A stretch of DNA of 64,000 bases from Thalassococcus arenae (GTDB lineage Bacteria; Pseudomonadota; Alphaproteobacteria; Rhodobacterales; Rhodobacteraceae): NCBI RefSeq assembly GCF_019104745.1, contig NZ_JAHRWL010000001.1, positions 1,531,001-1,595,000 of the forward strand, in the 5' to 3' direction. Position numbers and translations under genes: made by a program. Within the stretch, counting starts at the first letter, position 1. Each line of letters begins with the position of its first letter. Under the pieces are notes generated by a model, which ran no database searches, was not told where the DNA came from, and worked only from the letters and a program-made list of their open reading frames with translations. Of the stretch, positions 1 to 64,000 are shown one piece after another.

Positions 1-336
1 GCCGATGCCCTGTCGGCCCGGATGGTCCTGGCGGACGGCAGCACCATCGACCTGCGCGCCGACAAGGCCACATTGCGCAACGACAGCCAGAACATACGCC
101 TGCAAGGCGGCGTCGAGGTCGTCAGCAGCACCGGCTACGTGATCGCCACCGAAACGCTGGTCACCGCCATCGACCGGATACACGGCGAAAGCGAAGGGCC
201 GGTGACCGCCACCGGCCCGGCGGGCACGCTGGAAGCCGGGCGCATGGTCATCACCGCCGAAGACGGCGACGCTGACGTGCATTTGCTTTTCACCGAAGGC
301 GTAAAGCTGGTATACGACCCGCAAGATCAAGAGTGA
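1..336 (+). CDS. lptC: LptC, lipopolysaccharide export periplasmic bridge protein (3' part)
   Basis: The reading frame is open from the first base of the window, so the start and membrane anchor lie upstream. The visible 111 residues are repetitive beta-strand sequence with alternating hydrophobic residues, as in the periplasmic jellyroll shared by LptC and LptA. LptC sits on the LptBFG transporter and passes lipopolysaccharide to LptA. The identification rests on this fold-like pattern and on position: the stop is followed after 7 bases by lptA and then lptB, the usual lptCAB order. An ATG at 22 is in frame but internal. Confidence 0.8.
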   Translation, partial: ADALSARMVLADGSTIDLRADKATLRNDSQNIRLQGGVEVVSSTGYVIATETLVTAIDRIHGESEGPVTATGPAGTLEAGRMVITAEDGDADVHLLFTEGVKLVYDPQDQE

Positions 337-343
337 CCTTTCG

Positions 344-850
344 ATGACCCGCACCATTTCGCTTGCCTTCGCGCTTTGCGCGTGCACCTCGCTTGCCACG
401 GCACAGGGCGCCCAGGTCGCCTTCGGCACGATGCAGCAGGACACCAGCGCCCCGGTCGAGGTCGTCGCCGACAGCCTGTCGGTCAATCAGAAGGACGGCA
501 CCGCGCTCTATTCCGGCAACGTGGTGATCGCGCAGGGCGACATGCGGCTGGCCGCGCCGCGGGTGCTGATCGTCTACGCCGAAGAGGCCGGTCGCATCGA
601 ACGGATGGAAGCCACCGGCGGCGTGACCCTGGTCAGCGGCGAAGAGGCGGCCGAAGCCGAGCGTGCCGATTACGACATCGACGACGGCATCGTGGTGATG
701 TCGGGCAACGTGCTCTTGACGCAGGGCGGCAACGCGCTGACGGCGGAACGCATGAATGTCGACCTGGAAAACGGCACGGCGCAGATGTCGGGTCGCGTGC
801 GCACCGTGCTCCAGCCGCAGGACGATGCCGCGCCGGGTGGAAACCGCTGA
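344..850 (+). CDS. lptA: LptA, periplasmic lipopolysaccharide transport protein
   Basis: A 168-residue protein with a signal peptide (about residues 1-20, ending near the sequence SLATA) followed by an OstA/LptA-type repeat region to about residue 155. In the family this domain polymerises into a periplasmic bridge carrying lipopolysaccharide from the inner-membrane LptBFGC complex to LptD in the outer membrane. Repeated segments such as [20 protein letters not shown] and [20 protein letters not shown] are typical beta-jellyroll strands. The last residues are Gly/Asn/Arg with no further domain. The ATG at 344 gives a normal signal peptide, and the TGA overlaps the lptB start codon, so the two are probably translationally coupled. 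Confidence 0.88.
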
Positions 851-1608
851 TGGTCCGCCCCCAGCTCAGCGTCACCGAAGGCAGCAGCGGCCTGCGCGTC
901 ACCCATCTGCGCAAAAGCTATCGCAAGCGCGTGGTCATCCGCGACGTCACCATGACGCTTGACCGCGGCGAGGTCGTGGCGCTTCTGGGCCCGAACGGGT
1001 CGGGCAAGACGACGTCGTTCTACGCCATCGCCGGCCTGGTGAACCCCGATGCCGGCCAAGTCACGATCGACGGCCGCGACGCCACCTTTCTGCCGATGTA
1101 TCGCCGCGCCCGCCTGGGCATCGGGTACCTGCCGCAGGAAATGTCGATCTTCCGCGGTCTCACGGTCGAGGACAACATCGCCGCGGTGCTGGACATCGCG
1201 GTGTCCGACCTGCACCGCCGGCGCGAGCGGCTGGAGGAACTGCTGGGCGAGTTTTCCATCGAACACCTGCGCCGCGCCCCGGCGCTGGCCCTGTCGGGCG
1301 GGGAAAGACGCCGCGTGGAAATCGCCCGCTGTCTCGCGGCCGACCCGAAATACCTGTTGCTGGACGAACCCTTCGCGGGTGTCGATCCGATCAGCGTGGG
1401 CGATATCCGCCACCTTGTGGCCGATCTCAAGACCCGCGGGATCGGCGTTCTGATCACCGATCACAACGTCCGCGAGACGCTGGAAATCGTCGACCGCGCC
1501 TATATCCTGCATGACGGCCAGGTGCTGATGTCCGGCACCCCGGACGAGGTGGTGCGCAACGAAAACGTGCGCCGCGTCTACCTCGGGGACAACTTCCGCA
1601 TCGGCTGA
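850..1608 (+). CDS. lptB: LptB, ATPase of the lipopolysaccharide export ABC transporter
   Basis: A 252-residue ABC ATPase. Visible motifs are Walker A GPNGSGKT (residues 47-54), signature [13 protein letters not shown], Walker [13 protein letters not shown] and the switch histidine in ITDHNV. The DEPFAGVDP form with a long N-terminal lead is characteristic of LptB, which powers LptFG to extract lipopolysaccharide from the inner membrane. I chose the ATG at 850 because it overlaps the lptA stop by one base and the ABC domain begins about 15 residues later. The frame is open further upstream through lptA, but that sequence is arginine-rich and without domain. lptF and lptG are not in the window. 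Confidence 0.93.
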
Positions 1609-1663
1609 CGCGGATCGGCGTCAATCCTTTCCTGTTTTCCGCGCGGCGCGGCGCCGGTTTCAA

Positions 1664-1692
1664 TTGACAGCATCCCGCCGCTTTCATCAAAT
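1664..1692 (+). promoter_or_regulatory. Candidate sigma-70 promoter of hpf
   Basis: A perfect -35 TTGACA (1664-1669) is followed after 17 bases by TCAAAT (1687-1692, four of six consensus matches). It lies in the 251-base gap between lptB and hpf and would leave a leader of about 160 bases. I see no strong terminator for lptB in the same gap. Confidence 0.5.
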
Positions 1693-1859
1693 AAAGCCAT
1701 GACGCTCTGCTCTACCGCAGTTCACAGTGCGATTCCCCGCCGTTGGAGGGTTTTTGCGGCGAACGGTCAGACAGACATGTCATTCCCCATCCGGTAAACC
1801 AGACAGAAAAGGGTGCAGACCCTTCGTGGTGCCGGGCCATAACAAGAGAAGGATACACC

Positions 1860-2420
1860 ATGCGCTACCAGATCACGGGAAAGCACATCGACATCGGCGA
1901 GGCGCTGCAGAGTCACGTGAAGACCGAACTGGGCGAAATGATGAGCAAGTACGCCGGCCGTCCGACCGACGCGACCGTCGTTTTTTCCAAAAGCGCGCAT
2001 GAATATGTCTGCGAGACCATCGTGCACCTGTCGACCGGGCTGACCGCGTCGGCCAAGGCGCATGCCACCGAGATCTACGCCGCGTTCGAAAGCTGCTGCG
2101 AGAAGATGGACAAGCAGTTGCGCCGCTACAAGCGCCGGTTGAAAGACCACCACAAGGAGCGCGTCGAACCGGTTGAAATCACGCAGGGCGCTTCGTATAT
2201 CCTCGCCGGAGATTCGACGGAAGAGTCCGAACCGGATACGCTTCAACCGATCATCGTGGCCGAGATGGAAACCAAGATCCCCTCGCTCACCGTCGGCGAA
2301 GCCGTGATGCAGATGGAGTTGGCAGGCGCACCTGTGCTGGTGTTCCGCAACGAGAAAAAGGACGGTGTGAACGTCGTGTACCGCCGTGAAGACGGCAATA
2401 TCGGCTGGATCGATCCATAA
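1860..2420 (+). CDS. hpf: Long-form ribosome hibernation promoting factor (HPF/RaiA family)
   Basis: A 186-residue protein starting MRYQITGKHIDIGEALQSHV, the typical start of the S30AE/HPF N-terminal domain (about 1-105), followed by a basic linker and a C-terminal domain (about 128-186, ending REDGNIGWIDP) found only in the long form. Long HPF binds the decoding centre of idle ribosomes and its C-terminal domain dimerises them into 100S particles. The ATG at 1860 has the Shine-Dalgarno AGAAGGA just upstream; the frame is open to 1743 but that part has no homology-like sequence. ptsN follows 42 bases later, a conserved pairing. Confidence 0.92.
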   Translation: MRYQITGKHIDIGEALQSHVKTELGEMMSKYAGRPTDATVVFSKSAHEYVCETIVHLSTGLTASAKAHATEIYAAFESCCEKMDKQLRRYKRRLKDHHKERVEPVEITQGASYILAGDSTEESEPDTLQPIIVAEMETKIPSLTVGEAVMQMELAGAPVLVFRNEKKDGVNVVYRREDGNIGWIDP

Positions 2421-2462
2421 CCTTCCGCGCGAACCGCGCGGTGTGTGAGCAGTAGGCAACGA

Positions 2463-2927
2463 ATGAAGTTTCTGGACATTCTCAAGCCCGAGGCCGTCAA
2501 GGTTCTATCGGCCGTATCCAGCAAGAAACGGCTGATGCACGATATTGCCGAACTGGCCGAGGACGCCTACGGGATCACGGCGGAAACCACCGTGGATGCA
2601 TTGCTCGAACGGGAATCGCTGGGGCCGACCGGTGTCGGTCACGGCGTCGCCCTGCCGCATGCCCGGCTGGCGGACCTGCAGGAAGTCGTGGGCGTGTTCA
2701 TCCTGCTGGAAAAACCCATCGATTTCGATGCGGTTGACCGGCAACCGGTGGACGTGGTCTTTGCGCTGTTCGCGCCCGAGGATGCCGGCGTCGAACACCT
2801 CAAGGCGCTGGCCCTGGTGTCGCGCAACCTGCGCGACGCATCGCTGTGCGCCAAGTTGCGCGCCAATCACGACCCGGCGACGCTGTTCACCATCCTGACC
2901 GAAACCGAATCCGTGCGCGCCGCCTGA
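2463..2927 (+). CDS. ptsN: PtsN, nitrogen-related PTS EIIA component
   Basis: A 154-residue protein of the PTS EIIA type 2 (mannitol/fructose/Ntr) fold. The phosphorylatable histidine is in ALPHARL (His66), followed by the usual acidic FALFAPED-type segment. EIIA-Ntr is the last acceptor of the PTSNtr phosphorelay and controls potassium and nitrogen functions rather than sugar uptake. No EIIB or EIIC gene is nearby, which fits a regulatory role. I use the ATG at 2463; a GTG at 2445 in the same frame would add six residues with no motif. The gene is closed by an intrinsic terminator. Confidence 0.92.
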   Translation: MKFLDILKPEAVKVLSAVSSKKRLMHDIAELAEDAYGITAETTVDALLERESLGPTGVGHGVALPHARLADLQEVVGVFILLEKPIDFDAVDRQPVDVVFALFAPEDAGVEHLKALALVSRNLRDASLCAKLRANHDPATLFTILTETESVRAA

Positions 2928-2953
2928 TACGCGGCCCGGACGGATCGGCAGCG

Positions 2954-2982
2954 AAAGCCCCGTGCAATCGCAGGGCTTTTTC
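2954..2982 (+). terminator. Rho-independent terminator after ptsN
   Basis: Perfect stem AAAGCCC (2954-2960) with GGGCTTT (2973-2979), a 12-base loop and a T run to 2981. It ends the lpt-hpf-ptsN block; the next gene converges from the minus strand. Confidence 0.82.
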
Positions 2983-3002
2983 CTGTACGAGTCCTTTGCG
3001 AT

Positions 3003-4433
3003 TCACGCCCAGTCGTCGAAACCGAACATCAGGTAATCCCTGCCATAGGCGTCGCGGGCCAGTTTCTCGATCCGATCGTCATAAATCTGGGCCAGGGCAT
3101 GGGGCGCGGCGATGGGCAACGGTTCGGGATCGGCCGGAGCAGGGTGGCCCACCTGCATGGCCAGTGGCGGCAGATAGGTGGCCATCTCGTCCTCGCGCAC
3201 GATCATGTCGGGCAGGGTGAATTCGGCAAAGCCCTCGAGAACCTGCGCCTGGCTGGCCCAATGGCCGTCGACCCGCACGCCGGTCTGGTTCGACAGGTTG
3301 GCCTTGAGAAAGGCCAGGAACCCCGTGAAAGCCTCGCGATGCGCCGACAGGTCATAGCCGTCGTCCAGGTCGCCCTCGGGGATCGGCAGGTTGTGGGCGC
3401 GGCGCAGCGTCTTGCGGATGCCGGCGAACGATCCCTTCCCGGTGCCCAGGATCTTGGTGCAGAACGCGTCATGGGCGCGGGCCACGGGATGCCGGATCAC
3501 CGTGAACGACCGGTGCCCCGGGCGTTCGCGTTTCCACTGTTTCAACGAGGACTGGTTGAAATCGCGGGTCAGCGCGTCTTCGTCCACGCCGTCCAGCGCC
3601 GCCAGCCAGCCGCGCACCGCCGCCTCGGGTCCGGAACGGATCGGCAGGTACAGCAGCGGCGTCTGCGCGGCGGCCAGGTAGGTCGGCACGACCGCCCCGC
3701 GGCGCGGTTCGAAATTCGGCGTGCGCGTCAGGTTGAACCGGTCCAGCCGGGACAGCGCGCGGGCCATCTCGTCGGGGTTCGACACCTTTTCGGTGATCGG
3801 CTCGGGGTTCTGACGCTTGAGCGCGGAATTCAGGCTGTCCAGCTGCGACCGCGCACCCAGCCATCGCGCCAGCCCGTTCATCACCCCGACATCCTGCAGG
3901 TCTTCGTAGGCGACGTAAAAGGCGGTCTGCCCGCTGCGCTGCAATTCGTTCATCAGGAAAACCTGGAATTGCTGCAGCGCCGCCAGGTGTTCCTCGAATT
4001 CGCGGGCGTCGAAGCGCACCTTGGCATCCTTGCGCTTGGCGACATTGGTCAGCTTCCATTGCCCGGTGGCCTGCGCGATCTTCCAACTGACATAGCTGTC
4101 GGCAGGATTGCGGGTCAGGATGATCTTGGCGGTGCGCTCGTCCTCCAGGATGCGGGGCAGGATGCGCGGATCATGGTCGTGGAAGAACCGGAACCCGCCG
4201 ATCCCGCCGGGCGTCGCCTTGCGGATCTGGCCCAGCAGGCGCGCCGGGTCGGCGTCGCGTTCGGCCTGGGTGACGCCCAGGATGTCCTCGGACGTGGGAT
4301 AGCCGATGAAATGCGGGTTGAACGCCTCGCCATGGCAGGTGATGCCGTCAAAGGCGTTCAGGTTCGCCTCGAGAAAATTCGACCCGGTGCGCATCTCAGC
4401 GAAGACGACGAAAAGATCGAAACGGTCGGACAT
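3003..4433 (-). CDS. Double-domain sulfotransferase
   Basis: A 476-residue cytoplasmic protein. The N-terminal half has a PAPS-loop-like segment FAEMRTGSNFLE (about 11-22) and a 3'-phosphate motif ILTRNPADSYVSW (about 105-117), as in NodH/Stf0-type sulfotransferases. The C-terminal half repeats the layout: LYLPIRSGPEAAVRGW (about 261-276) in the place of a PAPS loop and TVIRHPVARAHDAF (about 311-324) as a second 3'-phosphate motif. Such enzymes move sulfate from PAPS to a sugar hydroxyl. It is the last gene of the minus-strand glycan block, 6 bases after the family 14 transferase. The second PAPS loop looks degenerate, so one active site may be lost. The acceptor is unknown. Confidence 0.75.
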   Translation of the reverse strand: MSDRFDLFVVFAEMRTGSNFLEANLNAFDGITCHGEAFNPHFIGYPTSEDILGVTQAERDADPARLLGQIRKATPGGIGGFRFFHDHDPRILPRILEDERTAKIILTRNPADSYVSWKIAQATGQWKLTNVAKRKDAKVRFDAREFEEHLAALQQFQVFLMNELQRSGQTAFYVAYEDLQDVGVMNGLARWLGARSQLDSLNSALKRQNPEPITEKVSNPDEMARALSRLDRFNLTRTPNFEPRRGAVVPTYLAAAQTPLLYLPIRSGPEAAVRGWLAALDGVDEDALTRDFNQSSLKQWKRERPGHRSFTVIRHPVARAHDAFCTKILGTGKGSFAGIRKTLRRAHNLPIPEGDLDDGYDLSAHREAFTGFLAFLKANLSNQTGVRVDGHWASQAQVLEGFAEFTLPDMIVREDEMATYLPPLAMQVGHPAPADPEPLPIAAPHALAQIYDDRIEKLARDAYGRDYLMFGFDDWA

Positions 4434-4439
4434 CGCGGC

Positions 4440-6140
4440 TCAGTTCTTGACCAGATAGGGTTTTCGGGGCCGGCCGTTCTGCGCCGGCGGTATCGGATCG
4501 ACCGGGAAATCACCCATCAGGTAGGGATGCATCCCCTGGTTCTTGAGGTTCTGCAGGAACTGGCCGAACCCGGTCAGGTCCTCCAGTCTGGGGGCCTCGG
4601 CCAGGCGGCGCAGGCTCTTCTGGCCGATCTCGTCGATGATGACCTGCAGCGGTTCCATGGGGGATTCGATGAATTCGGCCATTGTCCAGATGCGGATCCG
4701 TGCCTTGGTGTCGGGCGACCGCAACTCGTCCAGCATCCGGCTCTCGATCTTCTGCAGCAGTGCCGCCTCGGCGCGGATATCGGCAAAATTGGCGTTCGAC
4801 TTGAACAGCGGCACCGCCCAGGCGCCCGAGATCACGCTGATCTGCGCGTTGGGGTCGCGCGACATGTGCCAGTTGATCGACGTGGTGTCGCGCGGCCCGT
4901 ACTGGAAACATTGCCGTTCGCCGCGGGTGTTCCACAACAGGTTGGTCAGAAACGCCTTGGGGTTGGCGTCGCGCAGCTTGGCGTTGTCGGACAACGCGCC
5001 GTTCAGCACGGTCTGCCCGCCCGCGAACTCGGCCCGGCCCGGCGCGAAGAGATGGCCGTGCACCTGCGCACCGGTGGCCCGCGTCAGCCAGTCCTCGAAA
5101 TTCGCGAACAGCTCGGTGAAGCCCTGAAAGACCGAATACTTGCCCGCCGTCACCCCGTTTTCCCAGCCCCAGTTGGGAAAACGGCTTTGCATGTACAGCC
5201 CCGATCTGCCCCGGGTCCGGCGTTCGACCGCCTTGGCGAAGATCCGGTCGATCTTGCCGGGGTTCGGCTCCTGCCCGTTCTCGGCGCCGATCTCGTCGCT
5301 CAGGAAATGCGTGTAAAGCCGTTCCGCATACGGCCAGATCTTGCGCGCGACGAAACAATCCGACCGGCGCAGCAATTGCAGATGGTCGTCGTAGAAGATG
5401 TGCGGCTTGCCCTGGAAGTCGAACTTGGACAGGGTCAGCGACCGGCTTTCGATATTGGTCGAATACAGCCGCGCCAGGGTCTGGAAATAGCTTTCGTCGG
5501 GGATCCAGACCTGCCGGAAATAGCGGTCATGCGCCCGGCGGTTGGGATCCTGCAGGATCGCCGAAAGGGTCTGCCGGGTCAGGCACCACCACTGGCTGCC
5601 CATATGCGGCACCACGCCCCCGGGGATCTTGCGCCGAATGCCCAGGCGGCGCTGCATGTCGACGAACTTGTCGAACAGGTAGCGGTGCTTGCGCCACGAG
5701 AACGGGAAATACAGCGTGAACCGTTCGCGATCCAGACCGCCCACCGTCCAGGGCACGTCCGCGGTGGTGGCGCTTTCGATGAAATCGGTGCGCGGCCGGT
5801 CATCCAGATAGGCGATCAGGTCTTCGACCGGACGCAGGGGCAGGCAGGCGCCCGAGGCCAGATAGACATGGCGGACATCCGGGAATTTCTCGAGCATCAG
5901 CTCCGACGCGTCCTGGCTGGCGGCGACCAGCCCCCAGGTGCCCCATTCGCAGCGGTGGCGGCGCGAGAACAGCAGGTCCGGCACGTCGCCCAGCCTGCGC
6001 ACGAAATCCGCGTAAACCGGTTTGGGGACGTTCCTGTCGACATGGATCACCACCGGACAGCCGGCCTTGGACCAGTGCCGCGCCACCTGCTCGGCCCGGC
6101 CAAGCGCGGTATGCACCAGCATGATGATGCCCAGGCTCAT
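4440..6140 (-). CDS. Family 14 (core-2/I-branching) glycosyltransferase with a long C-terminal domain
   Basis: A 566-residue protein without membrane segments. Residues 1 to about 290 match the GT14 beta-1,6-N-acetylglucosaminyltransferase pattern: MSLGIIMLVHTALGRAEQ, VVIHVDRN, CEWGTWGLVAASQDASELML, YLASGACLPLRP and WWCLTRQTL. The rest (about 300-566) is a second domain seen in Rhodobacteraceae homologues (DUF5927/5928, from memory) with no assigned function. The ATG at 6140 overlaps the preceding gene's stop by 4 bases (ATGA), which fixes the start. It probably adds a branching sugar to a surface polysaccharide, but donor and acceptor cannot be read from the sequence. Confidence 0.75.
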   Translation of the reverse strand: MSLGIIMLVHTALGRAEQVARHWSKAGCPVVIHVDRNVPKPVYADFVRRLGDVPDLLFSRRHRCEWGTWGLVAASQDASELMLEKFPDVRHVYLASGACLPLRPVEDLIAYLDDRPRTDFIESATTADVPWTVGGLDRERFTLYFPFSWRKHRYLFDKFVDMQRRLGIRRKIPGGVVPHMGSQWWCLTRQTLSAILQDPNRRAHDRYFRQVWIPDESYFQTLARLYSTNIESRSLTLSKFDFQGKPHIFYDDHLQLLRRSDCFVARKIWPYAERLYTHFLSDEIGAENGQEPNPGKIDRIFAKAVERRTRGRSGLYMQSRFPNWGWENGVTAGKYSVFQGFTELFANFEDWLTRATGAQVHGHLFAPGRAEFAGGQTVLNGALSDNAKLRDANPKAFLTNLLWNTRGERQCFQYGPRDTTSINWHMSRDPNAQISVISGAWAVPLFKSNANFADIRAEAALLQKIESRMLDELRSPDTKARIRIWTMAEFIESPMEPLQVIIDEIGQKSLRRLAEAPRLEDLTGFGQFLQNLKNQGMHPYLMGDFPVDPIPPAQNGRPRKPYLVKN

Positions 6141-7147
6141 GCCCAGTTCCCCTTGGACATCAGTCCCAGGATTTCCAGTTGCCGCCAGTTGATGAATTTC
6201 TCCGACCACTTGCACCACAGGTCGGGGTTGTCCTTGATGCCCTGCGCATAGGCCAGGTATTCCTTGGATCCGGCGTAATGCTGCTTGCGCTCCAGCTCCT
6301 CCTGCGCCTTGACGCTGAAGGTGTCCAGGAACTTGGTATGCAGCAGCAGGCCGCTGGCCTTTTCGCCGCCCCATTCGTCATAGACCAGGTTCAGCCCGCG
6401 CGGCAGCAGGTTGTGGGTCGAGCTGACATAGGTATAGCGCCGGTCCCATTTCACCAGCGGGATCTTGTTCAGCGCCGGCGCCGCCTCGGGAAGATCGGTA
6501 AAGAACATCCGCGCCCGCGGCCCGCCCTGGATCCACAGGTTGCCGAAGCGCGGGTTCTTCTGGATCGTGTAGTTGCCGGCATCGAACCACGACGCGATTT
6601 CCAGCGGGTTCTGTCCGGCCCGGTAGGGCTGCGCATCGATCCGCCCCTTGGGGTACATGTCCAGCAGCATCGCGCTGAACGACTTGATCGAACTGGCATC
6701 CAGCCAGTCGGTCAGCGCGCGCAGGGGGCGGGTATCGCAGAACGGGTACAGGAACAGTTCGTCGGGATCGACGGTCAGGCACCAATGGCCATGGCCGTGT
6801 TTGCGCAGCAGCCAGTTCATCCAGTCCATGCCGAACCGCGCGCGCTTGTAGCTTGCCGTGGTGGTCCAGACCGACACGTCGGGTTGGCGAGCCAGGTAGT
6901 CCAGCGATCCGTCGGTGCTGTCGTTGTCGACAAAGAAGAAGTGGTTGACGCCCATGTCCCGGTAGAATTTCAGGAAATAGGGCAGGCGGACGCCTTCGTT
7001 CCGCTGCGTCGAAAACACCAGCAGGTCCGAGGGCCGGACCTTTTCCGTGCGCAGGGCGACCGGATGCAGGTTGCGGCGCTTGCGCAGCGCGCGGATGCGC
7101 CACCGCTTGCGCTGAAGCCTCAGCCGGTATGACTGCCAAACGCCCAA
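6137..7147 (-). CDS. Family 2-type glycosyltransferase
   Basis: A 336-residue protein of the Glyco_tranf_2_4 type: STQRNEGVRLPYFLKFYRDM, then FFFVDNDSTDGSLDYL, and the metal-binding acidic motif CLTVDPDELFLYP. It is expected to transfer a sugar from a nucleotide-sugar in the cytoplasm. The start is a TTG at 7147, preceded by AGAGGGG at Shine-Dalgarno distance; the next in-frame ATG is inside the catalytic core, so TTG is the reasonable choice. The very basic N-terminus (many Arg/Lys in the first 35 residues) may touch the membrane. It is 4-base overlapped with the family 14 gene. Confidence 0.78.
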   Translation of the reverse strand: MGVWQSYRLRLQRKRWRIRALRKRRNLHPVALRTEKVRPSDLLVFSTQRNEGVRLPYFLKFYRDMGVNHFFFVDNDSTDGSLDYLARQPDVSVWTTTASYKRARFGMDWMNWLLRKHGHGHWCLTVDPDELFLYPFCDTRPLRALTDWLDASSIKSFSAMLLDMYPKGRIDAQPYRAGQNPLEIASWFDAGNYTIQKNPRFGNLWIQGGPRARMFFTDLPEAAPALNKIPLVKWDRRYTYVSSTHNLLPRGLNLVYDEWGGEKASGLLLHTKFLDTFSVKAQEELERKQHYAGSKEYLAYAQGIKDNPDLWCKWSEKFINWRQLEILGLMSKGNWA

Positions 7148-7195
7148 TCGTGCCCCTCTTGACCGGCGTACCGGTCCAAACCGTTATCGCGGCTA

Positions 7196-8395
7196 TCAGA
7201 TCAGCGTTAACACGGTGTTGAAGTGCGCGTCCCAGCCGGGTGCCCGAAACCTTGGTGCCGTGCCGCTCTTCCGCCCTTCGCGATGATCGTCAACCAGTCG
7301 TTTTATCGTTGTCAGCCAAAGATAGCGGTCCGATACATCAGCGTAAACGGGAATATCTCCCACGATCTCTCGATAGACCTCCAGATCGTTGCACAAAACC
7401 GGCACTTCCAGCGCCGCCGCCTCGGCAGGGGGAAAGCCGTAGCCCTCGGCCAGGCTGGGATGCAGCAGACCGGCCGATTCCCGCAAAAGGCCGAAAACAT
7501 CCATATCCGGGAGGCCGGTCAATTCGTGGATCCGAGGATGGCCGCGGTCCAGCGCGGCAAAGACCGCCGCGTTGTTCCAGCCGCGGTTGCCGATCACCAG
7601 CAGATGGGCATCAGGCACCTCGTCCCACAGGTCCAGCAGCAGGGCGTGGTTCTTGCGCGGCTCGATCGTGCCCAGCGTCACGAACCAGGTCTTGCCGGTC
7701 CAGGGTCCATCCGGCGGCGGCCCGGCAACCGGCGGGGTCACCCCAAGGGGCGCCACCACCGTTTCGGGCGTCAGGCCCAGCGGGTCCAGATGCGCCGCCA
7801 GCCGGTTGCGCGTGTGCTGCGAATTGCAGATCACCAGGTCGCTCAGCGCGCCCGCGCGCCGCAGAAAGCCGCGAAACGGCTCGACCGTGCCGGGTCGCTG
7901 GAAATGCGGAAAATCCAGCGGGATCGCGTCATGCACCATCACCGCCACCCGCGCCTTGCGCAGCCGCAGCGCGCTCAGCACCCGTTCGGTCAGGTTGGTA
8001 TGGCCGGTGTTGATGTAATGCACGCCCTCGGGCAGGTGCCGGGCCAGCATCCGCGACAACCGGACGGCCAGGCAACGGTCCAGGCAGATCCGTCGCAGAT
8101 CGGCCTCGGCCCGGGCGCGCATCGGGTCCAGCTTCGGCTTGATCCGCGCCAGCCGGTCGGCCGGGCCCCAGCCGCCGCCATCCAGCCGCGCCTTCAGCCC
8201 CGCGCAGCCGGCCCGGTCCAGCAGCACGAACCCCAGCGACGTCCGCACCAGCCCGAACAGCGGCGCCGCGCCCTCCAGCAGCCGCGCCAGATAGGCATAT
8301 TCGACACGGTCCACCCCGGTCTGCACCTGCCCCGCGCGGCTGACCAACCGGGTCAGGTCCAGCAGGCGGGTGGGTTCAGCGATCGTAGGGGCCAT
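7196..8395 (-). CDS. Family 4 glycosyltransferase
   Basis: A 399-residue GT-B enzyme. The C-terminal half has the donor-binding segment FVTLGTIEPRKNHALLLDL and the EX7E motif in LAEGYGFPPAEAAALE, characteristic of retaining family 4 transferases such as mannosyltransferases; the N-terminal half is the acceptor domain with VHDAIPLDFP. I chose the ATG at 8395, which overlaps the end of galE by 20 bases; an ATG at 8416 would add seven residues (MPGAGTN). It belongs to the same minus-strand run as galE, and probably extends a surface glycan in the cytoplasm. Sugar specificity is not inferable. Confidence 0.8.
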   Translation of the reverse strand: MAPTIAEPTRLLDLTRLVSRAGQVQTGVDRVEYAYLARLLEGAAPLFGLVRTSLGFVLLDRAGCAGLKARLDGGGWGPADRLARIKPKLDPMRARAEADLRRICLDRCLAVRLSRMLARHLPEGVHYINTGHTNLTERVLSALRLRKARVAVMVHDAIPLDFPHFQRPGTVEPFRGFLRRAGALSDLVICNSQHTRNRLAAHLDPLGLTPETVVAPLGVTPPVAGPPPDGPWTGKTWFVTLGTIEPRKNHALLLDLWDEVPDAHLLVIGNRGWNNAAVFAALDRGHPRIHELTGLPDMDVFGLLRESAGLLHPSLAEGYGFPPAEAAALEVPVLCNDLEVYREIVGDIPVYADVSDRYLWLTTIKRLVDDHREGRKSGTAPRFRAPGWDAHFNTVLTLI

Positions 8396-9359
8396 GTTTG
8401 TGCCAGCGCCAGGCATCCGCGATCATGTCGGGCAGGGTCGACCGCCGCGGCCGCCAGCCCAGTTCCTGCCCGGCCCGCGTCGATCCCGAAACCAGCTTGG
8501 TCGCGTCGCCCGGCCGGCGCGCTCCTTCGGTGAACGGCACCGCCCGGTTGGTGACGGCGCGCGAGGCGTCGATCACCTCGCGCACAGAGAAACCGGTGCC
8601 GGTGCCCAGGTTGAACACCCGGCTCGGCTGGCCTTCGCGCAGCCAGCGCAGGCCCAGCACATGGGCCTCGACCAGGTCCCAGACGTGCACATAGTCGCGG
8701 ATGCAGGTGCCGTCGGGCGTGTCGTAATCGGTGCCGTGGATGGTCAGCGCGTCGCGCTGGCCGTCGATCGCCTCGAGCATCACCGGGATCAGGTGCGTTT
8801 CCGGGCGGTGGCATTCGCCGACCTCGCCATCGGGGTCTGCGCCGGCGACGTTGAAATAGCGAAAGATCACGTGCCGCAAGCCGAACGCGGCTTCGAAATC
8901 ATGCAGGATGTTTTCGACCGCGCGCTTGGACGCGCCATAGGCGTTCAGCGGCTCTTGCGGGGTGTCTTCGTCCAGCACCACTGTGTCATGCTCGCCATAG
9001 GTGGCGCAGGTCGACGAAAAGACGAAATCCAGGCAGCCCGCGGCGCAGGCCGCCTCGACCAGGGTCAGCGATCCGCAGACATTGTTGCGCCAGTAAAGGC
9101 CGGGCTTGGCCATCGCCTCGCCGACCTGGCTGAGCGCGGCGAAATGCATCACCGCCGCCGGCTGCCAGCGTTCGAACACCGCGTCCAGCCGGGCGCGGTC
9201 TGCCAGATCGCCCTGTTCGAACGGGCCGAACTTGACCGCCTGTTTCCAGCCGGTGCTCAGATTGTCATAGGTAACGGGCGTGAACCCGGCGGCCACCAGC
9301 GCCTTGCAGGCGTGCGAGCCGATATAGCCGGCGCCACCGGTGACCAGGACCGTCGTCAC
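8376..9359 (-). CDS. galE: UDP-glucose 4-epimerase
   Basis: A 327-residue short-chain dehydrogenase-type epimerase that interconverts UDP-glucose and UDP-galactose with bound NAD. Motifs: NAD site GGAGYIGSH near the N-terminus, catalytic SSTCATYG and the Tyr/Lys pair in NAYGASK, and RYFNVAGADPDGEVGE. The start is a GTG at 9359, placing TTVLVTGGAGYIG at the N-terminus as in the family and leaving only 4 bases to the galU stop. No ATG exists near this point. Together with galU it supplies UDP-glucose and UDP-galactose to the adjacent glycosyltransferases. Confidence 0.93.
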   Translation of the reverse strand: MTTVLVTGGAGYIGSHACKALVAAGFTPVTYDNLSTGWKQAVKFGPFEQGDLADRARLDAVFERWQPAAVMHFAALSQVGEAMAKPGLYWRNNVCGSLTLVEAACAAGCLDFVFSSTCATYGEHDTVVLDEDTPQEPLNAYGASKRAVENILHDFEAAFGLRHVIFRYFNVAGADPDGEVGECHRPETHLIPVMLEAIDGQRDALTIHGTDYDTPDGTCIRDYVHVWDLVEAHVLGLRWLREGQPSRVFNLGTGTGFSVREVIDASRAVTNRAVPFTEGARRPGDATKLVSGSTRAGQELGWRPRRSTLPDMIADAWRWHKHGPYDR

Positions 9360-9363
9360 CGGT

Positions 9364-10257
9364 TCATTCCGCCGCTTTGCGCGCCGCCAAAAGCTCGTGC
9401 AGATAGGTTTCGAGGTCGTCGCGCAGGTCGTCCCGCGCCAGGCCGAAGGCCACGGTGGCCTGCAGGAAACCCGCCTTGGACCCGCAATCGAAACGCTGGC
9501 CGCGGAAGCGGTAGCCATAGACGCCCTTTTCGGTGCCGATCTCGGCGGCGATGGCGTCGGTCAGCTGGATCTCGCCCCCGGCGCCGGCCTTGATCCTGTT
9601 GAGATTGCGCAACACGTTGGGATGCAGGATGTAGCGACCGATCACCGCCAGGTTCGACGGCGCTTCGCCGGTCTTGGGCTTTTCGACCATGCCCTTGACC
9701 GACACCATGGCGCCCATGTCCTCGCCGATGTCGAGAATGCCGTAGGCGTTGGTCTTGTCCGAAGGCACCTCCATCGCGGCGACCATGTTGCCGCCGGTCT
9801 CGGCATAGGCTTCGACCATCTGCTGCAGACAGGGCTTTTCCGCCGCGATCACATCGTCGGGCAGCATCACCGCAAAGGGTTCGTTGCCGACCAGGCGCCG
9901 CGCGCACCACACCGCGTGACCCAGCCCCAGCGCCTTGTGCTGGCGCATATAGGCGATCTCGCCGCTGTCCATGTTGGTCGATTTCAGGATTTCCAGCAGT
10001 TCGGTCTTGCCGGCCTTGCGCAGCGTCTGTTCCAGTTGCGGCGCCTCGTCGAAATAATCCTCCAGCGCGCTTTTCCCGCGCGAGGTGACAAAGATGAATT
10101 CCTTGATACCGGCGGCGCGGGCTTCGTCGATGGCGTATTGCACCAGCGGTCGGTCGACCAGGGTCATGATTTCCTTCGGCACCGATTTGGTGGCCGGCAG
10201 AAAGCGCGTGCCAAGCCCGGCAACCGGAAAGATGGCTTTCGTGACCTTGTTTCTCAT
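9364..10257 (-). CDS. galU: UTP-glucose-1-phosphate uridylyltransferase
   Basis: A 297-residue nucleotidyltransferase that makes UDP-glucose from UTP and glucose 1-phosphate. The N-terminus carries the conserved nucleotide-binding AGLGTRFLPATKSVPKEIM, and further on LGLGHAVWCARRLVGNEPFAVMLPDD and VEKPKTGEAPSN, the standard GalU pattern. Length is normal. The ATG at 10257 has a good ribosome site (AAGGAG) upstream. It precedes galE by 4 bases, so the two are co-transcribed, and the 116-base gap before it (10258-10373) is the largest inside the minus-strand glycan run; I found no convincing promoter there. Confidence 0.93.
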   Translation of the reverse strand: MRNKVTKAIFPVAGLGTRFLPATKSVPKEIMTLVDRPLVQYAIDEARAAGIKEFIFVTSRGKSALEDYFDEAPQLEQTLRKAGKTELLEILKSTNMDSGEIAYMRQHKALGLGHAVWCARRLVGNEPFAVMLPDDVIAAEKPCLQQMVEAYAETGGNMVAAMEVPSDKTNAYGILDIGEDMGAMVSVKGMVEKPKTGEAPSNLAVIGRYILHPNVLRNLNRIKAGAGGEIQLTDAIAAEIGTEKGVYGYRFRGQRFDCGSKAGFLQATVAFGLARDDLRDDLETYLHELLAARKAAE

Positions 10258-10373
10258 TCGGCTGCTCCTTCATCCCCATCGCGTTTTCGCGGTGCGGGGC
10301 CGTTTTCCGGCACGATACAGGGTTCGGCCCGTCTCTAAAACGATATTCTCCGGACATTAAGGGGAATTCTCGT

Positions 10374-11624
10374 CTACATTTGGTCACCGTCGGGCCCTTG
10401 CGCCTGCCGCACCGGGGCCGTGCGCGCGATTTCCCGTCGCAACCGCCGGGCGAAAGTGGTCAGGCGCAGCGGCGGGTCCGTCCGGTCGCTGCGGCCCAAC
10501 AGCCCGCCGGTCTGTTCCCAGACGCCGTCTTCGGTAAAGCGCACCCGGTGACGGCGCGCGGTGGGCGAAAACAGGTAAAGCGACACGATGGCCCCGTCGC
10601 GCGCGGCCTGCGCCGCCTCGGCGCGCTTGCGCGTGGCCTGCCAGACGCGCCCGGCGATGACGCGCCGCGGCGCCTCCGGGCGGCCGGGATAGGGGCGGAA
10701 CGGCTGCGTGGCCTGCGGGATCGGCGGCAGCGGCGCGGGCACGCGGGTCAGGCCGTCGCGCACGCCCTTGCGAAACCGCCGCATCAGCCGCGCCACGTCA
10801 TCGGCCCCCAGCGGGCCGCGCTGCATCGCCCGCAGGCAACGCATGCGCTGTTCGGCCCGGTGCTTGGCCAGCGCCACCTTGCGCGCGCCCTTGCCGCAAT
10901 GACGCTCGAGGAAAGCCGCGACCGACGCGCCGATCTCGAACAGGTCGCGCGGGCTGCGGTCGGCGGCGCGCTGCGGGCTTTCGGCAAAGCCGTGATGGAC
11001 CTGTGCCAACGGCACCAGTGCGGTGGCGCGCCCGGCCTTCGCCAGCCGCAGGTTCAGGTCGGTTTCGTCCAGGTAATAGTGAAACGCCGGGTCGAAGCCG
11101 CCGATCGCGGCCAGAACGTCGCGCCGCACGGCCATGTTGGTGCCTTCGGTCTTGACCGCCAGACCGGGTTGGCCGTGCAGCACCGTGGGTTCCGCCGGGT
11201 CCAGCTCGACATCGGTCGTGCGCCCGTTGCCGTCCACCATCCGGCCCCGCCACTGAAAGGAAATCCCGTTGCGCCCCAGCACGAAACCACCCGCCGCCGC
11301 GACCTGCGGATCGGCGAAAGCCCCCGCCAGGTGGCTGAGCCACAGCGGTTCGGGCACCGCGTCGTCGTCGATGAAGGCCACGATATCGCCCGACGCCTCT
11401 GCCACGCCGATGTTGCGCGCGGCCGAGATATTGGCCACGTCGCAGGCCGCCAGCTTGATCGCCGCCGCATCGTCGCGCGCGGCGACCGCTGCGCGGCCCG
11501 CCTCGCAGGCCACCACGACCACCTCGAATTCGGGGTAATCCAGTTGCGCCACCGCGGTCAGGCAACGCTGCAACGCCGCCGGGCGGCCCCGGCTGACGAT
11601 CACCACGCTGACCGGCGGCGCCAT
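10374..11624 (-). CDS. Family 2 glycosyltransferase
   Basis: A 416-residue GT-A enzyme. Residues 1 to about 230 carry the family 2 hallmarks: VSVVIVSRGRPAALQRCL, the DxD-type metal site in FIDDDAVPEPLW and the ED-like acceptor motif YYLDETDLNLRLAKAG. The C-terminal part (about 230-416) is arginine-rich with no recognised domain and may mediate membrane or partner contact. It begins 3 bases after the cysQ stop, so it is in one operon with cysQ. The likely role is surface polysaccharide synthesis; the sugar is unknown. Confidence 0.8.
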   Translation of the reverse strand: MAPPVSVVIVSRGRPAALQRCLTAVAQLDYPEFEVVVVACEAGRAAVAARDDAAAIKLAACDVANISAARNIGVAEASGDIVAFIDDDAVPEPLWLSHLAGAFADPQVAAAGGFVLGRNGISFQWRGRMVDGNGRTTDVELDPAEPTVLHGQPGLAVKTEGTNMAVRRDVLAAIGGFDPAFHYYLDETDLNLRLAKAGRATALVPLAQVHHGFAESPQRAADRSPRDLFEIGASVAAFLERHCGKGARKVALAKHRAEQRMRCLRAMQRGPLGADDVARLMRRFRKGVRDGLTRVPAPLPPIPQATQPFRPYPGRPEAPRRVIAGRVWQATRKRAEAAQAARDGAIVSLYLFSPTARRHRVRFTEDGVWEQTGGLLGRSDRTDPPLRLTTFARRLRREIARTAPVRQAQGPDGDQM

Positions 11625-11627
11625 CGC

Positions 11628-12425
11628 TCAGCCGCCCTTCAGCTCCACGCCCGGCGCGTAGGCGATGAAGAAGGGATTGCCGAAACCCGGCTTGCCATAG
11701 GCCAGCGGCGTGTGGTCGTCGAAGCGGATCACGTGGCCGCCCGCGCCGGCCAGCACGGCATGGCCGGCGGCGGTGTCCCATTCCATCGTCCGGCCCAGGC
11801 GCGGATACAGGTCCGCCTCGCCCGTCGCCACCAGGCAGAATTTCAGCGACGACCCGGCGCTGCGCATGTCCTTGACGGCGTATTGCCCGATATAGTCGTC
11901 GGTCGCCTGGTCGCGGTGCGATTTCGACGCCACCACCATCAGCGCGTCGTTGTCGGGCTGGCTGACACCGATCGGCGTGGTCTCGCCCGGCGTCTCGGGG
12001 TCGAACGGTCCGGTCTCCTCGACCGACTGGCCGGTCGCGGTGGTGTAGAACATCCGCCCCTTGGCGGGGGCATAGACCACGCCCCGGCGCGGGGCGCCGT
12101 CCTCGACCAGCGCGATGTTGACGGTGAAATCGCCGCGGCGGTTGATGAATTCCTTGGTGCCGTCCAGAGGATCGACGATCAGGAAGGTCATCGCCTCGAC
12201 GCCGTGGCTGTCGGCCTGTTCCTCGGTCACCAGCGCGACATCGGGAAACGCCGCGCGCAGACCGGCCGCGATCAGCGCATCCGCCGCCTCGTCGGCCTCG
12301 GTCACCGGGCTGGCGTCGGACTTCACCTTCACGTCGAAATCGTCGGACTCGTAGATCGCCATGATCTTCTCGCCCGCCTCGATCGCCAGTCGGCGCATCA
12401 CCCGTGTCAGCTCGGAATAATTCAC
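11628..12425 (-). CDS. cysQ: 3'(2'),5'-bisphosphate nucleotidase
   Basis: A 265-residue enzyme of the inositol monophosphatase superfamily, with metal-site motifs VTEEQAD, DPLDGTKEFI and WDTAAGHAVL. The form DGTKEFI is typical of CysQ, which cleaves PAP to AMP. PAP is the by-product of PAPS-dependent sulfation and inhibits sulfotransferases. I chose a GTG at 12425 because GGAG lies 7 bases upstream; an ATG at 12473 would add 16 residues without motif. It is the first gene of the minus-strand glycan run whose last gene is a sulfotransferase, which suggests that its job here is to relieve product inhibition of sulfation. Confidence 0.88.
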   Translation of the reverse strand: MNYSELTRVMRRLAIEAGEKIMAIYESDDFDVKVKSDASPVTEADEAADALIAAGLRAAFPDVALVTEEQADSHGVEAMTFLIVDPLDGTKEFINRRGDFTVNIALVEDGAPRRGVVYAPAKGRMFYTTATGQSVEETGPFDPETPGETTPIGVSQPDNDALMVVASKSHRDQATDDYIGQYAVKDMRSAGSSLKFCLVATGEADLYPRLGRTMEWDTAAGHAVLAGAGGHVIRFDDHTPLAYGKPGFGNPFFIAYAPGVELKGG

Positions 12426-12462
12426 GATAGCGCTCCATCCGCCCGCGCCGCGACGCGGTTCA

Positions 12463-12491
12463 TTGATTTGCAATCCCGCGCCCCTTATGCT
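12463..12491 (+). promoter_or_regulatory. Candidate promoter of the ABC-2 permease gene
   Basis: TTGATT (12463-12468), a 17-base spacer and TATGCT (12486-12491), four of six matches in each box, 60 bases before the permease ATG. Its -10 box shares bases with the divergent promoter of cysQ. Confidence 0.45.
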
Positions 12492-12512
12492 GCCGCGAAA
12501 TCAAAACGGCAA
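12484..12512 (-). promoter_or_regulatory. Candidate promoter of the cysQ-led glycan operon
   Basis: On the minus strand TTGCCG (12507-12512), a 17-base spacer and CATAAG (12484-12489), four of six matches each. It overlaps the divergent promoter on the plus strand, so the two would compete for RNA polymerase. Confidence 0.4.
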
Positions 12513-12550
12513 GAAAACTGCCGGTCCCGCGTCATCGGAGCAGTGCGCAG

Positions 12551-13381
12551 ATGTTTCAGACCCACGCCAAGCGGACCCGCCTGGGTTCGGCGCTCTACAT
12601 CGCCGAACTGGTCTATCACAACACGGTGCGGTCGGTGCGCAAGGCGCATGGCAACGCCTTCATGGCGATCTTCATGAACATGCTGCAGACGATCATCTTC
12701 GTCATGGCCTTCTTCTTCATGTTCCAGATCCTCGGCCTGCGCGGCACCGCGCTGCGCGGCGATTTCATGATCTACATCATGACCGGGATCTTCCTCTACA
12801 TGACCCACACCAAGACCATCGGCGCGGTGATGGGGTCCGAAGGGCCGGCCAGCCCGATGATGCAGCACGCGCCGATGAACACCGCCATCGCCATCGCCGC
12901 GGCGATGCTCAGCACGCTCTACATCCAGATCCTGTCGCTGTTCGCCATCCTGTTCGTCTACGACGTCGCCTTCAATCCCTTCGTCATGCAGGAAATCCAC
13001 GATCCGATCGGCTGCATGGCGATGGTCCTGCTGGCCTGGTTCTCGGGTGCCGGCATCGGCATGGTGTTCCTCGCGCTCAAGCCCTGGTTCCCGACCCCGG
13101 TCAGCATCATCTCGACCGTCTACCAGCGCGCCAACATGATCGCCTCGGGCAAGATGTTCGTGGCCAACACGCTGCCGACCTACATGCTGGTGATGTTCGA
13201 CTGGAACCCGCTGTTCCACACCATCGACCAGTCGCGCGGCTATGCCTTCGTCGACTACAACCCGCGCAACTCGACCTGGGAATATGCCTTCTATGTCGGC
13301 GTCGCGCTGATCATGATCGGGTTGATGGGCGAGTTTTACACCCGCAAGCACGCCTCGGCCTCGTGGGGCGCACGGCGCTGA
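12551..13381 (+). CDS. ABC-2 type transporter permease (polysaccharide export type)
   Basis: A 276-residue integral membrane protein with about six hydrophobic segments (for example AFMAIFMNMLQTIIFVMAFF, and YIQILSLFAILFVYDVAF). The pattern and length fit ABC-2 permeases such as KpsM/RkpM-type exporters of capsular polysaccharide or O-antigen. No ATPase partner gene is in the window, so the ATPase must be encoded elsewhere if this is a working exporter. It is divergent from the cysQ-led glycan run and convergent with frcR; the link to glycan export is inference from context. Start ATG at 12551, 60 bases downstream of a plausible promoter. Confidence 0.72.
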   Translation: MFQTHAKRTRLGSALYIAELVYHNTVRSVRKAHGNAFMAIFMNMLQTIIFVMAFFFMFQILGLRGTALRGDFMIYIMTGIFLYMTHTKTIGAVMGSEGPASPMMQHAPMNTAIAIAAAMLSTLYIQILSLFAILFVYDVAFNPFVMQEIHDPIGCMAMVLLAWFSGAGIGMVFLALKPWFPTPVSIISTVYQRANMIASGKMFVANTLPTYMLVMFDWNPLFHTIDQSRGYAFVDYNPRNSTWEYAFYVGVALIMIGLMGEFYTRKHASASWGARR

Positions 13382-13397
13382 GCCACCGGGCCGCCGC

Positions 13398-14588
13398 TCA
13401 GCCGGAAAAGATCCGCACCAGGATCGGCTGATAGGCCGCGCCCAGCGCGCCCGACCGTTCGCCCAGGCAGCCCTCGTGCACACGGATGGCGTTCAGGCCC
13501 TGCTGGTCGATCCGGGCGATCTCGGCCTCGACCATGGCGCGGGCGCGGGTCCGGAAGACCGGCGGCAGCACCCCGTCCAGCACCACGTCCGACACGTCCA
13601 GCACCGCCGCCACCGCGACGATGGCCTGCGCCAGCCCGGTCGCCGCGGTCTCCAGCCAGGCGCGCACCTCGGTCTCGCGGTCGAACCACAGCCGCTCCTC
13701 GGCGCGCAGGTTGACCGGGCGTCCCAATGCGGCGGCCATCTGCCGTTCCAGCCGATAGATCGACGCCTGGTGGATCAACTGGTGGTCGGGCCGACCGGTA
13801 TCGCCGACCGGGATGCTGCCGAAGGCGCCGGCATTGCCGCGCCCGCCCTGCATGACCCGGCCGTCCAGCACCACCGCGCCGCCGACAAAGGCCCCCAGGT
13901 AGAAATAGGCGAAATCCGTCAGGTCGCGCCCGACGCCGAACATCACCTCGCCCGCCGCGGCGAGGTTGACGTCGTTGCCGACAAAGACCGGCAGGTCGGT
14001 AAAGGCGGCAAACGCGTCTTCAAAGGCATGATCGCGCCACAGATCGGCGCTGTCCTTCGGCGCGCCCAGCCCCTCCAGCCAGTTCCAAAGCTCGAACGGC
14101 GCGGCCACGCCGATCCCGGCCACGCGCGTCATGTCGGGGCAATGCCCGGCGCCGGCGATTTCATCCAGGCCGTCCCGGACGAAATCGTCGATCGCGATCG
14201 GGGTCGGATAGGGGTAGCGGATGACGCTGTCCCAGACCGGTTCGCCCAGCAGGTTCACCAGGGTCAGCTCGGCACTGCGCCGGCCCAGCCGCAGCCCGAC
14301 CGAATACGCCCCGTCGGCACGCAGCGCATAGGGCACCTGCGGCTTGCCGACCTTGCCCTTGACCGGGTCCAGCCGTTCGACAAAACCGCTTTCTTCCAGG
14401 GACCGCAGGATGACCGAGGCGGTCTGCGCCGACACGCCCAGCCCCTTGGCGATGGACGCGCCCGACGACGGCCCCATATTGCGCAGCAGCGTCAGCATCT
14501 CGCGTTCGTTGTGGCCGCGCACGTCCGAAGTCGTGCGGCCCATGCCGTTGCCGGACCTATCGCGCCCCAGGGTCATGATGCTGTTCAC
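13398..14588 (-). CDS. frcR: ROK-family transcriptional regulator of the fructose operon
   Basis: A 396-residue repressor-type protein. The N-terminus is a winged helix-turn-helix (about 20-85: NEREMLTLLRNMGPSSGASI, then LGVSAQTASVILRSLEESG), followed by a ROK sugar-binding domain with GIGVAAPFELW and FVGNDVNLAAAGE. The zinc-binding cysteine cluster of many ROK proteins is not visible. I chose the GTG at 14588 because it has GGGAGAG at the right distance; the in-frame ATG at 14609 falls in the predicted -10 box of the gene's own promoter. It is divergent from frcBCAK, the arrangement known from Sinorhizobium, and probably represses it until fructose is sensed. Confidence 0.85.
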   Translation of the reverse strand: MNSIMTLGRDRSGNGMGRTTSDVRGHNEREMLTLLRNMGPSSGASIAKGLGVSAQTASVILRSLEESGFVERLDPVKGKVGKPQVPYALRADGAYSVGLRLGRRSAELTLVNLLGEPVWDSVIRYPYPTPIAIDDFVRDGLDEIAGAGHCPDMTRVAGIGVAAPFELWNWLEGLGAPKDSADLWRDHAFEDAFAAFTDLPVFVGNDVNLAAAGEVMFGVGRDLTDFAYFYLGAFVGGAVVLDGRVMQGGRGNAGAFGSIPVGDTGRPDHQLIHQASIYRLERQMAAALGRPVNLRAEERLWFDRETEVRAWLETAATGLAQAIVAVAAVLDVSDVVLDGVLPPVFRTRARAMVEAEIARIDQQGLNAIRVHEGCLGERSGALGAAYQPILVRIFSG

Positions 14589-14607
14589 GGGTCTCTCCCT
14601 GATCCGC

Positions 14608-14637
14608 ATTCTAGCCGTATGCGAATAAATAAATCAA
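14608..14637 (-). promoter_or_regulatory. Candidate promoter of frcR
   Basis: Minus-strand TTGATT (14632-14637), an 18-base spacer and TAGAAT (14608-14613, five of six matches). The -35 box lies inside the palindrome at 14630-14646, so FrcR binding there would also shut off its own gene. Confidence 0.55.
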
Positions 14638-14646
14638 TCTGATTTA
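14630..14646. promoter_or_regulatory. Candidate FrcR operator
   Basis: Perfect 7-3-7 inverted repeat TAAATCA-ATC-TGATTTA in a run of A/T bases in an otherwise GC-rich region, between the divergent frcR and frcB. ROK repressors (NagC, Mlc) bind A/T-flanked palindromes. It overlaps the frcR -35 box and ends 5 bases before a TTGACG (14651-14656) that could be the frcB -35 box; the matching frcB -10 (CAGCAT, 14674-14679) is weak. Confidence 0.5.
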
Positions 14647-14727
14647 AATATTGACGCAAGGTAAATCTTTGGCCAGCATCAGCATCAGCCGGGTGCCGAG
14701 TCGCCCCGGAAAACTGGGAGGAAAACC

Positions 14728-15747
14728 ATGAAAAGACTTCTCGCCGGAACGGCGCTGGCCGTGACCGCTCTGACCGGGGCCGCGCAGGCCGGCAGCCATG
14801 CCGTCAGCGCCTGCCTGATCACCAAGACCGACACCAACCCGTTCTTCGTCAAGATGCGCGAAGGCGCCGAGGCCAAGGCGGCCGAACTGGGCATCACGCT
14901 CAACAGCTATGCCGGCAAGATCGACGGCGACCACGAAACCCAGGTTGCGGCGATCGAGACCTGCATCGCCAATGGTGCCAAGGGCATCCTGCTGACCGCC
15001 TCCGACACCTCGTCCATCGTGCCCGCCGTCCAGCAGGCCCGTGACGCCGGCATCCTGGTCATCGCGCTGGATACGCCGCTCGATCCCATCGATGCCGCCG
15101 ACATGACCTTTGCCACCGACAATTACCTGGCCGGTCTGCTGATCGGGCAATGGGCCAAGGCGACGCTGGGCGATGCCGCGGCGGATGCCAGGATCGCGAC
15201 GCTGGACCTCAACGTCAGCCAGCCCACCGTGGACGTGCTGCGCAACCAGGGCTTCCTTGACGGCTTCGGCGTCGACCTGGCCGACCCCAACGTGATCGGT
15301 GACGAAACCGATCCGCGTCTGGTCGGCAGCGACGTCACCGACGGCAACGAAGAGGGCGGCCGCCGCGCGATGGAAAACCTGCTGGCCAAGGATCCGACCA
15401 TCAACGTCGTGCACACCATCAACGAACCCGCCGCCGCCGGCGCCTACGAGGCGCTCAAGGCCGTGGGGCGCGAAAACGACGTGCTGATCGTGTCGGTCGA
15501 TGGCGGCTGCCCCGGCGTGCAGAACGTCAAGGACGGCGTGATCGGCGCGACCTCGCAGCAATATCCGCTGCTGATGGCGTCGCTGGGCATCGAGGCGATC
15601 GCGGCCTGGGCCGCCGACGGCGTCAAGCCGCAGGCGTCCGAGGGCAAGGACTTCTTCGACACCGGCGTCGCGCTGGTCACGGACAAGCCCGCCGAGGGGG
15701 TCGAATCGATCGACACCGCCAAGGGCATGGAGCTGTGCTGGGGGTGA
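14728..15747 (+). CDS. frcB: Periplasmic fructose-binding protein of the Frc ABC transporter
   Basis: A 339-residue protein with a clean signal peptide (cleavage near residue 22, LTGAAQAG) followed by a periplasmic-binding-protein type 1 fold of the ribose/fructose class ([55 protein letters not shown]). In Sinorhizobium the homologue binds fructose, ribose and mannose. The start ATG follows a strong GGGAGGA site. It is the first gene of frcBCAK. Its stop codon is part of a large palindromic structure that probably stabilises the frcB message, which would allow more binding protein than permease. Confidence 0.88.
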
Positions 15748-15927
15748 TCGCACAGACCCGGCGGCTCTGCCGCCGGGCGAACCCTCCGGTGGAGGGTTCG
15801 GTGCGATCACGGGCGAAGCCCCGGGGATTGAACCCGGCGGCTCTGCCGCCGGGCGAACCCTCCGGTGGAGGGTCCGGCGCGATCACGGGCGTAGCCGCGG
15901 GTGTGAACCCGGCGGCGCAACCCGCGC
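15746..15927 (+). repeat. Tandem palindromic repeat between frcB and frcC
   Basis: Two near-identical units begin at 15757 and 15833 (76-base period) and a third, truncated unit at 15908. Each full unit has two hairpins: CCCGGCGGC-TCT-GCCGCCGGG (15757-15777, 15833-15853) and CGAACCCTCC-GGT-GGAGGGTTCG (15778-15800; 15854-15876 with one change). In the first unit GATCGCAC (15746-15753) pairs with GTGCGATC (15801-15808), enclosing both hairpins in a three-way junction that starts at the frcB stop codon. It resembles REP-type elements that block 3' exonucleases. Confidence 0.85.
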
Positions 15928-15959
15928 ATCGTTCGATACCGCATCGTCCGACATGATGA

Positions 15960-15985
15960 CCGAAGGGCGGGCCGCCGCCCTTCGG
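15960..15985 (+). repeat. Perfect hairpin just before frcC
   Basis: An 11-4-11 inverted repeat: CCGAAGGGCGG (15960-15970), loop GCCG, CCGCCCTTCGG (15975-15985). There is no T run, so it is not a standard terminator. It is 32 bases before the frcC start and could act with the upstream repeats as an RNA decay barrier or affect frcC translation. Confidence 0.7.
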
Positions 15986-16017
15986 CACGACGCAAGACCA
16001 GGCAAGGGGCCGCAAGC

Positions 16018-17075
16018 ATGAGCCAGAGCGACAACTACGAATCCGCCGCCTCGCAGGCCGCGACCGAGGTCGCCTCCTTCGACGAACATCAAAAGGGCCT
16101 GCTGGGCAAGTTCCACCACGCCCTGCACGTGACGCCCGCGCTGGTGCCGCTGATCGTGCTGGTCAGCGCCATCGTCATCTTCGGCCTGCTGCTGGGCTCG
16201 CGGTTCTTCTCGCCCTTCGCGCTGACGCTGATCCTGCAGCAGGTGCAGATCGTCGGCATCGTCGCCGCCGCGCAGTCGCTGGTGATCCTGACCGCCGGCA
16301 TCGACCTGTCGGTCGGCGCCATCGCGGTGATCTCGTCGGTGGTGATGGGCCAGTTCACCTTCCGCTACGGCCTGCCGGTGGAAATCTCGGTGCTTTGCGG
16401 GCTGGCCTTCGGCACCGCCATCGGCGCGCTGAACGGCTGGCTGGTGGCGGCGATGCGCCTGCCGCCGTTCATCGTCACGCTGGGCATGTGGCAGATCGTG
16501 CTGGCGGCGAATTTCCTCTATTCCGCCAACGAAACCATCCGCAGCCAGGACATCGCCGAACAGGCGCCGCTGCTGCAATTCCTGGGCACCAAGTTCAACA
16601 TCGGCGGCGCCGTGTTCACCTATGGCGTGATCTTCATGGTCGCGCTGGTGCTGGTGCTGGCCTACGTGCTGCGCCACACCGCCTGGGGCCGGCATGTCTA
16701 TGCCGTCGGCGACGACCCCGAAGCGGCGGAACTGTCCGGCGTCAACGTCAAGGCGACGCTGATTTCCGTCTATGCCATCGCCGGGCTGATCTGCGCCTTC
16801 GCCGGCTGGGCGCTGATCGGGCGCATCGGGTCGGTCTCGCCGACCTCGGGCCAGCTTCTGAACATCGAATCGATCACCGCCGTGGTGATCGGGGGCATCT
16901 CGCTCTTCGGCGGGCGCGGGTCGATCCTGGGCACCTTCTTCGGCGCGCTGATCGTCGGCGTGTTCACGCTGGGCCTGCGCCTGGCCGGAGCCGACGCGCA
17001 ATGGACCTTCCTGTTGATCGGCGTGCTCATCATCGCCGCTGTCGCCGTCGACCAGTGGATCCGAAAGGTGGCCGC

Positions 17076-17079
<4 letters not shown>
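16018..17079 (+). CDS. frcC: Permease of the Frc fructose ABC transporter
   Basis: A 353-residue membrane protein of the BPD_transp_2 (ribose/xylose/fructose permease) family with eight to ten hydrophobic segments. The family motif is present in LVILTAGIDLSVGAIAVIS and in AVGDDPEAAELSGVNV, and the C-terminal signature is AVVIGGISLFGGRGSILGT. The N-terminal 45 residues are polar and cytoplasmic. It forms the channel for sugar delivered by FrcB. The start is the ATG at 16018 with AAGGGG upstream, separated from frcB by 270 bases of palindromes; its stop overlaps the frcA start (ATGA). Confidence 0.88.
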
Positions 17080-17849
<770 letters not shown>

Positions 17850-17850
17850 T

Positions 17851-18498
17851 ATGGCGAACGCAGTCGAAACGATGGCCGAGGCCGTTCTGGCGCAACCGGC
17901 ACAGGGCCGCCGCAGGCTGGTGGCGGTGGTGGGCGCACCGGGCAGCGGCAAAAGCACCTTGGCGGGGCAGTTGCGCTATGCGCTGAGAGAGCGCGGCGAA
18001 ACCGCGCGCGTGGTGCCGATGGACGGCTTCCACCTCGACAATGCCACGCTGCAGGAACGCGGCCATCTCGACCGCAAGGGCGCCCCCTGGACCTTCGACG
18101 TCGCAGGCTTCGTCGATCTGTGCAAACGGCTCAAGACCGACGACCAGGTGACCTTCCCCGAGTTCGACCGCGACACCGACAACGTCATCGCCGATGCCGG
18201 CGAAATCGGCCCCGGCGACAGCACCGTGATCGTCGAAGGCAACTACCTGCTCTACGACGAAGACGGCTGGCGCGACCTCGCCCCGCTTTGGGACATGTCG
18301 ATCCGGCTGATCGTGCCGATGGAAGACCTCGAACGCCGGTTGACCGAACGCTGGACCGGGCTGGGGCTGGATGCCCAGACGACGCGGCAGAAGGTCCTGG
18401 GCAACGACCTGCCGAATGCCAAGCTGGTCTATACCCATGCGTTGCCGGCCACGCATGGCCTGCGCCCGCCGGAAACCCAGGCCGCGCAAAACTCTTGA
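17851..18498 (+). CDS. frcK: Sugar/nucleoside kinase-like protein of the Frc operon
   Basis: A 215-residue P-loop protein of the uridine kinase/PanK-like family: Walker A VGAPGSGKSTLAG, then VPMDGFHLDNATLQERGHLD, and FDRDTDN and IVEGNYLLYDEDGW. In Sinorhizobium the homologous last gene of frcBCAK is annotated as a kinase linked to fructose transport, but its true substrate is not settled. Start ATG at 17851, one base after frcA. The last codons and the stop lie in a perfect palindrome, so the C-terminal residues (QNS) are dictated by the repeat. Confidence 0.82.
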   Translation: MANAVETMAEAVLAQPAQGRRRLVAVVGAPGSGKSTLAGQLRYALRERGETARVVPMDGFHLDNATLQERGHLDRKGAPWTFDVAGFVDLCKRLKTDDQVTFPEFDRDTDNVIADAGEIGPGDSTVIVEGNYLLYDEDGWRDLAPLWDMSIRLIVPMEDLERRLTERWTGLGLDAQTTRQKVLGNDLPNAKLVYTHALPATHGLRPPETQAAQNS

Positions 18499-18536
18499 AG
18501 AAAGAGTTTTGCAAGAATTTTTCTGAAAATTCTTGC
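18487..18536 (+). repeat. Double palindrome over the frcK stop codon
   Basis: Two abutting perfect inverted repeats that share the G at 18511: CAAAACTCTT-GAAGA-AAGAGTTTTG (18487-18511) and GCAAGAATTTT-TCTG-AAAATTCTTGC (18511-18536). They are A/T-rich in a GC-rich genome. The first contains the last codons and TGA of frcK. They probably end or protect the frc transcript; the internal T runs make termination possible. Confidence 0.8.
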
Positions 18537-18825
18537 CCGCGCGGGTCGCCACCCGCAGCGCCCGAGCCGCCCGGTGCCGGGCCGGTTCAGCCCTTTCCGG
18601 CGGTGTCGATCGCGGCAATGTCGGTCGTGTGCATGGCCGGCATCACCGCCCGCCAGGCGCCGGTCCGGCCCCGGTCATCGGCCGCCACCGGGCCCGCAAA
18701 CGCCGCGCCGCCACGCATCAGGCATATCCGGTTCCCCGGATATGCGGGTCGTGATGCGGCCTTTTCCTGTCTTGCGCGCCCCGGTCCCTCGTTCGCCGAT
18801 CGCGCGGCGCCGCGCCGCTCCGCGC
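18537..18825. other. Intergenic stretch between frcK and the AlkB-like gene
   Basis: No gene that I can support. It holds a perfect 10-4-10 hairpin, GCATATCCGG-TTCC-CCGGATATGC (18722-18745). On the minus strand a 43-codon frame (18587-18718, ending AIDTAGKG) has ordinary codon use but no ribosome site; it could be the relic of a gene tail. I see no promoter. Confidence 0.5.
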
Positions 18826-19431
18826 TCAGGTCACAACCCGCAGCGTCAGGTTGATCCGCCCGCCCCTGGGCAGCAGCGTGGACGATCCGAACCGGATGCG
18901 GTCGACGCCGTGATGGGCCAGCCGCGCCGCGCCGCCCATCACGACCACGTCGCCCGACCGCAGCCACAGCGATTCCGTCGGCCCGCCGCGTTCGACATTG
19001 CCCATCCGGAACAGCCCGTCATCGCCCAGCGACACCGACAGGACGGGACAGCCGAAATCGGCCTCGTCGCGGTCCTGGTGCAGTCCCATCCGCGCGCCCT
19101 CGCCATACCAGTTGATCAGGCAACATTCGGGATCGCGCGGGCAATCCGCCAGGGCGCGCCACAGCGCCAGCACCGCGTCCGGGATCGGCGGCCAGGCCAT
19201 GCCCTGCGGATGGCGCTCGGCATAGCGGTATCCCGCCCGGTCGCTGATCCAGCCGAACCGTCCCGCGGCGCTCATCCGGACCGACATCGGCTGGCCGCGC
19301 GGCGTGACCTGTTGCACCAGCGGCGCCCGGGCCAGGATTTCGCGCAGCTCGGCCACCAGGTTTTCCTGCGCGGCCCGGTCCAGCGATCCGGGAAAGATCC
19401 GGAATCCGCGGCGCTCGATCACCGCGGTCAT
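18826..19431 (-). CDS. alkB: AlkB-type Fe(II)/2-oxoglutarate dioxygenase (DNA/RNA demethylase)
   Basis: A 201-residue protein. The iron ligands are His118 and Asp120 in GLHQDRDEADF and His174 in LAHHGVDRIRFG, and the 2-oxoglutarate-binding arginines are in RINLTLR at the C-terminus (192 and 198). NWYGEGARMGLHQDRDE is a classic AlkB segment. The enzyme removes methyl groups such as 1-methyladenine and 3-methylcytosine from nucleic acid by oxidation. It is divergent from dnaK, with 221 bases between. No ada or other alkylation-repair gene is next to it, so control by the adaptive response cannot be inferred. Confidence 0.85.
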   Translation of the reverse strand: MTAVIERRGFRIFPGSLDRAAQENLVAELREILARAPLVQQVTPRGQPMSVRMSAAGRFGWISDRAGYRYAERHPQGMAWPPIPDAVLALWRALADCPRDPECCLINWYGEGARMGLHQDRDEADFGCPVLSVSLGDDGLFRMGNVERGGPTESLWLRSGDVVVMGGAARLAHHGVDRIRFGSSTLLPRGGRINLTLRVVT

Positions 19432-19508
19432 CGCATGCCCCGTCCGCCGTCAGTGACCGAATGCACGGGTTTTCTCCCCAATTTGCCGCAACAGGTGGAT
19501 GCAGGCCG

Positions 19509-19538
19509 CTTGCAGGCCCAAATCGACCTACTTATATA
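19509..19538 (+). promoter_or_regulatory. Candidate heat-shock (RpoH) promoter of dnaK
   Basis: CTTG (19509-19512) with TATATA (19533-19538), the only A/T-rich box in the gap. The boxes fit the alphaproteobacterial RpoH pattern (TTG at -35, CTTATAT-like -10, here CTTATATA with a 17-base spacer counted from TTGCAG). The leader would be about 108 bases and contains an 8-pair hairpin at 19550-19570. Confidence 0.5.
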
Positions 19539-19652
19539 CCGTCCGAACGCGCGGGGGCACGCCCCTCGCGCATGTCCAAGAAACAGCGGGGCCGGATGCC
19601 GTAACGGGTCCTTCGCCTCGTGACATCGCCTGATGAAGAAAGGGATCGAACC

Positions 19653-21572
<1,920 letters not shown>

Positions 21573-21579
21573 GGCCGGC

Positions 21580-21626
21580 GTGGAACCGATCGGGGCCGGC
21601 CGCTGCGCCGGCCCCATGCGTTCCAC
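21580..21626 (+). promoter_or_regulatory. Hairpin between dnaK and dnaJ
   Basis: Inner perfect stem GGGGCCGGC (21592-21600) with GCCGGCCCC (21607-21615); outer arms GTGGAAC (21580-21586) and GTTCCAC (21620-21626) also pair. No T run follows, so it is more likely an mRNA processing or partial termination element that sets the dnaK:dnaJ ratio. It ends 5 bases before the dnaJ ribosome site AAGGAG. Confidence 0.65.
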
Positions 21627-21643
21627 CCCAAAGGAGAACGTGA

Positions 21644-22798
21644 ATGTCCAAGCGTGACTATTACGACGTGCTCGGCCTCTCCAAAGGCGCCTCCGCCGAA
21701 GAGATCAAGAAAGCCTACCGCGCCAAGGCCAAGGAATTTCACCCCGACCGCAACACCGACAAACCCAACGCCGAGGCCAAGTTCAAGGAGGTGAACGAAG
21801 CCTACGACGTGCTCAAGGACGCCGACAAGAAGGCCGCCTATGACCGTTTCGGTCACGCCGCCTTCGATGGTGGCATGGGCGGCGGGCCGCGGCCTGGCCA
21901 GGGGGGCTTCGGCGGCGGCAATGCCGATTTCGCCAGCGCCTTTTCCGACGTGTTCGACGATCTGTTCGGCGATTTCATGGGCGGTCGCCAGGGCGGCGGA
22001 CGCCAGCGCGCCGCGCGCGGCGCCGATCTGCGCTACAACCTGCGCGTGACGCTGGAAGAGGCCTATGCCGGCCTGCAAAAGACCATCAAGGTGCCGACCT
22101 CGGTGCAATGCGGGTCGTGCAACGGGTCGGGCGCCGAAGGCGGGGCGGAACCGTCCACCTGTCCGACCTGTTCGGGCATGGGCAAGGTGCGCGCCACCCA
22201 GGGCTTCTTCACCGTCGAACGCACCTGCCCGACCTGTTCGGGGCTGGGCCAGATCATCAAGAACCCCTGCAAGACCTGCGGTGGCAACGGCCGGGTCCAC
22301 AAGGATCGCGCGCTGTCGGTGAACATCCCCCGCGGCGTCGAAACCGGGACCCGCATCCGCCTCGCCGGCGAAGGCGAGGCCGGGATGCGCGGCGGGCCGC
22401 CGGGCGATCTCTACATCTTCATCGAGGTCGAGCCGCACAAGATCTTCGAACGCGAAGGCACCGAACTGCATTGCCGCGTTCCGGTCTCGATGGGCGTCGC
22501 CGCACTGGGCGGCGATATCGAGGTGCCGACGATGGATGGTGGCCGCTCGCGCGTCAAGATTCCCCCCGGCAGCCAGTCGGGCCGCCAGATGCGTCTGCGC
22601 GGCAAGGGCATGCCGGCCCTGCGCGGCGGTGCGGTGGGCGACATGTTCATCGAACTGGCCGTGGAAACGCCGGTCAACCTGACCGCGCGGCAAAAGGAAT
22701 TGCTGCGCGAATTCGAGGATCTGTCCGAGGACAACAACCCGGAATCGAAAAGCTTCTTCTCCTCGGTGAAAAGCTTCTGGGATTCGATGAAATCCTGA
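21644..22798 (+). CDS. dnaJ: Co-chaperone DnaJ (Hsp40)
   Basis: A 384-residue type I J-protein. The J domain (1 to about 70) has the essential HPD in EFHPDRNTD; a Gly/Phe-rich region follows; the zinc domain has four CxxCxGxG-type repeats ([32 protein letters not shown]); the C-terminal substrate domains follow. It delivers clients to DnaK and stimulates its ATPase. The ribosome site AAGGAGAA precedes the ATG. A terminator follows at 22843-22869. Confidence 0.97.
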
Positions 22799-22842
22799 CG
22801 CGGGCCGCCGCGTCGTTAACCCAAGCTGACGCAGCGTCATCC

Positions 22843-22869
22843 GGGCCGGTCCGCAAGGGCCGGCCTTTT
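22843..22869 (+). terminator. Rho-independent terminator after dnaJ
   Basis: GGCCGG (22844-22849) pairs with CCGGCC (22860-22865) across a 10-base loop and is followed by TTTT (22866-22869). The T run is short, but the position fits the end of the dnaKJ operon. Confidence 0.6.
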
Positions 22870-22873
22870 CGCG

Positions 22874-22988
22874 GCAATCCGTCCCGAACGCCGTCCGAAT
22901 CGGACGGATTGCTCGGATCGGGTCCGTTTCCTGCCCGAATCGGTTCGGGCAATCCGTCCTGAAATCGCGGGATTCAGGACGGATTGCC
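22874..22988. repeat. Cluster of three palindromes between dnaJ and radC
   Basis: GCAATCCGTCC (22874-22884) pairs with GGACGGATTGC (22902-22912); GCCCGAA (22933-22939) with TTCGGGC (22944-22950); and GGCAATCCGTCCTGAA (22948-22963) with TTCAGGACGGATTGCC (22973-22988), a perfect 16-base stem. The core GCAATCCGTCC recurs in two of the palindromes, so this is a repeat family and not a single terminator. It fills much of the 310-base gap before radC; I see no clear radC promoter. Confidence 0.8.
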
Positions 22989-23108
22989 GGCGCCGTTTCT
23001 GCCGCTGCGCGCCGCTGCGCCGCGGGTTTCGCCCGGTTAATGCCCTGGGCCGTTGCGCTCAGCTTTCGTTAACCCGGTCTTCATCACCCCTGCGCCACCC
23101 TGCCGGAC

Positions 23109-23873
23109 ATGACACGGGGACCGCATTTTTCCGACAGCCAGGCGGCGCTGTTCGACTTCGACGAGGCGCGCAAGACCGTCGCTGCCGCGCGCGGCCGACA
23201 ACCCTCCTACATCCGCGATCACCGCGCCCGCTTGCGCGAACGGTTCCTGGTCGGCGGCGCCGCCGCCCTGCCGGATTACGAATTGCTGGAACTGGTGTTG
23301 TTCCGCGCCATCCCGCGCCGCGATGTCAAGCCTCTGGCGCGGCAACTGCTTGAAACCTTTGGGGATTTCAACGGTGTCCTGTCGGCGCCCCGGTCCCGTC
23401 TCGAAGACGTGCCGGGCGTGGGCGAGGCTGTCGTCACCGAACTCAAGATCGTCGAGGCCGCGGCGCATCGGCTGGCGCAGTCGCGGGTGCTGGGCCGTCC
23501 GGTCATCAGCTCCTGGGATGCGCTGATCGACTATTGCCAGGCCGCGCTTGCCCATGGCGAGATCGAGCAGTTCCGCGTGCTTTATCTCGACCGCAAGAAC
23601 GTGCTGATCGCCGACGAGGCGCAGGCGCGCGGTACCGTCGATCACGTTCCCGTCTACCCCCGCGAGGTGGTGAAACGGGCGCTGGAACTGAATGCTACCG
23701 CCTTGATACTGCTGCACAATCACCCGTCCGGCGATCCGACCCCCAGCCGCGCCGATATCGACATGACCGCCCAGGTCCAGACCGCGGCCGAGGTTTTCGG
23801 CATCACGCTGCACGACCATCTCGTCATCGGCCGCGCCGCGACGCTCAGCTTCCGCTCCGAAGGGCTGCTCTGA
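23109..23873 (+). CDS. radC: RadC-family JAMM/MPN protein
   Basis: A 254-residue protein. A helix-hairpin-helix-like segment (LEDVPGVGEAVVTELKIVEA) precedes the MPN domain with the metal motif HNHPSGDPTPSRAD and the conserved DHLVIG near the C-terminus, the standard RadC layout. Despite the name, a DNA repair role is doubtful and the biochemical function remains unclear. Start ATG at 23109. It converges with the OmpA-like fusion gene, the stops being only a few bases apart. No integrative element is nearby, although RadC homologues are often found in them. Confidence 0.88.
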   Translation: MTRGPHFSDSQAALFDFDEARKTVAAARGRQPSYIRDHRARLRERFLVGGAAALPDYELLELVLFRAIPRRDVKPLARQLLETFGDFNGVLSAPRSRLEDVPGVGEAVVTELKIVEAAAHRLAQSRVLGRPVISSWDALIDYCQAALAHGEIEQFRVLYLDRKNVLIADEAQARGTVDHVPVYPREVVKRALELNATALILLHNHPSGDPTPSRADIDMTAQVQTAAEVFGITLHDHLVIGRAATLSFRSEGLL

Positions 23874-23877
23874 CGGC

Positions 23878-25437
23878 TCAGCGCACCCAGACTTCGACCC
23901 GCCGGTTGACCTGACGGCCCCAGCCGGTGTCGTCGCAGGCCATCGGCATCGCCTCGCCGAAGGCTTCGGTGTGGATGGTGATCTGGTCCGGGTCTGCGTC
24001 CTCGGCCGCTTCCAGCACTGCCTCGCGCACCGCCTGCGCGCGTTTGCGGGCGATCTCCAGGTTGGCCTCCGCCGGTCCCTGGCCATCGGAAAACCCAACG
24101 AAAACAAGGGTCCGCCCGTCGTAATCCCGCTGCTCCAGCGACCGTGCCAATTGCTGGACGTTCGATCGCGACTGCGCATCCAGCCGCGCCGATCCCGCCT
24201 CGAAGCGGAACGATGTGGTCAGCCGCCGCATCGGTTTCAGCGTGGTGACCATGCGCTGCAACTCGGCGAACCCGGCCGGGTCCGCGGCCACCGAGATCGC
24301 GTTTGCGAACCGGTCGCCCTGCAGATCGATGGGCACCTCCTCGGGCGCCTGGTCGACAAAGCCGGCGCGCCGGATCACGATCTGCGCGGGGTCGGATCGC
24401 GTGTAGGTCAGGAAGTCGCGTGCCAGCGCCGGCAACCTGCGTGCGGGCAGGTAAAGAAACATTGGGGAAGTCAGCGGATAGTCCTCGGTCTTGATGCTGC
24501 GCCGCGCCGCCCGCATCTGAAATCCGCAACTCCCTGATAAGACAAGAGATTTCGTGTTTCCCGTCTCCGAGTAGCTGGCCAGCCCGATGCCGAACGGATC
24601 GCGCGCCACCGCTCGCGCCAGCCCGGCATTGGTATCGTGCCGCACCACGTCATCGGGCAGCATCAGACCCACGTTGCGCAACAGCCGGTCCTCGATCCCT
24701 TGCGCCAGCCCTGAGGCGGCGTCGCGCAGATGCAGCGTGACCGGCGCGTCCGGCCCGCCCAACTCGCGCCAGTTGGTCAGTTGGCCAGACAGGATGCGCG
24801 ACAGATCGCGCAGCGAAATCGCATCGACCGGGTTGGCTGGCGCCACCACCGGCACCATCGCATCCAGCGCCAGGACCCTGCTGCGATTGACATCGGTCAG
24901 GCGCCCCAGCCCCACCTCCTCGGCCAGACGGACCTCCGAGGCGCGGATCTCGCGCAGTGCCATGACGATATCGGCCTCGTCGGCCAACAGATCGGCGAAA
25001 CCCTCGTCGGTATTGGTCACCCGGAACTGGAACCGACCCACGATCTTTCCGGTTTCGCTATTGGCCAGAACATAGGTGAAATGGGTCTCATCCAGCGTTT
25101 TCCGCTCGGTCGTCAGGCCGTTGCGCAGTGCGAAGCCTTCGATCAGCGCCGGCATCAGGACCGATCCGATCGTGGCCGATCCCGAAATCTGCAGTTCCGC
25201 CACGAAATCGGTCAGCGACGGGCAGCCGGGCCCTTCGCAGGTCACGCCGGACCCGTCCAGCGTCAGTTCGCCGAATTGCGACCGGATGCGATAGAATTCA
25301 CCGTCGAAGCCCAGCAACGTCCCGCTGACCTCGATCGCGCCATCGCGCGACCGCAGGGTCACATCCTGAGCGGCCAGGGCCGAACCGAGCGAAAAAAGGA
25401 AAAGTGCGGCGAAGACCGCCGCACGCAATACCCGCAT
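23878..25437 (-). CDS. Periplasmic-binding/OmpA-like fusion protein
   Basis: A 519-residue exported protein. Signal peptide about 1-22 (LFLFSLGSALAAQ). Residues about 70-345 resemble PstS-type phosphate-binding proteins (ISGSATIGSVLMPALIEGFA, then LSRILSGQLTNWRELGG, FLTYTRSDPAQIVIRRAGFV). From about 395 comes an OmpA-like peptidoglycan-binding domain (FVGFSDGQGPAEANLEIARK ending RRVEVWVR). The combination suggests a binding protein tethered to the cell wall. No phosphate transporter gene is adjacent. The 22-base gap from the next minus-strand gene suggests one operon with it. The ligand is unknown. Confidence 0.72.
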   Translation of the reverse strand: MRVLRAAVFAALFLFSLGSALAAQDVTLRSRDGAIEVSGTLLGFDGEFYRIRSQFGELTLDGSGVTCEGPGCPSLTDFVAELQISGSATIGSVLMPALIEGFALRNGLTTERKTLDETHFTYVLANSETGKIVGRFQFRVTNTDEGFADLLADEADIVMALREIRASEVRLAEEVGLGRLTDVNRSRVLALDAMVPVVAPANPVDAISLRDLSRILSGQLTNWRELGGPDAPVTLHLRDAASGLAQGIEDRLLRNVGLMLPDDVVRHDTNAGLARAVARDPFGIGLASYSETGNTKSLVLSGSCGFQMRAARRSIKTEDYPLTSPMFLYLPARRLPALARDFLTYTRSDPAQIVIRRAGFVDQAPEEVPIDLQGDRFANAISVAADPAGFAELQRMVTTLKPMRRLTTSFRFEAGSARLDAQSRSNVQQLARSLEQRDYDGRTLVFVGFSDGQGPAEANLEIARKRAQAVREAVLEAAEDADPDQITIHTEAFGEAMPMACDDTGWGRQVNRRVEVWVR

Positions 25438-25459
25438 GTGAAGCCTGTGAAATCCCGTC

Positions 25460-26443
25460 TCAGTTGGACGCGATTTTCAGGTCTTCGACAACGTTTTTCA
25501 ACACCAGAAAATCCCCGACGCCGTCGCAACCGGGCATCTCGAGCGTCAGGTCATGCACCCGCAACCCGTTTTCGCCGCGCAGTTCCAGGGTCTGGGCCTC
25601 GACAGTGGTGTCGCAGTTCGCCGCGGTGATCTCGGCCTCGACCGAAACCGCGATTTCGCCGACGCGCTGCGCTGTGCCGGCAGGAAAGCTGTAGATTTCT
25701 GCCAGCAGCGCCTCGGGCGCATTGCTCGTTCCCAGCCGGGTCAGAAAGCCGCTTTCGCCGCGCGCGGTGGCGGCCAGGTCGCCGGTGGATGCAGCCCAGA
25801 CATGGCCTTCGCCGAAATAGTCGGCGCCGAATTCGCGAGCATGAAGCTGCAAACCGGCTTCGCCTTTCCACTGCAGAACGACACGATCGTAGAACGGCAG
25901 CGAGCTGACCTCGGCCGTTGCCATCGCACCTTCGCCATCATTGAACGCGGCGATGAAGACAGCCTGTTCGGCCAGCGCGGGGATGCGCAGCGACAAGGTG
26001 CCGTCAGGCTGCATCGTGTCGGTGACCATCATGCCGTTATGGTGCAATGTCACCCGTTCGCTGCCGTGGCAGGGTGCCGTGATCGACAGATCGACCTGGG
26101 CACCGGCTGTGGCCTGGGCGGTCATCTCGACCGCGCAGGCCAGTGCCTGGGGTTGCGTTTGCGCGGGCAGCGAAGGTTCGATCGGAACGTCGACCGAAGC
26201 GGCGGTGGCGACCGGTGTTTCCGGCAAATCCGTCAGCGCGGGTTGTTCCGCCGGCATTTCGGGAACGGCGAGGGCAGTCGAGGTCGGCGTCACCGAGGTG
26301 ACGGCGAGCGGCGGGGTATTCGTCTGTCCGGCCGAGTCGGATGGCTTGGCCGCCGAGAATTGCATGTAGGCGCCAAGGCCCAACGCCACGGCCAGGGTGC
26401 CTGCGGCCAGCGCATATGTCTTGAGGTTTTGCAGCAGAGCCAT
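25460..26443 (-). CDS. Membrane-anchored periplasmic protein of unknown function next to secA
   Basis: A 327-residue protein that I do not recognise beyond similar genes next to secA in Rhodobacteraceae. It has one N-terminal membrane segment (about 8-28, TYALAAGTLAVALGLGAYM), a Pro/Ala/Thr-rich linker (about 35-105) and a beta-rich C-terminal domain with paired cysteines in ITAPCHGSERVTLHHNG and EMPGCDG. The ATG at 26443 has GGAGG upstream and is preferred to an ATG at 26464. It is cotranscribed with the downstream OmpA fusion and lies 115 bases after secA. Confidence 0.65.
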   Translation of the reverse strand: MALLQNLKTYALAAGTLAVALGLGAYMQFSAAKPSDSAGQTNTPPLAVTSVTPTSTALAVPEMPAEQPALTDLPETPVATAASVDVPIEPSLPAQTQPQALACAVEMTAQATAGAQVDLSITAPCHGSERVTLHHNGMMVTDTMQPDGTLSLRIPALAEQAVFIAAFNDGEGAMATAEVSSLPFYDRVVLQWKGEAGLQLHAREFGADYFGEGHVWAASTGDLAATARGESGFLTRLGTSNAPEALLAEIYSFPAGTAQRVGEIAVSVEAEITAANCDTTVEAQTLELRGENGLRVHDLTLEMPGCDGVGDFLVLKNVVEDLKIASN

Positions 26444-26558
26444 CCCGCCCTCCGTGACCATCACATCACGGTATCCTGACGGTCAAAGGTGGCGTCGATG
26501 GGGCAACGCGTGGGAGTCATTGCGGCGGGTTGCGTGCCGAGTTCACCAGATGTTGTGG

Positions 26559-29315
<2,757 letters not shown>

Positions 29316-29433
29316 CGAGGATTTGCCCCACCTGTTTGTTTGTCTGACGCCGTGCGTCTATGGCTTGCCCGCCGCGCGGTGAGCCCATATGTCAACAGAC
29401 AGGAACGACCGGCCGCGAAAAGCCTACCGGGGC

Positions 29434-29462
29434 GATGTAAGGGGCGGGTCAGAGCGTGTCAA
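29434..29462 (-). promoter_or_regulatory. Candidate promoter of secA
   Basis: Minus-strand TTGACA (29457-29462, perfect), a 17-base spacer and TACATC (29434-29439, three of six). The start would be about 110 bases before the secA ATG. Confidence 0.5.
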
Positions 29463-29501
29463 CGCCGCCCATGTCGCGGCCCCACAGGGAACATCCATTC
29501 C

Positions 29502-30353
29502 ATGCAGAAACCCCTCATGACCCTGGCCGCCACGGCGGTCGCACTGGTGCTGGCCCTTCCGGCCGCGGCCCAGGACGAAGCCAATGCCGAAACCGTGGTC
29601 GCCACCGTCAACGGGAAAGACATCACCCTGGGCCACCTGATCATCGTGCGCACGGCGCTGCCCGAACAATACCAGCAACTGCCCGATGACGTGCTGTGGG
29701 ACGGTATTCTGGAGCAGCTGATCCAGCAGGAGGTCATGGCCCAGGATCCGACCGCGGCCGACACCAAGCGCGTGACCCTCGCGCTGGAAAACGAACGCCG
29801 GCAATTGCTGGCCGCCGAGGTTGTGGCCAAGCTTGCCGTCGAAGCGGCCAGCGAAGACGCGCTGCGCGCGGCCTACCAGGCGCAGTATGTCGACGCCGAG
29901 CAGCCGATGGAGTTCAACGCATCGCATATCCTGGTGGAAACCGAGGACGAGGCCAAGGCGCTGGTCGAGTCGCTGAACGGCGGTGCCGATTTCGCGGAGC
30001 TGGCCAAGGAAAAATCCACCGGACCGTCCGGCCCCAACGGCGGTGCGCTTGGCTGGTTCGGCCCCGGCATGATGGTGCCGCCATTCCAGGAAGCCGTCGA
30101 AGCGATGGAGCCGGGCACGATCTCGGGGCCGGTTCAGACGCAGTTCGGCTGGCATGTCATCCGCCTGAACGAAACCCGCCAGACCGAGGCGCCGGCGTTT
30201 GACGAAGTGCGCGAGCAACTGATCAGCGAAGTCCAGGAAAAGGCGGTTTCGCAACGGATCGAGTCGCTGCTGGGCGCAGCCGAAATCACCAAGACGACGG
30301 CGGCCGATACCGACCCGTCGCTGCTCAACAAGGTCGAGCTTCTGGAGGACTAA
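29502..30353 (+). CDS. Parvulin-type periplasmic peptidyl-prolyl isomerase
   Basis: A 283-residue exported protein. Signal peptide about 1-23 (ALVLALPAAAQ). An N-terminal helical region (about 30-130) is followed by a parvulin domain (about 140-235) with ASHILVETEDEAKALVESL, GPSGPNGGALGWFGPGMMV and GPVQTQFGWHVIRL. This is the PrsA/SurA/PpiC class that helps exported proteins fold. The ATG at 29502 begins the signal peptide; the frame is open far upstream through the secA antisense and that part is not real. Its TAA is directly followed by the argJ start. Confidence 0.88.
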   Translation: MQKPLMTLAATAVALVLALPAAAQDEANAETVVATVNGKDITLGHLIIVRTALPEQYQQLPDDVLWDGILEQLIQQEVMAQDPTAADTKRVTLALENERRQLLAAEVVAKLAVEAASEDALRAAYQAQYVDAEQPMEFNASHILVETEDEAKALVESLNGGADFAELAKEKSTGPSGPNGGALGWFGPGMMVPPFQEAVEAMEPGTISGPVQTQFGWHVIRLNETRQTEAPAFDEVREQLISEVQEKAVSQRIESLLGAAEITKTTAADTDPSLLNKVELLED

Positions 30354-31580
30354 TTGGCCAAGACCTATCAGCGGTCGCCCCTGGCGCCGGACACTTTCCC
30401 AGACCTTCCCGTGATAGACGGGCTGCGTCTTGCCACCGCCGAAGCCGGTGTGCGCTATGCCGGCAGACGCGACGTGCTGCTTGCTGTCCTGTCGCCCGGG
30501 ACGACGATGGCGGGAGTTTTCACCCGCTCGGCGACGCGGTCGGCGAATGTGCTGGATTGCCAGGCCAAGATCGGTGCGGACAGCGATGCGGGCGCGGCGA
30601 TCGTCGTGAACTCGGGCAATTCCAATGCTTTCACCGGCAAGGCAGGGGATGGGTCGGTCGCGGCGATCTGCCAGGCGGTGGCCGAGCGCACCGGCCTGCC
30701 GGCATCGCGCGTCTTCACCTCGTCCACCGGTGTGATCGGCGAACGCCTGCCGCATGACCGCATCATCGCCAAGCTGGATGCGCTGCTGGGTGCGCTGGAC
30801 CCCGCCAAGATCGACGAGGCCGCACAGGCCATCATGACCACCGACACCTTTCCCAAAGGCGCCTCGGCCACGGTCGAGATCGGCGGCAAGCCGGTCAGGA
30901 TCGCGGGTATCGCCAAGGGGTCGGGCATGATCGCGCCGGACATGGCGACGATGCTGGTCTACATCTTCACCGATGCAAGGATCGCGCGTGCCGACCTGCA
31001 ACCCATGCTGAACCGGCTGACCGATCTGACCTTCAACAACATCACCGTGGACAGCGACACGTCGACGTCGGACACGCTGCTGCTGGCGGCCACCGGCGCC
31101 TCGGGTGTCGATGTGACCGGTCACGCGGTTTTCGAGGATGCGCTGCATGCGGTGATGCTGGATCTGGCCCATCAGGTGGTGAAGGATGGCGAAGGCGCGA
31201 CGAAATTCGTCACCGTGCGTGTCACCGGGGCCGCGAGCGATGCCGACGCGCGCGTCCATGCCTTGTCCATCGCGAATTCGCCTCTGATCAAGACCGCGAT
31301 CGCGGGAGAGGACCCGAATTGGGGCCGCGTCGTGATGGCCATCGGCAAGTCGGGCGCCGCAGCCGATCGCGACACGCTGTCGATCCGGTTCGGCGATATC
31401 CTGGTCGCGGAAAACGGTTGGGTGGCAGAGAGTTACAAGGAAGCTGACGGTGCGGCCTACATGAAGAACCAGAGCCTGACGATCCATGCCGATATCGGTC
31501 TGGGGCAGGGTCAGGCCACCGTCTGGACATGTGACCTGACCCACGGTTACATCTCGATCAACGCCGATTACCGGTCGTGA
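30354..31580 (+). CDS. argJ: Bifunctional ornithine acetyltransferase/N-acetylglutamate synthase
   Basis: A 408-residue ArgJ, which transfers the acetyl group of N-acetylornithine to glutamate and so recycles it in arginine synthesis. The self-cleavage site is intact: the Thr in APDMATMLVYIF becomes the new N-terminus of the beta chain. NSGNSNAFTGKAG and the C-terminal THGYISINADYRS are typical. The start is a TTG placed immediately after the TAA of the isomerase gene, with GGAGG inside that gene's end as ribosome site, so translation is probably by re-initiation. Confidence 0.93.
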   Translation: MAKTYQRSPLAPDTFPDLPVIDGLRLATAEAGVRYAGRRDVLLAVLSPGTTMAGVFTRSATRSANVLDCQAKIGADSDAGAAIVVNSGNSNAFTGKAGDGSVAAICQAVAERTGLPASRVFTSSTGVIGERLPHDRIIAKLDALLGALDPAKIDEAAQAIMTTDTFPKGASATVEIGGKPVRIAGIAKGSGMIAPDMATMLVYIFTDARIARADLQPMLNRLTDLTFNNITVDSDTSTSDTLLLAATGASGVDVTGHAVFEDALHAVMLDLAHQVVKDGEGATKFVTVRVTGAASDADARVHALSIANSPLIKTAIAGEDPNWGRVVMAIGKSGAAADRDTLSIRFGDILVAENGWVAESYKEADGAAYMKNQSLTIHADIGLGQGQATVWTCDLTHGYISINADYRS

Positions 31581-31624
31581 CATACCGGGCGGACGCCTGG
31601 CGTCTGCCCGCTTCGGAGCCTCTC

Positions 31625-32023
31625 ATGAAGACCGTTCTCGTTTCTGCCGTGGCGCTGATCGACCGTGACGGACGCGTGTTGCTGGCGCAACGCCCCGAAG
31701 GCAAGTCGATGGCCGGTCTGTGGGAATTTCCCGGCGGCAAGGTCGAGCCGGGCGAAACCCCCGAAGCCGCGCTGATCCGTGAACTGGAAGAAGAACTGGG
31801 CATCAACACCTGGGCGTCCTGCCTCGCGCCGCTGACCTTTGCCTCGCACAGTTACGACGATTTCCACCTTCTGATGCCGCTGTTCGCCTGCCGAAAATGG
31901 GAAGGAATCCCGCAGTCGCGCGAAGGGCAAAGCCTGTCCTGGGCCCGTGTGGGGGAATTGCGTGACTACCCGATGCCGCCGGCCGATATCCCGCTGATCC
32001 CGATCCTGCGCGATTGGCTGTGA
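31625..32023 (+). CDS. mutT: 8-oxo-dGTP diphosphatase, MutT/Nudix type
   Basis: A 132-residue Nudix hydrolase. The Nudix box GGKVEPGETPEAALIRELEE-ELGI matches GX5EX7REUXEEXGU fully. RPEGKSMAGLWEFPGGK is the MutT/8-oxo-dGTPase pattern. It cleans oxidised nucleotides from the dNTP pool. I chose the ATG at 31625 with GGAG upstream. A GTG at 31577 overlapping the argJ stop would add 16 residues; the coupling makes it possible but it lies outside the conserved domain. Confidence 0.88.
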   Translation: MKTVLVSAVALIDRDGRVLLAQRPEGKSMAGLWEFPGGKVEPGETPEAALIRELEEELGINTWASCLAPLTFASHSYDDFHLLMPLFACRKWEGIPQSREGQSLSWARVGELRDYPMPPADIPLIPILRDWL

Positions 32024-32161
32024 GGACCGCGTGTCGCGATCCGAAAAGGCTTGGCCGCCCGTGCCAACCGCGAAGGCCGGTCGCTACGACAAATGTCGAC
32101 TCGCTTTGTTTACCAATCCGGCCTAACTAAAGGCATGTCATTGACCTGGGGAGGAATTGAC

Positions 32162-32296
32162 ATGCTTCGCACCATCGTTCTGGGCAGCTGCGTGTCCGTG
32201 CAGGGCTTGTTCGAAAAGTCGCTGCCGGACGGCCGCATTTCGATCCGCGTGGACAACAAGATCTTTACCGGTTTGCCGGTCGCCAAGGCCGCCTGA
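32162..32296 (+). CDS. Conserved 44-residue protein of unknown function
   Basis: A short gene (MLRTIVLGSCVSVQGLFEKS, then DGRISIRVDNKIFTGLPVAK) with a very strong ribosome site GGGGAGGAAT and a terminator after it. I have seen similar 40-45-residue proteins at this place in Rhodobacterales, but no function is known to me. The sequence suggests a small beta-strand protein with one cysteine. The frame is open upstream to 32051, but only the ATG at 32162 has a ribosome site. Confidence 0.72.
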   Translation: MLRTIVLGSCVSVQGLFEKSLPDGRISIRVDNKIFTGLPVAKAA

Positions 32297-32314
32297 CCCG
32301 GCACGCGCTGGCAC

Positions 32315-32343
32315 AAAAAAGGGTGCCGCAGAGGGCACCCTTT
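32315..32343. terminator. Bidirectional terminator between the 44-residue gene and infB
   Basis: Perfect 10-pair stem AAAGGGTGCC (32318-32327) with GGCACCCTTT (32334-32343) and loop GCAGAG. Six A residues before it (32315-32320) give a T run on the minus strand, so it is strongest for the infB operon. Confidence 0.85.
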
Positions 32344-32362
32344 CCGGTTCGATTGCGACCGC

Positions 32363-34852
32363 TTAGTCCAGCGTGCGTTCGACTTCTTCGCGTTCGAAGA
32401 TTTCGATCACGTCGTCCGGGCGTATGTCGTCGTAGTTCTCGAACGCCATGCCGCATTCCTGGCCGGACTGTACCTCGGCAACCTCGTCCTTGAAGCGCTT
32501 GAGCGTCTTCAACGTGCCTTCGTGAATCACGACGTCGTCGCGCAGCAGGCGGACACCGGCCGACCGGCGGGCGACGCCTTCGGTGACGAGGCAGCCGGCG
32601 ACCTTGCCGACCCCGGTGACCTTGAAGACTTCCTTGATCGTGGCATAGCCGATGAACTTTTCGCGGATTTCGTTCGACAACAGGCCCGAAGCCGCCGCCT
32701 TCACGTCGTCCACCAGGTCGTAGATCACGCTGTAATAACGAATCTCGACGCCTTTCTGGTTGGCCACGTCGCGGGCCGCCTTGTTGGCGCGGACGTTGAA
32801 GCCGAAGACCGGCGCGCCCGAGGCTTCGGCCAGGCCGACATCGGTTTCGGTGATCGCGCCGACGCCGGAATGAAGCACCCGCACGCGGACCTCGTCGTTG
32901 CCGATCTTTTCCATCGCCTGAACGATGGCTTCGGCAGAACCCTGCACGTCCGCCTTGACCAGGATCGGCAGCTCGGAGACGTTTTCGTCTTCCTTGGCCT
33001 TGGCCATGAGCTGTTCCAGCGTCGTGGCGGCACCGGCCGCGGCGCGCTTTTCCTTGGCGACATTGGCACGGTACTCGGCGATCTCGCGGGCCTGTGCTTC
33101 GGTTTCGGTGACGTTCAGGACGTCGCCGGCCTCGGGTGTGCCGTTCAGGCCCAGAACCTCGACCGGAACCGACGGCCCCGCTTCTTTCACGCGCTCACCC
33201 TTGTCGTTGATCAGCGCGCGGACCTTGCCGTACTGTTCGCCCACGACAAAGATGTCGCCCTGGCGCAGCGTGCCGTTCTGCACCAGAACGGTGGCGACGG
33301 GGCCGCGGCCGACATCCAGCTGCGCCTCGATCACGGCGCCTTGCGCGGCGCGGTCGGGATTTGCCTTGAGTTCCAGGATTTCCGCTTGCAGCGCGATGGC
33401 CTCGAGCAGTTCGTCCAGACCCTGGCCGGTCACTGCCGAAACCTCGACATCCTGCACCTCGCCCGACATCTCTTCGACGATGACTTCGTGCTGAAGCAGG
33501 TCGGTGCGGACCTTGGTGGGGTTGGCCGACGGCTTGTCGATCTTGTTGATCGCAACGATCATCGGCACCTTGGCTGCCTTGGCGTGGTTGATCGCCTCGA
33601 CGGTCTGCGGCATGACCGCGTCATCCGCCGCGACAACCAGCACCACGATATCCGTCACCTGCGCACCACGCGAGCGCATCGAGGTAAAGGCGGCGTGGCC
33701 CGGCGTGTCGAGGAAGCTGAGCGTCACGCCATCCTTCGTCTGCACCTGGTAGGCGCCGATATGCTGGGTGATGCCGCCGGCCTCGCCCGCGGTAACCTTG
33801 GTGTTGCGGATCGCGTCCAGAAGCGACGTCTTGCCGTGGTCGACATGGCCCATGATCGTGATGACCGGCGGGCGCGGCTTGAGATCCTCGGGCTTGTCCT
33901 CGACGGCCGTGATGACGTCTTCGACGTCGGCATCGGACACGCGCGTCACGCGGTGACCGAATTCCTCGATGATCAGTTCCGCGGTGTCGGCGTCGATCGA
34001 TTGGTTCTGCGTGGCCATGATGCCGTTGTTCATCAGTGACTTGACGACATCGCCCACGCGTTCAGCCATCCGGTTGGCCAGTTCGGCCACGGTGATCGCT
34101 TCGGGCAGCTGCACGTCGCGGATGACCTTTTCGCGGTTTTGCTGTCCGCCCATCGCCTTTTGACGGGCGCGCTCCTGTTTGCGCTTCATGGCAGCCAGCG
34201 ATTTCTGCCGCCCGCCTTCGCCGCCCAGGGCCTGGTTCAGCGTCAACTTGCCCGCCCGGCGACCGCCATCGTCCCGACCACGGGCCGAGCGACCGCGATC
34301 CTCGCGTTCGCGTTCGGCCTTGCGGGGTGCGGCTTCCTTCGGTTTGGCCGCAGCGCGAGCCGGCGTCTCTTCGCGTGCCGCGGCTGGCGGAGCGCTGGCG
34401 CGCTTGGCCTCTTCTGCGGCCTCGCGGGCCTTGCGTTCGTCTTCCTCGGCCTTGCGCCGCGCGGCTTCTTCGGCCTCGCGTTGCTCGCGCTCTTTCTGTT
34501 CCTTCTCGGCGCGCAGGCGCTCGCGCTCTTCGGCACGGGCCTTTTCCTCGGCTTCGCGTTGCGCGGCGTCTTCGGCTTCGCGGGCCTTCGCAGCCTGCAA
34601 GGCTTTCAGGCGGCGTTCCATTTCGGCATCCGAAATGCCCGCGGGGCGTTTCGCGCCGGAGGCCGGTGCCGCTGTACCGGATGCAGCCGCGGCCTTGCCC
34701 GCAGCGGCGCCCGGTTTCGGGACGACCACGCGCTTGCGCTTGGTTTCCACCACGACGTTCTTGGTCCGGCCATGGCTGAAGCTTTGCTTCACGTTCCCCG
34801 AACGGGCGCCACCGCGCAGTCCCAATGTCTTTTTGCCGTCGTTATCGCTCAT
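32363..34852 (-). CDS. infB: Translation initiation factor IF-2
   Basis: An 829-residue GTPase. A long charged, Lys/Glu/Ala-rich N-terminal region (about 1-250) precedes the G domain with G1 [24 protein letters not shown] and NKIDKP, then the domains that hold initiator tRNA. Length is normal for the group. It places fMet-tRNA on the 30S subunit and promotes subunit joining. The ATG overlaps the stop of the ylxR-like gene by 4 bases. It is the last gene of rimP-nusA-ylxR-infB and ends at a strong terminator. Confidence 0.98.
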
Positions 34853-35496
34853 GTAGTGTCTTTTCCTTTCCGACGGCCCCTGCCGCCGTGATCCGCATCA
34901 ACCGTTCCGACGCGTATGCCCTTCAAACGTTGGGCTTCCTCTACAACACGCTGCGTGAGTCCGCCAGCGCCAAGCGCGGCGTGTATCACCTTTTGTCGCC
35001 CGAAGGCCAGTCCCAGCTCATCGGCGGTCAGCCAGCCGATGTATTTGCCGCCATGGGGCGTGCTCAGCTTCGATTTCCCGCGGCCCGACCCGTCTTCAGC
35101 CTGGATCAGCACCCTGGCTTCCTCGCGGTCGAGTTTGGCCTTGACCTTTTCGTAACCGGAAACCGCGTCGCCAGATTTTCGGGCCAGGCTGATCAGGTCC
35201 ACGACCCGCCTGGCCAGCATCGCTTCGATCCGTTGGACGAGATCCTCGGGAACCGTGACGGTCTGACGCGCGGCCTTCGCGAACAGGCCTTTCGAAGCGG
35301 CCTTTTCGAGAATCCCTCGGTCGGCTGTCACATATAGGCCCCGACCTGGCAGTTTACCAGCCACATCCGGGACGATACCACCCTCCGGGCCCATGACAAA
35401 GCGGACGAGACCGGTTTTGCCACCGGTCTCTCCAGTCACGATGCAGCGCCGTTCCGGCCCCGTATCGCGATCCTTGTCGTGGCCGCCTCGGGTCAT
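34849..35496 (-). CDS. ylxR: YlxR-type RNA-binding protein with an L7Ae-like domain
   Basis: A 215-residue protein. The N-terminal YlxR/DUF448 domain (about 10-95) has the conserved RRCIVTGE and [20 protein letters not shown]; the C-terminal part (about 95-190, [20 protein letters not shown]) resembles the L7Ae/L30e RNA-binding fold. The two are found together in alphaproteobacteria, separated in Gram-positives. It probably binds RNA in transcription or translation. It is coupled to nusA and infB by ATGA overlaps on both sides. Confidence 0.85.
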
Positions 35497-37109
35497 GCCT
35501 GTGTTGCTTCCTCGGCTTCTTCCTCGCCTTCCTCGGGCTCGGCCACCAGATCGGCAGGATCGACCCAGCCCAGCATGACGCGGGCGGTCATCACCATGTT
35601 CTGCGCCTCTTCCAGGCCGACGTCGAACTTTTCAAGGATGCCGTCATCCTTGACCCGCTCGCCGTCGACCGTGGTCCAGCCGCCGGCCAGTTCCCAATCG
35701 GCGCAGGTCGCGAAATCTTCCAGCGTCTTGACCCCGTCCAGGGCCAGGGCCTCGACCATCTGGGGCGTCAGACCCTCGAAGGCGATCAGGCTGTCTTCGG
35801 CACCCAGTTCTCGGGCGCGTTCCAGTGCCTTGCGGGCCTGTTCTTCCAGGAATTCGCGGGCGCGGGTCTGCAATTCGTTGGCGGTGTCCTCGTCGACGCC
35901 GTCGATGACAAGCAGCTCGTCCATCTCGACATAGGCGACTTCCTCGAGGTTGGTGAAGCCTTCCGACACCAGCAGCTGGGCAAAGAATTCGTCCACGTCC
36001 AGCGTTTCCATGAACAGGTTCGTGCGCTCCTCGAATTCCTTCTGGCGGCGCGCCGATTCCTCTTCCTCGGTCATGATGTCGATATCCAGACCGGTCAGCT
36101 GCGAGGCCAGGCGCACGTTCTGACCACGGCGGCCGATGGCCAGGCTGAGCTGTTCCTCGGGCACGACGACCTCGATGCGCTCGGCGTCTTCGTCCAGGAC
36201 GACCTTGGTCACCTCGGCCGGTTGAAGCGCGTTCACCAGGAAAGTCGGGACATCCTCGTTCCACGGGATGATGTCGATCTTTTCGCCCTGCAATTCGTTC
36301 ACCACCGCCTGAACGCGGCTGCCGCGCATGCCGACGCAGGCGCCGACCGGGTCGATCGAGTTGTCGTAGCTGATGACGCCGATCTTGGCGCGCGAGCCGG
36401 GGTCGCGGGCGACGGCCTTGATCTCGATGATGCCGTCGTAGATCTCCGGCACTTCCATCTTGAACAGCTCGGCCATGAATTCTGGTGCAGTGCGCGACAG
36501 GAAGATCTGCGGGCCGCGGGCCTCGCGGCGGACGTCCTTGACATAGCAGCGGATGCGGTCGCCGGGGCGATAGCTTTCGCGGCCGATCTTTTCGTTGCGG
36601 CGCAGGATCGCTTCGCCGCGGCCGACGTCGACGATGACGTTGCCGTATTCTTCGCGCTTGACGGTGCCGTTGATGATGGTGCCGGCGCGGTCCTTGAATT
36701 CCTCGTACTGACGGTCGCGCTCGGCTTCGCGGACTTTCTGCAGGATCACCTGCTTGGCCGATTGCGCGGCGATGCGGCCCAGTTCGACCGGCGGCACTTC
36801 TTCGACGAAGGTGTCGCCGACCTTGGGGTCTTCCAGGTACTGCTTGGCCTGCTCGACCGTCATCTCGGCCTGGTAGTTCTCGACAGCGTCATCCTCGACC
36901 ACGGTACGAACGCGGGTGAAGGTGGCCTTGCCGGTCTTGCGGTCGATCGACACGCGGATGTCCATCTCGGCGCCGTAGCGCGACTTGGCGGCCCGGGCGA
37001 GGCTTTCTTCCATCGCCTCGACCACCAGCGCCGGGTCGATCATCTTTTCGCGCGCAACGGCTTCGGCCGTCTGAAGCAGTTCCAGCTGGTTGGCTGATGT
37101 AATGGCCAT
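35493..37109 (-). CDS. nusA: Transcription termination/antitermination factor NusA
   Basis: A 538-residue NusA. N-terminal RNA polymerase-binding domain, S1 domain (about 135-200), two KH domains (KIGVISYDNSIDPVGACVGM and VVPEEQLSLAIGRRGQNVRL), and C-terminal acidic helix-hairpin-helix repeats (about 370-510). It controls pausing, intrinsic termination and antitermination. The ATG overlaps the rimP stop by one base. NusA is known in other bacteria to regulate its own operon, which is relevant to the attenuator before rimP. Confidence 0.98.
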   Translation of the reverse strand: MAITSANQLELLQTAEAVAREKMIDPALVVEAMEESLARAAKSRYGAEMDIRVSIDRKTGKATFTRVRTVVEDDAVENYQAEMTVEQAKQYLEDPKVGDTFVEEVPPVELGRIAAQSAKQVILQKVREAERDRQYEEFKDRAGTIINGTVKREEYGNVIVDVGRGEAILRRNEKIGRESYRPGDRIRCYVKDVRREARGPQIFLSRTAPEFMAELFKMEVPEIYDGIIEIKAVARDPGSRAKIGVISYDNSIDPVGACVGMRGSRVQAVVNELQGEKIDIIPWNEDVPTFLVNALQPAEVTKVVLDEDAERIEVVVPEEQLSLAIGRRGQNVRLASQLTGLDIDIMTEEEESARRQKEFEERTNLFMETLDVDEFFAQLLVSEGFTNLEEVAYVEMDELLVIDGVDEDTANELQTRAREFLEEQARKALERARELGAEDSLIAFEGLTPQMVEALALDGVKTLEDFATCADWELAGGWTTVDGERVKDDGILEKFDVGLEEAQNMVMTARVMLGWVDPADLVAEPEEGEEEAEEATQA

Positions 37110-37684
37110 TATTGATCCTCCGCCTCCGAGGGTTCTTCCTCGATTTCGTCATACTTGGTTTCGTCGATGATGCCGGCGGCCTTGCGTTGCCGCAGCATCT
37201 CCTTGATCAGGTCATCGGTCAGGACGAGCTTGGCGTCGCTGAGCCAGTCGAAATGCAGGCCGACGGTGCCCTCGTCGATGTTGATCAGAACCTCGTCGCC
37301 CTCGACACCGGCAAGCACACCCTTGAAGCGCTTGCGGCCGTCGATCATCTGGCTGGTCTCGATCCGCGCCTCGTAGCCTTCGAACGTGTCGAAATCCTTG
37401 AGCCGGGTCAGCGGCCGGTCGATACCCGGGCTGGAAACCTCCAGGTTGTAGGCATCGGTGATCGGGTCTTCGACATCCAGCGTGGCGCTGACCATGGTCG
37501 AGATCTCGGCGCATTCGTCCACTTCGATACCACCTTCGGGACGTTCGGCCATGATCTGCAATGTCGGCGTGGCGCCGCCCATCAGCCGAATCCGCACCAG
37601 TTCGTATCCCATCCCTTCGATCACGGGGGTCAGGATTTCGGCCAGGCGCTTGTCCATCGCGGTCTTGGCGATCAGGTCGGTCAT
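37109..37684 (-). CDS. rimP: Ribosome maturation factor RimP
   Basis: A 191-residue protein with the two-domain RimP pattern: [14 protein letters not shown], the key [19 protein letters not shown], and a C-terminal Sm-like domain ([20 protein letters not shown]). It is needed for 30S subunit maturation. The ATG at 37684 has GAGGA upstream and lies only 15 bases past the T run of an intrinsic terminator, so the gene is expressed only if that terminator is bypassed. A longer frame upstream would cross the terminator and is not used. Confidence 0.94.
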
Positions 37685-37699
37685 GGGTCCTCGGAACAC

Positions 37700-37722
37700 A
37701 AAAAAACGGGCCAGCGGCCCGT
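37700..37722 (-). terminator. Intrinsic terminator in the rimP-nusA leader
   Basis: On the minus strand ACGGGCC (37722-37716), loop GCT, GGCCCGT (37712-37706) and seven T (37706-37700). It is a textbook terminator placed directly before the rimP ribosome site. It may end aroQ transcripts, act as an attenuator, or both. Confidence 0.85.
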
Positions 37723-37767
37723 CGGAGATTTCGGTGGGCGCCGGGTGTGGACCCCGACGCGCCGCTG
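37712..37767 (-). promoter_or_regulatory. Candidate antiterminator pairing of the rimP-nusA leader
   Basis: In the minus-strand RNA, CAGCGGCGCGTCGG (37767-37754) can pair with CCGACGGGCCGCTG (37725-37712) in 13 of 14 positions. The second strand includes the whole 5' arm and loop of the terminator, so the two folds exclude each other. A third element, GGCGC (37764-37760) with GCGCC (37741-37737), enclosing CGGG/CCCG, would break the antiterminator. This is the standard three-part attenuator layout. Confidence 0.6.
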
Positions 37768-37775
37768 TTGCCACG

Positions 37776-37804
37776 CATATAGGGATGCGAACGGCGACTC
37801 GCAA
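37776..37804 (-). promoter_or_regulatory. Candidate promoter of the rimP-nusA-infB operon
   Basis: Minus-strand TTGCGA (37799-37804), a 17-base spacer and TATATG (37776-37781), four of six matches each, between aroQ and the leader terminator. Transcription would start near 37769, giving an 85-base leader that begins with the first strand of the antiterminator. Confidence 0.55.
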
Positions 37805-37812
37805 GCGAAATG

Positions 37813-38250
37813 TCAGGCCAGGGTTTCGGCCATGTGACGCAGAGCCAGTCGATAGCCGTGGACACCGGCGCCGGCGATGACCGTGTCGGCCCGGTGACTG
37901 ACATAGGAATGGTGCCGAAACGCTTCGCGTTTGTGAATTTGGCTAATGTGGACTTCGATCACCGGGCCGTCGAACGCGTTCAGCGCATCCAGGATCGCCA
38001 CCGAGGTATGCGAATAGGCCCCGGGATTGATGACGATGCCTGCCGCCTCCTGGCGCGCCTGCTGAATCCAGTCTACCAACTGGCCTTCCCAGTTCGATTG
38101 CTTGGCGGTGACGGTCAGGTCCAGCGTTCGGCCGAATTCGACGCTGTCGGCCTCGACATCAGCGAGGGTCGTCGCGCCGTATATCTCGGGCTGGCGTTGT
38201 CCCAACAGGTTCAGGTTCGGCCCGTTCAAGAGCAGGATGGCATGTGGCAT
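37813..38250 (-). CDS. aroQ: Type II 3-dehydroquinate dehydratase
   Basis: A 145-residue enzyme of the shikimate pathway. The N-terminal catalytic loop [19 protein letters not shown] holds the active Arg and Tyr; [13 protein letters not shown] and [20 protein letters not shown] carry the substrate-binding and catalytic His residues. Length is normal for the dodecameric type II enzyme. I use the ATG at 38250; no strong ribosome site is visible and the open frame upstream has no homology-like sequence. It runs in the same direction as rimP, separated by a promoter and terminator. Confidence 0.92.
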
Positions 38251-38841
38251 GGCGCGCCCCGGATTGTTCGCGCCCTGATTGCCAGCAAAGACGTCCTCTG
38301 GAAAGCCCGTCGTCCTCCGAAGTCGTCCGGGCGCGGCATTCCGGGCACGCCGAAACAAGGCGGCGGGATGCGGCCGCGCAGCGGAAATGGCCTCTGATTT
38401 GCACCACCGATCCCGTTTTTCCGGGGAAAACGAGCCGGCGTTTCCTCGCGAGAGGGGCTTGACTCGGTGTCCTCGACAACTTTCGGTCGAAGTCTTCGCA
38501 CTTTTTGCGGACGGTGTGTCGACTTGGTGTCGGTGGTCCGAACTTTTGCCGGTTTTTCGCCGCATGCACGGCACCGGGCATTCGACCTAAAGCTGTATTG
38601 CAGGGCAACGATTATCGGAAATTGTGCCCCAGCACAGGCCAGTCGTTTCCGAGCCGGACGATTGTGCAACCACAGCGCGTAAAACGACGGCCGCTGCCCC
38701 GAATATGCCGCAATGGGACATTGTGCGACGACGCGTACAAATCCCTTTGTCACCATATTTCCGGCGTAGGCGACTGGCATGTTTGGAGATGTGACGTGTG
38801 CGTAAAGGTTGCCGTCGGTTCGGCACGTAAGCGGTCAGAGT
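38251..38841. other. 591-base stretch without a supported gene
   Basis: Upstream of both aroQ and the divergent Hint-like gene. Several open frames exist on both strands but they overlap each other, lack ribosome sites and have arginine-rich, low-complexity translations. The part from about 38580 is less GC-rich than the genes. It should hold two divergent promoters, but I found no pair of boxes good enough to report. Confidence 0.5.
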
Positions 38842-39531
38842 ATGAGTATTGCCAAATCCTGGTGCGTAAGTCAGCGCGGTGCTTCGGAGCGCGATGCCCT
38901 CGCGGTTTCCCGTCCGGACCGCCGCGCTGTTCAGTTCTCCGGTCCCGTGATCCCCGGCCTCGCGGCAGGGACCAAGATCAAGGGTGCTGGGGGCGAAGTC
39001 GATGTGGCCGACCTGCGGCCGGGCGACCCGGTTCTGACACGCGACAACGGATATCAAGCCCTTCGGTTCTGCGGTCCGCTGTCCACGACGGCGGCGTTCA
39101 TGGAAGGTGGTTCTTCCTCGCGTCCGATCCGGGTGCGCGCCGGTGCGCTTGGCTCGGGTCGCCCGGAACGCGACGTGTTGATCAGCCCGATGCAGCGCAT
39201 TCTGGTTTCCGGCAGCCGGGTCAAGAAGCTGGCCGGCATGTCCGAGATGCTGGTCGCGGCTGGGCATCTGAGCCATCTGAACGGCATCGACCGGGTCGAT
39301 TCCCCGGCCCCGGCTTTTGTCGCGATCGCGTTCGACCATCATGAACTGGTGATGGCCAACGGCCTGTGGATGGAGAGCCTCAGCGCCGATTGGTGCCACA
39401 TCGATGCGGTCACAGTCGGCGGCCGGAAGGGTATTGAACGCGATGGGCAGACAGGCGAACAAGACCGGTATTCCCCGAACCGCGAAGCGCGTCGGACCCT
39501 GCCCGCGTCACAGGCCCTGATGCTGGCGTAA
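38842..39531 (+). CDS. Hint (Hedgehog/intein)-like domain protein
   Basis: A 229-residue protein resembling the Hint_2 proteins of Rhodobacteraceae. The motif run is GLAAGTKIKGAGGEVDVADL, then RPGDPVLTRDNGYQALRFCG, and further ERDVLISPMQRILVSG and a C-terminal EARRTLPASQA. In active Hint domains a Cys or Ser precedes AGT; here that place is not a nucleophile (PGLAAGT), so self-cleavage is doubtful. There is no signal peptide. The ATG at 38842 was chosen because the motif begins soon after; the ribosome site is weak. Function unknown. Confidence 0.7.
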   Translation: MSIAKSWCVSQRGASERDALAVSRPDRRAVQFSGPVIPGLAAGTKIKGAGGEVDVADLRPGDPVLTRDNGYQALRFCGPLSTTAAFMEGGSSSRPIRVRAGALGSGRPERDVLISPMQRILVSGSRVKKLAGMSEMLVAAGHLSHLNGIDRVDSPAPAFVAIAFDHHELVMANGLWMESLSADWCHIDAVTVGGRKGIERDGQTGEQDRYSPNREARRTLPASQALMLA

Positions 39532-39589
39532 CGACGCGCTTTCCAGTTCGGGCGATGCCGCTTCTCGGGATTTCGTCGGTTCTGGAAAG

Positions 39590-39676
39590 TGGTGCCCAGG
39601 AGAGGACTCGAACCTCCACGGCCGTTAAGCCACTGGTACCTGAAACCAGCGCGTCTACCAATTCCGCCACCTGGGC
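39590..39676 (-). tRNA. tRNA-Leu (anticodon CAG)
   Basis: The minus strand reads as a complete type II tRNA of 87 bases with encoded CCA. Acceptor arms are GCCCAGG (39676-39670) and CCTGGGC (39600-39594); the anticodon arm CTGGT-TTCAGGT-ACCAG gives anticodon CAG, reading CUG, a major Leu codon in this GC-rich genome. A long variable arm and a T arm with GGTTCGAGTCC follow. Discriminator base A fits leucine. Confidence 0.97.
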
Positions 39677-39693
39677 AGGTGTCGTGAGCAGGG

Positions 39694-39722
39694 CGTTTAC
39701 GCGCGCCGCAAGACCGTGTCAA
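39694..39722 (-). promoter_or_regulatory. Promoter of tRNA-Leu
   Basis: Minus-strand TTGACA (39717-39722, perfect), a 17-base spacer and TAAACG (39694-39699). Transcription would start about 11 bases before the mature 5' end. Confidence 0.6.
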
Positions 39723-39823
39723 TCGCCTTTTTCCGCCGCCATGGCGCGCGGCAATCCAGCACCTTGCCGGTCCTGCCTGGGATGGGTATTCCTGCCGGTA
39801 ACCTACGGTCCAGGAGGCGGCTC

Positions 39824-40807
39824 ATGTCCAAACTCGTCACGATTTACGGAGGCTCCGGATTCGTCGGGCGCTACATCGCGCGGCGCATGGCGAAACAAGG
39901 CTGGCGGGTACGTGTCGCCGTGCGACGCCCCAACGAGGCGCTGTTCGTCCGTCCCTATGGCGTGGTCGGCCAGGTCGAGCCGGTCTTCTGCAACATCCGT
40001 GACGACGCCAGCGTGCGGGCCGTCATGCAAGGCGCCGACGCGGTCGTCAATTGCGTCGGCACCTTCGACAAGAGCGGCAAGAACAACTTTGACGCAGTCC
40101 AAAACGACGGCGCCGAGCGCATCTCCCGTATCGCGGCGGAACAGGGCATCACGACGATGGTTCACCTTTCGGCGATCGGAGCGGACGCAGACAGCGACAG
40201 CGATTACGCGCGCACCAAGGCTCTTGGCGAAGAAAGCGTGCTGCGGCACATGCCGAATGCGATGATTCTGCGGCCATCGGTCGTTTTCGGCCCGGAAGAC
40301 CAGTTCTTCAACCGCTTCGCCGGCATGGCGGCGATCAGCCCGGTCCTGCCGCTGGTCGGTGCCGATACCCGTTTTCAGCCGGTCTATGTCGACGATGTGG
40401 CGCAGGCCGCGGTGTTGGGTGTGACGGGGCAGGCCAAGCATGGGATCTACGAGCTGGGCGGTCCTGACACCAACACGTTCCGCGAACTCATGCAGCAGAT
40501 GCTGACGGTGATCCGCCGCCGCCGGCTGATCCTGAACATCCCCTTCGGGATCGCCGCGATCATCGGTTCGGTGTCCGATTTCGTCCAGCGGCTGACGTTC
40601 GGACTGGTTCCGGCACAGATCACCCGCGACCAGGTGCGTAGCCTTCGCCGCGACAACGTGGTTTCGGACACGGTACAGGGCTTCGCCGATCTCGGCATCG
40701 CGCCGGTCGCGCTCGAGGCGATCCTTCCGGACTACCTGTGGCGCTTCCGTCCTTCCGGTCAATATGCGGCAATCAAGGAATCGGCCGAGAACCTGCGTTC
40801 GCAATAG
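39824..40807 (+). CDS. NDUFA9-type NAD(P)-binding protein (complex I associated)
   Basis: A 327-residue atypical short-chain dehydrogenase-like protein. The Rossmann motif is at the N-terminus ([16 protein letters not shown]), followed by [32 protein letters not shown] and [20 protein letters not shown], the pattern of NDUFA9 (39 kDa) homologues. In alphaproteobacteria such proteins are thought to assist or associate with respiratory complex I. The C-terminus has a hydrophobic segment and [16 protein letters not shown], typical of the family. The start ATG at 39824 has CAGGAGG upstream. No nuo genes are nearby. Confidence 0.82.
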
Positions 40808-40837
40808 GCGCGACCGCCCAAGGCAATCTGTCGTGGC

Positions 40838-41107
40838 TTATTGAACCTGCCGACGACGCAACTGATCCAGAACCGTTGCGTTGCAGCACCCCGGTGGTGC
40901 TGTAACCTGCGGACCCGGGCCTTTCGACAGCCATTCCTCGCAGGCTTCGACCAAAGCGCATGTCCGGCATTTCGTCACCATCTCGGCATAGGTCTCGGGC
41001 GCCAGTTGGCGCGACAGGATCGCGTCACCCAGGCTGACACCCATCGTCTTGGCCACGCTGCGGGTCATCCAGAAATGGCGTTCTGCGTCACCGAGAATGG
41101 GTCTCAT
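40838..41107 (-). CDS. Small cysteine-rich protein, DUF6455-like (third of three)
   Basis: An 89-residue protein, paralogous to the two genes before it. Cysteines are at 47, 50, 56 and 74 (plus 75) in the pattern C-x2-C-x5-C-x17-C, with TKCRTCALVEACEEWL and PPGCCNATVL. The helical N-terminal half (HFWMTRSVAKTMGVSLGDAI) is conserved as well. Family name is from memory and function is unknown; four spaced cysteines suggest a metal or Fe-S site. ATG overlaps the preceding stop by 4 bases. Confidence 0.75.
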   Translation of the reverse strand: MRPILGDAERHFWMTRSVAKTMGVSLGDAILSRQLAPETYAEMVTKCRTCALVEACEEWLSKGPGPQVTAPPGCCNATVLDQLRRRQVQ

Positions 41108-41400
41108 GGCGTGATTTCCTCGATTGCTGATTTCATCGCGGCAAATCGCTTGGCGTTGATGCAGCTCTCCGGTGCGTCGCGCAGTCCCACCGCATCGAGA
41201 TCGGCCAACCATTTCGAGCAGCCGTCAGGATTCTGACAACCGCGGCATCGCGTGACAATGCGGGACCAATCGTCTTGCGTCATCTGATCGTCTTCCATGG
41301 CTTTGACCAGATCAACGCCGGTGGCCTTGGCCATGCGCATCACCAGCCAGTAGTGACGCGACTTCGGGCCTAGCGGGCGCGGAGCGACCTGGCCGCTCAT
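41104..41400 (-). CDS. Small cysteine-rich protein, DUF6455-like (second of three)
   Basis: A 98-residue protein with cysteines at 52, 55, 61 and 80 in the same pattern, C-x2-C-x5-C-x18-C (TRCRGCQNPDGCSKWL and APESCINAKRF). The N-terminal helix SRHYWLVMRMAKATGVDLVK matches that of the third gene. It has ATGA overlaps with both neighbours, so the three are translated as a unit. No signal peptide or membrane segment; cytoplasmic. Function unknown. Confidence 0.75.
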   Translation of the reverse strand: MSGQVAPRPLGPKSRHYWLVMRMAKATGVDLVKAMEDDQMTQDDWSRIVTRCRGCQNPDGCSKWLADLDAVGLRDAPESCINAKRFAAMKSAIEEITP

Positions 41401-41660
41401 GATGCGGAGCCTCGCAATTCGCGGAACAACTCGGCGTTCCGGCAGTAATCCGGTGTGTCCGCGATGGTTTCGGTGGTTCCGGCCAGAAACGCTTCGCACG
41501 CGCAGGGCTGCGCGCAACCGGTGCATCGCAGCACCGCGTCGTCCAGCTCGCCGAAGGTCAATTCGCCTCGCAACATCCGTTCTTCCAGGTCAAGACCGAC
41601 GGCCTCGGCCATCTGGTCAACGAGTTTTGCGTGGCGTTTCAGTGTCTTGGGCGGTTGCAT
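41397..41660 (-). CDS. Small cysteine-rich protein, DUF6455-like (first of three)
   Basis: An 87-residue protein, first of the three-gene cassette. Cysteines at 46, 49, 55 and 73 repeat the pattern (LRCTGCAQPCACEAFL, TPDYCRNAELF) with one extra Cys at 53. The helix KLVDQMAEAVGLDLEERMLR matches the others in position. It starts at an ATG 260 bases before its stop and is separated by 73 bases from the M48 lipoprotein gene upstream on the same strand, so it may be transcribed from there. Function unknown. Confidence 0.72.
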   Translation of the reverse strand: MQPPKTLKRHAKLVDQMAEAVGLDLEERMLRGELTFGELDDAVLRCTGCAQPCACEAFLAGTTETIADTPDYCRNAELFRELRGSAS

Positions 41661-41733
41661 CCGGCATTCCCCCTCCTGATGGAATGGGCAAAACCTAGCT
41701 GCTGGTCGCGAACCTAGCCTTGATGCATATCAA

Positions 41734-42462
41734 TCAGAGCTTTGATGCCACCCGGCGAACGGCCTCGATCCGGGCAGCATTCGGGGGGTGCGAGCCAAGG
41801 AAGCGGTTCCCGGGATCGGGCAGGCGGGTAAAGAAAGCGGCACCCCGGACCGGGTCGAAACCGGCCCTGTGCGCGATGACTGTTCCCAGTTCGTCGGCCT
41901 CGATCTCGAAATCCTTGGAATAGGTGCGCGCGCCAACCGCGGCCCCCAGGTCCTCGGCGGAACGCACCCCTTGCGCATCGGCTCCGGTCATCGCCGCGAT
42001 GCCGGAAAAGATCACGGCACCCACTGTCGCATTCTGTCGCTGCCGATCAAGATGCGACAAGATGTGATGGGCCGCTTCGTGCCCCATGACAAAGGCCATT
42101 TCGTCGGTGTTGCGGACTGTCGCGATCAGCGCGAGGTTGAAAGCCAGGATCGGCCGGCCGGACCGGTCGACGGTCTGAAAGGCGTTGGGCGGCTGGCCGG
42201 GCCGGTCGTCGACGACAATCAGGAAATCGCAGTTCATGCCCCGCGTCCGTGCGCGGCATTCCCGTTCGGCAATCGGTTCGACCCGTTCGACGACTTCGAC
42301 GAAACCGCGGGCCGCCTGCTGCGCCTGGCTCCGCACCTGCGGGCTTGGCACCGCCGGTGCAGCCACTTGTGTGGGTCGTTGCGGTGCAGGGCCGGTCGTC
42401 ACGACCACCGGTTCGCAAGCGGCCAGCACCGCTGCAACGGCCATCAAAAGGAATGCGCGCAT
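41734..42462 (-). CDS. M48-family metalloprotease, predicted lipoprotein
   Basis: A 242-residue exported protein. The N-terminal lipobox VLAAC (Cys16) predicts a lipoprotein. The M48 zinc motif is HEAAHH in AFVMGHEAAHHILSHLDRQR, with the third ligand glutamate in FEIEADELGTVIAHRAGFDP. The family includes LoiP/YggG and BepA-type proteases that degrade misfolded outer-membrane proteins. The short substrate domain and the C-terminal SHPPNAARIEAV are typical of periplasmic M48 members. It is divergent from the DCC-family gene. Confidence 0.86.
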   Translation of the reverse strand: MRAFLLMAVAAVLAACEPVVVTTGPAPQRPTQVAAPAVPSPQVRSQAQQAARGFVEVVERVEPIAERECRARTRGMNCDFLIVVDDRPGQPPNAFQTVDRSGRPILAFNLALIATVRNTDEMAFVMGHEAAHHILSHLDRQRQNATVGAVIFSGIAAMTGADAQGVRSAEDLGAAVGARTYSKDFEIEADELGTVIAHRAGFDPVRGAAFFTRLPDPGNRFLGSHPPNAARIEAVRRVASKL

Positions 42463-42569
42463 CTCTCATACCCCGTGCGTGTCGGTGTAACGATAGGGTG
42501 CCGAGACGGTCAGGACCAGACCCTTGGCGATCACTTGGCAGTGCGCAGCCGACGCCTATCTGACAGGGT

Positions 42570-42956
42570 ATGAGCAAGGACATCACGGTCATCTACAACG
42601 ACACCTGCCCGATCTGCGCCCGTGAGGTCGCGGGATACCGCCGCCTGGCCGAAAAGACCGGCGGCGACATCGCCTTTTCGGGTCTGAGCGAAGGGGCTTT
42701 CGGCGATTACGGGCTCGATCGCAACAGCGCGGCACGGCGATTTCACGTGGTGGCGGACGGGCGGTTGGTCGGCGGGGTCGAGGCGTTTGCGCTGCTTTGG
42801 GACCGCCTGCCGCGGCTGCGCTGGTTGGCCCGGCTGGTCCGGCTGCCGGTCATCGCCCCGTCGGCGCGCCTGGTTTACGACCATGTTCTGGCCCCGGTGC
42901 TCTTTGCGCTGCATCGGCGGCGCGAAAGGCTGGGCAAGGCACGTCGCATTGGCTAG
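42570..42956 (+). CDS. DCC-family (DUF393) thioredoxin-like protein
   Basis: A 128-residue protein with the DUF393/DCC signature IYNDTCPICAREV, i.e. a thioredoxin-like CxxC (CPIC) close to the N-terminus, and RFHVVADGRLVGGVEAFALL. The family is predicted to be thiol-disulfide oxidoreductases with unproven substrates. The C-terminal third is hydrophobic and basic and may contact the membrane. The small gene after it begins 9 bases downstream, so the two are likely cotranscribed. Confidence 0.82.
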   Translation: MSKDITVIYNDTCPICAREVAGYRRLAEKTGGDIAFSGLSEGAFGDYGLDRNSAARRFHVVADGRLVGGVEAFALLWDRLPRLRWLARLVRLPVIAPSARLVYDHVLAPVLFALHRRRERLGKARRIG

Positions 42957-42965
42957 GCTACCGGC

Positions 42966-43196
42966 ATGTTCAGCATCGAGCACGAATTCGACGCCACCGT
43001 CGTGACCCTTGTGGACGAGGGCGAAACGCCCCTGCAGGAGGACGTGATCGTGTCGTCATTCGAGGAATGCGTGACCGTCGAGCAATACGATCCGCGAACC
43101 GACAGCGTGCAGAAGATCACCCTGTCGATCACCCAGATGCGGGATCTTGCCGCCGCGATTTCGCTGCCCGAAGGCGTCTACACCCGCCGCAAGTGA
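42966..43196 (+). CDS. Conserved hypothetical 76-residue protein
   Basis: An acidic small protein (MFSIEHEFDATVVTLVDEGE, ending EGVYTRRK) with predicted beta strands followed by one helix. I do not recognise a family. Codon use is like its neighbours and it follows the DCC gene by 9 bases, which supports it as real. Probably cytoplasmic. Its function cannot be read from sequence or context. Confidence 0.6.
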   Translation: MFSIEHEFDATVVTLVDEGETPLQEDVIVSSFEECVTVEQYDPRTDSVQKITLSITQMRDLAAAISLPEGVYTRRK

Positions 43197-43540
43197 TCGG
43201 TTTCTTGGCCGGACCATGCGTTCCGCGACATGTGGCCGTGCGCAGGCGTCAAAGCCGGCCGCCCGATACCAAGCGCGCGGGCCCGCAACCTGTGAACGGC
43301 CCCCTGGCCCTGGCCGTTCTCGGGCGGGTCGAAAATGCTTTTTGCATCCCGAGAGCGTATCCGCGAGACGAACCAACGCGCGGCGTGACGTGTCAGGCAA
43401 ACACGGCGCCGGGTTGCGCCAGAAGGCCAAGAACAGGCGATTTCTGCGATCGGCTTGGCATCGGGCGAAAAACCCGCAAGATCGGCGGTTGAATCCCGGC
43501 GCTTGCGCGCTGACATAGGGACCAGTGAAACGAGGTGCCC
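43197..43540. other. 344-base stretch without a supported gene
   Basis: Contains a perfect 8-10-8 hairpin, GAACGGCC (43294-43301) with GGCCGTTC (43312-43319), followed by a small ATGC/GCAT hairpin around 43350. Open frames here are antisense to or overlapping each other and have no ribosome sites. The nitroreductase promoter should be here, but I found no convincing boxes. Confidence 0.45.
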
Positions 43541-44119
43541 ATGCCGCAACCCAACCAAGCCGCGCTGGATTTTCTTCTGACCCGCCGGTCCCGTCCGGCG
43601 AAGACGCTGACGGCGCCGGGCCCCGATCGCGAAACGCTCTTGACGCTTTTGACCGCCGCTGCGCGCAGCCCCGACCACGGCAAGCTGGAACCCTGGCGGT
43701 TCATCGTGCTGGAACGCGCGGCACTTGGCCGGCTGGCGTCCGCCGCCGAGCAGCGGGCCACCGAGATGGCCCTGGATCCGGATCAGGTAGTCAAGTTGGT
43801 CGCGGCCTTCGGCGATAGTCCGCTATGTGTCGCGGTCGTCGAGGTGCAAAAGGAAAGCCCCAAGATCCCGGCGGTCGAGATGACCTATTCCGCCGGTGCG
43901 GTCTGCCTTGCGCTGCTGAATGCGGCACTGGCGTCGGGCTGGGGGGCGAACTGGTTGAGCGGTGTCATGGCGCATGACAGGCGTTTCGTCGAAACACATA
44001 TGGGCCTTGCGCCGAACGAACGGATTGCCGGTTTCATTCATATCGGCACCGAAACCGCCGCGCCGCCTGACCGGCCGCGCCCCGATCTGGACGCCATCAC
44101 GGAATGGGTTTCGGAATGA
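43541..44119 (+). CDS. Nitroreductase-family flavoprotein
   Basis: A 192-residue protein of the FMN-dependent nitroreductase fold, YdjA/TdsD-like: LLTRRSRPAKTL near the N-terminus binds the flavin phosphate; AARSPDHGKLEPWRFIVLER and ASGWGANWLSGVMAHDR are the other conserved blocks. It probably reduces nitro compounds or quinones with NAD(P)H. The ATG at 43541 has GAGG upstream. The stop overlaps the next gene's start by 4 bases. Confidence 0.85.
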   Translation: MPQPNQAALDFLLTRRSRPAKTLTAPGPDRETLLTLLTAAARSPDHGKLEPWRFIVLERAALGRLASAAEQRATEMALDPDQVVKLVAAFGDSPLCVAVVEVQKESPKIPAVEMTYSAGAVCLALLNAALASGWGANWLSGVMAHDRRFVETHMGLAPNERIAGFIHIGTETAAPPDRPRPDLDAITEWVSE

Positions 44120-44817
44120 TCCTGGCGTCGGTCCTGTCGGCCTTGCGGCAGATGAGCGACGGCCGGTTCCAGCGTGTCCTGCTGTTGGGCGTCGGCCTGA
44201 CCATCGGGCTTTTCGTCGCGATCTACCTGGTATTCGTCACGGCCATCGGCTGGTTCGTCGGCGACAGCGTCAGTCTGCCATGGATCGGCGAGGTCACCTG
44301 GGTCGATGATGCGCTCAGCTGGGGCGCGCTGCCGCTCATGCTGGTGTTGTCGGTTTTCCTGATGGTGCCGGTCGCTTCGGCGATCACATCCGTCTTTCTG
44401 GACGAGGTGGCGCAAGCGGTCGAGGACCGTCACTATCCCGGCGCCGGCCCGGCGCAGACGGTGCCGCTGGGGGACGCGTTGCGCGATACGGTGGGCTTTC
44501 TGGGCACGCTGGTCGTCGCCAACCTGCTGGCGCTGATCCTCTACCTGTTCTTCATCCCCTTCGCGCCGCTGATCTTCTGGGCGCTGAACGGGTTCCTTTT
44601 GGGTCGGGAATATTTCACGCTGGCGGCGATGCGCCGTGTCGGCCGTGCTGGCGCCAAGCAATTGCGGCGCCGGCATTTCCTGGCGATCTGGGCTGCTGGT
44701 GTCGTGATGGCGCTGCCGCTGAGCGTTCCGCTGCTGAACCTTCTGGTGCCGGTGCTGGGCGCGGCCACGTTCACCCATCTTTTTCACCGGCTGAACGACC
44801 GCGTTCAGGTGCCGTAA
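44116..44817 (+). CDS. EI24/CysZ-type membrane protein
   Basis: A 233-residue protein with four to five hydrophobic segments (for example VLLLGVGLTIGLFVAIYLVF and LVVANLLALILYLFFIPFAP) and the EI24 pattern PLIFWALNGFLLGREYF. Members include CysZ, a sulfate permease of gamma-proteobacteria; in this group sulfate transport is unproven. The ATG at 44116 overlaps the nitroreductase stop (ATGA); an ATG at 44104 is possible. The end overlaps by 13 bases the convergent DUF1467 gene. Confidence 0.78.
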   Translation: MILASVLSALRQMSDGRFQRVLLLGVGLTIGLFVAIYLVFVTAIGWFVGDSVSLPWIGEVTWVDDALSWGALPLMLVLSVFLMVPVASAITSVFLDEVAQAVEDRHYPGAGPAQTVPLGDALRDTVGFLGTLVVANLLALILYLFFIPFAPLIFWALNGFLLGREYFTLAAMRRVGRAGAKQLRRRHFLAIWAAGVVMALPLSVPLLNLLVPVLGAATFTHLFHRLNDRVQVP

Positions 44818-45071
44818 AGCCAGCGCGAGATATCGGCGACCGTGATCAATCCTGACAGGATGATCCCGGCGATGATCACCCACAGCACCAGCGACACACC
44901 GGTCGTGATCCAGGCCTTGCGGCGCAGGTGATGTATCTCGGGCGCACCGGCCTGGGTGCCCGGCACGATTTCGCCGCGGTCGCCCTGGGTGACGACGCGG
45001 ATGGGAAGAACGACCAGCCATGTCATGAACCAGATGACCGCGAACAGGACCAGCGCCGATGTGATACCCAT
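44805..45071 (-). CDS. DUF1467 family small membrane protein
   Basis: An 88-residue protein with two membrane segments (ITSALVLFAVIWFMTWLVVL and WITTGVSLVLWVIIAGIIL) separated by a short polar loop with PIRVVTQGDRGEIVPGTQ, the conserved DUF1467 centre. Function unknown. It lies 28 bases after methylmalonyl-CoA epimerase on the same strand, an arrangement that I recall as common in Rhodobacterales; cotranscription is likely. Confidence 0.8.
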   Translation of the reverse strand: MGITSALVLFAVIWFMTWLVVLPIRVVTQGDRGEIVPGTQAGAPEIHHLRRKAWITTGVSLVLWVIIAGIILSGLITVADISRWLYGT

Positions 45072-45099
45072 GGAAATCTCCCTTTTGCGGGATGATAGT

Positions 45100-45504
45100 T
45101 CAGACCTGCTCCAACTCCACCAGGCAACCGTTGAAATCCTTGGGATGCAGAAACAGCACCGGCTTGCCATGGGCGCCGATCTTGGGTTCGCCGCTGCCCA
45201 GAACACGGGCGCCGGTGGCCTTGAGGTGGTCGCGTGCCGCAAGGATGTCGTCGACCTCGTAGCAGACGTGATGGATGCCGCCCGACGGGTTCTTTTCCAG
45301 GAAACCCTTGATCGGGCTGTCGTCGCCCAGCGGGTAGAGCAGCTCGATCTTGGTGTTTGGCAGTTCGATGAAAACCACCGTCACTCCATGATCGGGTTCA
45401 TCCTGCGGCGCGCCAACCTTTGCACCGAGCGCGTCGCGATACTGCGCAGACGCGGCCTCGAGGTCGGGCACGGCGATGGCGACATGGTTCAGACGTCCGA
45501 TCAT
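45100..45504 (-). CDS. mce: Methylmalonyl-CoA epimerase
   Basis: A 134-residue vicinal-oxygen-chelate (glyoxalase-like) protein: IGRLNHVAIAVPDLEAASAQ, IELLYPLGDDSPIKGFLEKN, GGIHHVCYEVDDI and PVLFLHPKDFNGCLVELEQV. The metal ligands His7, Glu (IELL), His (HHVCYE) and Glu (VELEQ) are present. It converts (2S)- to (2R)-methylmalonyl-CoA in propionyl-CoA use and in the ethylmalonyl-CoA pathway. Mutase and propionyl-CoA carboxylase genes are not in the window. Confidence 0.92.
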   Translation of the reverse strand: MIGRLNHVAIAVPDLEAASAQYRDALGAKVGAPQDEPDHGVTVVFIELPNTKIELLYPLGDDSPIKGFLEKNPSGGIHHVCYEVDDILAARDHLKATGARVLGSGEPKIGAHGKPVLFLHPKDFNGCLVELEQV

Positions 45505-45633
45505 GAAGGCACTCCTTGCTGCGTTGCGGCGTTTATGGCGTGCCACGCGCTTCCGAACAAGCGGGATGCGGCCATTAACCGCCTGTTCACCTTGCCGCGC
45601 CAAAGCTGAACGGGATCCGTATGGGAGGCCAGG

Positions 45634-46350
45634 ATGGACGATTCGGATATCTTTGACACGCTGCCCCGCCCCACCGCCACACGCCCGCTTTTGGGCATGA
45701 CCGTGCTGGTGGTCGAAGACAGTCGCTATGCCTGCGACGCGATGCGGCTGTTGTGCCTGCGCTCGGGCGCGCGCATTCGTCGGGCCGATTGCCTGCGTTC
45801 GGCGCGCCGCCACCTTCAGGTCTACCGCCCGACGGCGGTGGTCGTGGATATGGGGCTGCCGGACGGTTCCGGCGCCGACCTGATTTCCGAGCTTGCCGGC
45901 ACCACGCCCCGCGTTCCGGCAATCGTCGGAACCAGCGGCGACAGCTTTGCCGAAGACGTGGCGCTCGCTGCGGGCGCGGATGTCTTCTTGGCAAAGCCGA
46001 TCACGTCGGTCTCGGTGTTCCAGGAGGCGATCATTGCCGCGCTTCCCGCCGATCGGCAACCCAGCGGTGTGCGCCTTGTCAGCGACGATCCGATCCGGCC
46101 CGATCCGCTGGCCTATCGCGATGACATGGCCCATGCGGCGGACGTGTTGGGCGACTATGCCGACGACCGGATCGTGCGCTACGTCACGCAATTCATTTCG
46201 GGCGTGGCCCGCAGCGCCGGCGATGTGCCGCTTCACGAAGCGGCCGAGGATTTGGCCCATGCCCAAGCGCGCGGCAAGCCGTTGCAGGCCAACCTGGCAA
46301 GGGTCGCAGCCATGGTTCAGGATCGCCTGACCGACAAGATCGCGATCTGA
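45634..46350 (+). CDS. Response regulator with a receiver domain and C-terminal helical domain
   Basis: A 238-residue protein. The receiver domain (about 22-140) has LVVEDS (acidic pocket), the phospho-acceptor Asp72 in VVVDMGLPDGSG, Thr100 in VGTSGD and Lys121 in FLAKPIT. The C-terminal 95 residues are helical with no DNA-binding motif that I recognise (AADVLGDYADDRIVRYVTQF). No histidine kinase is adjacent. It may act by protein contact. The ATG at 45634 has GGGAGG upstream. Confidence 0.82.
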   Translation: MDDSDIFDTLPRPTATRPLLGMTVLVVEDSRYACDAMRLLCLRSGARIRRADCLRSARRHLQVYRPTAVVVDMGLPDGSGADLISELAGTTPRVPAIVGTSGDSFAEDVALAAGADVFLAKPITSVSVFQEAIIAALPADRQPSGVRLVSDDPIRPDPLAYRDDMAHAADVLGDYADDRIVRYVTQFISGVARSAGDVPLHEAAEDLAHAQARGKPLQANLARVAAMVQDRLTDKIAI

Positions 46351-46356
46351 AACGCC

Positions 46357-47592
46357 TCAGGCCAGCAGGCCGGGATCGGAACCCAGGTCGACGCCGGGAA
46401 AGACCCGCGTTTCGATCGCGCCGACCGGCAGGCCGAACAGGCCGTGGATCAGCCAGCCCGCGATCGCCCGGACATCCCGTGTGGGCATCAGATCGCGGCG
46501 CGCATACAAATCCGCTTCGGCCAGGCCCGGCCATTCGCCGAAGACCCGGCCGCCGCGAATCGCACCTCCCGCCAGCACCATCGCGCCGCCGGTGCCATGA
46601 TCGGTACCGCCGGTGCCGTTCATGCGGACGGTCCGACCGAATTCCGTCATCGCGATCACGGCGGTGTTTCGCCATGCTCCGTCTCCCATCGTGTCGCGCA
46701 ATGTCGTCAATGCCGTGACCAACTGCGCCAGGGCTCGTGGCAACGCGCGGTCCTGGGCATCGTGTGTGTCCCAGCCGTTCAACGAAAAGGTGGCGATCCG
46801 CGCATCGCCGCGCAGCTGTTGCGCAGCAAAGGCCGCAATCCGCTCTGCGGCCGGTGCCTGGCGCCCCGTCGCCATGTCGGCGCGCAACATGTCCATCATG
46901 TCGGCGGTATCGCCCGAAAAGGCGACCGGATCGCCGTCGCTGTCGGCGTTGACGAAGGCTTGCGCCATCGCCTCGGCAAAGGCCGGATCGTCCTGCATCA
47001 CAAGTTCGGCAAGCCGCAGTGCCTGCGGGCTGAGCGCCAGGTCGACCTCGGGTGTCCATCGCGAAAACGGCGCTGCGCCGGACAGAACGAACATCGGTTC
47101 GCGACCAAGCGCATAGGCGGTGCGGGTGCTGACGCCCGGCATTTCGCCGAGCATTCGGTTCAGCCAGCCGTCGCGCGTCAGACCGGATGACAGATCGGCA
47201 ATCCCGGCCTCCAGTAAATCCTGTCCGTCGAAATGGCTGCGTTTGTCGCGATAGGGCGTCGAAACCGCATGCACGAAGCCCAGCTGACCGGCGGCCCAAA
47301 GCGGAAGGAGAGGCGACAAGGCGGTGTGCATCGCGAAGAACCCGTCGAGATCCACGGCGCCGTCTTTTCCGCCAAGGGTCACCGTTCCACGCGCCGAAAC
47401 AAAATCCGGGTCGCCGTGCGGCATCAAAACGCCCAGCCCGTCCATGCCGCCACGCAGGATGATCACGACCAGGCGCTTTTCTCCCGGAGTGGCGGCCCAA
47501 GTCACCGGCGTGACCAGTGGACTGGCGGCCAGCGAACAGCCGATGACGGCAGAGCGGGTCAGAAAGGCGCGGCGCGACAGGCGGGTCGACAT
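46357..47592 (-). CDS. DUF1501 protein, Tat-exported
   Basis: A 411-residue protein. The N-terminus is a twin-arginine signal (SRRAFLTRSAVIGCSLAASP). The body matches DUF1501 (sulfatase/alkaline-phosphatase-like fold): LVVIILRGGMDGLGVLMPHG, AVIAMTEFGRTVRMNGTGGT, DHGTGGAMVLAGGAIRGGRV. The family is almost always encoded next to DUF1800, as here, and both are exported; the function is unknown. The stop of the DUF1800 gene lies 3 bases before the start, so they form an operon. Confidence 0.86.
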   Translation of the reverse strand: MSTRLSRRAFLTRSAVIGCSLAASPLVTPVTWAATPGEKRLVVIILRGGMDGLGVLMPHGDPDFVSARGTVTLGGKDGAVDLDGFFAMHTALSPLLPLWAAGQLGFVHAVSTPYRDKRSHFDGQDLLEAGIADLSSGLTRDGWLNRMLGEMPGVSTRTAYALGREPMFVLSGAAPFSRWTPEVDLALSPQALRLAELVMQDDPAFAEAMAQAFVNADSDGDPVAFSGDTADMMDMLRADMATGRQAPAAERIAAFAAQQLRGDARIATFSLNGWDTHDAQDRALPRALAQLVTALTTLRDTMGDGAWRNTAVIAMTEFGRTVRMNGTGGTDHGTGGAMVLAGGAIRGGRVFGEWPGLAEADLYARRDLMPTRDVRAIAGWLIHGLFGLPVGAIETRVFPGVDLGSDPGLLA

Positions 47593-47595
47593 GGG

Positions 47596-48978
47596 TCACA
47601 TCCTCTGGAAGGCCGGCGAAGCCAGAACAAGCCCGATCCCGTCGGCGCGGCTTTCGGCGGCCTCGGCGGCGAACCGCACAGCGGGCGAAGCGAAGGATCC
47701 GAGCGCGGTCTCGACGAAGTCACGGGGATCGGGCAGGGCCGGCACCAGGCGTTCCGGCATGGCGATGGCCCATTGCAGACGCGCGGCCACGCCTTGCGGT
47801 GTGATCCAGGCGGAATCCTCTTCCGGAAGTCCGTCGGGTCCGTCCGGTTCCTGCCAGACCTGCCCCATCAAGGCGAGCGGATGAAGGATGGTCAGACGCA
47901 GCGGTCGTTCCTTCAGGGCGGCCAACCGCACGGCCGGTGCACCTAGCGCGCGAAGCGCGGAGGCGACGAAATCGAAAGGCGGCTTGACGTTCCGCAGCAC
48001 CGGCGACCACGCCACCGGATGTGTCAGCAGGGCTTCGTAGACCGTCAGCAAATTCCCGCCGGACCGCTGGTACGCCGCGTCCAGTGCCGCGACCAGCGCG
48101 GGATCCGGCTGGTCGGCCACGAAATGCACGGCCAGTTTCGTCGCGATGTGGCGTGCGGTCGCGGGGTGGCGGGCAAGGTCGCGCAGCACCATTTCGATAT
48201 CCCGGAACCCGGGCTTCGCGCCGCCATAGGATCGTCCCAGCACCGTTTCGGGCCCTGGTTCGGCGAACGCCTTGCGAAAGGTCCGGCCCGATTTCGGGCT
48301 CAGCCCCAGACCCGTCAGCAACTTGGCCAGTTCGGTCACGTCGTCCTGAGTGTAAGGCCCGCCCACGCCCAGCGTGTGCAGTTCGAGCACTTCGCGCGCC
48401 AGGTTTTCGTTCAGCCCACCCGTGCCGGTTTCCACCGACCGCGCCGAGTTCGGCCCGACAGAACCGGTCTGGTCGAGGTAATGCACCATCAGCGGATGCG
48501 TGACCGCCGCAATCAAGAGGTCTTCGAACGACCCGGCGATCCGTGGCCGGATCGCGCTTTCGATATATGGCGACGTTCCGCGGCGGATCACGTTCGACTT
48601 TCCCGTCGCGGTGAAATGGTCGGCCCAGAATGCGACCAGCCGTTCGCGCAGGCCTGTCCCGGTCTCGATTCGGCGTGCAAGCATGGCAGCCATCCACGAT
48701 GCCGAGTCCCGGCGCGCCTGCACATTGATGTCGCGCATCGCCATGCGAGCGGCTTCGCCGATCTCGGTTTCCCGGTTCTGGCGATAGATGCGGGCGTGCT
48801 GCATGCGGTCCTGAATGCGCAGGAGAAAGGTATCGAACTCTTCGATCGGAAACCGCTGTGCCATTGCGTCGGGTTCGGTCAACCCGCGCAACACGTCCCG
48901 CACCGAGCCCGGTGGCGCTGACCGAGGTGACAGGCCGCAGCCGAACCGGATTTCCGCAAGGGTTGGGTCGAACGACAT
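47596..48978 (-). CDS. DUF1800 family protein
   Basis: A 460-residue protein of the DUF1800 family: AEIRFGCGLSP, RLVAFWADHFTATGKSNVIR, YLDQTGSVGPNSARS, GLNENLAREVLELHTLGVGG and PFDFVASALRALG are conserved blocks. It is the usual partner of DUF1501. The ATG at 48978 gives the common N-terminus MSFDPTLAEIRFG; a GTG at 49038 or an ATG at 49014 would add a hydrophobic, signal-like stretch ending in AGAAQ, so an exported form cannot be excluded. Function unknown. Confidence 0.82.
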   Translation of the reverse strand: MSFDPTLAEIRFGCGLSPRSAPPGSVRDVLRGLTEPDAMAQRFPIEEFDTFLLRIQDRMQHARIYRQNRETEIGEAARMAMRDINVQARRDSASWMAAMLARRIETGTGLRERLVAFWADHFTATGKSNVIRRGTSPYIESAIRPRIAGSFEDLLIAAVTHPLMVHYLDQTGSVGPNSARSVETGTGGLNENLAREVLELHTLGVGGPYTQDDVTELAKLLTGLGLSPKSGRTFRKAFAEPGPETVLGRSYGGAKPGFRDIEMVLRDLARHPATARHIATKLAVHFVADQPDPALVAALDAAYQRSGGNLLTVYEALLTHPVAWSPVLRNVKPPFDFVASALRALGAPAVRLAALKERPLRLTILHPLALMGQVWQEPDGPDGLPEEDSAWITPQGVAARLQWAIAMPERLVPALPDPRDFVETALGSFASPAVRFAAEAAESRADGIGLVLASPAFQRM

Positions 48979-49081
48979 CTGCGCAGCGCCCGCGATTGGC
49001 AACGCCACGAACATAAGCCGAACCGCGCATCTATGCACCGCCCGCGACGCGAACGTGAACGCGCTTGGCGAAAAGGCGCTG

Positions 49082-50857
49082 TCAGTCCTGCGGGATCACC
49101 CGCAAGCCCAGCTCCATCAACTGATCGCTGGTCGGATCGGATGGCGCGTTCATCATCAGGTCTTCGGCGCGCTGGTTCATCGGGAACATGATGACCTCGC
49201 GGATGTTGGCGGTGTCGGCCAGCAGCATCACCATCCGGTCGATGCCCGCCGCGCAGCCGCCATGCGGGGGCGCGCCGAAACGGAAGGCGTTGACCATGCC
49301 GCCGAACCGCTTGCGAACCTCATCCTCGCCATAGCCGGCCAGTTCGAAGGCCTTGAACATGATCTCGGGCTTGTGGTTCCGGATCGCGCCGGACACCAGT
49401 TCGTATCCGTTGCAGGCCAGGTCGTATTGATAGCCCAGAACGCCCAGCGGATCGCCGCTCAGGGCGTCCATGCCGCCTTGGGGCATGGAAAACGGGTTGT
49501 GGCTGAAATCGACCGCGCCGGTTTCCTCGTCGGCCTCGTACATCGGGAAATCGACGATCCAGCAGAAGGCGAAACGATCCTTGTCGGTCAGGTTCAGCTC
49601 TTCACCGATGGTCACGCGCGCCTTGGCTGCGACGCGTTCGAAACTGGCGGGCTTGCCGCCCAGAAAGAAGGCGGCATCGCCCTTGCCAAGGCCCAGTTGC
49701 TGGCGGATCGCCTCGGTGCGTTCGGGGCCGATGTTCTTGGCCAGGGGGCCGGCGGCTTCCATCCCGTCCTCGCCGTCACGCCAGAAGATATAGCCCATCC
49801 CCGGCAGGCCCTCTTTCTGGGCGAATGCGTTCATCCGGTCGCAGAACTTGCGCGAGCCGCCGCCGGGCGCCGGAATGGCGCGGATCTCGGTGCCGTCCTG
49901 TTCCAGCAGCTTGGCGAAGATCGCAAAGCCCGAGCCGCGGAAATGGTCGGAGACGATCTGCATCTTGATCGGGTTGCGCAGGTCGGGCTTGTCGGTGCCG
50001 TACCACAGCGCTGCGTCGGCATAGGAAATCTGCGGCCAGTGCTTGTCGACCGGGCGGCCGCCGCCGAATTCCTCGAACACGCCTTCGATCACCGGCTGGA
50101 TCGTGTCGAACACGTCCTGCTGGGTGACAAAGCTCATCTCCATGTCGAGCTGGTAGAAATCGGTGGGCGACCGGTCGGCGCGCGGGTCTTCGTCACGGAA
50201 GCAGGGCGCGATCTGGAAATACTTGTCGAAGCCCGACACCATGATCAGCTGCTTGAACTGTTGCGGCGCTTGTGGAAGGGCATAGAACTTGCCCGGATGC
50301 AGACGGGACGGCACCAGGAAATCGCGCGCGCCTTCGGGGCTGGACGCGGTGATGATCGGCGTCTGGAATTCGCGAAAGCCCTGGCCCCACATCCGCTTGC
50401 GGATGGATGCCACCACGTCGGACCGCAGCACCATGTTGCGTTGCATCGCGTCGCGGCGCAGGTCGAGATAGCGATAGCGCAGGCGGGTTTCCTCGGGATA
50501 GTCCTGATCGCCGAACACCATCAGCGGCAGTTCGTCGGCAGCGCCCAGAACTTCCATATCGCGGATGAAGACCTCGATCTCGCCCGTCGGCAGTTTGGGA
50601 TTGACCAGCGATTCATCGCGCGCCTTCACGTTGCCGTCGATCCGGATGCACCATTCGCTGCGCACCTTTTCGACCTGCTTGAAGACCGGGCTGTCGGGGT
50701 CGCACAGCACCTGCGTCACCCCGTAGTGGTCGCGCAGGTCGATGAACAGCACGCCGCCATGGTCGCGGATGCGGTGCACCCAGCCGGCAAGGCGCACGGT
50801 GTCGCCCACATTGGCTTTGGTCAGCTCGGCGCAGGTATGGCTGCGATAGGCGTGCAT
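49082..50857 (-). CDS. aspS: Aspartyl-tRNA synthetase
   Basis: A 591-residue bacterial-type class II synthetase. An N-terminal OB anticodon domain (about 15-110) precedes motif 2 [20 protein letters not shown], the GAD insertion domain and motif 3 [18 protein letters not shown]. Length is normal. It charges tRNA-Asp; in many alphaproteobacteria it is non-discriminating and also charges tRNA-Asn, which cannot be decided here. The ATG at 50857 was chosen because [12 protein letters not shown] is the conserved start. Confidence 0.97.
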
Positions 50858-50898
50858 GATGGTCTGCCCTCGGAAAATTTGTTTTAAAGTCAGGCGCG

Positions 50899-50927
50899 GA
50901 TACACCGCTCCCCGCCCGCGAAGTCAA
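50899..50927 (-). promoter_or_regulatory. Candidate promoter of aspS
   Basis: Minus-strand TTGACT (50922-50927, five of six), a 17-base spacer and TGTATC (50899-50904, three of six), about 35 bases before the aspS ATG. Confidence 0.5.
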
Positions 50928-50943
50928 GTCGCGCCCGACCGAT

Positions 50944-50972
50944 TTGGCGGGAATCACCGCCTCTGATACGAT
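50944..50972 (+). promoter_or_regulatory. Candidate promoter of the cyclopropane-synthase-like gene
   Basis: TTGGCG (50944-50949), a 17-base spacer and TACGAT (50967-50972), four of six matches each, 49 bases before the ATG at 51021. Confidence 0.45.
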
Positions 50973-51020
50973 TTCCTGTGCATTGACGCCATGCCAGGCA
51001 GCATTCACGGGGGGTGAGTG

Positions 51021-52253
51021 ATGTGGACCGCAACAATGTCGCGCATGCTCGAACGATTGGTCACGATCGGTCGGTTGCGTGTCGTCTATCCGGACGGCAC
51101 CCGCCGCGACTACGGGCCGGGGGGCGGGATCGAGATCGAGATCGCCATCACCGAGCACCAGACCGTGCAGGCGCTGTGCCTGCGCCCGGTCCTGGCCCTT
51201 GGCGAGGCTTACACGGATGGGTCGCTGACCGTGGCCGATGACCGGCTCTACGATTTCCTGACGCTGCTGGTGCGCAACCAGCAGAAAGGCGGCGGGATGC
51301 CCGCGTGGTTCCGCGGCTGGCAGGGGCTGCGCAAAGCCGTGCGGCATCTGGTGCAACGCAACACCGACAGCACCGCGCGGCGCAACGTGGCGCATCACTA
51401 CGACATCTCGGATGATTTCTATCGGCTGTTTCTGGACCGGGACATGCAGTATTCCTGCGCGTATTTCGCGCGGCCCGACATGACGCTGGAACAGGCGCAG
51501 GCCGCCAAGAAGGCGCATATCGCCCGCAAGCTGCGGATCGAACCGGGGATGCGGGTGCTGGACATCGGCTGTGGCTGGGGCGGGATGGGGCTGACGCTGG
51601 CGGGCGATTTCGGCGCACGGGTCACGGGCGTGACCTTGTCGCGGAACCAGCTGACGACCGCGCAGACCCGGGCGCAGTCCGCGGGATTGGCGGATCGCTG
51701 TGATTTCCGCCTGCTGGACTACCGCAAGCTTACCGACCGCTTTGACCGGGTGGTCAGCGTCGGCATGCTGGAACATGTCGGACTGCCGCATTACGATGAA
51801 TACTTCGACAAGGTGCACAAGGTGCTGGAGCCCGACGGCATCGCGCTGATCCACACGATCGGTCGGGTCGCGCCGCCGTCACCCACCAGCCCGTGGATCG
51901 ACAAGTACATCTTTCCCGGTGGCTATATTCCGTCGCTTTCCGACCTCGTGCCATCGATCGAACGTGCCCATCTTTGGCAGGCCGATATCGAGGTCCTGCG
52001 CGGTCATTACGGCCCGACGCTGAAACACTGGCGCCAGCGTTTCGAGGCGGCGCTGCCGAAGGTGCGCGAAATGTATGATGACCGGTTCATCCGCATGTGG
52101 CGGTTCTACCTGGTTGCCTGCGAAATGGCGTTCGAGGAGCAGTGGCAGGTCGTCTACCAGTTTCAGCTGTCGCGCCAGCAGCACGCCGTCCCGGCAACCC
52201 GCGACTATCTCTACGGCGATGCGGACAAGACGGCCTTGCAGGCGGCCGAGTAG
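51021..52253 (+). CDS. Cyclopropane-fatty-acyl-phospholipid synthase-like methyltransferase
   Basis: A 410-residue SAM-dependent methyltransferase of the Cfa family. An N-terminal domain (about 1-110) precedes NVAHHYDISDDFYRLFLDRD and QYSCAYF, the SAM site VLDIGCGWGGMG and SVGMLEHVG, and near the C-terminus RMWRFYLVACEMAFEEQ. The family methylates or cyclopropanates double bonds of membrane lipids; exact product unknown. The ATG at 51021 follows GGGGTGAG. It converges with bchJ; no terminator is visible in the 30-base gap. Confidence 0.85.
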   Translation: MWTATMSRMLERLVTIGRLRVVYPDGTRRDYGPGGGIEIEIAITEHQTVQALCLRPVLALGEAYTDGSLTVADDRLYDFLTLLVRNQQKGGGMPAWFRGWQGLRKAVRHLVQRNTDSTARRNVAHHYDISDDFYRLFLDRDMQYSCAYFARPDMTLEQAQAAKKAHIARKLRIEPGMRVLDIGCGWGGMGLTLAGDFGARVTGVTLSRNQLTTAQTRAQSAGLADRCDFRLLDYRKLTDRFDRVVSVGMLEHVGLPHYDEYFDKVHKVLEPDGIALIHTIGRVAPPSPTSPWIDKYIFPGGYIPSLSDLVPSIERAHLWQADIEVLRGHYGPTLKHWRQRFEAALPKVREMYDDRFIRMWRFYLVACEMAFEEQWQVVYQFQLSRQQHAVPATRDYLYGDADKTALQAAE

Positions 52254-52283
52254 CGTCGGGCGTTGCCATCCGACCGCGGCGGG

Positions 52284-52886
52284 TCACTCCACGCGCAGAT
52301 CGAATCGGCAGGCCGGGTCTCCGGTGGCGGCGCAGGCCACCTCGCGGCAGCGGACACCCGGATGGACCAGCCGGCGATAGAGCGTTTCGAACACCGCCGC
52401 GTGCCAGCGGCAAAGCGGTATCGGCGATGACGCGCCGCGGATCAACGGGTTGTCGTGCAGGGCGAACTGCCAGGACGAAAGACGCCGAAACCGCCCCGAT
52501 CCGGCAAAGGTCCAGGCATGGCGAGCGATGGCGTGCGACAACAGGGCTGCGGCGGCGGCCGGCGGCAAAGCCCGCAGCATCGTTTGCACCGGGGCGGGAA
52601 TACGGTGGGTCAGGATGTAGTTACCGGTGTGACGCCCCGCCTGAGCCGCGAGCCCGCCCGACCGGGCGCCGAAACGGGCGCGCAGGGCGTCGTGCAGCCG
52701 GGCGGCCTGCGCCTCGCAGATCATCGAACCGCCGTCGGGCACGATCACACCGGCCCGGGCAAGAAACGCCGTGGTCGCCGTGACACCCAGCCGTGCTTCG
52801 ATCACCGGAAGCATCTGCAACACCGCGTTCGGACCGATCAGGCCCGGTTCGCCCGGTGACGGCGCCACGGCAAGGTCGCGCGGCAT
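52284..52886 (-). CDS. bchJ: BchJ, bacteriochlorophyll synthesis protein (V4R domain)
   Basis: A 200-residue protein with a C-terminal V4R-type domain (CREVACAATGDPACRFDL carries the conserved cysteines). BchJ was named as a 4-vinyl reductase, but later work assigns that reaction to BciA/BciB, and BchJ may instead carry a porphyrin intermediate. GLIGPNAVLQMLPVIEARLG is the typical N-terminal block. It begins one base after bchE, an arrangement known from Rhodobacter photosynthesis clusters, which supports the identity. Confidence 0.85.
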   Translation of the reverse strand: MPRDLAVAPSPGEPGLIGPNAVLQMLPVIEARLGVTATTAFLARAGVIVPDGGSMICEAQAARLHDALRARFGARSGGLAAQAGRHTGNYILTHRIPAPVQTMLRALPPAAAAALLSHAIARHAWTFAGSGRFRRLSSWQFALHDNPLIRGASSPIPLCRWHAAVFETLYRRLVHPGVRCREVACAATGDPACRFDLRVE

Positions 52887-52887
52887 C

Positions 52888-54537
52888 TCAGAGGTCGCTC
52901 AGCTGTTCGGTTCCGCCCCCGCAGGCCTTGACCGCCGCGTCGCCCGGCATCCGGAACGCGGCGCGTTCCTTCATCTGCGCCTTGACCGCCTCGCGCCGTT
53001 CCTTGGCGCGCGCGGCGCGGTCGGCCGCGGCTTCCCAGTCTTCCAGTTGCGCCTCGGCCAGTTGCCGGGTGTCGTCGAAATCGAAGTGCACCGTGTTCTT
53101 GGTCTGCGGACCCCAGTACCCGGCCTTGCCCAGGTCGTAGAAGGTGCGCTGCACCCCGGCCTTGAGAAACGCCTTGAGACACCCCAGCAGATAGCGCCGG
53201 CGATACCCGGTGCCGCGCCACGGGTAGTGGAACAGCGCCTTGCGCATGTAGAAGCGGCGGTAGTTCTTCATCACCCCGTCCAGCAACTCGCCGCGCGTCA
53301 TCGCGTCGGGTTTCATGATCGGTGTGACGAAGTTGTACTTGGAGAAATCGAAGATCTCGACCTGGTCCCGCAATTCCTGGAACAACGGCGTGAACGGCCA
53401 GGGCGTGTACATCGCCCAGTTGGCCAGGTCGGGCTGCCAATCCCAGGCCATCTGGAAGGTTTCCTCGAGCGTCTCCTCGGTCTCGTTGTCCAGACCCACG
53501 ATGAACTGCGCCTCGGTAAAGATATCGGCCTCGCGCAGCAGGCGGATCGCGGTCTTGTTCTCGTCGACCTTGGTTTCCTTGTTGAAACGGTCGAGTTTCA
53601 GCTGTGCGGCCGCCTCGGTCCCAAGGCTGACATGCACCAGCCCGGCCTTGCGGTAGAATTTCAGCAGATCGCGGTCGCGGTAGATATCGGTGACGCGGGT
53701 ATTGATGCCCCATTGCACCCGGCGCGGCAGGTCGCGGGCGATCAGTTCTTCGCAGAACTGGATGAACTTCTTGCGGTTGATGGTGGGTTCCTCGTCGGCG
53801 AGGATGAAAAAGCCGACGCCGTGGTTCTCAACCAGGTCCTCGATTTCGTCCACCACGGCGATGGGGTCACGCACGCGGTAGTCGCGCCAGAATTTCCATT
53901 GCGAACAGAACGAACAGGTGAACGGGCAGCCGCGCGCCATGTTGGGAATGGCCACGCGGGTGCCCAGCGGAATGTAGATGTATTTCTCCCACTCCAGGAT
54001 CGACCAGTCGGGCTTGATCTTTTCGAGATCCTTGACGGTGCTGGCGGCCTGGGTTGCGACGATGTCGTCGCCGTCGCGAAAAGCCAGCCCGTGGATGCGG
54101 CGGCGGTCGGCGGGCCAGCGCCCGTCGCGGATCGCCTCCATCAGGTTGACGAGGATCTCTTCGCCTTCGCCGCGGACGATCACGTCGATCCAGGGGGCTT
54201 CGGACAGGACCTGCTTGTACATGAAGGTCGCGTGCACCCCGCCCAACATGCGGATGGCGTCCGGAACTGCCTGCTGAGCAAGGCGCAACACTTCCTCGGC
54301 GCGGTAGATCGACGGGGTGATCGCCGTGACGCCGACCACGTCGGGCCGCAACGCGGCAATCTGTCGGCCGAGGTCGTCATCGGCGATATCGTTGGTCATC
54401 GCGTCGATGAAATGGATGTCGTCGAACCCCGCCTGGCGCAAGTGCCCGGTCAGGTAGGCCACCCATGCGGGCGGCCAACTGCCGGCGATCTCGGCGCCGC
54501 CGGACCTGTAATTCGGGTGGACGAATAAGATGCGCAT
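52888..54537 (-). CDS. bchE: BchE, anaerobic Mg-protoporphyrin IX monomethyl ester cyclase
   Basis: A 549-residue radical-SAM enzyme. The N-terminal cobalamin-binding domain (1 to about 165) includes [20 protein letters not shown], and the radical-SAM cluster is Cys204, Cys208 and Cys211 (CPFTCSFC). The sequence is typical of BchE, which forms ring E of bacteriochlorophyll without oxygen. No aerobic cyclase (acsF) is in the window. The ATG at 54537 follows AGGGAG; the gap to carB holds a PpsR/CrtJ palindrome and an FNR box. No other bch, crt or puf gene lies within 49 kb upstream or 6 kb downstream. Confidence 0.93.
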
Positions 54538-54551
54538 GGCCGACTCCCTGT

Positions 54552-54569
54552 TGTAAACTTCAGTTTACA
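54552..54569. promoter_or_regulatory. PpsR/CrtJ operator of bchE
   Basis: TGTAAACTTCAGTTTACA is a perfect 8-2-8 palindrome fitting TGT-N12-ACA, the site of the redox- and light-responsive repressor PpsR/CrtJ. It lies 15 bases before the bchE ATG and covers a plausible -10 (TAAACT on the minus strand, 54562-54567), as expected for repression by blocking polymerase. Confidence 0.88.
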
Positions 54570-54588
54570 GTCAACACGTCTACTTAAC

Positions 54589-54602
54589 TTGACATAGATC
54601 AA
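54589..54602. promoter_or_regulatory. FNR/FnrL-type box before bchE
   Basis: TTGAC-ATAG-ATCAA matches the FNR consensus (TTGAT-N4-ATCAA) in nine of ten specified bases. Its centre is about 41 bases upstream of the start site predicted from the -10 box above, the position used by FNR as activator. This fits anaerobic induction of the oxygen-independent cyclase. Confidence 0.8.
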
Positions 54603-54626
54603 ATCCGGACGGTTGGTGGCAAAGGC

Positions 54627-54654
54627 TTGCACGCAGGCAGCGGATGCGTATAAC
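54627..54654 (+). promoter_or_regulatory. Candidate promoter of carB
   Basis: TTGCAC (54627-54632), a 16-base spacer and TATAAC (54649-54654, five of six), 29 bases before the carB ATG. The FNR box is only about 25 bases upstream of its -35 box, so FNR may affect carB too. Confidence 0.55.
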
Positions 54655-54683
54655 GCCGACAATTTGCGTTTGGGGGTCCGGGC

Positions 54684-58031
<3,348 letters not shown>

Positions 58032-58045
58032 TCCGCGGCCGCAAA

Positions 58046-58076
58046 GAAAAGAGCCCGCCATCTCTGGCGGGCTTTT
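58046..58076 (+). terminator. Rho-independent terminator after carB
   Basis: AGCCCGCCA (58052-58060), loop TCTC, TGGCGGGCT (58065-58073) and TTTT (58073-58076). A perfect 9-base stem; the A run before it could also serve the convergent MipA gene. Confidence 0.88.
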
Positions 58077-58097
58077 GGCTTGACGTGGCGCGGCGTG

Positions 58098-58844
58098 TCA
58101 GAACCGCAGGTTGAACTTGCGCACCAGCATCATGCTGAAACTGCCCTGGTCGCGGCTGCCATCCTTGACGATCGGCGACTCGGCGACGTTGTCGGACAAC
58201 CGGCTCCAGCCCAGCGTACCCTGCACCGCCCAGGCATCCGAAATGTCGCGGCGTAGGGTCATCTCGATCCCGGCCGATTTCATTCCGGCATCGGCGTCAT
58301 GAGCGGCCAGCGCGGTCGCCGTGGCCGGTACGGAGAAATAGGTGTCCATGTATTCGCCGTTGGCGAAGGACAGGCGCGGGCCGACACGCAGGGTGGTCTG
58401 CGCATCCAGCGGGATGATCGCATCCGCGCCCAGGTCGCCGACCACACCGTCATGGCCCGTCAGGCCCTTGCGTACGGCGGCAAACACCTCGGCGTTTTCC
58501 CAGCGATAACTCAGTTTCGCGCCAAGCTCGAACGCGGCGTCGACGTCGTCGATCCCGTCGAGGATCGGGGTGTCGTCCGCAGTGCGTTCACCCACGAAGC
58601 GGAACGAAGGCGCGAAGCCGAACCCGGTGCCGCTGCCCGGCTGGATGTTGATCGACCCCAGTTGCAGCGCGCCCAGTGACCCGGTGCCGGTGGGTCCGGT
58701 TTCGTACTCGTCCGCGCCTTCGTAGATCGGCGCATAGCGCAAGCCGGCGCCCAGCTCGAAATTCAGGATGCGCTCTTGTGCAGTGGCGAAGGCGGGGGCG
58801 AGCGCAAGCAGGGCAGCGGCGGTCGCGATATGGCAGCGCGTCAT
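58098..58844 (-). CDS. MipA/OmpV family outer-membrane protein
   Basis: A 248-residue outer-membrane beta-barrel candidate. Signal peptide about 1-22 (ALLALAPAFATAQ); the mature part has alternating amphipathic strands, ELGAGLRYAPIYEGADEYET at the start, and ends in Phe (KFNLRF) as outer-membrane proteins do. MipA scaffolds murein synthesis in E. coli, but most family members have unknown roles. It lies 73 bases downstream of the DUF992 gene on the same strand, separated by a hairpin (58866-58888). Confidence 0.82.
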   Translation of the reverse strand: MTRCHIATAAALLALAPAFATAQERILNFELGAGLRYAPIYEGADEYETGPTGTGSLGALQLGSINIQPGSGTGFGFAPSFRFVGERTADDTPILDGIDDVDAAFELGAKLSYRWENAEVFAAVRKGLTGHDGVVGDLGADAIIPLDAQTTLRVGPRLSFANGEYMDTYFSVPATATALAAHDADAGMKSAGIEMTLRRDISDAWAVQGTLGWSRLSDNVAESPIVKDGSRDQGSFSMMLVRKFNLRF

Positions 58845-58865
58845 AGGAGGTCTCCACCTTGCGAA

Positions 58866-58888
58866 CGAAGGGCCGATTCGGCCCTTCG
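58866..58888. repeat. Hairpin between DUF992 and MipA genes
   Basis: Perfect 9-5-9 inverted repeat CGAAGGGCC (58866-58874) and GGCCCTTCG (58880-58888). It lacks a T run on either strand, so it is a weak or non-terminating hairpin; it may modulate readthrough from DUF992 to the MipA gene. Confidence 0.55.
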
Positions 58889-58917
58889 CAATTCGGAACG
58901 GTTATCAGGTATATATC

Positions 58918-59442
58918 TCAACCTTCGGTCGGCGCCAGTGTCAGCGAAGCCAGGCCCAGTGCAAGGTTGACGCCCTGCACGCCCTCGACGCTGACCGGTT
59001 GAAGGCCGATCTGCTTGTCCGAGCCGCCGACCAGCGCGTTGGCACCAAGTCCGATCCCCAGCGATGCACCGGCCGAGACGCCGACATAGGTGCCAGCCAG
59101 GGCGTTGTCGCCGGGCTTGTTTTCGGCAGTGGTGAACACCACCCAGGTCATGTAGCTTTTCTCGGTCTTGCCGATATCCAGCCCCAGCTTGTCCATCGAG
59201 CCGGTATACGCCTCGACCGAACCGTCGGCATGGGTGAATGCGCAGGTCACGCCCTTGGACGACCCCAGGAACATGCCCCAGCCGCCTTCGATTTCGCAAT
59301 CCAGGGTGCCGATCTGCTGGCCCTGCACTTCGCTGGCGGGCTTCACGGTGTCCATCTTGTCTGCGACGGTCTGCTGAGCCAGCACGGGGATGGCTGTCAA
59401 GACGGCCAGGCCGGCGATGATGGTGAGTGTCGGACGGATCAT
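58918..59442 (-). CDS. DUF992 family exported protein
   Basis: A 174-residue protein with a signal peptide (about 1-22, VLTAIPVLAQQ) and the DUF992 body: IGTLDCEIEGGWGMFLGSSK and VTCAFTHADGSVEAYTG, with two cysteines that may form a disulfide, and a glycine-rich end. Function unknown. The ATG at 59442 has AGGAGGAA upstream. The 292-base gap before gpmI contains the promoters of both genes; I see A/T-rich DNA around 59560-59620 but no clear box pairs. Confidence 0.82.
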   Translation of the reverse strand: MIRPTLTIIAGLAVLTAIPVLAQQTVADKMDTVKPASEVQGQQIGTLDCEIEGGWGMFLGSSKGVTCAFTHADGSVEAYTGSMDKLGLDIGKTEKSYMTWVVFTTAENKPGDNALAGTYVGVSAGASLGIGLGANALVGGSDKQIGLQPVSVEGVQGVNLALGLASLTLAPTEG

Positions 59443-59734
59443 TTCTTCCTCCTCAGGTGGGGCCGGGCTGGACGAGGTAAACAACCAGCCCGGCGCTCTG
59501 GTGACGTTTCCTTGCGGTGGCGCACCAAGAACCTGTGGGAACTGTAGAGACGCCGATAGAAACAGGAAAACGAATAATAATTGTCGTTGAGGTGACAAAT
59601 GCGCATATAAAAGCGATCGTGACGCTGCGCGGTCTTGCGACGATTGTGCCCGATCAACGCGCCTCGGTTTCTGGACGCTAGGCTTCGGCACTGATACATC
59701 TCGCGGCGACCGCCCTTCCGGAAAGACCCAGCTC

Positions 59735-61243
59735 ATGTCGAAACCTGTCATCCTGTGCATCCTAGACGGCTGGGGCCTGCGCGAAGACGCGGCCAACAAT
59801 GCGCCAAAGCTGGCCGACACGCCGACCATGGACGAGTTGACCGCGACTTGCCCGCACGCGGAGTTGATCACCCACGGCCCGGATGTGGGCCTGCCGACCG
59901 GCCAGATGGGCAATTCCGAAGTCGGCCACACCAATATCGGGGCGGGGCGTGTGGTGGCGATGGACCTGGGCCAGATTGATCTGGCCATCGAGGACGGCAG
60001 TTTCTTCGAAAACGACTCCATCCTCGACTTCGCGGCCAAGGTGAAGGCGGCGGGCGGCACCGCTCATGTCATGGGACTGACCTCGGACGGCGGAGTGCAT
60101 TCGCATTCCAGCCACGTGCTCGCGGCGGCAAAGGTGTTGACCGATGCGGGACTGCCGGTGTCTTTGCACGCGATCACCGACGGGCGCGACGTGCCTCCGC
60201 AATCCGCGGCCGAGCAAGTGGCGGCATTCGAAGCCGCATTGCCGGAAGGCGCCCGGATCGTCACCGTATCGGGACGCTACTATGCCATGGACCGCGACAA
60301 CCGATGGGAACGCGTCGAACGCGCATATCGCCCCATGGTCGAAGGTTCGGGCGAAACACGCGCCAGCGCCGTGGCCGGGATCGAGGCAAGCTATGACGCC
60401 GGGAAAACCGACGAATTCATCGAGCCTTTCGTGATCGGCGACTACAGTGGCATTCAGCCGGGTGACGGTGTCTTTTTCGTGAATTTCCGGGCCGACCGCG
60501 CGCGCGAGATCCTTGCCGCGATCGGGGCCCCCGATTTCGACGGGTTCGATCGTGACAGACCGGCGCTCAGCGCGTTGCTGGGCATGGTGGAGTATTCCGA
60601 CGCCCACAACGCATACATGACGACGGCCTATCCCAAGCGCGAAATCGTCAACACCCTGGGCGAATGGGTGGCCAAGCACGGGTTGCGGCAATACCGGCTG
60701 GCCGAGACCGAAAAATACCCGCATGTGACGTTCTTCCTGAACGGCGGGCAGGAAGTGCCGGAAGTGGGCGAGGACCGCTTCATGCCGAAATCTCCCAAGG
60801 TCGCGACCTATGATCTGCAGCCCGAAATGAGCGCGCCCGAAGTCACCGAAAAATTCGTGGCCGCAATCGAGGCGGGCTACGACCTGATCGTCACCAACTA
60901 CGCCAACCCGGATATGGTCGGCCACACCGGCGATCTGGGCGCTGCGATCAAGGCCTGTGAAGCGGTCGACCAGGGCCTCGCGCAAGTGGTCGCCGCGACC
61001 AAGAAGGCCGGCGGCGCGCTACTCATCATCGCCGATCATGGCAATTGCGAGACGATGGTCGACCCGGAAACCGGTGGCCCGCACACTGCACATACGACGA
61101 ACCTCGTGCCGGTGATCCTGTTCGGCGGACCAAAGGGGGCATCGTTGCGCAACGGCAGGCTGGCCGATGTGGCGCCGACGCTGCTGCAGTTGATGGGTTT
61201 GCCGAAGCCCGACGAGATGACCGGAGAGAGCCTGATCGCGTGA
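59735..61243 (+). CDS. gpmI: 2,3-bisphosphoglycerate-independent phosphoglycerate mutase
   Basis: A 502-residue Mn-dependent mutase of the alkaline phosphatase superfamily. LCILDGWGLRE holds the first metal aspartate, and the catalytic serine is in GNSEVGHTNIGAGR; TDGRDVPPQSA, NFRADRAREI, DMVGHTGDL and ADHGNCETM supply the other metal ligands. It interconverts 3- and 2-phosphoglycerate in glycolysis and gluconeogenesis. The stop overlaps the start of the EnvC-like gene (GTGA), the first of a run gpmI-envC-ctpA seen across alphaproteobacteria. Confidence 0.96.
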   Translation: MSKPVILCILDGWGLREDAANNAPKLADTPTMDELTATCPHAELITHGPDVGLPTGQMGNSEVGHTNIGAGRVVAMDLGQIDLAIEDGSFFENDSILDFAAKVKAAGGTAHVMGLTSDGGVHSHSSHVLAAAKVLTDAGLPVSLHAITDGRDVPPQSAAEQVAAFEAALPEGARIVTVSGRYYAMDRDNRWERVERAYRPMVEGSGETRASAVAGIEASYDAGKTDEFIEPFVIGDYSGIQPGDGVFFVNFRADRAREILAAIGAPDFDGFDRDRPALSALLGMVEYSDAHNAYMTTAYPKREIVNTLGEWVAKHGLRQYRLAETEKYPHVTFFLNGGQEVPEVGEDRFMPKSPKVATYDLQPEMSAPEVTEKFVAAIEAGYDLIVTNYANPDMVGHTGDLGAAIKACEAVDQGLAQVVAATKKAGGALLIIADHGNCETMVDPETGGPHTAHTTNLVPVILFGGPKGASLRNGRLADVAPTLLQLMGLPKPDEMTGESLIA

Positions 61244-62358
61244 GACGCCTCGCTCTGGCATTGGGGATTGTGGTTGCAACCGGCGCTCTGGCGGATGGGC
61301 GCGCTGCACAGCAGGCCGCGCAGGCCTTGACAGAAGCGGCGCAGAAACTCGAAGCCGCGGACGGCGCGCGCGACCGCGTCAAGGCCCTGACCGAAACCGT
61401 GCAGGCCTATGAGGCGGGCCTGGCCGCGATGCGTGAAGGGTTGCGGGCCGCAGCGGTCCGGGAAACCGAACTGAGCCGCCGGCTGGAGGCGCGTGAGGCC
61501 GAGGTCGCCGGGCTGTTGGCCGCCCTGTCCGGTCTGGGCGCCGGGGCGTCTGCCGGGTCGCTCCTGCATCCGCAGGGGCCGGTGGGCGCAGCGCGTGCCG
61601 GTATGCTCCTGTCGTCGGTGACACCGGGCCTGGCAAGCCAGGCCCAGGCTCTGCGCGCCGACCTCGACGAAGCGCGTGCCTTGCGGCAGATCCAACAGGA
61701 CGCGGCCGATCAACTCAACGCGGGGCTGTCCGGGGTGCAAACGGCCCGGACCGCGCTTAGCCAGGCGGTGGCCAACCGCACCGATCTGCCACGCAAGTTC
61801 ACCGAGGACCCGGTGCGCACGGCGATCCTGATCGCGTCGGCCGAAACGCTGGGCAGTTTCGCCCGCGATCTTGACCGGATCGCCCTGGACGAGGTTCCTG
61901 TGGACCTCGATGTGCTGGACGACCGCAAAGGCGTTCTGCCCATGCCGGTCCAGGGGGTCGTCCTGCGCGAATTCGACCAGGCCGATGCCGCCGGGGTGCA
62001 ACGGCCGGGCCTGGTGGTCGCCACCGGGGCACGTGCCTTGGTCACCACACCCGTCGCTGCGACCATCCGCTATCGCGGGCCGCTGCTGGACTACGGGCTG
62101 GTCTCGATCCTGGAACCGCAGGCGGGTGTCCTGTTCGTTTTGGCGGGTCTGGAAACCGCGTTCGGCGAGACCGGGCAGGTGCTGCCCGAAGGCGCACCGG
62201 TGGGTCTGATGGGCGGGACGGTGCCGGATGCCGACAGCGTGCTTTCACCTTCCGGTGAAAGGGGTGGCGCCGACCGGACGGAAACGCTCTATATAGAAGT
62301 CAGAGAAGGCGACGTGCCTGTCGATCCACGCGCGTGGTTCGCAACCGACAAGGGATAA
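61240..62358 (+). CDS. EnvC-like murein hydrolase activator
   Basis: A 372-residue exported protein: signal peptide (about 1-22), an Ala/Glu-rich coiled coil (about 22-200) and a C-terminal LytM/M23-type domain (about 225-350: GVVLREFDQADAAGVQRPGL, then YGLVSILEPQAGVLFVLAGL). The His-based zinc ligands of active M23 peptidases are not visible, which fits the EnvC/NlpD class that activates amidases instead of cutting murein. The GTG at 61240 overlaps the gpmI stop and is preferred because it begins the signal peptide. Confidence 0.83.
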   Translation: MRRLALALGIVVATGALADGRAAQQAAQALTEAAQKLEAADGARDRVKALTETVQAYEAGLAAMREGLRAAAVRETELSRRLEAREAEVAGLLAALSGLGAGASAGSLLHPQGPVGAARAGMLLSSVTPGLASQAQALRADLDEARALRQIQQDAADQLNAGLSGVQTARTALSQAVANRTDLPRKFTEDPVRTAILIASAETLGSFARDLDRIALDEVPVDLDVLDDRKGVLPMPVQGVVLREFDQADAAGVQRPGLVVATGARALVTTPVAATIRYRGPLLDYGLVSILEPQAGVLFVLAGLETAFGETGQVLPEGAPVGLMGGTVPDADSVLSPSGERGGADRTETLYIEVREGDVPVDPRAWFATDKG

Positions 62359-62366
62359 CGACAACC

Positions 62367-63701
62367 ATGAAGAAATTCCTGATGGCCGCGATCGGCGGCA
62401 CTTTGGCGGGGGCGGTCGCCACCACGCAATTCGTGGGGCCGCTGCTGGCGCAGGAAACCAACCGGTCGTCATCGGTCTATGAACAGCTCGACCTGTTCGG
62501 CGACATCTTCGAACGCATCCGCGCGCAATACGTCGAAGAAGTCGAGGCGGGCGAACTGATCGAGGCGGCCATCGACGGCATGCTGACTTCGCTGGATCCG
62601 CATTCCAGCTATCTGTCGCCCGACGACGCGGCGCAGATGCGCGTGCAGACCCGGGGTGAATTCGGCGGCTTGGGCATCGAGGTCACCCAAGAAGAAGGCT
62701 TCGTCAAGGTGGTGTCGCCCATCGACGGCACCCCGGCGATGGAAGCGGGTATCGAAGCGGGCGATTTCATCACCCATGTCGACGGGGAATCGGTGCTGGG
62801 CCTGACGCTGGACGAAGCCGTCGACCTGATGCGCGGCCCGGTCGGCTCCGAGATCATCGTGACCGTGGTCCGCGAAGGCGAGGCCGAACCGTTCGACGTG
62901 TCGATCATCCGCGACACGATCAAGCTTCAGGCGGTGCGCACCCGGACCGAGGGGCAGACCGTCGTGCTGCGGATCACCACGTTCAACGACCAGACCTATG
63001 CCAACCTGTCCGAGGGATTGGCCAAACAGGTCGAAGATGCGGGCGGTATCGACAACGTCAACGGTTTCGTTCTGGACCTGCGCAACAATCCCGGCGGCTT
63101 GCTGACGCAGGCTATCCGGGTGTCCGATGCGTTCCTTGAAAAGGGCGAAATCGTCTCGACCCGCGGACGCGACCCGGCGGATGGCGAACGCTACAACGCG
63201 ACGCCGGGCGATCTGGCCGATGGCAAGCCGATCGTGGTGTTGATCAACGGCGGATCGGCCTCGGCGTCGGAAATCGTCGCAGGCGCCCTGCAGGATCATC
63301 GCCGCGCGATCGTCGTGGGCACCAAGTCCTTCGGCAAGGGTTCGGTCCAGACGGTCATGCCACTGCGCGGAGACGGCGCGATGCGCCTGACCACGGCGCG
63401 CTATTACACGCCGTCGGGCCGGTCGATCCAGTCGCTGGGGGTCAGCCCCGACATCGTCGTCGAACAGCCCCGCCGGCCCGCCGCCAGCGAAGAGGAAGAC
63501 GAGGCCACCAATCGTTTGAGCCGCACCGAGGCCGATCTGCGCGGCTCGCTCGACAACGACTCGCTGACCGAGGACGAGATCCGCCAGATCGAGGAAGACC
63601 GCGCCAAGGCCGAAGCAGCCGCCAAGCTGCGCGAGGAGGATTATCAGCTGGCCTATGCCATCGATATCCTCAAGGGCCTGTCGGCGCTCGGCCCGAACTG
63701 A
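62367..63701 (+). CDS. ctpA: Carboxy-terminal processing protease (S41)
   Basis: A 444-residue exported protease. N-terminal membrane/signal segment (about 1-30), PDZ domain (about 90-175, FGGLGIEVTQEEGFVKVVSP), and the S41 catalytic region with the nucleophile serine in NGGSASASEIVAGAL and the general-base lysine in GTKSFGKGSVQTVMPL. It cleaves C-termini of periplasmic proteins; in other bacteria it is guided by a lipoprotein and controls cell-wall hydrolases. The acidic C-terminal tail (SEEEDEATNR) is unstructured. It follows the EnvC-like gene by 8 bases. Confidence 0.92.
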   Translation: MKKFLMAAIGGTLAGAVATTQFVGPLLAQETNRSSSVYEQLDLFGDIFERIRAQYVEEVEAGELIEAAIDGMLTSLDPHSSYLSPDDAAQMRVQTRGEFGGLGIEVTQEEGFVKVVSPIDGTPAMEAGIEAGDFITHVDGESVLGLTLDEAVDLMRGPVGSEIIVTVVREGEAEPFDVSIIRDTIKLQAVRTRTEGQTVVLRITTFNDQTYANLSEGLAKQVEDAGGIDNVNGFVLDLRNNPGGLLTQAIRVSDAFLEKGEIVSTRGRDPADGERYNATPGDLADGKPIVVLINGGSASASEIVAGALQDHRRAIVVGTKSFGKGSVQTVMPLRGDGAMRLTTARYYTPSGRSIQSLGVSPDIVVEQPRRPAASEEEDEATNRLSRTEADLRGSLDNDSLTEDEIRQIEEDRAKAEAAAKLREEDYQLAYAIDILKGLSALGPN

Positions 63702-63726
63702 CTGCGCCCGTCGACCGGGTTCAAGG

Positions 63727-63752
63727 CGCCCCGCTTTCCGGCGGGGCGTTTT
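63727..63752 (+). terminator. Rho-independent terminator after ctpA
   Basis: CGCCCCGC (63727-63734), loop TTTCCG, GCGGGGCG (63741-63748) and TTTT (63749-63752). A perfect 8-base stem 25 bases past the ctpA stop. Confidence 0.87.
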
Positions 63753-63755
63753 CGT

Positions 63756-64000
63756 TCAACCTGGATCAGCCGCCCGCATTTCGGCCAGCGCGCCTCGGTC
63801 CAGCATAACTCCGCGCAGGATGACTGCGGCGGGATCGCGCAAGGTGGCCAGACCCTCAAGCGGGTTGGCGTCCAGCAGAACCAGATCGGCCCGGCGGCCG
63901 GGCGCGATGCTGCCGTCCTGGTCCCTAAGGCGGAAGAACCGAGGCGGGGCGACGGTGGCGGTGTAGAGCGCCTCGCGCGGGGTGAGACCGGCAGCGACAT
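63756..64000 (-). CDS. Amidohydrolase family protein (C-terminal part)
   Basis: The reading frame from base 63998 downwards encodes 80 residues and a TGA: AGLTPREALYTATVAP, FFRLRDQDGSIAPGRRADLV, LLDANPLEGL and VILRG. This is the C-terminal end of metal-dependent amidohydrolases (imidazolonepropionase/prolidase-like), in which the SIAPGRRADLVLLDANPL segment closes the beta-sandwich. The metal site and start are beyond the window. Other frames here on the same strand are rich in Pro/Arg and not coding. Substrate unknown. Confidence 0.8.
   Translation of the reverse strand, partial: VAAGLTPREALYTATVAPPRFFRLRDQDGSIAPGRRADLVLLDANPLEGLATLRDPAAVILRGVMLDRGALAEMRAADPG

Follow-up and report, generated by a model that had tools for sequence, protein, structure and literature searches.

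Candidate FnrL and PpsR sites sharing a half-site in the bchE promoter of Thalassococcus arenae and its relatives

The bchE locus

How does Thalassococcus arenae place its anaerobic cyclase under the control of oxygen? The BchE enzyme is thought to be oxygen-labile, and the genome (3.7 Mb in 5 contigs) has a gene for AcsF (524.8 bits), the cyclase that uses oxygen, as well; the cell must therefore select one of the two. We analyzed a 64,000-nucleotide stretch of this genome, called the window throughout, that contains bchE and the following neighbors.

52888..54537, minus strand: bchE, anaerobic Mg-protoporphyrin IX monomethyl ester cyclase (TIGR02026, 832 bits, cut-off 481)
52284..52886, minus strand: bchJ, directly downstream of bchE (TIGR02019, 180.5 bits, cut-off 74.3)
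54684..58031, plus strand: carB, divergent neighbor of bchE (NF003671, 1711.9 bits, cut-off 599)

The intergenic region between bchE and carB measures 146 bp and holds an FNR-type site together with candidate PpsR sites. In two related loci (L060:4341-4916 and L086:4341-4916) the best bchJ match lies upstream, not downstream, of bchE and is weaker, at 35 to 36% identity.

An FNR site and two PpsR-like sites upstream of bchE

The preliminary description of this region had placed two sites in front of bchE, a TTGAC-N4-ATCAA motif at 54589-54602 and a TGT-N12-ACA palindrome at 54552-54569. Both are present; the first is exact (TTGACATAGATCAA), and the second (TGTAAACTTCAGTTTACA) has perfect arms of 8 bp. 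A further PpsR-like site, B, lies between them at 54577-54594, partly within the first, and had been missed.

54589..54602, minus strand: FNR/FnrL-type site, TTGATCTATGTCAA read towards bchE, the sole exact match in the window
54552..54569, minus strand: PpsR site A (candidate), TGTAAACTGAAGTTTACA, 33 bp after the start of the FNR site, covering the predicted -10 and start
54577..54594, minus strand: PpsR-like site B, TGTCAAGTTAAGTAGACG, last base off consensus, 5 of 6 fixed bases

The bare count of TGT-N12-ACA is not decisive, and context was needed to judge the palindrome: the window has 9 such matches against 5.58 expected, a number reached in 15 of 100 shuffles. A matrix was therefore trained on 10 of the 17 matches in a 60-kb stretch of the photosynthesis gene cluster (PGC) of the same genome; the other 7 were left out as not promoter-like, and this selection was visual and in part guided by resemblance. 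Leave-one-out scores of the ten training sites ran from 11.5 to 24.2. With this matrix, site A scored 21.0 bits, ranking first of 63,983 window positions, and its score was reached by none of 5,000 dinucleotide shuffles of the 146-bp intergenic region. Site B ranked second of the 63,983 with 16.9 bits, a score reached by 8 of 5,000 shuffles of that region, and the third position had 7.7 bits. At a threshold of 12 bits, which was picked after the data were seen, 3 of 93,813 other positions of the own genome were exceeding it; these positions are not a random sample, since they include stretches chosen for pattern matches.

Site B overlaps the FNR site by 6 bp, with TGTCAA (54589-54594) common to both. 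Because B borrows FNR bases in this way, its free half was also scored alone and gave 4.3 bits in the window, a value reached by 0.3% of window 9-mers. The spacing between A and B is 25 bp, and the three pairs within 60 bp of each other in the PGC are spaced by 24, 25, and 24 bp. As judged from this overlap, PpsR and FnrL may have to compete at the bchE promoter.

Regulator genes

Both regulators to which the preliminary description had assigned its sites have genes in this genome. The ppsR gene is at C1:1265204-1266526 (TIGR02040, 470 bits, cut-off 275) and encodes the one PpsR over the cut-off; it lies inside the photosynthesis gene cluster (about C1:1.248-1.294 Mb), roughly 0.3 Mb from bchE, where the genes confirmed by NCBIfam include acsF, bchG, bchC, crtI, crtA, and bchI. 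The fnrL gene is at C1:2194194-2194988 on the minus strand (NF045989, 464 bits, cut-off 300), and its product has, by eye, an N-terminal cysteine cluster CSDC...C..C and one further Cys. An FNR-type site, TTGATCTGGGTCAA, at G000:C1:2194954-2194967 just before the likely fnrL start suggests that fnrL is autoregulated. The pattern TTGA-N6-TCAA was not found in the 60-kb photosynthesis-cluster stretch (G000:C1:1245001-1305000), which leaves bchE as the one bch gene, of those seen, with an FNR site in this genome.

The R. sphaeroides antirepressor AppA is a BLUF protein, whereas a search of this genome gave no BLUF domain. The gene before ppsR, which from its position and sequence we take to encode a PpaA/AerR-type antirepressor, matched a B12-binding domain below threshold (26.4 bits, cut-off 32.1). 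Cysteines of PpsR play a redox role. One Cys of the PpsR encoded here aligns with a Cys of the PDB PpsR and another falls in the HTH_8 region (by eye), and the accessible text of one study describes such a role for PpsR/CrtJ cysteines (PMC5362033).

The two regulators also accompany bchE in the family genomes sampled. Of 149 family genomes, 35 carry bchE; PpsR is over the cut-off in all 35 and FnrL in 34, and the 35th, of 84% completeness, has two FnrL fragments. This presence of FnrL speaks against a different CRP/FNR protein, for example the FixK-like one encoded at C1:988979-989707, being the main user of the FNR-type site. The genome does have eight HTH_Crp_2 genes over the cut-off, the FixK-like protein scores 149 bits (under a cut-off of 300), and CrpK also acts at the R. 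sphaeroides bchE according to the available part of one report (PMC4263372), but we regard such a user of the site as improbable.

Conservation of the sites among relatives

The promoters compared were those of the window and the best 80 of 573 confirmed bchE relatives, aligned on the FNR site (n = 81). Because only the best 80 were kept, the set represents the nearest part of the family; some of its loci are metagenome-assembled genomes. TTGA-N6-TCAA is present in all 81 upstream regions of this set and lies 62 to 92 bp before the start codon in every one. What lies further upstream varies: in the 80 relatives (again the best 80 of 573) the neighbor is carB in 13 loci and ppsR in 30, and 37 have neither in the upstream sequence covered. 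The carB gene is within about 430 bp in 8 of its 13 loci and at 0.9 to 1.6 kb in the other 5. Since the module stays at bchE while its neighbor differs, it belongs to bchE. The location of the sites in the bchE-carB intergenic region would also fit sites serving carB, or both divergent genes; we rejected this reading, which we consider very improbable, because the FNR site is kept, at its narrow range of distances from bchE, in loci with or without carB.

Positions in the alignment were counted from the FNR site, register A being +32 to +34 and register B being +8, where its TGTCAA is the FNR half-site. In the 81 promoters (best 80 of 573 plus the window), perfect TGT-N12-ACA sites occur at +8 (35 promoters), +32 (8), +33 (51), and +34 (3). 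These are all 97 of the perfect sites found between the FNR site and the start codon, where 200 shuffles of the same stretch gave a mean of 3.7 and a maximum of 14; only 13 others occur in 30,861 further positions of these promoters. Perfect A sites are thus present in 62 of the 81 and perfect B sites in 35, with A alone in 44 promoters (among them the window), B alone in 17, both sites in 18, and no perfect site in 2. By the 12-bit threshold, 61 have A, 53 have B, 33 have both, and none of the 81 lacks both; within 100 control positions upstream of the FNR site, no promoter of the set exceeds it.

The perfect arms of the window's palindrome, longer over their 8 bp than PpsR needs, might instead point to a different repressor, such as one of the TetR type. 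However, the 62 perfect A sites keep only TGT, the A at position 5, and ACA near-invariant and vary elsewhere inside the site, which is the PpsR pattern, the PGC-trained matrix ranks the palindrome first, and the R. sphaeroides PpsR motif from ChIP falls in the same register, as given in the accessible part of its report (PMC4344238). On the conserved pattern and the matrix rank we rejected the TetR-type operator as very improbable.

The FNR site is asymmetric in keeping with site B. The FNR half adjoining B reads TGTCAA in 59 of the 81 promoters (best 80 of 573 plus the window) and the far half reads TTGACA in 6, a lopsidedness that accords with B borrowing bases of the adjoining half. Scored alone, the free half of B exceeds 6 bits in 47 of the same 81; the mirrored register does so in 1 of 81, and the background in 0.2%.

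It could nevertheless be that dual control is real and that only the FNR site and A act in T. arenae, with B a decayed site or a chance neighbor. The window's B has five of the six fixed bases. In a Rhodobacter-type clade of 17 rows, all 17 carry A and none carries B, with TGTCAA in 5 of 17 against 54 of 64 elsewhere in the set of 81, and an R. sphaeroides-like genome also does without B. Against this, B is the second-ranking position of the window, all 13 loci with carB upstream among the best 80 of 573 relatives score B above 12 bits, and the window's nearest tree rows are mostly of perfect-B types. We consider an idle B a serious possibility, though one that will probably not hold, and we continue with the reading in which B is a second, weaker operator.

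A second sample of 30 further family loci has the exact FNR site in 29. Among the 23 of these loci not identical to members of the first set, 8 have A, 7 have B, and 7 have both; the remaining one has an FNR site one base off and a B site read by eye. The apparent trade-off between A and B in the 81 promoters (Fisher p 4.6e-8; best 80 of 573 plus the window) was not significant when relatedness was allowed for, with 3 supported independent pairs and a median p of 1. Compensation between A and B was accordingly dropped as an explanation. Register labels change often on the tree, with 23 label changes, and 10 for A.

Predicted promoter geometry

54561..54569, minus strand: predicted extended -10, TG at 54569-54568 plus a hexamer at 54566-54561 (AAACTG), or TAAACT one base upstream
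54554, minus strand: predicted transcription start (A), position +48, from conserved promoter positions

Some bases within register A are conserved independently of a perfect palindrome. In the 81 promoters (best 80 of 573 plus the window), A occupies +37 in 78 and T occupies +41 in 62. The 19 promoters of this set without a perfect A site have A at +37 in 19, T at +41 in 15, T at +33 in 17, and G at +34 in 17. Positions +36 to +41 are predicted to be the -10 hexamer and +33/+34 the TG of an extended -10. The window departs from the pattern at +41, having G and not T as the last -10 position; taking TAAACT, one base upstream, as the -10 would shift the predicted start by one base. The conserved -10 positions would put the start at 54554 and hence the center of the FNR site at a predicted -41.5, the class II position. 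By the same count, the predicted span of A is about -15 to +3, and that of B about -40 to -23.

Comparison with known promoters

One genome, here called R. sphaeroides-like, encodes a PpsR that matches the PDB PpsR chain at 100% identity across 377 residues. Upstream of its bchE, TTGACATGCATCAA is followed at an offset of 33 bp by TGTCAACTGAAATGGACA, and the TCAA has its T at -57. In the accessible parts of the respective papers, TTGACATGCATCAA is the published R. sphaeroides FnrL string, supported by FnrL ChIP (PMC2908626), and TGTCAACTGAAATGGACA is the published PpsR string, supported by PpsR ChIP (PMC4344238). A base change at -57 in TCAA cut FnrL-driven activity in R. sphaeroides by about 90%, as stated in the text available from a third study (PMC4263372). 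An overlap of the two published strings had also been considered and was wrong; the sequence gives the FNR site, A at +33, and no B. The two promoters are alike in having A at +33 after an FNR site, which starts at -67 there and at -65 here. They differ in B, for which the R. sphaeroides-like promoter scores -17.5 bits, and in a second published PpsR motif about 550 bp upstream of the R. sphaeroides start codon. Because the same layout of FNR site and A coincides with published, ChIP-supported strings, dual control of bchE is already known, and because the R. sphaeroides-like genome lacks B, B is not needed for it. By sequence comparison, the promoter in the window is of the same kind as the R. 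sphaeroides bchE promoter, with an added B-like site.

Expression data on FnrL at bchE conflict between studies. In the transcriptome of an R. sphaeroides fnrL mutant, bchE was unchanged or went in the opposite direction, yet reporters showed activation, according to the accessible text (PMC4263372); the available part of another paper has bchE activated by FnrL in R. capsulatus and repressed by it in R. sphaeroides. In the accessible portion of one report (PMC5362033), CrtJ ChIP peaks are described at the R. capsulatus bchE, with comparable binding whether or not oxygen is present, so that simple exclusion may be too simple a picture.

Tandem PpsR sites over -10 and -35 have precedents. The accessible text on R. 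capsulatus bchC describes tandem CrtJ palindromes at the -10 (-4 to -21) and the -35 (-30 to -47), two TGT-N12-ACA sites that resemble the predicted placement of A and B here over those elements, and unlike them in that this text describes no FNR site inside the upper palindrome (PMC5362033). Dinoroseobacter shibae bchF likewise has PpsR motifs over its -10 and -35 regions, as is predicted for A and B, whereas no sharing of an FnrL half-site is reported in the available part of that paper (PMC10890935). The main text of the accessible open-access literature yielded no PpsR operator at bchE that shares the FNR half-site, and within that limit the shared half-site is an apparently undescribed variant.

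Related patterns elsewhere

A wider FNR/PpsR composite occurs in 68 of 394 genomes and is not specific to bchE; the controls gave 0 among the matches listed. The window's own genome is without the exact composite because its B site is imperfect. Of 30 composite loci examined, 14 are at bchE, 6 at ppk2, 2 at bchC, 1 at crtE/crtD, and 7 elsewhere. Beside ppk2 (polyphosphate kinase 2, by eye), TTGAY-N3-TGTCAA-N9-ACA recurs in several genera (L163, L164, L170, L180, L187, L190), where it may represent either an FNR site or no more than a TTGACA -35. The same composite was assigned by eye to two bchC loci and to one locus between crtE and a crtD-like gene (L168, L175, L192).

Two further PpsR-like sites were seen in T. 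arenae itself. One, of 23.4 bits, is at L033:5615-5632 (G000:C2:142615), 23 bp before a gene at L033:5656-6879 that carries FrhB_FdhB domains and presumably encodes a BciB-type vinyl reductase; from its upstream sequence, this gene is a possible PpsR target outside the cluster. The other, of 20.8 bits, is at L034:4618-4635 (G000:C2:704618), 21 bp before the isoprenoid gene ispG (L034:3466-4596, 451.9 bits, cut-off 280).

Proposed mechanism and implications

We think it quite likely that FnrL and PpsR form a dual oxygen switch of bchEJ, including occupancy of both A and B and the exclusion of one regulator by the other. Without oxygen, FnrL with an intact Fe-S cluster would bind 54589-54602, 41.5 bp before the predicted start, and act as a class II activator at a promoter that has no good -35. 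With oxygen, PpsR would bind the two operators 25 bp apart, presumably cooperatively, and on A it would cover the extended -10 and the start, with the weaker B covering the -35 region. As TGTCAA belongs both to B and to the proximal FNR half-site, PpsR, once bound, should not only obstruct RNA polymerase but also exclude FnrL. The preliminary description had proposed direct dual control of bchE in this strain. The control itself is supported by the two regulator genes and the conserved sites, and the restriction to one strain was too narrow, the layout being general in the relatives examined.

More tentatively, with a nearly even chance of being right, we propose that many Rhodobacteraceae have a repressor operator written into the half-site of the activator (B) and into the extended -10 (A), and that PpsR and FnrL are hence mutually exclusive, with the register shifting repeatedly between species and at least one PpsR site being kept. 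If this is true, mutating the shared bases could not abolish repression without abolishing activation as well. The natural versions with A only, B only, and both A and B allow a comparison in one host, and the promoter, kept across the bchE genes examined, would be a compact example, open to testing, in which activator and repressor read the same bases.
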